This document shows, in pieces, positions 1 through 34,554 of a DNA stretch of 34,554 nt. Made by a program: the position numbers and the translations under genes. The stretch comes from Myxococcales bacterium. Lineage in GTDB: Bacteria > Myxococcota_A > Polyangia > JAHFDS01. Where the stretch lies: positions 1 through 34,554 of the forward strand of contig JAHFDS010000029.1 in NCBI GenBank assembly GCA_023248855.1, read 5' to 3'. Positions within the stretch are counted from its first letter, which is position 1, and every line of letters begins with the position of its first letter. The notes under the pieces are model-generated. The model had not been told where the DNA came from and searched no databases. It was given only the letters and a program-made list of their open reading frames with translations.

Positions 1-328
1 CGAGGTCGCCATTGCCACGCGGCCCGCCTGCGCCGCCCGCGCCGCCCGCGCCGCCCGCGCCGCCCGCGCCGTCGTACAGGACGGCGTCGGCGCCCGCCTG
101 CTCGGACAGGGCCAGGAACGACAAGTCCCCCTCGGCGAGGTCCACGAGGCCATTGACCTCGTCCACCGAGGCGGCGCTCTCGACCGAGAGCTCATCGGAC
201 TGCTGGGCGATCGCGTCGTCTTGCGACTGGCCCGTTCCGCCTGGGGTGGTGGGCTTGCCGTCGCTTCCGCAACCGGCAGCCAGCAGGGCGCCCGTGAGCG
301 TGAACTGGATCCAGTGGAGCTTCCTCAT
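1..328 (-). CDS. Putative lipoprotein with Gly/Ala-rich (GGA)n tail, truncated at window edge
   Basis: Manual translation of minus strand from ATG at 328: MRKLHWIQFTLTGALLAAGCGSDGKPTTPGG...LYDGAGGAGGAGGAGGAGGPRGNGDL; lipobox LAAGC; no stop before the edge, so missing from the ORF track. Confidence 0.75.
   Translation of the reverse strand, partial: MRKLHWIQFTLTGALLAAGCGSDGKPTTPGGTGQSQDDAIAQQSDELSVESAASVDEVNGLVDLAEGDLSFLALSEQAGADAVLYDGAGGAGGAGGAGGAGGPRGNGDL
32..71. repeat. 9-bp tandem repeat (gccgcccgc), 4 copies plus partial, inside the lipoprotein CDS
   Basis: Direct reading of gccgcccgc at 32-40, 41-49, 50-58 and 59-67, then a partial copy. Confidence 0.9.
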
Positions 329-423
329 GCGTCTTCCTCCGGTTTCGGGCGTCTTGCCCGCGTCTGGCCAGTAGGACGAGACCCGGGCCGCCGAGGTTCC
401 CTGCGCGCCAAAGTCGAGCGGGT

Positions 424-1938
424 TCAACGCTTTGCGGCGTCGAGCCCGAAGAACCGGCGGATGCGGGCGACGAGCACGCCCTGCGCCACGGCGAACGTGG
501 CGGCGGCGTCGCCTCCGGCCGAGTCCCGCGCTTGCTGCAGCTCCAGCTGGCGCCGCGCGACCGCGGCCGCGACCGCCTCGGCCACCTCGTTGCGCTGCAC
601 GAGGCGCTGGAAGCCGAGCTTGTCCAGCTCGTAGCACTCGAGCTCCGTCAGCGCGACCACCGTGGCCGCGCGTGGCACACCAGCGAGCAGCGACATCTCG
701 CCGAAGAAGCTCGGCGCGGTCAGCTCGGCCACCTTCTCCTTGGCATCGCCGACCGACAGCTTGACGCCCACCTTGCCGGCCGCGAGCACGTAGACCGAGT
801 GACCGGCGGCCCCCTCCTGCATGACGGTCTCGCCGCGGGAATAGGGCATGGGTCGCAGCTCGTCGGCCAGGGCGAGCAGGTCGTCCCAGGGCAGATCGGC
901 GAAGAGCTCGACCGACGCGAGGACGGCGGCGCGACGGTTGCGCTCGGACTGCCGTTCATTCACGCGGTCGGCCTCGGTCTGCTCGAGCAGGTGGATCGGG
1001 ATGGGCGGCGGCCACAGCGCGCCGAGGCGCGACAGCACGAAGTAGATGCGCGTGCGCACGACGCTGTCGGTCGAGACGAAGCGGCCGAGCTCGGTGAGCC
1101 AGTAGCGGACCTGGTAGCGTGCATGGTGCTCGCCGAGCTCGATGCACGTGCAGCTCGGCGGCTGCTCGGACGAGACCCGCGGCAGCTGCGAGCCGAGGGC
1201 CGCTTCGACCGCCTCGATCACCTGGGCCGGCGAGACCTTGAAGCTCGCCCGGAACTCGACGCGCCGGCGCCAGTTGCCGGCCCTGCCGCGGCGGCGGCCG
1301 ACCACGGTGACCTGACTCTTGCCGAGCAGCGCGTTCGGGACCAGCACCGTCTCGCCGTTCGGCGTCTCGACCGCGGTGTGGCGCCAGCTGATCTCGACGA
1401 CCCGTCCGAAGGTGTCCCCCATCCGGATCCACTCGCCGACGGCGATGGACCGGTCGAGCTGAAGGGCGAGCCCACCCATCACGTTGCCGAGGGTGTCCTG
1501 CAGCGCGAAGCCGATGACCGCGGTGGCGACCGCCGAGGTGGCGATGATGCCGGAGAGGTTGACCCCGGCGCGCCGGGCCACGCTGAGAAGGACGATGATC
1601 GACGCCACGCCGAGCAGCACGTCGCGCAGGATCCGCGGCGTCCTGACGCCGACGAGGGGCAAGAGGCGCCCGAAGAGCAGGCTGCCCGCGAGCCACACGA
1701 AGGCCAGGCCCGCGGAGCAGAGCGCGAGAAAGCTCGCATCGGGGTAGAGGGCGTGTTGCCGGCCGATGCCGGCGGCGAGGCCGACCGCCACGAGGTGCAC
1801 CCCGAGCAGCACGAAGGAGCCGATGAGCCCGCGCCGCTCGTCTCGCGCCGCCCGCTGCACGAGGAGCGCGGCGACCAGCGAGAAGCCCACGAGGCCCAAG
1901 GTGTGGTGGCGCTGGAGCTCGGCCCACAGCTGGTCCAT
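424..1938 (-). CDS. MscS-family channel with C-terminal cyclic-nucleotide-binding domain
   Basis: ORF of 504 aa; MscS pore-like segment VNLSGIIATSAVATAVIGFALQDTLGNVMGGLALQLDRSIAVGEWI; cNMP-binding cassette-like FFGEMSLLAGVPRAATV. Confidence 0.88.
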   Translation of the reverse strand: MDQLWAELQRHHTLGLVGFSLVAALLVQRAARDERRGLIGSFVLLGVHLVAVGLAAGIGRQHALYPDASFLALCSAGLAFVWLAGSLLFGRLLPLVGVRTPRILRDVLLGVASIIVLLSVARRAGVNLSGIIATSAVATAVIGFALQDTLGNVMGGLALQLDRSIAVGEWIRMGDTFGRVVEISWRHTAVETPNGETVLVPNALLGKSQVTVVGRRRGRAGNWRRRVEFRASFKVSPAQVIEAVEAALGSQLPRVSSEQPPSCTCIELGEHHARYQVRYWLTELGRFVSTDSVVRTRIYFVLSRLGALWPPPIPIHLLEQTEADRVNERQSERNRRAAVLASVELFADLPWDDLLALADELRPMPYSRGETVMQEGAAGHSVYVLAAGKVGVKLSVGDAKEKVAELTAPSFFGEMSLLAGVPRAATVVALTELECYELDKLGFQRLVQRNEVAEAVAAAVARRQLELQQARDSAGGDAAATFAVAQGVLVARIRRFFGLDAAKR

Positions 1939-2026
1939 CGCACTTCACGGTACCACGGGGCGGGTCGGTGCCGGCGCACGCTCCCAGAGCCACGTTTGGG
2001 CCGCATGGCGGCCTGCGATAAGCTGA

Positions 2027-3769
2027 TTGCGCATGCGCACCCGTCGCGCCGTCTACGTGGTCGACGCGGCCCTGCAGGACGGGCCGATCACCGACCGCCC
2101 CACCGCCACGCTCGACCAGCAGTGCCTCGAGGCGGCTCGCAGGCTGGTCGGGGACCAGCCGACCCTGCGCAGCGGCATCGAGGCCGTCTACTTCGGCACG
2201 ATGGGCGTCTTCCGCGGGGTCGCCTGTGCGCGCCTCGCACCCGCGCACATCCCGAACCAGCTGCGTCGGGAGCTCGGTCTCGACGGCCTGCGTGGCAGCG
2301 GCTACCACACCTATCTGTCGACCTCCGAGTCCGGGGCGGTGGCCCTCATCAAGGCGTTCCAGGACCTCGCGGACGGGCGCTTCGAGACCGTGCTCGTCGT
2401 CGCCGGCGAGCAGATGTTCTCGCTCGATCCAGCGCAGCGCGCCGACGATCGCGCCGACATCGCGCACTGGATCCGCTCGGTCGTGGATCCGGTCGAGGCC
2501 GATCGGTATGGCCTATCCATGCCCTGGATCGGCAACCTCTTGTTCGATCACCAGCTCTGGCACTCGGGTCTTTCGCCGGCGCTGTGGCGCGACGTCATCG
2601 AGACCGCGACCCTCGACAAGTACGAGTGGAGCCACCTCTATCCAGCCACCATGCAGGGCGCCAAGGAGCTCGCTCAGCCGGCCTCGACGGTCACCGCGGC
2701 GCGCTACCGCGACGACGCCCGGGACCCGTGGGTGACACCCCACTTCCGCCGTGACGATCTGTGCGCCAACGCCAACGGTGCGACGGCGATCGTGCTCTCG
2801 ACTGCGGCCTCGATCGTGGGTCGGGCCCGCCGCAAGGTGCGGATCGTCGGCATGGGAGAGGGCCACACCTCGATCGCTCTCGCGGGGCGAGGCGGCCCCC
2901 TTGCCAGGCCCTCGAGCATCCGGCGCGCCCTGCGCGAGCTCTGCACCGACGCGGCCATCGATCCCGCGATGCTGTGGGACGATCGCCCGGGCGCCCCGAC
3001 CGCCGGCATCTACCACGACGCGTTTCCATCGATCGAGCTCGCGTTCCTGTACGAGATCGCGCGGCTCGCCGAGCCCGACGACACCCAACGCTGGCGCTGG
3101 GTGTGTGAGCGCTTCGTGCGCAGCTGGTCGAACCCGCTCGGCGGACTGTGCGCGAGCGGCCACGCTCTCGGGAACTCGGGCCTGTTCCAGGTCGCGAAGG
3201 CGTTCCATAGCCTGGCCCGGGACACCCGCTACCTGCGCCTCGGCGATCCGACGCTGGCCGCCTACGAGGCCGCGATGGGGGCCAAACAATACCTCGTGAC
3301 CAGCGTGGGCTCGGCGCTGACCAACGTCATCGCGACGTTGCTGGTAGACGAGGACGACCTCGCGTCGCGCGAGCGGCTGGTCGAGGCCGAGCGTCGCCAT
3401 GCCCCCGGCGAGGTCGATCACGCCTTCGCACGCGAGGCCGTGGAGGCGCGCTTCGCGGAAGCGGCGTGCGCGCCCGGAGAGGGCGTGGTGCTCGGCGCCA
3501 CGCGGGTGCGCGGGGAGAGTGGTCCAGCCTGGGCGTACCTCGTGCAGGCGGGCGCCGGCACTCGGCTCGCTCTCGGCCCCGCGAGCGCAGTCGAGCCCTA
3601 CCCGGTCGGGTCGCGGGTCGGGTTCATCGTGCGCGACGCACGGACGGAGCTGGCCGGGATGCAGGGCATCGCGGTGCCGGCTCCGATCGCGGAGCCTTCG
3701 GTCGAGCGGGCCGTGCGAGCCGCCCTCGACGCCGCGCGCAGCGGGCGGTTGCGGCGCCGCTTCGAGTGA
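2027..3769 (+). CDS. SCP2-type thiolase-like protein with possible C-terminal OB-fold (DUF35-like) segment
   Basis: ORF of 580 aa; thiolase-like VLVVAGEQM, HDAFPSIELAFLYEI (compare HDCF of SCP2 thiolases) and NPLGGLCASGHALGNSG. The position of the usual CASG motif reads SESG. Confidence 0.7.
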   Translation: MRMRTRRAVYVVDAALQDGPITDRPTATLDQQCLEAARRLVGDQPTLRSGIEAVYFGTMGVFRGVACARLAPAHIPNQLRRELGLDGLRGSGYHTYLSTSESGAVALIKAFQDLADGRFETVLVVAGEQMFSLDPAQRADDRADIAHWIRSVVDPVEADRYGLSMPWIGNLLFDHQLWHSGLSPALWRDVIETATLDKYEWSHLYPATMQGAKELAQPASTVTAARYRDDARDPWVTPHFRRDDLCANANGATAIVLSTAASIVGRARRKVRIVGMGEGHTSIALAGRGGPLARPSSIRRALRELCTDAAIDPAMLWDDRPGAPTAGIYHDAFPSIELAFLYEIARLAEPDDTQRWRWVCERFVRSWSNPLGGLCASGHALGNSGLFQVAKAFHSLARDTRYLRLGDPTLAAYEAAMGAKQYLVTSVGSALTNVIATLLVDEDDLASRERLVEAERRHAPGEVDHAFAREAVEARFAEAACAPGEGVVLGATRVRGESGPAWAYLVQAGAGTRLALGPASAVEPYPVGSRVGFIVRDARTELAGMQGIAVPAPIAEPSVERAVRAALDAARSGRLRRRFE

Positions 3770-3796
3770 GTCGCACGAGGCTTCGGAGCTGGTCGA

Positions 3797-4507
3797 TCAG
3801 CCGCGCGTACGCGTGCCGGTGACGAACGCGCGCGCGATGAGCGCGCCCGTGAACGACGTGCGCAGGTAGAAGCCACGCGGGAGCGACAGGATCGGGCCGC
3901 CCTCTTCGTCAGCCGAGAGGCGCCGTGCTTGCCCGTGCGCCGCCTTGGGTCGAACCTGGACCACTTCGCCAAGGTGCGCCGTCACGTCGTCGATGCGACC
4001 CGAGCCGATCAGGCCCTGGAAGAGCGCGTGGTCCGAGCTCAGCCGCGCTTCTTCCTCGGGCGACGGGCTCCAGAGCAGTGGCGCGCCCACTGGGCGGTCG
4101 GAGAGCGGCAGCTCCGGCAGCGCGAGCACGGGCACCCATAACACGCGCGCGATCTTGGCGCGCAAGCGTGAGCCGAGCCAGGAGGTGCGGACCAGCTCGT
4201 CAGGGTGCAGGGAGCACACGAAGGTGGTCTCGCGCGGCCGGCCGCGCCGGTCCACCGGGAGGGTCTTGAGCTCGACGCCCAGGGTCGCGAAGTCAGGTCC
4301 CGGGCGCGACCCCGCGTCGGCCCCGAGCGCGGCCTCGAGGAGCGCGCCGACGAACCCCTTCGCCCGTCGCTGGTCTGGCGCGACCTCGCGCCCGAGCCAG
4401 GCGGCGAGCTGTCCGATGGTGCAGCCGGCGAGCGCATCAGCACGGGCCAGCAGCTCACTCTCGGTGCGCGGGACAGGGGGCCGGCTGGATTGTTGCGAGC
4501 GCTGCAT
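3797..4507 (-). CDS. mutH: DNA mismatch repair endonuclease MutH
   Basis: ORF of 236 aa; strong family motifs GADAGSRPGPDFATLGVELKTLPVDRRGRPRETTFVC, APLLWSPSPEEE, VRPKAA and LPRGFYLRTSFTGALIARAF, recalled as matching E. coli MutH. Confidence 0.93.
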   Translation of the reverse strand: MQRSQQSSRPPVPRTESELLARADALAGCTIGQLAAWLGREVAPDQRRAKGFVGALLEAALGADAGSRPGPDFATLGVELKTLPVDRRGRPRETTFVCSLHPDELVRTSWLGSRLRAKIARVLWVPVLALPELPLSDRPVGAPLLWSPSPEEEARLSSDHALFQGLIGSGRIDDVTAHLGEVVQVRPKAAHGQARRLSADEEGGPILSLPRGFYLRTSFTGALIARAFVTGTRTRG

Positions 4508-4580
4508 GGTGCCCCCGCCGCCTCGGGGGTGGGTGGGTTCGTATCACGCACCCCTGACAGGGACCGCCTCGCGCCGGCCA

Positions 4581-4595
4581 GCGCCCCAATGGCGC
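4581..4595. repeat. Short inverted repeat GCGCC-ccaat-GGCGC upstream of mutH
   Basis: Direct reading; perfect 5-bp arms. Confidence 0.5.
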
Positions 4596-4669
4596 TGCAA
4601 TCGCAAATCGACGCCCCTCGGCCGCCAATCGCAAGGGGAGGGGGCCCGTGAGGACTTGTCCGAACGGGG

Positions 4670-4690
4670 AGGGGATGCTCGGCATCCCCT
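4670..4690 (-). terminator. Hairpin AGGGGATGC-tcg-GCATCCCCT downstream of the rhodanese gene, possible terminator
   Basis: Perfect 9-bp stem with 3-nt loop; no U tract seen. Confidence 0.45.
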
Positions 4691-4693
4691 ATG

Positions 4694-4715
4694 CGGCCGC
4701 CTTCCGAGGCGGCCG
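4694..4715 (-). terminator. Hairpin CGGCCGCC-ttccga-GGCGGCCG downstream of the rhodanese gene, possible terminator
   Basis: Perfect 8-bp GC stem with 6-nt loop, 9 nt past the rhodanese stop; no U tract. Confidence 0.45.
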
Positions 4716-4723
4716 ATCGGAAA

Positions 4724-5254
4724 CTAGTTCGGCAGCTCGGTCGCGAGCTTGCTCGTGCCGCCGCCGGCCGCTTGCCACCCGTCGTATCCACCGGCGAGCA
4801 CCTCGACAGCCTCGATGCCGTCGCCGAGCAGGTGCTCGCCCGCGTAGCTGGCGCGGGTGCCGTCCTGGCAGTACAGCACCACGGGGCGTCCATCGGCACG
4901 CAGCTCCGCCAGCTGCACGAGCAGGCTCGCGATCGGCCAGGACCGTGCCCCCGGGATCATGCCGTGCGCGGCTTCCACGGGTTCGCGAACGTCGATGATC
5001 AGCACTCGCTCGCGCCGCTCGATGCGATCGCGCAGCGCCGCCACGGTCACGAGCGGCGCCTTGCGGCCCATCGGCCGGGGTGCCCGGCTGGCCACCGGTG
5101 CGGGGCGCGGGGCTGCATCGAGCTGCTCCGCCATGCCCTGAGCCAATCGCCGGATGAGCCTGATCGGACCCAGCTCCGGCGCCGGCAGGCCGGCCAGCGC
5201 CCGCAGGCCGCGCGCGATGCGCTTTTTCGCGTCGAACATCGAATGAACCTCCAC
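4724..5254 (-). CDS. Rhodanese-like domain protein
   Basis: ORF of 176 aa; VLIIDVREPVEAAHGMIPGA, active-site loop YCQDGTRAS, GGYDGWQAAGG. An alternative start at 5239 (MFDAKKR) is possible. Confidence 0.88.
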   Translation of the reverse strand: MEVHSMFDAKKRIARGLRALAGLPAPELGPIRLIRRLAQGMAEQLDAAPRPAPVASRAPRPMGRKAPLVTVAALRDRIERRERVLIIDVREPVEAAHGMIPGARSWPIASLLVQLAELRADGRPVVLYCQDGTRASYAGEHLLGDGIEAVEVLAGGYDGWQAAGGGTSKLATELPN

Positions 5255-5295
5255 CGGCGCGGAATGTAGTGACGTCGGCCGCAGCGATCAACCCC

Positions 5296-5562
5296 TCAGG
5301 TTCCCTTCTTTCGCCGGAGGATCCGGGCCAGCTCGCTTCGCCCCACGCGCATGGCGCCGGCGGCCTCCGCCACCCGGGCGAGCTCGACCGGCAGGTCGTA
5401 GTGCTCGCGATCTGTCCCTGCCAGGTGGAGCGCGCGCACGGGAAGACCGGCTCGCAGCGCGAACGCCGCCAGCTCGATCCGCCCGGGTTCGCCCGCGAGG
5501 TCGGACAGGAGATGCGAGGTGGCGCGGCGACCCCAGCGCACCGGGGGATCCATCACGATCAT
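5296..5562 (-). CDS. DUF4031-family small protein
   Basis: ORF of 88 aa; MIVMDPPVRWGRRATSHLLSD...ELAAFALRAGLPVRALH...DREHYDLP resembles DUF4031 (W-x-HL-x-SD and HYD-P). Confidence 0.7.
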   Translation of the reverse strand: MIVMDPPVRWGRRATSHLLSDLAGEPGRIELAAFALRAGLPVRALHLAGTDREHYDLPVELARVAEAAGAMRVGRSELARILRRKKGT

Positions 5563-5568
5563 GTCCGC

Positions 5569-6783
5569 CTACGCGAAGGCATGGCCCAGCCCTCGATAGG
5601 TGCGCGTGCGCCCGACCGGCTGGTCGCCGCGCACGAGCAGGTACTCGCCGAAGTGCTCGGCGAGCTCCCCCCCCTTGGCGTGGCGGAAGAACACGGGATC
5701 GCCGGGGCGCAGGGCGCGCGCGGCAGCGCCGCGGACCGGCGTCTGCACCTCCCCCGCGCCCTCGAGCGGTACCAGACGGAGGCCGCGCGGCAGGTACGGC
5801 AGCGGGAGGCGGTCCGCGCCAGCCGCCCCCGAAGCCACGTAGCCGCCGCCGTGGCAGGTCACGACGCCGCGGGTGGGCGTGCGCGCGACCTGGAGCGCGA
5901 ACAGGGCGGCAGGCACGAGCGAGAGGCCACGGTAGTAGTCGAAGAGGTGGCTGGCCAGAAAGCCCGAGCCGGCCGTGGTCTCGCTCACCCAGGGCTCACG
6001 CGCGGTCTCGAGAAGCGAGCCGGTCCCCCCGCCGTTGAAGAGCGGCGCCGGTAGCCCTGCGCGAACGAGCGCCTCCGCGACGGCCCTTCGCCTGGCCGAT
6101 ACGGCCCGGATGGAGGCGCGTCGGATGGCAGCCCGCAACGGGTTGGTCGCACGCGAGAACGGGCTCTGGTCCGGCAAGCCCGCCACCTGGGCCTCGTAAC
6201 CCATGATCCCCCCGAAGGCGAGCCCCGGCGTGTCGTTCGCTGCGCGGGCGAGGGCCACCACCTCCTCGGGGCTCCGCACCGGGCTCCGCAAGACGCCCAG
6301 GTGGGCACCGAGCACGCGCAGGGACAGATCGAGCTCCACCACCACGCGCACGCGCACGCCGCGCGCCCGCGCCGCCCGCGCCAGGGGATCCATCTGTGCA
6401 GGCGAATCGATCACCGCGGCCACCCGGACGCCCCTTTCGGCCAGCTCGACCAGCGTCGTCACGTCCGCCGCCTGCGCGCTCGGGTACGCCACGAGCAGGT
6501 CGCCAAAGCCTCGGTCCGCGAGCAAGCGCGCCTCGCGCGCCGAGTAGCACATCACGCCCGAGATGCGCGCGCCCCCGCGCGCGCAGATGGCCTCGAGCAG
6601 CGCGGGGCAGCGCACCGACTTCGACGCCACCCGCAGGGTCTGCCCCGGTCGCACGCGCGAGAGCAGCCGATCCACGTTGGTCTCGAGCGCGTCGAGATCG
6701 CACAGCGCCAGCGGCAGTGGCTCGCCGGCGATCGCGCGGCAGTAGCGCGCGTACTCGGGCCAGGCCGCGGGCCTCACGAGCAC
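5569..6783 (-). CDS. Amino acid deaminase/aldolase (alanine racemase N-terminal / D-threonine aldolase-like, PLP fold)
   Basis: ASKSVR candidate PLP-Lys, FNGGGTGS, FRHAKGGELAEHFGEYLLVRG. The ORF track starts at 6927, but GTG at 6783 avoids overlap with the upstream gene; GTG at 6777 is an alternative. Confidence 0.82.
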   Translation of the reverse strand: MLVRPAAWPEYARYCRAIAGEPLPLALCDLDALETNVDRLLSRVRPGQTLRVASKSVRCPALLEAICARGGARISGVMCYSAREARLLADRGFGDLLVAYPSAQAADVTTLVELAERGVRVAAVIDSPAQMDPLARAARARGVRVRVVVELDLSLRVLGAHLGVLRSPVRSPEEVVALARAANDTPGLAFGGIMGYEAQVAGLPDQSPFSRATNPLRAAIRRASIRAVSARRRAVAEALVRAGLPAPLFNGGGTGSLLETAREPWVSETTAGSGFLASHLFDYYRGLSLVPAALFALQVARTPTRGVVTCHGGGYVASGAAGADRLPLPYLPRGLRLVPLEGAGEVQTPVRGAAARALRPGDPVFFRHAKGGELAEHFGEYLLVRGDQPVGRTRTYRGLGHAFA

Positions 6784-6787
6784 CGGT

Positions 6788-8809
6788 TCACTCGCACGGG
6801 GCGTCCTCGGCCCCGGAGGCGACCACGACCGGCACCTCTGCCGCCGCGAGCGCCCGCAGGAAGCAGCGGATCTGACGCTTGGGCGAGGCGGTCTGGAACA
6901 CCACCTCGTGACCGTCCTCGACGCCATCCTCTCGTTGCTGCACCACGATCGCCGTCGCGCCTCCGGCGTTGCCGCGCGCGGGCAGCGCGAGCCTTTGCCG
7001 CCCCGAGAAGTCGAGCACGCGCTCGATCGCGTCGAACCCGGCGAGCTCGGGCGTGCTCGCGTCGAGCGCGTCGCCGCCGACGTCGAGCCCCGCGGACAGC
7101 GTGGTCGCGTTGGCGATCGCGGGCAGGATGTAGTGATCGACGATGCCCTGCACCATGAGGACGTGCCTCGGGCTCGCGCCGCGCGTGATCGCCGGCGCGT
7201 ACACCGGTGGATCGGCCGATTCGCCGGCCCATTGCAGGAGCATGAGCTCGATGTCGTGGGGGCCGAGCTCGTGCCCGACCAGCGCCTCGGCGAAGCCGCG
7301 CACCGCGAGGGGCTTCTGCTTGAAGAGGACGTTCTCGATCCAGCTCCCGCCTGCCCCCGACAGCAACAGGGCCTTGAAGCGAGGCTCGGCGGCCATCGCG
7401 AGGGGGGCGATGGTGGCGCCCATCGAGTGGCCCATGAGCGCCAGCCGCTCAGCGTCGAATCGCACCATCGTCGACGCTGGCGGCGGCGCGGACGCGCTCC
7501 GAGGACAATCGGAGGCGTCGACCGTCACGCCCTCGAGGACGTGCGCCGCGAGCGCGAGCTCGAGCGCCGACTGCCGCACGTTGTCGCGCATCGCCACGGG
7601 GTTGAGCACGTTGAAGATGAGCAGCTGCTCGTCCATGTGGGAGACGTTGCGCAGGCCGCCGTGCGGACCGTCGATGCTCGCGCCCGCCCAGCCCGCCTGG
7701 GCGAACGTGCGCGCGAGCCCGCTGCCCGGCACCCTCACGCGCCCGGTCGCGTCGCGGACGCCCCGGTCCACGAGGGGGCGTTCGCCGCCGCCGCCGGTCC
7801 TCGAGAACACGACGAGCGGCAGCGGCCCCGAGCCGCGCGCGCGCGGCACCGTCACGACGACGTTCGCTCGCTCGTGCCCCTGCAGCAGGGGTGCGCCGTC
7901 GGGTCCTGGCACCCAGTCGCCGCCCTCGCTCTGATAGGGCGGTGTGCCGCGCTGGTAAACCGGCATCGCGATCGTGCCCGCGTAGACGCAGTAGTCGTCG
8001 AACACCTCGCCCCGCCGGAGCGGGTCCTCGGGCGTCGGCACGCGCGCCAGCGCCGCCCGGACGGCACGCTCGAGCACAACCGTCGGCCGCCAGGTGCGGA
8101 ACACCGTGAGGCCCGCGATCTGCGCGCGGTCCACGCCCATCTCTCCCAGCGCCGCGATCGCGTCCCGGTACGCCGAGAACGCGGCCTCCGACATCCCCGC
8201 GGGCCGCTGGCCCGAGACCAGTGCCGCGATCGCGGAGGGCCGCCCGACCGGGGCGCCTGCCGTGTCGCGCAGGGTGCGGAAAGCGACAGCCGCGTACGTG
8301 GTGTCCGGCTCCAGCGGCAAGCCCTGATACGGCAGGAGCGCGAGCGCGTGCCGCGCCGCGGGGCCGCGAAACTCCGGGGCCGCGGCCAGGACGGGATGCC
8401 GCCTGCCGTACACCGGCGAGCTCCGGTCGACGGCGACCAGCCACACCGGAGAGTCGCCGCGCGTGCTGGCGTGTGGATCGGGTAGCGCCCGCGCGTCGAT
8501 CGCGGCGCTCGTCGGCAGGTAAATCGTCGAGGTCAGCCCGAAGCCGTCGGCGTCGGCCAGGATGGCCAGCATCTGCGCAACGATGTCTCGCGGGTCGGTC
8601 GCGAGCCCCTCGAGCGTCACGCGGCCGTCCGCGCGTCGTCGGGTCTCGGAGGGCAGGGGCGTGGCCCAGAACGGCGCGCCTTCGGCGAGCTCGAATTTGA
8701 AGATCGTGCCCGCGTCGTCGCGCGCAGGCACGGGCTGCGGGCTGGTGGGCGCGCGCTCGCCACAGGCCAGCAGGGCGCAGATGGTGAGGCCGGCCGGGGA
8801 TGCTCTCAC
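6788..8809 (-). CDS. Predicted secreted alpha/beta hydrolase
   Basis: ORF of 673 aa with GTG start; N-terminal signal-like ICALLACGE; nucleophile elbow LMGHSMGATIAPLA (GxSxG). Confidence 0.75.
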   Translation of the reverse strand: MRASPAGLTICALLACGERAPTSPQPVPARDDAGTIFKFELAEGAPFWATPLPSETRRRADGRVTLEGLATDPRDIVAQMLAILADADGFGLTSTIYLPTSAAIDARALPDPHASTRGDSPVWLVAVDRSSPVYGRRHPVLAAAPEFRGPAARHALALLPYQGLPLEPDTTYAAVAFRTLRDTAGAPVGRPSAIAALVSGQRPAGMSEAAFSAYRDAIAALGEMGVDRAQIAGLTVFRTWRPTVVLERAVRAALARVPTPEDPLRRGEVFDDYCVYAGTIAMPVYQRGTPPYQSEGGDWVPGPDGAPLLQGHERANVVVTVPRARGSGPLPLVVFSRTGGGGERPLVDRGVRDATGRVRVPGSGLARTFAQAGWAGASIDGPHGGLRNVSHMDEQLLIFNVLNPVAMRDNVRQSALELALAAHVLEGVTVDASDCPRSASAPPPASTMVRFDAERLALMGHSMGATIAPLAMAAEPRFKALLLSGAGGSWIENVLFKQKPLAVRGFAEALVGHELGPHDIELMLLQWAGESADPPVYAPAITRGASPRHVLMVQGIVDHYILPAIANATTLSAGLDVGGDALDASTPELAGFDAIERVLDFSGRQRLALPARGNAGGATAIVVQQREDGVEDGHEVVFQTASPKRQIRCFLRALAAAEVPVVVASGAEDAPCE

Positions 8810-9303
8810 TGGATCTCTGCGCAGAGCTGTGGCCGCACGTCGAGGCCGACCCGCTCCGAGAGGCTCCTTTCCGAGAGCCCCTGGCCGATGATCGCGAGGG
8901 TCCGGTTCACGTCACCCCAGTCGGACACGACGACCACCGCGTTCATCGCGTCGGCCTCGCACGCCGTGTCGTATGTGAAGGCGACCCAGCTCGCGATGTC
9001 GCGCCTTTGCGGCTGGATGACGTCGTAGTAGAGCTGTGTGAGCGCGCGTCCTCGGCTCGTGGTCGGCGGCGAGGGCGGCACGTCCATCTCCCAGTGCGAC
9101 CCGTTGCCCACCACCAGCACGGCCGAGTCGGTGCAGCCGCGCTCGACGCGGTAGCCGCCCTGGTCCCCCGCCAGCGACCACTCGGCCACGGTGCCCGTCA
9201 CCGCCTTGCCGCACGTGGCGTCGTCCTCGACGTCGCAGCCCGAAAGCGCCACGCATGCGGAGATGCAGAGGAGTCTGGCCGCCGGTAGCGTCCCCCGGCG
9301 CAT
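8806..9303 (-). CDS. Hypothetical lipoprotein
   Basis: MRRGTLPAARLLCISACVALSGCDVEDD lipobox. ATG at 9303 overlaps the upstream stop (TGATG); its stop overlaps the downstream GTG (GTGA). The track ORF start at 9774 is an over-extension. Confidence 0.75.
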   Translation of the reverse strand: MRRGTLPAARLLCISACVALSGCDVEDDATCGKAVTGTVAEWSLAGDQGGYRVERGCTDSAVLVVGNGSHWEMDVPPSPPTTSRGRALTQLYYDVIQPQRRDIASWVAFTYDTACEADAMNAVVVVSDWGDVNRTLAIIGQGLSERSLSERVGLDVRPQLCAEIQ

Positions 9304-9737
9304 CACTGCACCCGCTTGACGACGTGCCAGCCGTATCGCGTGCGCACGACACCGGTCTCGCCGACGGCGAGGCGCAACGAGAGCTTGAGGAACTTCGGCT
9401 CGTAGGGCATCCCCGGTTCCACCGGGTACCCCTCGCCGGTTCTGGCGGTGGCCGCGTCGCTCGAGTGCGCCGCCATCAGGGGCTCGATGGCCTCGCCTGC
9501 GCGGAGCTTTCCGAGCACGCTGCGGGTGAGGATCACGGCGTCGGCCTCGCTCCGTGCTTTCGCCGCCTCGTCGAGCCCCTGCTTGTAGGCGCGGGCGAGC
9601 TCGCCCCACGCGACCAGGACCTGCTTGATCTCGACCTTGTCGGCCGCCTGGGCGCGGTCGAGAACGTCGATCGTGGTGAGAGGGTCCGCGGTCGCGCACC
9701 CGAGCGCGATCGCGGCGCCGACCAGGAGCGCTCGCAT
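9303..9737 (-). CDS. PpiC-type peptidyl-prolyl isomerase-like lipoprotein
   Basis: ORF of 144 aa; signal MRALLVGAAIALGCATAD; parvulin-like FLKLSLRLAVGETGVVRTRYGWHVVKRVQ. Confidence 0.7.
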   Translation of the reverse strand: MRALLVGAAIALGCATADPLTTIDVLDRAQAADKVEIKQVLVAWGELARAYKQGLDEAAKARSEADAVILTRSVLGKLRAGEAIEPLMAAHSSDAATARTGEGYPVEPGMPYEPKFLKLSLRLAVGETGVVRTRYGWHVVKRVQ

Positions 9738-9804
9738 GAAGCGAGATTACGGCGCCCGTCCCCGAGTTGCTCATCGAAACGCCAGGCAGGCGCCTTGTGT
9801 TGGG

Positions 9805-11751
9805 TCAGGGGTTGGTCTTCTCGCGCATGGCGAGGATGATGCGGCGGAAGGTCCGGCCGAGCATGTCGGCGAGGACGCGGCACGGGATGACGGCCTCCTC
9901 CATGGCCGGCTCGTCCGCGGCCTCGCCGTACACCACCGCGACCACGCGGTCGTCGAGCCGCACCGGTACCAGGATGGCGTGGTCCGCGGGGCCCCCCATC
10001 GCGTCCACGAGCGGCTGGTTCTGCGCGGACTCGTCGATGCGGCCGAGGTGGATGGCGCCCTGGGAGACCGCAAGGAACGGGCTCGGAACGTCGAGGGGAA
10101 CGGCGAGCGCATCGAAGGCCTCTCGCACGATGCCGGGGCCGCCCGCGCGCCAACCGGCCACCTGTCCCCGCTGCACGCGGAAGATGGCGGCGCGATCGAA
10201 CCAGCGCAGGAGCTGCCCGAGCGCGACGGGGCCGATCCCATCGCGGTCGGCGACCCCATCGAGCTGTGCCTGCAGCGACGACGTGAGCTCGTCGAGATCC
10301 AGTCTGGGTGGGCCGGTTTCCACGAGCTCGGGCGCGCCGTCGTCCGCCGTCCGCGCGCCCGCCGCCTCGAGGGTCGCGCCGCTCGAATCGACGAGCAGCG
10401 GCTCGAGCGGCGACTCGATCGGGGCGCTGACCGCGCCGCTCAAGGGGTCCGGTGGCGCGTCAGAACGAGGCTCCTCCGACATCACGTAGTCGGCGAGCAG
10501 CAGATTCAGGCCGAGGTCCTTGGCGGGCTCAGGCTCCGCGGCAAGGCTCTGGCGCTCCGGGACGGACGGCGGCGGCGGCGTCTCGACACGGGCGAGGTAG
10601 TCGCGCAGGTAGTCGTCGAGCGCAGGCGCAGCGGGCGGCGGTGCGGCTGCAGTGGGCGGCGCGGCGGCCGGCACCGCGATCGCGGGTGGCGGCGGGGCCA
10701 GATCGATCGGGGGCGTGCGCGGCGGGGTCAGGGCCGGCGGCCGGGCTCCTGGTGTTGGGCTCGGCACCGCGGGGTCGAGCTCGATGGGGCCGCGTATCGC
10801 CTGTGGCTGCGGCGTTCGCGTGGAGATCCGGCTCGGGCGGGCCACCCCAGTCGGGACCATCTGGGGCGTGGGCGCGGCCGGTCGGGGCGGCGAGCTCTCG
10901 CGCCCGCGGACGGCCGGTCGCGCGCCCGAGGCTCGCAGATCCTGCTCGGTGGGCACCCCGTCGGACGCGCACTTCTCGAGCAGGGCGGCGTAGTCCATGG
11001 GCAGCCTTTGCCCCGTCTCGAAGGTGATGCGCATCTGCCCGGGCACCGTCAGCTCACCGCCGGCGCCGATCTCCGGCGGCCTCAGGCTCGACACCGCGCC
11101 GAGGACGCGGATCCTCGCGCCCGACGGCATCCTGAAGTGCACGAAGAGTCTCGTCGCGACGCGCTCGACCCGGGGGCCCGTCACGAGCGCGCAGCCGGTG
11201 CGCGACAGGAACGCGCTCTGGCACAGAAAGTGGCGCTCGCTGACCGGACCGACGAAGGTCTCGCAACGCGCCTCGAGCTGGAACGCGTAGCTCGGCTCGT
11301 GCCTGGCCGCTCGAGCGGCCACCGGCGCCGCCTGGGCGCGCGGCACGGCCACCTGCACGGGCTCGACGCGCGCGAGCGACTGGCTCGGTGCGGCGGGGGG
11401 CTCCAGCTCGAGCGAGAGGCTCCTCGCACGTTCGGCCTTCTCGTGACCCGGCACCAGCACGCGCTGCAGCTTCTCCGGGAGCTGCCCGCGCCAGGACACC
11501 TGCATGACCCCCGGTTGTGAGATGCGCCCCCCTGTCACCTGGATCGGCGGCAGGCTGCGATCGACCGCGCACTTGCCCACGACCGTCGTGCCATCCCCGA
11601 GGTGCATCACGATCTCGAGCTGCGAGCCCTCGGGCTCGACGCCGTTCGACGACAGCGTGCAGCCGAACAGCGAGGCGTTCGAGGCGAACGCTGCGCGCTC
11701 CTTCCCTCCCGGGAGGCGGAACTTCACCGAGACACGTGCCTCCGCCGCCAT
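9805..11751 (-). CDS. Multidomain protein: two PilZ-like segments, Pro/Ala-rich linker, C-terminal GAF-like domain
   Basis: ORF of 648 aa; NASLFGCTLSSNG and FLSRTGCALVTG resemble the PilZ (D/N)xSxxG motif; P-rich linker; C-terminal DRAAIFRVQRGQVAGWRA...ILVPVRLDDRVVAVVYGE. Confidence 0.55.
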   Translation of the reverse strand: MAAEARVSVKFRLPGGKERAAFASNASLFGCTLSSNGVEPEGSQLEIVMHLGDGTTVVGKCAVDRSLPPIQVTGGRISQPGVMQVSWRGQLPEKLQRVLVPGHEKAERARSLSLELEPPAAPSQSLARVEPVQVAVPRAQAAPVAARAARHEPSYAFQLEARCETFVGPVSERHFLCQSAFLSRTGCALVTGPRVERVATRLFVHFRMPSGARIRVLGAVSSLRPPEIGAGGELTVPGQMRITFETGQRLPMDYAALLEKCASDGVPTEQDLRASGARPAVRGRESSPPRPAAPTPQMVPTGVARPSRISTRTPQPQAIRGPIELDPAVPSPTPGARPPALTPPRTPPIDLAPPPPAIAVPAAAPPTAAAPPPAAPALDDYLRDYLARVETPPPPSVPERQSLAAEPEPAKDLGLNLLLADYVMSEEPRSDAPPDPLSGAVSAPIESPLEPLLVDSSGATLEAAGARTADDGAPELVETGPPRLDLDELTSSLQAQLDGVADRDGIGPVALGQLLRWFDRAAIFRVQRGQVAGWRAGGPGIVREAFDALAVPLDVPSPFLAVSQGAIHLGRIDESAQNQPLVDAMGGPADHAILVPVRLDDRVVAVVYGEAADEPAMEEAVIPCRVLADMLGRTFRRIILAMREKTNP

Positions 11752-11808
11752 GAAGCCTGGATCTTACGTCGGCACGGCGCGCCCCGGAAGATTCGGTGGC
11801 GCGATGGG

Positions 11809-12684
11809 TCAGCCGCCTTCGCGCGCCGGGTGGCGCGCGAGCCAGTCGAGCACTCGCGCGGCCACGCGATCGGGCGCCTCGAGCTGCAGGAAATGCCCGA
11901 CCCCCAGGAGCTGCTCACTCTGGAAGGGTCCCGTGAAGAATCGCTCCTGACCACGCGAGGCGGCTGGCCCGATGCAGCCGTCGTCGTGTCCGCACAGGTG
12001 CAGCGTCGGCACCCGAATGGAGCCTGCGCCGCTCTGGCTTCGGGCGCGCGCACGCGCCGCGCGCGGGGGCCGCCTCATCGCGCGGTAGTAGCCGAGGGGC
12101 GCCGGCATGCTCTGGCGGAGGCACGCCTTGAGCGCGCGCATGGCGGCCGGATCGGGCAGGTAGCCCGGGGACCAGCGGCTCCACAGACGCTCGACGAACG
12201 CGAAGTCGTGTGCCGAAACGACGCGATCCGAGAGGCCGCGCAGCTGGAAGAACGCCACGTACCAGCTACGCAGGAGCTGGGCGGGCTGCCGGACCGCATT
12301 CTCGAGGAAGGCCAGAAGGTGCGGCATCGCGAGCGTCACCGCGGCGGAGAACCGTTCGGGGGAGCGCGCCACGGCGGCGTACGTCGCGACGGCACCCCAG
12401 TCGTGTCCGACGATCGCGACGGGCTTGCAGGGTGCCAGCGTGTCTGCGATCGCGATCACGTCGGAGGCGAGCGTGTGGACGTCGTAGGGGCCACTCGCCA
12501 CCGACGGGGCGTAGCCGCGCATCCACGGCACGACGACATGGTAGCCGGCACACGCGAGTCGGTCGGCGAGCGGCACGAAGCTCGGGGGATGGTCGGGGAA
12601 TCCATGCAGGCACAGCACGAGTGGCGCGTCGTCGGCCCCCGCTTCGAGCGCCTCGAACGCCCCCGTTCGTGTCTGGATCCGCAC
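11809..12684 (-). CDS. Alpha/beta hydrolase (epoxide hydrolase-like)
   Basis: ORF of 291 aa; LCLHGFPDHPPSF oxyanion-hole motif, IVGHDWGAVATY nucleophile motif, C-terminal GVGHFLQLEAPDRVA. Confidence 0.9.
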   Translation of the reverse strand: MRIQTRTGAFEALEAGADDAPLVLCLHGFPDHPPSFVPLADRLACAGYHVVVPWMRGYAPSVASGPYDVHTLASDVIAIADTLAPCKPVAIVGHDWGAVATYAAVARSPERFSAAVTLAMPHLLAFLENAVRQPAQLLRSWYVAFFQLRGLSDRVVSAHDFAFVERLWSRWSPGYLPDPAAMRALKACLRQSMPAPLGYYRAMRRPPRAARARARSQSGAGSIRVPTLHLCGHDDGCIGPAASRGQERFFTGPFQSEQLLGVGHFLQLEAPDRVAARVLDWLARHPAREGG

Positions 12685-12712
12685 GGAACGAGTCGCGAGC
12701 GTGGCTAGAGGA

Positions 12713-14518
12713 CTACGTGCACTTGCAGGGCTCGCCTTGGTCGTCGATCACTCCGTCGCAATCGTTGTCGAGGCCGTCGCCCTTGCACTCGACTCCGTGG
12801 TTGCTGGGCGTGCACGAGGCACACTTGACGCGCAGCTGCGTGTTCGGCGGGGGGTCGGCCGGCATCGCGTTGCAGGCGCTCGTCGCGGCATTGTAGCCGC
12901 TCCGGCAGACCTGGAGCGCCAGGCCCGTCGCCGGGCAGGCGGCTGACCCGTCCATCTTCTTCGGGTCCTTCTGCAGGTACCAGCAGGTCTGGCGGTAGGC
13001 CGCAGCGTCCGGAATGACCATGGCCGCACAGGGCGGAATCTCGGTCATCTTGTCGCCACCGCAGCGCTCGATCTTGATGGGGCACTCCTTCGTCCCTGGA
13101 TCGATCACGTCCGACACCTTGCAGTCGGCTACCGCCGGATCGCTGGTCGGGCGACCCGCGGTGTCGAGCGGCCGCTGCGAGATGCACTGGTCGCCGAGGC
13201 GCTGACCGATCTTCATGGCCATCGTGGCGAGCGCGTCCGCGAACGAATTCTGGCAGACCGAGACGACCTTCTTCTGCGCCTCCCAGCCCTGGAGGAACTG
13301 CTGGATGCGCACCGCCGGAATGCCCTTGCCGACGCCCGCGCCCCCCATGCAGGACGCGCCGAGCTCCGGCACCGGGTTGCCCGCCGACATGCCGATCTCG
13401 ACCTTGAACACGCCATCCGGCGGCGGCTGCGCGCCGATCGCCTCCACGATGGTGGAGCCGGGGGGCTTGAGCGCCTGGATCTGGGTGATGAGCTCGGCCA
13501 CCGACAGCAGCCGGTGCCGCTCGTTCGGGATGCCGACGCCCATGTCGTTGGCGTGGCAATTCTTGTAGCTCTGGAGGCCGGTCGGGCCCGCCTGGCGCAG
13601 CAGGGCGTGGTTGTTCGGGTCCCTGACCCAGCTCGTCGCCGAGTTGGGGCCGTCGCCGTCGCAGGTCACGCCGAGCTCGGTGCAGCGGAAGCTCGTCAAG
13701 GGGCCGAGCTCGCTCATGATGTCGGTGCCGCCTCCGGTGTCGCCAATGAGCGAGGTCTCCGTCATCGAGCAGTCGTCCTCGTCGGTCACGATGATGATGC
13801 CGAGGAAGGCGTCGTTGCGGAGAAAGCCGCCGTTGATCGCGTCGTTCGTATCCGTGGCGCGCTTGAGCGCGCGCTTGATGGCGTTGAGCTGGCTCTCGTA
13901 GCCGCAACCGGTCTCGCCGAGCGCCGCGATGCAGGCGAAGGCCTTGGAGAGGGGCTCGCCGCCGATGTTGTTGTCGGTGGCGCTCTTGTAGCGGATCCAG
14001 CCCTTGCCATCCATCGGGCCGTTGCAGCCCGTGGTATCGAGCGTGGTGCCGCCGTTCATCGAGCAGTCGGTCACCTGCGGGTGTGGGGTCCCCTGCATGG
14101 CGCCGTCGTCACCGCCCATGCGGCCACACGACGGGATCGCAACCGAGCCCGAGCCCATGTCCGAGGACACGACCGCCATGTGCAGGTCGGGCAGACCAGC
14201 AGGCAGCTTGCTGAGGACGTCGATGAAGCGCGGGAAGTTGCAGTTGATGTTGACCTGCTTGTCCTTGGTCGACGAGGAGTTGTCGATGAGGAACAGCAGG
14301 TCGAGCTTGTTGATGACGTTCTGCTCGAAGGTGTCGTTCGCCGAGCCCGCGATCTCGCAGTAGGGCTCCTGGACCTTGCGGGCGTTGCAGGCGATGAGGG
14401 CGCCGCCGAGCGCGCTGGTCGCGAGGACGAGCCTGGCCCGGCGCCGGAGCCGGCCGAAACCTCCGTAATTATTCCGGCCGGAGGCCGTTGCACGCGTACC
14501 GAACAACTTGCGAATCAT
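12713..14518 (-). CDS. VWA-like lipoprotein with C-terminal MopE-type metal-binding motif
   Basis: Start ATG at 14518 (MIRKLFGTRATA...GGALIACN lipobox); DLLFLIDNSSSTKDKQ MIDAS (DxSxS); C-terminal GVECKGDGLDNDCDGVIDDQGEPCKC. Confidence 0.8.
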   Translation of the reverse strand: MIRKLFGTRATASGRNNYGGFGRLRRRARLVLATSALGGALIACNARKVQEPYCEIAGSANDTFEQNVINKLDLLFLIDNSSSTKDKQVNINCNFPRFIDVLSKLPAGLPDLHMAVVSSDMGSGSVAIPSCGRMGGDDGAMQGTPHPQVTDCSMNGGTTLDTTGCNGPMDGKGWIRYKSATDNNIGGEPLSKAFACIAALGETGCGYESQLNAIKRALKRATDTNDAINGGFLRNDAFLGIIIVTDEDDCSMTETSLIGDTGGGTDIMSELGPLTSFRCTELGVTCDGDGPNSATSWVRDPNNHALLRQAGPTGLQSYKNCHANDMGVGIPNERHRLLSVAELITQIQALKPPGSTIVEAIGAQPPPDGVFKVEIGMSAGNPVPELGASCMGGAGVGKGIPAVRIQQFLQGWEAQKKVVSVCQNSFADALATMAMKIGQRLGDQCISQRPLDTAGRPTSDPAVADCKVSDVIDPGTKECPIKIERCGGDKMTEIPPCAAMVIPDAAAYRQTCWYLQKDPKKMDGSAACPATGLALQVCRSGYNAATSACNAMPADPPPNTQLRVKCASCTPSNHGVECKGDGLDNDCDGVIDDQGEPCKCT

Positions 14519-14760
14519 CGCGGATCCTCCCGTGGGTGTCTCTGGCTGCCGTCGCCCTACACTCGCGCGGACCATACCACACGCGAAACAGGCCACGGCG
14601 CCCTTTGCCTGGGATTGGGACCAGCGCGGACGATCCGTCACAAAGATCGCAGTCGCCCCTCGCAGGGGCGGCCTTCTCCTCAACGCCACGATTCTCCAGC
14701 AGCTGCTTGGGTTCGGCTCGGGGGTCCGCGCCGCGCTGTCGGCTCATGTAAGCTCCTGCC

Positions 14761-16128
14761 GTGACCGACCGTCCGCGCGTCCTGGTGGTGGACGACGAGA
14801 AGGAGGTGCGCGACCTGGTCGCGGGCCTCTTGGCCTCGCGCGGCTACGAGGCCGTGCTCACCGCCGACGGCGCCGAGGCGCTCGAGGCCGTGGCTCGGGT
14901 GCGGCCACGCTTCGTGCTGACCGACCTGCGCATGCCCACGATGGACGGGATGCAGCTCCTCGACGAGCTGCGCCGGCGCGGCTCCGAGGCGACGGTGATC
15001 GTGATGTCAGGCTTCGGAACGTTCGACCTCGCCGTGGAGGCGATGCGGCGTGGGGCCTACGATTACGTCGAGAAGCCCTTCCGCAACGACGAGCTCGTGC
15101 TCGTGTTGCGCAAGGCCGAGGAGCGCGAGCGCCTCCTGGCGGAGAACCGTCAGCTCCGTCGTGCGCTCTACGGCCCGGCGCGCAGCGGCCTCGTCGGCAC
15201 CTCGGCGCCGATGGCTGCCCTCGAGGCGCGCCTCGCGAGGCTGGCCCCGCACAAGACGACTGTGCTGGTCGAGGGCGAGAGCGGAACCGGCAAGGAGCTG
15301 GTCGCCCGCGCGCTCCACCGCGGCTCGCCCCGCGGCGAGGGGCCCTTCGTGGCCGTCAACTGCGGCGCGATCCCCGAGCCCCTGCTCGAGAGCGAGCTGT
15401 TCGGCCACGTTCGCGGCGCGTTCACCGATGCGATGCGCGACAAGCGAGGCCTCATCGAGGAGGCCTCGGGCGGCACGCTGTTCCTCGATGAGATCGGCGA
15501 GCTCCCCCTGTCCCTGCAGGCGAAGTTGTTGCGCGTCCTGCAGGAGGAACGCCTAAGGCCCCTCGGCGCCACCGACGAGCGGACCGTCGATGTGCGCGTG
15601 GTCGCGGCTACGGTGCGCGATCTCGACCTCGAGGTCGCCGAGTCTCGCTTCCGCGAGGACCTCTACTACCGGCTGGCCGTGGCACGAGTTCGGCTGCCGC
15701 CCTTGCGCGAACGACGCGAGGACATCCCCCTGCTGTGCGCTCACTTCGTGCGCAAGCACGCGGCGCGGCTAGGGCTGTCGGACGCACCCGCGCTCACGGC
15801 GGAGGCCGTCGCACTGCTCCAGTCGTATTCGTGGCCGGGCAACGTGCGCGAGCTCGAGAACGTCATCGAGCACGCGATCGTGCTCGCCGAGGGGCCGGCG
15901 CTCGACGCGTCGTCGCTGCCCGATCGGCTCCGCCTGGGCGAGCCCGACCCGCTGATCCTCGTGAGCGCTGCGCCGGGGCTCTCCATCAAAGAGAACACCC
16001 GGCGTCTGGAGGCGGAGCTGATCCGACGCGCGCTCCACCAAACCCATGGAAACCGAACCAAGGCACTTGAATTGCTTGAGATTTCACATCGAGCCTTGCT
16101 CTACAAGATCAAGGAGTATGGGCTGTAG
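14761..16128 (+). CDS. NtrC-family sigma-54-dependent response regulator
   Basis: ORF of 455 aa with GTG start; receiver VLVVDDE, LTDLRMP, EKPF; AAA+ GESGTGKE, GAFTDA, GGTLFLDEIGELP; Fis-type HTH GNRTKALELLEISHRALLYKIKEYGL. Confidence 0.95.
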   Translation: MTDRPRVLVVDDEKEVRDLVAGLLASRGYEAVLTADGAEALEAVARVRPRFVLTDLRMPTMDGMQLLDELRRRGSEATVIVMSGFGTFDLAVEAMRRGAYDYVEKPFRNDELVLVLRKAEERERLLAENRQLRRALYGPARSGLVGTSAPMAALEARLARLAPHKTTVLVEGESGTGKELVARALHRGSPRGEGPFVAVNCGAIPEPLLESELFGHVRGAFTDAMRDKRGLIEEASGGTLFLDEIGELPLSLQAKLLRVLQEERLRPLGATDERTVDVRVVAATVRDLDLEVAESRFREDLYYRLAVARVRLPPLRERREDIPLLCAHFVRKHAARLGLSDAPALTAEAVALLQSYSWPGNVRELENVIEHAIVLAEGPALDASSLPDRLRLGEPDPLILVSAAPGLSIKENTRRLEAELIRRALHQTHGNRTKALELLEISHRALLYKIKEYGL

Positions 16129-16222
16129 CCTGCTTTCGAGAGGATGATTCATGTCGGATTCGTACACATCGCAAAAAACACAGAGAATCATGCGACTACA
16201 AACCGACATATAATTTAGCATC

Positions 16223-16236
16223 AATTATATATAATT
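16223..16236. repeat. Perfect AT-only palindrome AATTATATATAATT
   Basis: Direct reading, within an AT-rich island of otherwise high-GC DNA. Confidence 0.9.
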
Positions 16237-16250
16237 TTGAGCAGAAATTC

Positions 16251-16280
16251 TTGACTGTACGACACCCTCCTTTCCATAAT
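16251..16280 (+). promoter_or_regulatory. Putative sigma-70 type promoter TTGACT-N18-CATAAT
   Basis: -35 TTGACT at 16251-16256, -10 CATAAT at 16275-16280, about 60 bp upstream of the HTH gene. Confidence 0.6.
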
Positions 16281-16283
16281 GAG

Positions 16284-16295
16284 AGCCTGGAGGCT
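16284..16295. promoter_or_regulatory. Palindrome AGCCT-gg-AGGCT at the predicted transcription start, possible operator
   Basis: Perfect 5-bp arms 4 nt downstream of the putative -10. Confidence 0.35.
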
Positions 16296-16297
16296 AG

Positions 16298-16319
16298 ACG
16301 CCGGAACCCTCCCTGGCGT
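16298..16319 (+). promoter_or_regulatory. Predicted 5' UTR hairpin ACGCCGG-aaccctcc-CTGGCGT
   Basis: 7-bp stem including one G-T wobble, 21 nt before the HTH gene ATG. Confidence 0.4.
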
Positions 16320-16339
16320 TTAGTGCACGAGAACGATCG

Positions 16340-16789
16340 ATGAAGGCGCTAGAGAGCGAGCCCATGACCTCACGCGGCGCGGAGACTGCGCGTGGCGAAG
16401 CCGTGGGCGACGAGCATGCCGAGCCGCACGACACCGAGCCGGCTCGCGAGCGCGCCGTCCACGACGCCAAGCACGAGGGCAAGGTGGCCGAGGCGAAGAC
16501 CGCCGAGGCGAAGACCGCCGAAGTGAAGACCGCCAGCGACGCCAAGACGAGCGGCGTCGACAAGCGCGCCGCGTCGAAGGGCAAGTCGAAGAAGAACAAC
16601 GTCCGCAAGCTCCGCATGGAGCGGATGATGAGCAAGGCGGAGCTCGCGCGACGCGCGGGTGTCTCGACGCTGACCATCGACCGAGTGGAGAACGGCTACC
16701 CCTGCCGCATGGACACCAAGCGGAAGATTCTCGAGGCGCTCGGCCTCAAGCCGAGCGATCGGCTGCTGGTCTTCGGCGACGAGGACTGA
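16340..16789 (+). CDS. XRE/Cro-like helix-turn-helix protein with charged, repetitive N-terminal region
   Basis: ORF of 149 aa; HTH VRKLRMERMMSKAELARRAGVSTLTIDRVENGYPCRMDTKRKILEALGL; N-terminal VAEAKTAEAKTAEVKTA. Confidence 0.85.
   Translation: MKALESEPMTSRGAETARGEAVGDEHAEPHDTEPARERAVHDAKHEGKVAEAKTAEAKTAEVKTASDAKTSGVDKRAASKGKSKKNNVRKLRMERMMSKAELARRAGVSTLTIDRVENGYPCRMDTKRKILEALGLKPSDRLLVFGDED
16490..16534. repeat. 15-bp tandem repeat x3 (gaggcgaagaccgcc) in the HTH gene N-terminal region
   Basis: Two perfect copies (16490-16504, 16505-16519) and a third with two mismatches (16520-16534). Confidence 0.85.
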
Positions 16790-16986
16790 CCCTCCCCCTC
16801 CTGTCTGCTGCCAGACGATCGGCGGCGGTTGCGATGCCGGCAGACCTCGCACGGCACGAGCTGGCGCACGTGAGCGGGAAACTAGCGGTTGCGCCGGCCA
16901 CCGCGGTATCATGAACGCGCCGAAGACGCGTGTGCGCTGCCCGGACGTTGGGTGGGGGGCACGCGCGCGGAGCGGAAGGCAAGCGG

Positions 16987-18038
<1,052 letters not shown>

Positions 18039-18042
<4 letters not shown>

Positions 18043-18668
18043 TCCGGATCAACCTACTCCCGGTCAAGGCAGCCAAGAAGCGAGCCACGGGCCAGCGGCA
18101 GCTGATCCTGATGGCCATGATCGTCATCGTGGTCGGCGTCGCGGTGACGATCTTCCACCTCGCGGACGCGAGCGAGCTCACGACGATGCAGCAGGACAAC
18201 AAGGAGCTCAAGGACGCGATTGCCAAGCTCAAGGGTGTGGTCGGCGACTACGAAGCCGTGCGGAATCAGAAGGAGAAGCTGGTCCGGCAGCGCGACACGA
18301 TCAAGCGACTCCAGGACAGCCGGGGTGGACCCGTGTTCGTCCTTCGCGAGGTCTCGGAGATCCTCACCAAGGATCGAGGTCCCACCTTCGACAAGGACCA
18401 CTACGAGGAGCTTTTGCGGCGTGATCCGAACGCCGGCTACAACCCGAGCTGGGACCCGCGTCGGGTCTGGATCGGCTCGCTTCACTTCGGGGGTGGAAGG
18501 CTGGACCTCGGTGCCGCGGCAAAGTCCAACGACGACGTGGCCGAGTTCATGAAGCGGCTCGAGCTCTCGGTCTTCTTCCGGGACGTCTCGCTGAGCGGCA
18601 CGGCCGCGCAGGGCGGAGGTGCGGGAAGATACTACGCCTTCGGCATCGGAACGAACGTCAACTTCTGA
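18039..18668 (+). CDS. pilN: Type IV pilus assembly protein PilN
   Basis: TTG start overlapping the pilM stop (TTGA); (M)IRINLLPVKAAKKRATGQRQLILMAMIVIVVGVAVTIF; position between pilM and pilO. Confidence 0.9.
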
Positions 18669-18780
18669 TGGAGGAGGAGCGTTCAGTGCGACTGCCAAGG
18701 CGACCACTGCGGCCTAGGTCGAATGTCGTCCAACGATGGATGGGCAGCCCTGGACGCGGTGAAGAAGGGACGCGCGGCTG

Positions 18781-19353
18781 ATGGATCAGTTTTTCGACAA
18801 GCTCGCGAAGATCCCGCAGGCGCAGAAGGCGGCGATCGTCGTCTTCCTGTGTGCGGCCGTGGTCGCGGGCTGGTACTTCCTCTTCTACACGGACCTGCAG
18901 GCGCAGAAGCAAGGGCTGCGCAACGAGAAGAAGCGACTGCTCAAGGAACGCAGCGAGTACGAGCAGCGCGTGCAGGACTACCTCAAGCTGCGCTCCGAGA
19001 TCGCCCAGCTGCTCGAGGAGGAGAAGGAGCTGCTCCGCGTGCTCCCGAATCGCCAGGAGCTGCCGACGTTGCTCGAGAGCATCCACGCGCAGGCCGAGCT
19101 CGTGGGGCTCAGCATCAACACGTTCTCGCCGGGCGCCGAGTCACCGGTCGAGATGTACTTTCGGATCCCGGTCTCGATGTCGGTCGTAGGCTCGTATCAC
19201 CAGCTCAACAAGTTCTTCAAGAACCTCGGTGACCTCAAGCGAATCGTGAGCGTGGAGGATCTGTCCCTGGGCGGCCCGAGGTTGGAGGACGGTGCGATCA
19301 AGCTGAACGCCAACTTCATCGTGACGACGTTCCGGTTCCAGGATCGCAGATGA
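18781..19353 (+). CDS. pilO: Type IV pilus assembly protein PilO
   Basis: ORF of 190 aa; single N-terminal TM, coiled coil, VEMYFRIPVSMSVVGSYHQLNKFFKNLGDLKRIV. Confidence 0.94.
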   Translation: MDQFFDKLAKIPQAQKAAIVVFLCAAVVAGWYFLFYTDLQAQKQGLRNEKKRLLKERSEYEQRVQDYLKLRSEIAQLLEEEKELLRVLPNRQELPTLLESIHAQAELVGLSINTFSPGAESPVEMYFRIPVSMSVVGSYHQLNKFFKNLGDLKRIVSVEDLSLGGPRLEDGAIKLNANFIVTTFRFQDRR

Positions 19354-19940
19354 TGACGCGGGCCAAGGTGCGAAAGGTCTGGCGCGCCCTCGGGACGGGG
19401 ACCCTGCTCCTGGCGCTGCATGCCTGCGAGGATGCCCCGCCGCCGAGCCGGGGCACGGGTGGCCCGGTGCCTGCCGCGGCGCCTGCCCCAGCCCCTGGCG
19501 CTCCGGCGCCGGCTGCGGCCCCGGCGGTGAGCAATGTCGAGAAGCTCCGCCGCAAGGCGCTGCGGGAGGAGGACTTCTTCGAGAGCGAATCCAACCGCGA
19601 TCCGTTCCGCTCGTTCCTCGACGCCCTGAACCGGTCGAGCCGAGGTCCCGTGACCTCGGACGTCAAGGTGTACTTCAAGGACTACGGGTGCGAGGAGATC
19701 CGTCTCATCGCGATCATCGCGGGCGGCCTCAACCCGCATGCCATGTTCAGGGACCCGCGCGGAATCGGGCTGTCGATCCGGGTGGGCGACCGCATCTGTC
19801 GGTCGCAGGCCAAGGTGATTCGAATCGTTCAGGATGCCGTCGTGGTCGAGACCGAGGAAGACCTCGGTGGGGCAAAAACGCGCCCCGTCCAGAAGCGGAT
19901 CCCGATCAGCAACGAAGAGCTGCTGGAGCTTGCTCAGTGA
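19350..19940 (+). CDS. pilP: Type IV pilus lipoprotein PilP
   Basis: ORF of 196 aa; LLLALHACEDAPPPS lipobox, Pro/Ala linker, RDPFRSFLD...RDPRGIGLSIRVGDRI. Confidence 0.93.
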   Translation: MMTRAKVRKVWRALGTGTLLLALHACEDAPPPSRGTGGPVPAAAPAPAPGAPAPAAAPAVSNVEKLRRKALREEDFFESESNRDPFRSFLDALNRSSRGPVTSDVKVYFKDYGCEEIRLIAIIAGGLNPHAMFRDPRGIGLSIRVGDRICRSQAKVIRIVQDAVVVETEEDLGGAKTRPVQKRIPISNEELLELAQ

Positions 19941-19960
19941 TGCCGAGAGCTGGAGGAGCG

Positions 19961-22900
19961 ATGACAGGCAACCGAAGTCGGCGACCCGGGGGGCGTCGTC
20001 CGGCGCTGCAGCTCTGGGTGCCCGCGCTGGCGGGTCTCCTGGCGACTGGCATGGAGAACCCGCTGCGCTGGGTGGCAGGAGATGCCTCGGTCGGGGCCGC
20101 GCTCGCGGGGCCCACACGCGCCGCGGCCAACCGGATCGCCGCCGTCAAGGTGGGCGAGGACGGGAGCGTGACCACCGTCGTCGTGGTGGGCTCGGGCACC
20201 CCTACGTTTTCGGTCTTCAAGCTCGAGCAGCCGTTGCGTCTGGTCATCGATGTGTCGAATGCCGTGCTCGCCAGCGAATCGCTGTCGGGACCCGTGGACG
20301 CGCCGAGCACCTGGGCGGTCAGTCAGGCCGTGGTGTCGGGCGTGACGGGGGACCAGGGGGGCCGCGCCCGCGTCGTCGTGGCCTTCCGTCGGCCATCGGA
20401 TTACTCGGTGCAGGCTCGCGGCAACGATCTCGTCGTGACCGTCCGGCCGTTCGACGAAAAGCCCGCTCAGGCGGTCGGGCAGGCGGCGAAGGCGGGGGCT
20501 GGTGATCGCGCGTTGCGCGAGGAGGCCGATCGGGCGTTGAAGCGCGCCGCGGAAGCGGAGCGTGCAGCCCGGGAGGCCAATGCCCAGGCCGCCCGGGAGC
20601 GCGCGGACGCGGACAGCCTGCGGCGGCAGGCGCGCGTCGATCGCACCGAGGCGGACCGCAGGGCGCGCGAGCTGGAGGCGCGACGGTCCGATGCCGAGCG
20701 CAAGGCGCGCGAGCTGGAGGCGCGGCGGTCCGATGCCGAACGCAAGGCGCGCGAGCTGGCGGCGCAAAAGGACTCCGACGCCGAGCGGCGCACGCGTGAG
20801 GTCGCGGTGCGCGAGGGCGAGGCCGAGCGCCGCGCCAGGGAGACTGCAGAGGCAGCCGAGCGACGCAGCCGCGACATCGTGCGGCAGGCGGAGGAGAAGT
20901 CGCGTCGGCTGACGCTCGACGCCGAGCGCGTGCGCGCGGAGGCGGAGCAGACGAGGCAGGCGGCCACCGTTGCCGCCCAGCGGGAGCTGGAGGGCGCACG
21001 CAAGGACGCGGATCGGCTGCGGCGCGATGCCGAAGGCGTGGCGCGCGCAGAGACGGAGCGGCGCACGGCGCAGGCCGCGCGGGATGCCAAGGAGCTCGGG
21101 TTCCTCGAGGAGCGGCTGCACTTCGCGGTGCGCGCTCGCGAGGAGGCGGAGAAGGCGGCCATCGCCGCGCGCATCAAGGCGCGCGAGGCCGAGCGCAAGG
21201 CGCAGGAGGCCGTGGTCGTGCGCGCCCGCGAGGAGGAGCGGGCACGCTCGGTGGCAGCCGCGATCAAGCTGTCGGAGAGCCGTCGAGAGACCCTCGACAG
21301 CCAGGTGCGGGAGGAAGAAGCCAGAAAGCAGGCGCTGGTGGCGGCTCGCGCGAACGAGGAGCTGCTGGCGCAACGCGCGGCGACTGCGCGCGCCGAGGCG
21401 GAGGAACGACGCGCCATCGCGGAGCTCGCCCTTGGGCGCACCGAGAGCGCCCGGCAGGCGGCGGATGCGGCCGGGCAGAAGGCGCGCACCGATGCCGACC
21501 GGACCCAGGCGTCGCAGCTGGCGCACGCGCGCGAGCAGGCCGAGGTCGAGTCGAGGCGCGCCGTCAGGAGCCGGCTCGAGGCCGAGGCCGAGGCCACCCG
21601 GACGCGGGAAGCGCACGCGCTGGCCCGAGCGCAGGTGACCGACGAGGAGGGCCGGCTGAGGACCTCGCAGCTCGCCCGCGCTCGAGAGGAGCAGCGCCTC
21701 AAGCAGGCCCAGGACGCGCGCGCCCGGGAGGAGCTGCGGCTCGCGGCGTTGCGTTCGGAGCGCGAACGCCTGGAGCGGGCCCGACCGGCCGGCGATCTGG
21801 TGGCCCTGGCGACCCGGGCGACGCAGCCGACAGAGGAAGTCGCGGTCGAAGTCGCGCCTCGGCGGAGCCTGGTCACGCGCGCGGATGCGCCGCGGCAGAA
21901 GGCCGCGGTCGTGATCCAGGACATCCAGTTCATCGACGAGCCCGGCAGGTCGTCGGTCGTGATCGATCTGGCTCGAGGCGTGCCCCCCGAGGTCGAGGTG
22001 CTCCGGCAGAGCCCGCGCACGGCCGTGCTGGTGGTGCCGGGCGCGATGCTGGATCGCGAGGCGCAGACCGACCGTGATACCACCGAGTTCCTGGGTCCCG
22101 TGCGCGGGTTCGAGGCGCGAGCGGATCGCGCGGGGGTGCGCGTTCGTGTAGACCTCGCCGAGTCTGTGCCTGCCACGCTGCGCAAGGTCGGCTCGAAGCT
22201 CTACTTCGATTTTGCCAAGGGCAAGAGCAGCGCCCTCGGCGGCGTGCTGCCGGAGCGGGCGCCGCTTTTCGTACAGACGATCTCGCCCACGCGGGTGGCG
22301 CTCTTCCAGTCGAGGCCACTCGGCAGAAACGGTACGAAGAAGCGCTACACTGGCCGGCGCATCGATCTCGACTTCAAGGATGCGGACATCCACAACCTGC
22401 TCCGCCTGCTGTCCGACGTCGGGCAGATCAACATCATCACCGACAACACGGTCGGCGGCTCGGTGACCCTCCGCCTGCGCAACGTGCCCTGGGACCAGGC
22501 CCTCGATCTCATCCTCAAGGCCAGGGGCTACGGCATGGTGCGCGAAGGCAACCTCCTCCGAGTGGCGCCCCAGGGGGTGCTCGACAAGGAGCGCGAGGCG
22601 GAGCTCGCGTGGCGGCGCGCGCAGATCGAGCTCGAGCCCCTCGAGACGCGCCTCATCCCGCTGTCGTACGCCCAAGGTGGCGACATGGCGGGGCGCATCC
22701 AGGAGGTGCTGTCGCCACGCGGCCGCGTGAGCGTGGACGCTCGCACGAACTATCTGATCGTCACGGACGTCCGTAACAAGATCGACCTGGCTCAGGAGCT
22801 CGTGAACAACCTCGACACGCAGACCGCGCAGGTGCTCATCGAGGCCCGCATCGTCGAGGCGAACACCTCGTTCTCCCGCCAGTTCGGCATCCAGTGGGGG

Positions 22901-23641
22901 TTCGACTACATCGCGTCCGCCGCGACCGGCAATCCCACCGGCCTGGTCTGGCCGAGCACGGTGGCGGTGGCCGGCGGAACTCCGACGGCCGGCGCGCCGA
23001 CGACTGGGCTCCTGGCAGGCGCGGCGCAATCGCCGAACTTCGTCATCAACATGCCGGCCGCGGCCGGGGCCGGCGCGGGCGCTGCCCTCGGCTTCACGTT
23101 CGGCTCGCTGTCCGGCAACTTCAACACCAACCTGCGCCTGTCGGCGCTCGAGACCACCGGCAACATCCGGACACTCTCGGCGCCACGCATCCAGACGCTG
23201 GACAACCAGTCCGCGACCATCACCCAGGGCCGCAGCATCCCCATCTCGCAGGTGAGCGCCGCGGGCGTGAACACGGTGTTCGTGCAGGCGGCGACCACGC
23301 TCGCGGTCACCCCCAAGGTCACCAACGAGGGGACGGTGATGCTGACCATCAACGTGACCCGGAACGAGCCCGACTTCGGCAACACGGGAGCCCGCGGCGA
23401 CCCGTCGATCCTCACCAAGTCCGCGACCACGAACATGCTGGTCAAGGACGGCGACACGGCGGTCATCGGCGGCATCTACTCGCGCGTCGCCGGCACCTCG
23501 TGGGGCAAGGTGCCGTTCTTCTCCGACATCCCGATCCTCGGCTGGTTGTTCAAGACCATGCGCGAGACCGACGACCGCAGCGAGCTCCTCATCTTCATCA
23601 CCCCGCGCGTCGTCAACCGCGCTCGCTCGATCGGCCAGTAG
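19961..23641 (+). CDS. pilQ: Type IV pilus secretin PilQ with long helical insert
   Basis: Start ATG at 19961 with GGAGG upstream (alternative ATG at 19940); two AMIN-like regions; DLDFKDADIHNLLRLLSDVGQINIITDNTVGGSVTLRLRNVPWDQAL; secretin core ending KVPFFSDIPILGWLFK...ELLIFITPRVV. Confidence 0.95.
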   Translation: MTGNRSRRPGGRRPALQLWVPALAGLLATGMENPLRWVAGDASVGAALAGPTRAAANRIAAVKVGEDGSVTTVVVVGSGTPTFSVFKLEQPLRLVIDVSNAVLASESLSGPVDAPSTWAVSQAVVSGVTGDQGGRARVVVAFRRPSDYSVQARGNDLVVTVRPFDEKPAQAVGQAAKAGAGDRALREEADRALKRAAEAERAAREANAQAARERADADSLRRQARVDRTEADRRARELEARRSDAERKARELEARRSDAERKARELAAQKDSDAERRTREVAVREGEAERRARETAEAAERRSRDIVRQAEEKSRRLTLDAERVRAEAEQTRQAATVAAQRELEGARKDADRLRRDAEGVARAETERRTAQAARDAKELGFLEERLHFAVRAREEAEKAAIAARIKAREAERKAQEAVVVRAREEERARSVAAAIKLSESRRETLDSQVREEEARKQALVAARANEELLAQRAATARAEAEERRAIAELALGRTESARQAADAAGQKARTDADRTQASQLAHAREQAEVESRRAVRSRLEAEAEATRTREAHALARAQVTDEEGRLRTSQLARAREEQRLKQAQDARAREELRLAALRSERERLERARPAGDLVALATRATQPTEEVAVEVAPRRSLVTRADAPRQKAAVVIQDIQFIDEPGRSSVVIDLARGVPPEVEVLRQSPRTAVLVVPGAMLDREAQTDRDTTEFLGPVRGFEARADRAGVRVRVDLAESVPATLRKVGSKLYFDFAKGKSSALGGVLPERAPLFVQTISPTRVALFQSRPLGRNGTKKRYTGRRIDLDFKDADIHNLLRLLSDVGQINIITDNTVGGSVTLRLRNVPWDQALDLILKARGYGMVREGNLLRVAPQGVLDKEREAELAWRRAQIELEPLETRLIPLSYAQGGDMAGRIQEVLSPRGRVSVDARTNYLIVTDVRNKIDLAQELVNNLDTQTAQVLIEARIVEANTSFSRQFGIQWGFDYIASAATGNPTGLVWPSTVAVAGGTPTAGAPTTGLLAGAAQSPNFVINMPAAAGAGAGAALGFTFGSLSGNFNTNLRLSALETTGNIRTLSAPRIQTLDNQSATITQGRSIPISQVSAAGVNTVFVQAATTLAVTPKVTNEGTVMLTINVTRNEPDFGNTGARGDPSILTKSATTNMLVKDGDTAVIGGIYSRVAGTSWGKVPFFSDIPILGWLFKTMRETDDRSELLIFITPRVVNRARSIGQ
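20663..20788. repeat. 42-bp tandem repeat x3 (14-aa ARELEARRSDAERK) in the pilQ insert
   Basis: Copies 20663-20704 and 20705-20746 nearly identical; third copy 20747-20788 diverged. Confidence 0.85.
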
Positions 23642-23664
23642 CCGACGCTGAAGCTGGAGCCCGG

Positions 23665-25350
23665 TTGCGTCCCATCCTGTTGTGCGGGCTGCCAGGGTCG
23701 GGCAAGAGCGCGCTCGGCGGAAGGCTCGCCGCAAGACTCGGCGGCGCCTTCGTGGATCTCGACGAGGCGGTGGCGGCGGAAGCCGGGCGCTCGATCGCAG
23801 ACCTGTTCGCCCGGGAAGGCGAGGCGGCCTTCCGTGATCGCGAGGGGCGCGCGCTCAGGGCGGCGCTCGAGGGGGCTCCGGCCGTGATTGCGCTCGGGGG
23901 GGGCACGCTGTGCCGGGCCGACCACCTGGTGCTGGCGCGCACCCGTGGCACGCTGGTGTGGCTCTGGGCCGACCCGGCCGTCCTCGTGGCGCGGCTCGAG
24001 GCCGACGAGCGAGCTGTGCCGGGGCGCCGTCCGCTCCTCGCGGGTGGCACGATCACGGCGCGGGTGCGGCAGCTGCTGGACGAGCGCTGGGCATTTTACG
24101 AGCAGGCCCACGTGCGGGTCGACACGACAGCGCTCTCGCCCGACGAGGCGGCCGAGCGCGTCGAGCGGATGGTCGGCACGCTCGCGCTCGAGAGTACGTT
24201 GCCGCCGGGAACGCCCGTCCCAGGGCCGCCGGTGCGAACGATCCCGGTGCCCCTCGGCGCGCGACGGTACGACGTGGTGGTCGGGGCGAGCTTCGACGGC
24301 CTTCCTGCAGCGCTGCTGCGCGCCGGCGTGGTGCCGCTCCGCGCCTCTTCCGCGCTCGTGGCGGACGCGGCCGCCCTTCGCCTGCATGGCGCCGCCGTGC
24401 GCGCGGCCCTCGCGACGGCTCGCATCGAGCCCGTGGTGCTCGAGGTTCCTTCGGGCGAGGCGCACAAGCGGCTCGCGACCCTCGAACGGCTCGCGGAGGC
24501 GTGCGTGGCTGCCGGGCTGGATCGTGGGTCGGTGGTGTTCGCGCTCGGGGGCGGGGTGGTAGGCGACCTTGCGGGGATGCTGGCGGCCACGCTCCTGCGG
24601 GGCATGCGGGTGGTCCAGCTCCCGACCACCCTGCTGGCCCAGGTCGACGCGGCGATCGGCGGCAAGACCGCGGTCGATCTCGCAGCGGGCAAGAACTTGC
24701 TCGGGGTCTTCCACCAGCCCCGCCTCGTGTTTGCGAACGTCGAGACGCTCGCCACGCTGCCCGCCCGCGAGCTCCGCTCCGGGCTGGGCGAGGTCGTCAA
24801 GTATGCGTTGCTCGGTGCCCCGGGGCTGCTCGAGCAGCTGGGCGGTCTCGAGGTCGAGCACCTGCCCTCGCGCGTGCCGGAGCTGGTCGCGTTGGTGGCC
24901 CGATGCGCCGAGCTCAAGGCGACCGTGGTCGGAGAGGACGAGGAGGAGCGCGGCGATCGGAGGAAGATGCTCAACCTCGGCCACACCATCGGGCATGCGC
25001 TCGAGACCGAGAGCGGCTACGCGCTCGCGCACGGGGAGGCGGTGGCCCTCGGTCTCGTCGCCTCCCTGCGGGTGTCGCGCGCGCTCGGCTTGCTCGAGGA
25101 GGCCGATCTGGAGGAGCGCGTCGTGAGCCTCCTCGGCCAGCTCGGCTTGCCGACGGATCTCGACGCGAGGCTCTCGCCCGCGGTGATGGCCCGGGTGGGC
25201 GCCGACAAGAAGCGCGCAGGCACCGAGGTGGACTTCATCTGCGTGCGCAGGACCGGAACCATCGAGGGGGTTCGCGTCGCGGTGGCGGCGTTGCCGTCGC
25301 TGGTGGCGGGCAGGAATGTTGCTGCCCCAGAAAACGGGGTGTTACGCTGA
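23665..25350 (+). CDS. aroKB: Bifunctional shikimate kinase / 3-dehydroquinate synthase fusion
   Basis: TTG start after GGAG; N-terminal GLPGSGKSALGGRLA, DLDEAV, ALGGGTL (AroK); C-terminal GGGVVGDLAGMLAATLLRGMRVVQLPTTLLAQVDAAIGGKTAVD (AroB); one uninterrupted frame. Confidence 0.92.
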   Translation: MRPILLCGLPGSGKSALGGRLAARLGGAFVDLDEAVAAEAGRSIADLFAREGEAAFRDREGRALRAALEGAPAVIALGGGTLCRADHLVLARTRGTLVWLWADPAVLVARLEADERAVPGRRPLLAGGTITARVRQLLDERWAFYEQAHVRVDTTALSPDEAAERVERMVGTLALESTLPPGTPVPGPPVRTIPVPLGARRYDVVVGASFDGLPAALLRAGVVPLRASSALVADAAALRLHGAAVRAALATARIEPVVLEVPSGEAHKRLATLERLAEACVAAGLDRGSVVFALGGGVVGDLAGMLAATLLRGMRVVQLPTTLLAQVDAAIGGKTAVDLAAGKNLLGVFHQPRLVFANVETLATLPARELRSGLGEVVKYALLGAPGLLEQLGGLEVEHLPSRVPELVALVARCAELKATVVGEDEEERGDRRKMLNLGHTIGHALETESGYALAHGEAVALGLVASLRVSRALGLLEEADLEERVVSLLGQLGLPTDLDARLSPAVMARVGADKKRAGTEVDFICVRRTGTIEGVRVAVAALPSLVAGRNVAAPENGVLR

Positions 25351-25366
25351 GCACGGAGGAATCGCG

Positions 25367-26194
25367 ATGACACGATTCGCGAAGGTTCGCTGGGTTGCGT
25401 TCGCGCTCCCGCTCCTTCTGAGCTGCGCCGAGAACGACCAGAAGTTGCGAGTGGTCAGCCTCGCCGAGACCGGCAAGGGCTTCGGCAGTGGCTGCGTGGC
25501 TGGCAATACCGCGATTGGCCTGTCTCGCGGCATCCTCGACCTCGCGGCGGTCGACGACTTTACGGGGCAGGTGCCGGTCGAGTATCGGGTCTTCGTCCAG
25601 GTCGAAAACGGCTTCGTCCCGCCGGGAGCGGGAGAGCTCGGCACGCTCACGCCGAGCCCCGGCGTGGCCGATCACACGGTGGTCATCACGGATGTCGTGA
25701 CCGAGCTCAACGTGGGCCTGCAAACGTCCGCGGCCGGATCCCTCAAGACGGTGGCGGGTCTCGGAGGCGCGGACCTCAAGTTCCGGACGCCGATCTTCGC
25801 GCGCATCGACGGCGGCGGCACGTCCGTGCTGGCCGGGGTGGGCGTCCCTGAGAGCGCGGTGATCAAGCTCGCGCGGGTGCGGGACGCCATCTTGCCGCAG
25901 CCGTCGAGCCAGGTCGTCATCAGCGCTCGCCTCCGGGTCTTTGGCAAGAAAGATGGCGTCTCCGACGTCGAGTCGAGCTTCGTCGATCTGCCGATCAGCC
26001 TCTGCAACGGCTGCCTCTACAAGAACATCTCCAGCTGCGACAACGTCACCGACGCGGACGCGACCAAGACCGGCAGCGCCTGCAGCCCGATCCAAGACTA
26101 TCCGCTGCGCTGTTGCAAGCAGGCGGGGATGGCCACGCTCGTGTGTCCAGCGGTCAAGACGACCCCAACGGGCGCGGCGGGCGCAGGAGGCTAA
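25367..26194 (+). CDS. Hypothetical lipoprotein
   Basis: ATG at 25367 preceded by GGAGGA; MTRFAKVRWVAFALPLLLSCAEND lipobox; Cys-containing C-terminus. Confidence 0.8.
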   Translation: MTRFAKVRWVAFALPLLLSCAENDQKLRVVSLAETGKGFGSGCVAGNTAIGLSRGILDLAAVDDFTGQVPVEYRVFVQVENGFVPPGAGELGTLTPSPGVADHTVVITDVVTELNVGLQTSAAGSLKTVAGLGGADLKFRTPIFARIDGGGTSVLAGVGVPESAVIKLARVRDAILPQPSSQVVISARLRVFGKKDGVSDVESSFVDLPISLCNGCLYKNISSCDNVTDADATKTGSACSPIQDYPLRCCKQAGMATLVCPAVKTTPTGAAGAGG

Positions 26195-26196
26195 CC

Positions 26197-26559
26197 ATGT
26201 TTCGCGAGCACCTGCAGCGGGTGGTAGACAGCGTGCCGGGGGCCCTGTCGGGGGTGCTCATGGGCTATGACGGCATCGCCGTGGACTCGTACTCCGTCGG
26301 GGAACAGCTTCCCGGCGCCGACATCCAGACGATCGGCATGGAGTTCTCCTTTGTCCTGTCGCAGATCCGCAAGGCGTCCGAGGCGCTCGACGTGGGCACA
26401 CCGAGCGAGGTCACCATCCAGGCCGACCACCTCATCATCCTCACGCGCGCGGTGTCGCCGGAGTACTTCCTGGCGCTCGCCGTGCGCCCCGAGGGCAACG
26501 CCGGCAAGGGGCGCTTCTTGCTCCGGGTGGTGGCGCCTTCGATGAAGGCCGAGCTGTAG
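26197..26559 (+). CDS. Roadblock/LC7-domain (MglB-like) protein
   Basis: MFREHLQRVVDSVPGALSGVLMGYDGIAVDSY...ALAVRPEGNAGKGRFLLRVVAP; GGAGG SD upstream. Confidence 0.85.
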   Translation: MFREHLQRVVDSVPGALSGVLMGYDGIAVDSYSVGEQLPGADIQTIGMEFSFVLSQIRKASEALDVGTPSEVTIQADHLIILTRAVSPEYFLALAVRPEGNAGKGRFLLRVVAPSMKAEL

Positions 26560-26571
26560 CCGGGACGCGAA

Positions 26572-27060
26572 ATGACCCGGTCAGGGGCTCCGCGGGGCGG
26601 CCGCACCGCTCGCCGAAAACCGCACATCCTGGTCCTGCACGGGCCGAACCTCAACCTCCTCGGGACGCGCGAGCCCGAGCTCTACGGGCGGCGGACGCTG
26701 GCCGAGATCGACGCCGCCTTGCGGGCCCGGGCGCGCGCAGCCGGGGCCGAGCTCGAGGCGCTGCAATCGAACCACGAGGGTGTCCTCATCGATCGCCTGC
26801 ACGCAGCGCGCGGACAGGTCGACTTCATCCTCCTGAACGGGGCAGGCTTGACCCACACGAGCGTGGCGCTTCGCGACGCGGTCGTCGCCAGCGAGATCCC
26901 GACCGTCGAGGTCCACCTGTCGAACGTCCACCAGCGAGAGGACTTCCGCCAGACCTCGCTGCTGTCCGGCGTTTGCGTCGGAATCATCTCCGGCTTCGGC
27001 GCCTTGAGCTATGTTCTCGCGCTCGAAGCGGCCCTCGACGGGCTCGAGCTGCGGCGGTAG
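26572..27060 (+). CDS. aroQ: Type II 3-dehydroquinate dehydratase
   Basis: ORF of 162 aa; [66 protein letters not shown]. Confidence 0.97.
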
Positions 27061-27115
27061 GCTGCGCCGCCTCGGGGCCCAGGCCCGACGAAAAACCAGA
27101 CGGACAGAAAACTCG

Positions 27116-27655
27116 ATGAAGAAGACGAGCAAGGCCACAGGCAGGGATGCGGTGCGCGCCGTGGGCGCGGGCGCAGCGCGAAGGGATGATGGGCGGTTCG
27201 ATCTCGGCTGGATCCGTGCGCTCTCGGAGATCCTGGTCGGTCAGGATCTCGAGGAGCTGGAGCTCGAGCTGGGCGAGGGCCGCATCCGGCTTCGGCGCGC
27301 TGGCGCGCATTCCGTGACTCAGGCACCGGTGCCGGCGGTGGTGGCGATGCCAGCCGCTGTAGCCGCACCGATCTCAGCGGCGGCCGCGAAGGCTGCGGCC
27401 GCCGAGGCCGAGGGGTCGGTGTACGTGACCTCGCCGTTCGTGGGCACGTTCTACCGGGCTCCCTCGCCGGAAGCCGCGATGTTCGTGGAGGTGGGTCAGC
27501 AGGTCAAGAAGGGGCAGGTCCTGTGCATCGTCGAGGCGCTCAAGCTGATGAACGAGATCGAGGCCGAGACCGACGGCACGATCGCGGCGGCCCTGGTCGA
27601 GAACGGGCAGGCGGTCGAGTTCGGCGAGCCGCTGTTCAAGCTGCGTCCCGCCTGA
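27116..27655 (+). CDS. accB: Acetyl-CoA carboxylase biotin carboxyl carrier protein
   Basis: C-terminal biotinyl domain [51 protein letters not shown]; upstream of accC. Confidence 0.95.
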
Positions 27656-27656
27656 T

Positions 27657-29018
27657 TTGGCGGAAGCCGTCGTGCTCAAGAAGATCCTGATCGCGAACCG
27701 GGGCGAGATCGCGCTGCGCATCATCCGCGCGTGTCGCGAGCTCGGCGTGAAGTCGGTCGCGGTACACTCGACCGCCGACGCGGACGCGCTCCACGTGCGC
27801 TTCGCCGACGAGAGCATCTGCATCGGTCCGCCAGCGTCCAAGCTGAGCTACCTCAAGTTCGACGCGCTCATCGCGGCCGCCGAGGTGACGCGGGCCGACG
27901 CGATCCACCCCGGCTACGGCTTTCTGGCCGAGAACGCCGAGTTCGCGGACGCGTGCATCGCCTGCGGTCTCTTGTGGATCGGTCCTCCGCCCGCGCTGAT
28001 GCGCCTGATGGGCGACAAGGATCGCGCCCGCGCGGCGATGCGCAAGGCCCAGGTCCCGATCCTGCCGGGAACAGGCCTGCTCCCGGGCGCGGAGGAGGCG
28101 GCGCGGCAAGCCGGCGAGATCGGCTATCCGATCATCATCAAGGCGACGGCGGGCGGCGGTGGCCGGGGCATGAAGATCGTTCGCGCCGAGGGGGAGATCG
28201 CGAACCAGTTCCACACCGCCAGGCGCGAAGCGGAGGCGGCCTTCGGCAACCCCGAGGTCTATCTCGAGCGTTACCTCGAGCGCCCGCGGCACGTCGAGGT
28301 GCAGGTCGCGTGCGACGACCACGGGGGCATCGCCATCCTGGGCGAGCGCGAGTGCTCGATCCAGCGCCGCCACCAGAAGCTGGTGGAGGAGGCGCCGAGC
28401 ATCGCGCTCACCGAGAAGCAGCGCACGCGCCTGCACGACGTCGCGCACCAGGCGTGCCAGCAGATCGGCTACCGGAACGTGGGCACGATGGAGTTCCTGC
28501 TCGACGAGCGCGGGCGCTTCTACTTCATGGAGATGAACACGCGCATCCAGGTCGAGCACACCGTGACCGAGATGGTCACCTCGGTCGATCTCGTGCGCGA
28601 GCAGATCCAGCTCGCTTGCGGTGCGCCGCTGTCGGTGCGGCGGGCGTTCGTGCCGCGCGGGCACGCGATCGAGTGCCGCATCAACGCCGAGGACCCCGTG
28701 ACCTTCGCGCCGAGCCCCGGCAAGATCACCGCGCTGCACCTGCCGGGCGGCCTCGGGGTGCGCGTCGACACGCACATCTACGAGCAGTACGTGGTGCCGC
28801 CCCACTACGATTCGCTGCTGGCCAAGCTCATCGTACACGCCGAGGACCGCGAGCACGCCATCGCGCGGATGCGCAGCGCGCTCGGCGAGTTCGTCATCGA
28901 GGGCATCAAGAGCACGCTGGGCTTTCACCGCCGGCTGTTCGCGGACCCGGACTTCCAGGCCGGCAACATGGACACCGGCTTCGTCGCGCGCTTCCTCGAG
29001 AAGCCCCGCGACGGGTGA
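27657..29018 (+). CDS. accC: Biotin carboxylase AccC
   Basis: [58 protein letters not shown] start at 27657 or GTG at 27672. Confidence 0.97.
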
Positions 29019-29942
29019 TCATCTCCGCTTGAGCACGAGCTTGTAGGTGCCGCCGGACGGAGGCGCGTCGAGCGTGGCCTCGTAGGCGTCGCCGAAGGCG
29101 AGCTTCGGGTTGGAGGGCAGGGTGCCGCGTCCGCTCACGCGAAAGCGCGTGGGAGGGCGATCGAGCGCCTCGATGCGCTCGAGCTTGACCTGCGGATCCC
29201 GCAGCAGATCGCGGAAGGTCTCGCACGACACGCGCGCCTCCGCCGTGCGCTGGGTGGCGCGCGCCCGCCGGTGCTCGACGTCCTCGCGGAGCCTGGTGAA
29301 CCCGGTCGCGTTCGGCCACTCCTTGAGGTCGGCCAGGCGCCCTCGCATGCTCCTCAGGCTGAGGCGGAGGTCGCCTGCCTTGCCCCCCGAAAGGCGCGAG
29401 GGCGGGACCCGGTCCGGCGCTTCGGCGTCGGGCAGCGGCGGGATGACCGCGGGAGGCAGAACGTAGCGATCCGCCTCGATGCGGATCTCCCAGCTGGGCG
29501 GGAACGTTCGCTTCCGCTCCGCGCTCCGGATCTCCACCACCCGGGGGCGGCTGCACAGCGCCTGGACGAAGCTCGCGGCCTCCTGCTCGACCCCCTGGAA
29601 GGCCACGACCACTGGATGTCGCGTCAGGTCCCCGGCGGCGGTCTCGGGCTCGAGCTTGTACGTCGGTGAAAGGCCCGTCTTCGCGATCGCGTCGTGGATG
29701 CGCTTTTTCAGCTGTTCATCGGTCTCGGCGGCGCGCGGCAGGGCGCGCTCGAGCTCGACCGCTTCGGCGCGCAGCACCTCGAGCGGGTGATGACAGCGGC
29801 CCCTGGGCTCCGCGCAGGCGCTGCGCTCGGCGATCTCGCGCTTGCTCTCCTCGTAGAGGCGCGCCAGCTGCTTGACCTCGTCGGTCTCGCAGCCGCAAAG
29901 GGCCAGGGCGGCGGTCAAGAGGGTAGGGACGAGGGCTCGCAC
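29019..29942 (-). CDS. Hypothetical lipoprotein with helical region
   Basis: ORF of 307 aa with GTG start; MRALVPTLLTAALALCGCETDEVKQLARLYEES lipobox; no recognised catalytic motif. Confidence 0.7.
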   Translation of the reverse strand: MRALVPTLLTAALALCGCETDEVKQLARLYEESKREIAERSACAEPRGRCHHPLEVLRAEAVELERALPRAAETDEQLKKRIHDAIAKTGLSPTYKLEPETAAGDLTRHPVVVAFQGVEQEAASFVQALCSRPRVVEIRSAERKRTFPPSWEIRIEADRYVLPPAVIPPLPDAEAPDRVPPSRLSGGKAGDLRLSLRSMRGRLADLKEWPNATGFTRLREDVEHRRARATQRTAEARVSCETFRDLLRDPQVKLERIEALDRPPTRFRVSGRGTLPSNPKLAFGDAYEATLDAPPSGGTYKLVLKRR

Positions 29943-29947
29943 CCCCC

Positions 29948-32900
29948 ATGGATAGACCGACCGGGCGGGATCGGTCGAGTCTTGCGGCCGCGGACGTGCT
30001 AGATCCCGCCACCGTGTCGCTAGATCCCGCCACGGCGGAGGCGCCGAGGCTCCGTGCCCGGCAGGCCCTGACCGCGCTGGCCGGGGGGCTTTCGGGCGGC
30101 CTCGTCGAGGCCTATGGCCTGTCGGGTTCGATGGTCGCCTTCGTCGCGGCGGCGCTGCGCGAGCGCTCCGGCCGGCCGCTGGTGGTGCTGGTGCAGGAGG
30201 AGGCGCGCGCGGCGGAGCTGGCGCGCGATCTCGGCTTCTTCCTGGGCACCGAGGGCGGGGACGACCCGGCCCGTACGCACGTGCGGGCCTCGCACCTGCC
30301 GGAGGTGGAGCACTCGCCCTACGCCGATCTCGCGCCGGACCGCCGGCAGATCATGCGTCGACTGGCGGTGCTGTTCCGGCTCGCCCACGGCATGGCCGGC
30401 GACGCCGTCGTGCTCTCGGCGCGCTCGCTGGCGCGGCGGACGCTGCCGCCCGACGCCTTGAAGAAGCGCTGCGATCTGGTCCTCGCCGAAGAGGAGCTCG
30501 ATCGAGGCAAGTTCCTCGACAACCTCGTGCGCGCGGGATTCATGCGTCAAGCCGTATGCGAAGATCCGGGCACGTTCGCCGTGCGGGGGGGCGTCATCGA
30601 CGTCTTCGTACCGCTTTATCGCTACCCGGCGCGCATCGAGCTCTACGGCGACCTGGTCGAGAACGTGCGCTTCTTCGACCCGTCCACGCAGCGCACGCTG
30701 CGGCCGCTCGACGAGCTCTTGGTCCATCCGGCACGCGAGACGCTGGTCACCGAGGGGGCCGATCCACGGGCGCGCCTGCTCGAGGCGGGCGACGTCGCGG
30801 GGCACCCGTCGTCACGGACGCGGGCGCTCATCGAGCAGGTCGAGTCGGGCGAGGACTTCTTCGGGCGAGAGGCGCTCATCCCCGCGTTCCACGCCCGCAT
30901 GGCGGCGGTCACCGAGTACCTGCCCGAGAACGGGGTGTGGCTCATCGAGGCGCCCGACGAGGTGCTCGCCGAGGTGCGGCGCGAAGAGGTGCGCCTTGGC
31001 GAGGGCTTCGAGCACCGGCGCGTCGAGCACCGGATCGCCTTTCCACCGGCGACCTTCACGGTCGGCGAGGACGAGGCGCGGCGCGCGCTCGCGCAGGCGA
31101 CGCAGGTGGCGCTCCGCACGCTGGAGATCGAGCCTCCTGCTGGCGCGCCCGCGCCCACGCGCGTGCGCTTCGAGGTGCGCGACAACGCCGACCTCTCGGC
31201 CGAGCTCCGGCGGGCGCGCGCCGAGCGCGGCGAGCAGATGCTGGGCCCGCTGGTGTCGCGTCTGCGCGAGGTGTCGCGGAGCGTCCTCGTCGTGCCGAAC
31301 GGGTCGCACGCCGAGCGCCTGGCGGGCCTTCTACGCGGCTACGGCCTCGAGCCGCGTCGGGTGCCCGCGGGACGGGCGCTCTCCCTCGACGGCGGCGAGC
31401 CCGGCGTCGAGATCTGGATCGGCCCGCTGGCCGAGGGCTTCTCGCTGCCCGGCGACGGCCTTTCGCTCCTTGCCGAGGACGAGCTGTTCGGCCCGCGCTC
31501 GCACCGGCGCGCGCCGCGCGAGCAAAAAGGCGGCCTCGCGTTCGAGGATTTCCGTCAGCTCCAGCCGGGCGATCCGATCGTGCACAAGGAGCACGGGGTC
31601 GGCCGCTACCTGGGTCTCGTGCGCCTCGCCGCCGGCGGCGTCCCCGCCGACTTCCTGCACCTCGAATACGAGGGCGGCAAGCTCTACGTCCCGGTCTACC
31701 GGCTGTCCCAGGTGCAGCGCTGGATGGGCGCGGAGGGCGAGCGCGCCCGGCTCGACCGGCTGGGTGGACAGACCTGGCAGCTGGCCAGAAAGCGTGTCCG
31801 CGCCGAGGTGCGGCAGCTGGCCGAGGACCTCCTCAAGCTCTACGCGCAGCGCGCCGCGCTCCCGGGCCACGCGATGCGCCCACCCGACGCGATGTTCCGC
31901 GAGTTCGAGGCCACCTTCCCGTTCGAGGAGACGCCCGACCAGCAGCGCGCGATCGACGAGGTGCTCGGCGACATGGAGGCCGACCGTCCGATGGACCGCC
32001 TGGTGTGCGGCGACGTCGGCTATGGCAAGACCGAGGTCGCGTTGCGCGCCGCGTTCCTGGCCGCGGAGAACGGCCGCCAGGTCGCGTTCCTCGCGCCGAC
32101 CACGGTGCTCGCCCAGCAGCACTACTCGACCTGCACCGAGCGCTTCCGCGACTACCCGATCAGGGTCGGCGTGCTCTCGCGCTTCCAGTCGAAGGAGGAG
32201 CAGGCAAAGACGGTCAAGGCGATCGCCGAGGGCAAGGTGGACGTGCTCGTCGGCACACATCGCCTGCTGTCCAAGGACGTGCGCTGGAGCAAGCTGGGCC
32301 TGCTCATCATCGACGAGGAGCAGCGCTTCGGCGTCGCGCACAAGGAGCGCATCAAGCAGATGCGCACGCAGGTGGACGTGCTGACCCTGACGGCCACGCC
32401 GATCCCGCGCACGATGCACATGTCGCTCATGGGCCTTCGCGAGATCTCCATCATCGCGACGCCGCCGGCCGACCGCCTCGCCATCCGCACGTTCGTGTGC
32501 AAGTGGGAGGACAGCGTGCTGCGCGAGGCCATCAAGCGCGAGCTCGCGCGCGGAGGCCAGCTGTTCTTCGTGCACAACCGCGTCGAGGACATCGAGTCGT
32601 GGGCCGTGCGCCTGCACACGTTGGTGCCCGAGCTGCGGGTCGCGATCGGCCACGGCCAGATGGAGGAGGGCAAGCTCGAGCGCGTGATGATCGACTTCAT
32701 CGATCACAAGTTCGATGTGCTCCTGTGCACGACCATCGTCGAGAGCGGCCTCGACATCCCGCGTGCCAACACGATGATCGTGAATCGCGCAGACTGCTTT
32801 GGCCTGGCGCAGCTCTACCAGCTGCGCGGACGCATCGGCCGCGGCCGCGAGCGCGCGTTCTGCTACCTGCTCGTGCCGGGCGGGCAGGGCGCGATGGACG

Positions 32901-33625
32901 AGGTGCCGCTCGCGGAGGACGACCTCGCGAAGAAGAAGAAGGCCACCGTGCGCGGCGCGATGACGGTCGAGGCCCAGCAGCGCCTGGCGGTGCTGCAGCG
33001 CTTCACGGAGCTCGGCTCGGGCTTCTTGATCGCGCAGCACGACCTCGAGATCCGCGGAGCTGGCGAGTTGCTCGGCGGCAAGCAATCCGGCACCATCGGC
33101 CAGGTCGGCTTCGAGACCTACACGGAGATCCTGCGCGAGGCGATCGCGGAGCTGCGCGGCGAATCGATCCAGCCCGAGCGGGACCCTGAGCTCACCGCGG
33201 ACCTCGCGGCGTTCATCCCCGACGACTACGTGCCGGACACGGCGCAGCGGCTCGACCTCTACCGCCGCCTCGCCAGCGCCGCGGACGGCGACGAGGTGAC
33301 GGCGCTCGTCACCGAGCTCGAGGACCGCTTCGGCGCGGCGCCCATCGAGGTGCGCGCGCTCGCGGGTCTGATGGAGGTCAAGGCGCTGGCCCGGCGGCTG
33401 CGCGCGAGCGCCATCGACGTCTCGGCCAGCAAGCTGACGCTCGCGCTGGCCGACGACACGCCCCTCTCGCCCGAGCGCGTGCTCGCGCTGGTGCAGAAGA
33501 AAGGCTCGCCCTTTCGGCTCACGCCCGACATGCGCCTTTTGCGCGCTCTGACGGAGGAGGAGAAGAAGGACCGGCTCGCCGCCGCGCGCACCATCTTGCA
33601 CGAGATCCTGGCGTGTGCTAACTGA
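29948..33625 (+). CDS. mfd: Transcription-repair coupling factor Mfd
   Basis: ORF of 1225 aa; CarD-like HKEHGVGRYLGLVRL; helicase motifs VCGDVGYGKTEVALRAAF, FLAPTTVLAQQHYSTC, IIDEEQRFGV, LTATPIPRTMHMSL, QLRGRIGRG. The start codon may be further downstream (GTG 29996 or 30014). Confidence 0.97.
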   Translation: MDRPTGRDRSSLAAADVLDPATVSLDPATAEAPRLRARQALTALAGGLSGGLVEAYGLSGSMVAFVAAALRERSGRPLVVLVQEEARAAELARDLGFFLGTEGGDDPARTHVRASHLPEVEHSPYADLAPDRRQIMRRLAVLFRLAHGMAGDAVVLSARSLARRTLPPDALKKRCDLVLAEEELDRGKFLDNLVRAGFMRQAVCEDPGTFAVRGGVIDVFVPLYRYPARIELYGDLVENVRFFDPSTQRTLRPLDELLVHPARETLVTEGADPRARLLEAGDVAGHPSSRTRALIEQVESGEDFFGREALIPAFHARMAAVTEYLPENGVWLIEAPDEVLAEVRREEVRLGEGFEHRRVEHRIAFPPATFTVGEDEARRALAQATQVALRTLEIEPPAGAPAPTRVRFEVRDNADLSAELRRARAERGEQMLGPLVSRLREVSRSVLVVPNGSHAERLAGLLRGYGLEPRRVPAGRALSLDGGEPGVEIWIGPLAEGFSLPGDGLSLLAEDELFGPRSHRRAPREQKGGLAFEDFRQLQPGDPIVHKEHGVGRYLGLVRLAAGGVPADFLHLEYEGGKLYVPVYRLSQVQRWMGAEGERARLDRLGGQTWQLARKRVRAEVRQLAEDLLKLYAQRAALPGHAMRPPDAMFREFEATFPFEETPDQQRAIDEVLGDMEADRPMDRLVCGDVGYGKTEVALRAAFLAAENGRQVAFLAPTTVLAQQHYSTCTERFRDYPIRVGVLSRFQSKEEQAKTVKAIAEGKVDVLVGTHRLLSKDVRWSKLGLLIIDEEQRFGVAHKERIKQMRTQVDVLTLTATPIPRTMHMSLMGLREISIIATPPADRLAIRTFVCKWEDSVLREAIKRELARGGQLFFVHNRVEDIESWAVRLHTLVPELRVAIGHGQMEEGKLERVMIDFIDHKFDVLLCTTIVESGLDIPRANTMIVNRADCFGLAQLYQLRGRIGRGRERAFCYLLVPGGQGAMDEVPLAEDDLAKKKKATVRGAMTVEAQQRLAVLQRFTELGSGFLIAQHDLEIRGAGELLGGKQSGTIGQVGFETYTEILREAIAELRGESIQPERDPELTADLAAFIPDDYVPDTAQRLDLYRRLASAADGDEVTALVTELEDRFGAAPIEVRALAGLMEVKALARRLRASAIDVSASKLTLALADDTPLSPERVLALVQKKGSPFRLTPDMRLLRALTEEEKKDRLAAARTILHEILACAN
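29998..30033. repeat. 15-bp direct repeat GCTAGATCCCGCCAC x2, 21-bp spacing
   Basis: Identical copies at 29998-30012 and 30019-30033. Confidence 0.9.
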
Positions 33626-33676
33626 GGCCGATTCCTTGACCCATTTTCACAAGTCCTTTCAGGAGCTTTTGGAAAA

Positions 33677-34554
33677 ATGACGACGCGATTCTCTCGGCGA
33701 GTGCGCAGCCACGGGAGGGCCGAGAAGCTGGCCCTGCTCGCGGGCGCGGCCCTTCTGGCCCTTTCCGGCTGCGGTGGTGACGGCAAGAAGACCGGCGGTG
33801 CCAAGTCCGCCAACGGTCCGGCGGTGGCCGAGATCGACGACGTGAAGATCACGGTCGAGGACTTCCAGGACCGGATCAACAAGCAGTCGCCGTACCTGCG
33901 CAGCCGTTACACGTCGCTCGAGCGAAAGAAGGAGTTCCTCGACAACCTCGTGCGGTTCGAGGTCATGGCGCGCGAGGCCGAGAAGAAGGGGTACGACAAG
34001 GACCCCGAGGTCGTGCGCTCCATGAAGCAGGTGATGATCCAGAAGCTGATGAAGGAGGAGTTCGACAACCGCCTCAAGCTCGAGGACATCAAGGACGAGG
34101 AGTGCAAGGTCTTCTACGACGGGCACCCGGATGAGTACAACAAGCCGGCCGAGGTGCGCGCGTCCGCCATCTTCACCAAGGAAGAGAAGAAGGCCAGCGA
34201 CGCCATCAAGAAGGTCAAGGACAAGGCCAAGAGCGGGAAGATCGACTCCGCGGTGTTCGGCGATCTCGCCAAGGACCTCACCGAGGACGAGAAGGCCAAG
34301 CCTGCGCGCGGGGATCTGCGCTACTTCGACGCCAAGAGCACGCTCTACCCCAAGCAGGTGATCGAGGCGTCGTTTGCGCTCAAGGACGTCGGCGACTTCA
34401 CCGAAAAGCCCCTCAAGGCCGGTGACGGCTACTGGGTCATCACCAAGACGGGCGACCGCAAGGCCTTCACGCGCAGCTTCGAGGAGGTCAAGCGGCAGAT
34501 CCAGAATCGCCTGTACCGCGACAAGCGCACCAAGGCGATGGAGGACTACGTGGC
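33677..34554 (+). CDS. PpiC/SurA-like peptidyl-prolyl isomerase lipoprotein, truncated at window edge
   Basis: Manual translation from ATG 33677: MTTRFSRRVRSHGRAEKLALLAGAALLALSGCGGDGKK...VAEIDDVKITVEDFQDRI...; open to the window end, so missing from the ORF track. Confidence 0.85.
   Translation, partial: MTTRFSRRVRSHGRAEKLALLAGAALLALSGCGGDGKKTGGAKSANGPAVAEIDDVKITVEDFQDRINKQSPYLRSRYTSLERKKEFLDNLVRFEVMAREAEKKGYDKDPEVVRSMKQVMIQKLMKEEFDNRLKLEDIKDEECKVFYDGHPDEYNKPAEVRASAIFTKEEKKASDAIKKVKDKAKSGKIDSAVFGDLAKDLTEDEKAKPARGDLRYFDAKSTLYPKQVIEASFALKDVGDFTEKPLKAGDGYWVITKTGDRKAFTRSFEEVKRQIQNRLYRDKRTKAMEDYV

Follow-up and report, generated by a model that had tools for sequence, protein, structure and literature searches.

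Organization of the pilQ locus

The window, i.e. the entire 34,554-nucleotide stretch of DNA analyzed here, carries the genes pilM, pilN, pilO, pilP and pilQ in this order on the forward strand, the arrangement expected for a type IVa pilus secretin. The first four (16930..19940, +), directly upstream of pilQ, encode alignment-complex proteins of ordinary size; PilM, PilN and PilO were recognized by Pfam, whereas the match of PilP was weak (18.4 bits, under its cut-off), with fitting size and position. The pilQ open reading frame (19961..23641, +) starts with an ATG preceded by GGAGGAG and encodes an uninterrupted protein of 1226 aa that scores 405.9 bits against the NCBIfam PilQ model TIGR02515 (curated cut-off 284.35). 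As stated in the initial annotation, a PilQ of this size is unusually long: the solved PilQ chains that were found have at most 901 aa. Pfam identified two AMIN domains (PF11741; 33.9 and 25.3 bits, gathering score 20.5), the only ones found in this genome, and the GspD-like N0/STN, Secretin_N and Secretin domains.

From the N-terminus, PilQ comprises AMIN1 (residues ~59-159; 20135..20437, +), the predicted peptidoglycan-binding head, which lies at the distal tip of the arm and is delineated by Pfam (residues 65-160), a local AMIN HMM, a β-sandwich in the AlphaFold2 (AF2) model and Foldseek; the helical arm (residues 181-607; 20501..21781, +), delineated by composition, charge statistics and AF2; a proline-containing linker of low AF2 confidence that joins the arm to AMIN2 (residues 608-651; 21782..21913, +); AMIN2 (residues ~652-748; 21914..22204, +; Pfam, AMIN HMM and AF2); and the N0/STN, Secretin_N and secretin pore domains (residues ~803-1218; 22367..23614, +; Pfam and NCBIfam). 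Judged by its sequence, this PilQ is an otherwise ordinary secretin of the type IVa pilus in which a long, proline-free and charge-rich helical arm sets AMIN1 apart from AMIN2, N0 and the secretin domain. An artifact of frame or assembly was ruled out by the presence of Pfam domains in one frame on both sides of the arm, dN/dS values below 1 among relatives and like architecture in dozens of genomes. A 1266-aa open reading frame on the opposite strand (19934..23734, −), which spans all of pilQ, is most likely an antisense reading artifact of high GC content.

Upstream of the pilM-Q genes lie a gene for a PilR-like sigma-54 response regulator (14761-16125, +) and, before pilM, an HTH_3 gene (16340-16786) in which a 15-bp repeat (GCCGAGGCGAAGACC) is present in 3.2 copies at 16487-16534. 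An AT-rich sequence containing a near-repeat of 23 bp (16170-16250), upstream of the HTH_3 gene in a window otherwise of 62-75% GC, is a possible regulatory region.

A charge-rich helix between the two AMIN domains

The arm consists of 427 residues (~181-607), and the insert of about 430 residues rich in Ala, Arg and Glu that had been described between the AMIN regions was recovered as residues 181-610 (20503-21790), with 25% A, 21% R, 17% E, 1.9% glycine and one proline. When compared to composition-preserving shuffles, opposite charges in the arm are enriched at i+3 and i+4 (z = 1.6-5.7, the strongest being 5.65 at i+4), whereas no enrichment was detected at spacings 1, 2 and 5-8; such a pattern is not expected from chance composition and is characteristic of a helix stabilized by salt bridges. 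The density of i+4 opposite-charge pairs is the highest among the 78 linkers analyzed below. A hydrophobic heptad was not detected in the window arm (shuffle z = 0.77), in line with the original impression, so that coiled-coil pairing is unsupported in this species. With charge enrichment at i/i+3 and i/i+4 and no hydrophobic heptad seam, the sequence of the arm fits an SAH-like single α-helix. When searched alone against Pfam, the arm matched no family.

ER/K single α-helices, such as those in the tails of myosin VI and X, are characterized by a ladder of opposite charges between i and i+4. The window arm resembles these in its opposite-charge ladder and lack of a hydrophobic seam, but is rich in Ala and Arg rather than in blocks of E and K. 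Disorder of the arm, which would have contradicted the helical reading, was ruled out by the helical charge ladder, the absence of proline and the AF2 model, in which helices were predicted at residues 183-320, 353-490 and 515-607. Within the arm, a tandem repeat with a 42-bp period (20646..20765, +; 14-aa unit, 2.9 copies, 91% match) was detected, which reflects a recent lengthening of the arm by units of two heptads.

Distribution of long linkers in Myxococcota

PilQ genes were gathered from the class and the phylum of the window, AMIN domains were located by means of a profile built from these proteins, and the gap between AMIN domains was measured; the sample is essentially Myxococcota, with stray loci from beyond the phylum (e.g. 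L111 from Syntrophaceae, with a gap of 42 aa, and L105, with 27 aa). There were 78 distinct complete long linkers, of 242 to 2036 aa (median 634), from at least 24 sampled Myxococcota family codes, and the complete long loci have the order AMIN, helix, AMIN, secretin. The insert is not peculiar to this genome: an arm of this kind occurs in the majority of the families sampled from one large branch of the phylum. Occurrence of the insert in homologs from many families had been named as an outcome that would speak against the original reading, and within Myxococcota this is the outcome observed. In a short clade, whose named members are Sandaracinaceae and Polyangiaceae, gaps are uniformly ~18-36 aa (typically ~25 aa), whereas linkers in the long clade are rarely below ~240 aa. 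In the outgroup, which includes types with three AMIN domains, gaps are 27-169 aa and much richer in Pro and Gly. Between 10% and 80% of their length, the long linkers are nearly devoid of proline (19 of 38,916 residues, 0.05%, vs. 4.6% in the secretin core), and Gly and Asn are flat along the arm, giving no signal of a central turn.

The longest PilQ (L165), with an open frame of 2830 aa and an inter-AMIN gap of 2036, belongs to a family from another class of the phylum (f27; L165, L162, L164 and L166-L170), in which PilQ open frames are 2255-2830 aa, far longer than any solved secretin chain found, and arms are ~1480-2036 aa. An in-frame stop was observed within pilQ of two metagenome assemblies (G170:C37, locus L159, and G087:C113, locus L178). 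In one genome close to long-arm species (G020; L018/L126), the PilQ open frame is 644 aa, and no AMIN domain was detected in it.

Coiled coils and growth by heptads

The hydrophobic period over the 78 linkers is 3.50-3.54; in 87% of them the heptad signal exceeds z = 3 (median z = 8.5), and 92% have their maximum at the heptad period, as opposed to 18/5 or the hendecad. By these sequence periodicities, the linker family is mainly coiled coil, with the window protein among a few exceptions, at the SAH-like extreme. Thus, of the two helix types initially considered, the SAH-like one fits the window protein, whereas the linker of most relatives is a genuine heptad coiled coil; the family overall does not conform to the SAH type.

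Close relatives differ by 99 indels of 5 or more residues, of which 39 have a length divisible by 7; among the 24 with well-aligned flanks, this applies to 15 (binomial p = 8 × 10−8). Among tandem arrays with a period of at least 12 bp, 76 of 146 have periods divisible by 21 bp. Taken together, these observations point to growth by duplication of heptad units, although repeat slippage alone could give rise to indels of heptad multiples, and both selection and slippage are admissible as the process that sets the unit. In lengthening and shortening alike, the arm mostly stays in heptad phase, and its composition remains one that a helix tolerates. The heptad indels are single and scattered at ~0.05-0.6 of the arm, a distribution compatible with a parallel coil or a single helix but not with a fixed hairpin. 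Arm length varies widely even between close relatives: at 97-98% identity in the core, arms are 426-534 aa long.

Evolutionary history and selection

Trees were built with FastTree for 170 PilQ cores and with IQ-TREE for 46. The long-arm proteins form one large group, with the short clade nested inside it (support 100/100), and a clade consisting of long-arm proteins only, without the short group, was rejected (AU test, p = 2.5 × 10−18). With the outgroup used, and assuming this placement of the root, the phylogeny indicates one gain of the arm and one later loss, by which the short clade reverted to ~25 aa. In the 170-row tree, 7 length changes were counted, several of them due to truncated or AMIN-less frames.

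The dN/dS values are 0.09-0.46 for the arm, 0.02-0.21 for AMIN1 and 0.02-0.11 for the core; the arm is under purifying selection. Among long pairs, 29 of 39 show higher conservation of AMIN1 than of AMIN2, vs. 11 of 20 among short pairs, a weak contrast between the groups. The hit spans of PilN, PilO and PilP show no correlation with the length of the arm and are nearly the same as in the short group. A wider periplasm as the driver of arm length was rejected because the sizes of these proteins do not follow the arm.

Predicted structure of the arm

AlphaFold2 was applied to monomers, and the window construct covered residues 45-760. In this model (mean pLDDT 78, pTM 0.32), two AMIN β-sandwiches and three helices, two of 138 residues and one of 93, are predicted, with the mutual placement of the helices not fixed by the model. 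Foldseek matched the AMIN1 model to PilQ of M. xanthus (3jc8), the best structural match (31% identity), and to AmiC of E. coli (4bin). For the long-arm relative L096, helices of 123, 230 and 236 residues are predicted, the latter two flanking a short turn at residues 484-489, with confidence highest near the turn. The counterparts of the L096 arm in Foldseek are antiparallel arms, namely those of a Thermotoga chemoreceptor (MCP; 2ch7, TMt 0.64), Smc and Rad50. A conserved central hairpin turn was searched for in two clades, and none was found.

Possible roles of the arm

At 0.15 nm per residue, a straight helix would be ~64 nm long in the window protein, ~95 nm at the median linker length and ~305 nm at the maximum. 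An ordinary periplasm is tens of nm wide. The initial annotation tentatively suggested a periplasmic spacer or tether. Since the arm would exceed this width and PilN, PilO and PilP are not lengthened, a simple spacer spanning the periplasm from the inner to the outer membrane is unlikely, given rods of 64 nm in this protein and as much as ~300 nm among relatives. Being too long to stand upright, the rod would have to lie in the plane of the periplasm or to be folded back.

The best explanation, in our judgment, and one that we consider about evenly balanced between right and wrong, is that the arm is rod-like and holds the predicted peptidoglycan-binding AMIN1 at a great distance from the secretin ring. 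The ring has 12-15 protomers, and every one of them would bear one arm; in this species the arm would be a single charged helix, and in most relatives it would form a parallel coiled coil with neighboring protomers. The arm would extend from the ring inside the periplasm and bring AMIN1 into contact with peptidoglycan at a distance of tens to hundreds of nm. The arms with AMIN1, together with AMIN2 near the ring, could act as guy-lines or outriggers that share the retraction load over a patch of the cell wall, and/or they might enlarge the capture radius for septal or polar peptidoglycan during recruitment. What suggests this reading is that AMIN1 is kept at the end of the arm and that work on M. 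xanthus and P. aeruginosa has shown PilQ AMIN domains to bind peptidoglycan and to be needed for recruitment to the pole (PMC10653833, PMC5285504). The gene, its architecture and the helix-type composition, distribution, history and constraint of the arm are read from the sequences, whereas we infer the peptidoglycan binding of this AMIN1 and the oligomeric state, direction and load bearing of the arm.

A parallel coil or a single helix is favored over a folded arm. Were the arm folded back on itself, as a hairpin of antiparallel coiled coil or as a bundle of three helices, with a length of ~20-35 nm, it would fit the periplasm, place AMIN1 near AMIN2 or about one periplasm width away, and form a collar on the ring or an extension of its vestibule. 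The two 138-residue helices and the third of 93 in the window model, the paired long helices around the turn in L096 and the antiparallel arms among the Foldseek matches of the latter all seem to point this way; however, monomer prediction in the absence of partner chains is biased to fold back, the arm shows neither central G/N enrichment nor a conserved central turn, and single insertions of 14, 28, 63 and ~200 aa occur at scattered positions while the other side is unchanged. On balance, we regard folding back as rather unlikely, albeit the strongest of the competing readings. Conceivably, the arm could instead serve the search of AMIN1 for septal or polar peptidoglycan before assembly and be free of load afterwards. 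The dependence of polar recruitment on AMIN domains in M. xanthus (PMC10653833), the extended reach and the good conservation of AMIN1 are compatible with such a fly-casting tether, but a stiff helix makes a poor flexible one, and M. xanthus manages with short flexible linkers and with one AMIN being enough, so that a helix of 240-2036 residues would be unnecessary; this appears improbable.

Slightly less probable still is that the arm is mostly neutral, i.e. that slippage of heptads or 14-mers extends a tolerated linker that is kept soluble and helical, with its length serving no specific function. The length variation among near-identical cores and the 21- and 42-bp repeat arrays, including the one in the window, are what such a process would produce, but the near-total exclusion of proline, dN/dS well below 1, retention across at least 24 families and the gulf between the lower length limit of the long clade and the uniform gaps of the short clade argue against it. 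The arm might also stand in for TsaP, a LysM anchor of secretins: three LysM proteins were found in this genome (assembled in 724 contigs), namely a transglycosylase with three LysM, an M23 peptidase and a 137-aa protein (on C384, C353 and C512), none of them TsaP-like, whereas tsaP has been reported in every myxobacterium examined (PMC6060248).

Extending the rod-like reading to the phylum, the type IV pilus secretins of most Myxococcota lineages, the Myxococcus-type and Polyangiales-type branches excepted, might bear 12-15 rigid coiled-coil arms, ~40-300 nm long, that lie in the periplasmic plane and end in peptidoglycan-binding AMIN heads, a radial skirt of guy-wires that would spread the retraction force over the cell wall; this generalization is doubtful. 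Lateral anchoring of the machine in the cell wall by the arms, if true, would be relevant to how bacteria hold a strongly pulling pilus without rupture of the envelope. The sister clade, which naturally lacks the arm, offers a ready comparison.

Relation to known systems

The best solved relative is PilQ of M. xanthus (901 aa, 3jc8; E = 2.9 × 10−150), which has the same order of AMIN, N0 and secretin, but three AMIN domains as opposed to two in the window protein; these are carried on flexible linkers and bind peptidoglycan (PMC10653833). The sampled PilQs with three AMIN domains have linkers of ~30-170 aa with ~8-36% Pro and Gly, in contrast to the proline-free helix of the window-type arm. 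PilQ is among the best-studied secretins, and an arm of hundreds to 2000 residues marks a branch of the very phylum to which M. xanthus belongs. Nevertheless, titles and abstracts of the open-access literature on PilQ, PilQ of Myxococcota and long coiled coils in secretins yielded no description of a helical arm in PilQ, and the text of the ten-species PilQ survey in the M. xanthus paper does not mention one (PMC10653833). Within the open-access literature, the arm thus appears to be a new architectural variant of PilQ.

Two further parallels can be drawn. Domain II of TolA in gammaproteobacteria (PMC12204202), a helix that spans the periplasm, is, like the PilQ arm, a long helical periplasmic segment of variable length that connects an envelope machine to a distant domain; however, TolA is anchored in the inner membrane and driven by a motor, whereas PilQ is an outer-membrane secretin whose arm has no membrane anchor, and no homology is claimed. 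SlpA of Deinococcus (PMC9388160), reported as a connector of the outer membrane and the cell wall, is, like PilQ, an outer-membrane protein with a coiled coil, which in SlpA links to the cell wall, but it belongs to a different protein family, and the PilQ arm is located between two AMIN domains of a secretin.
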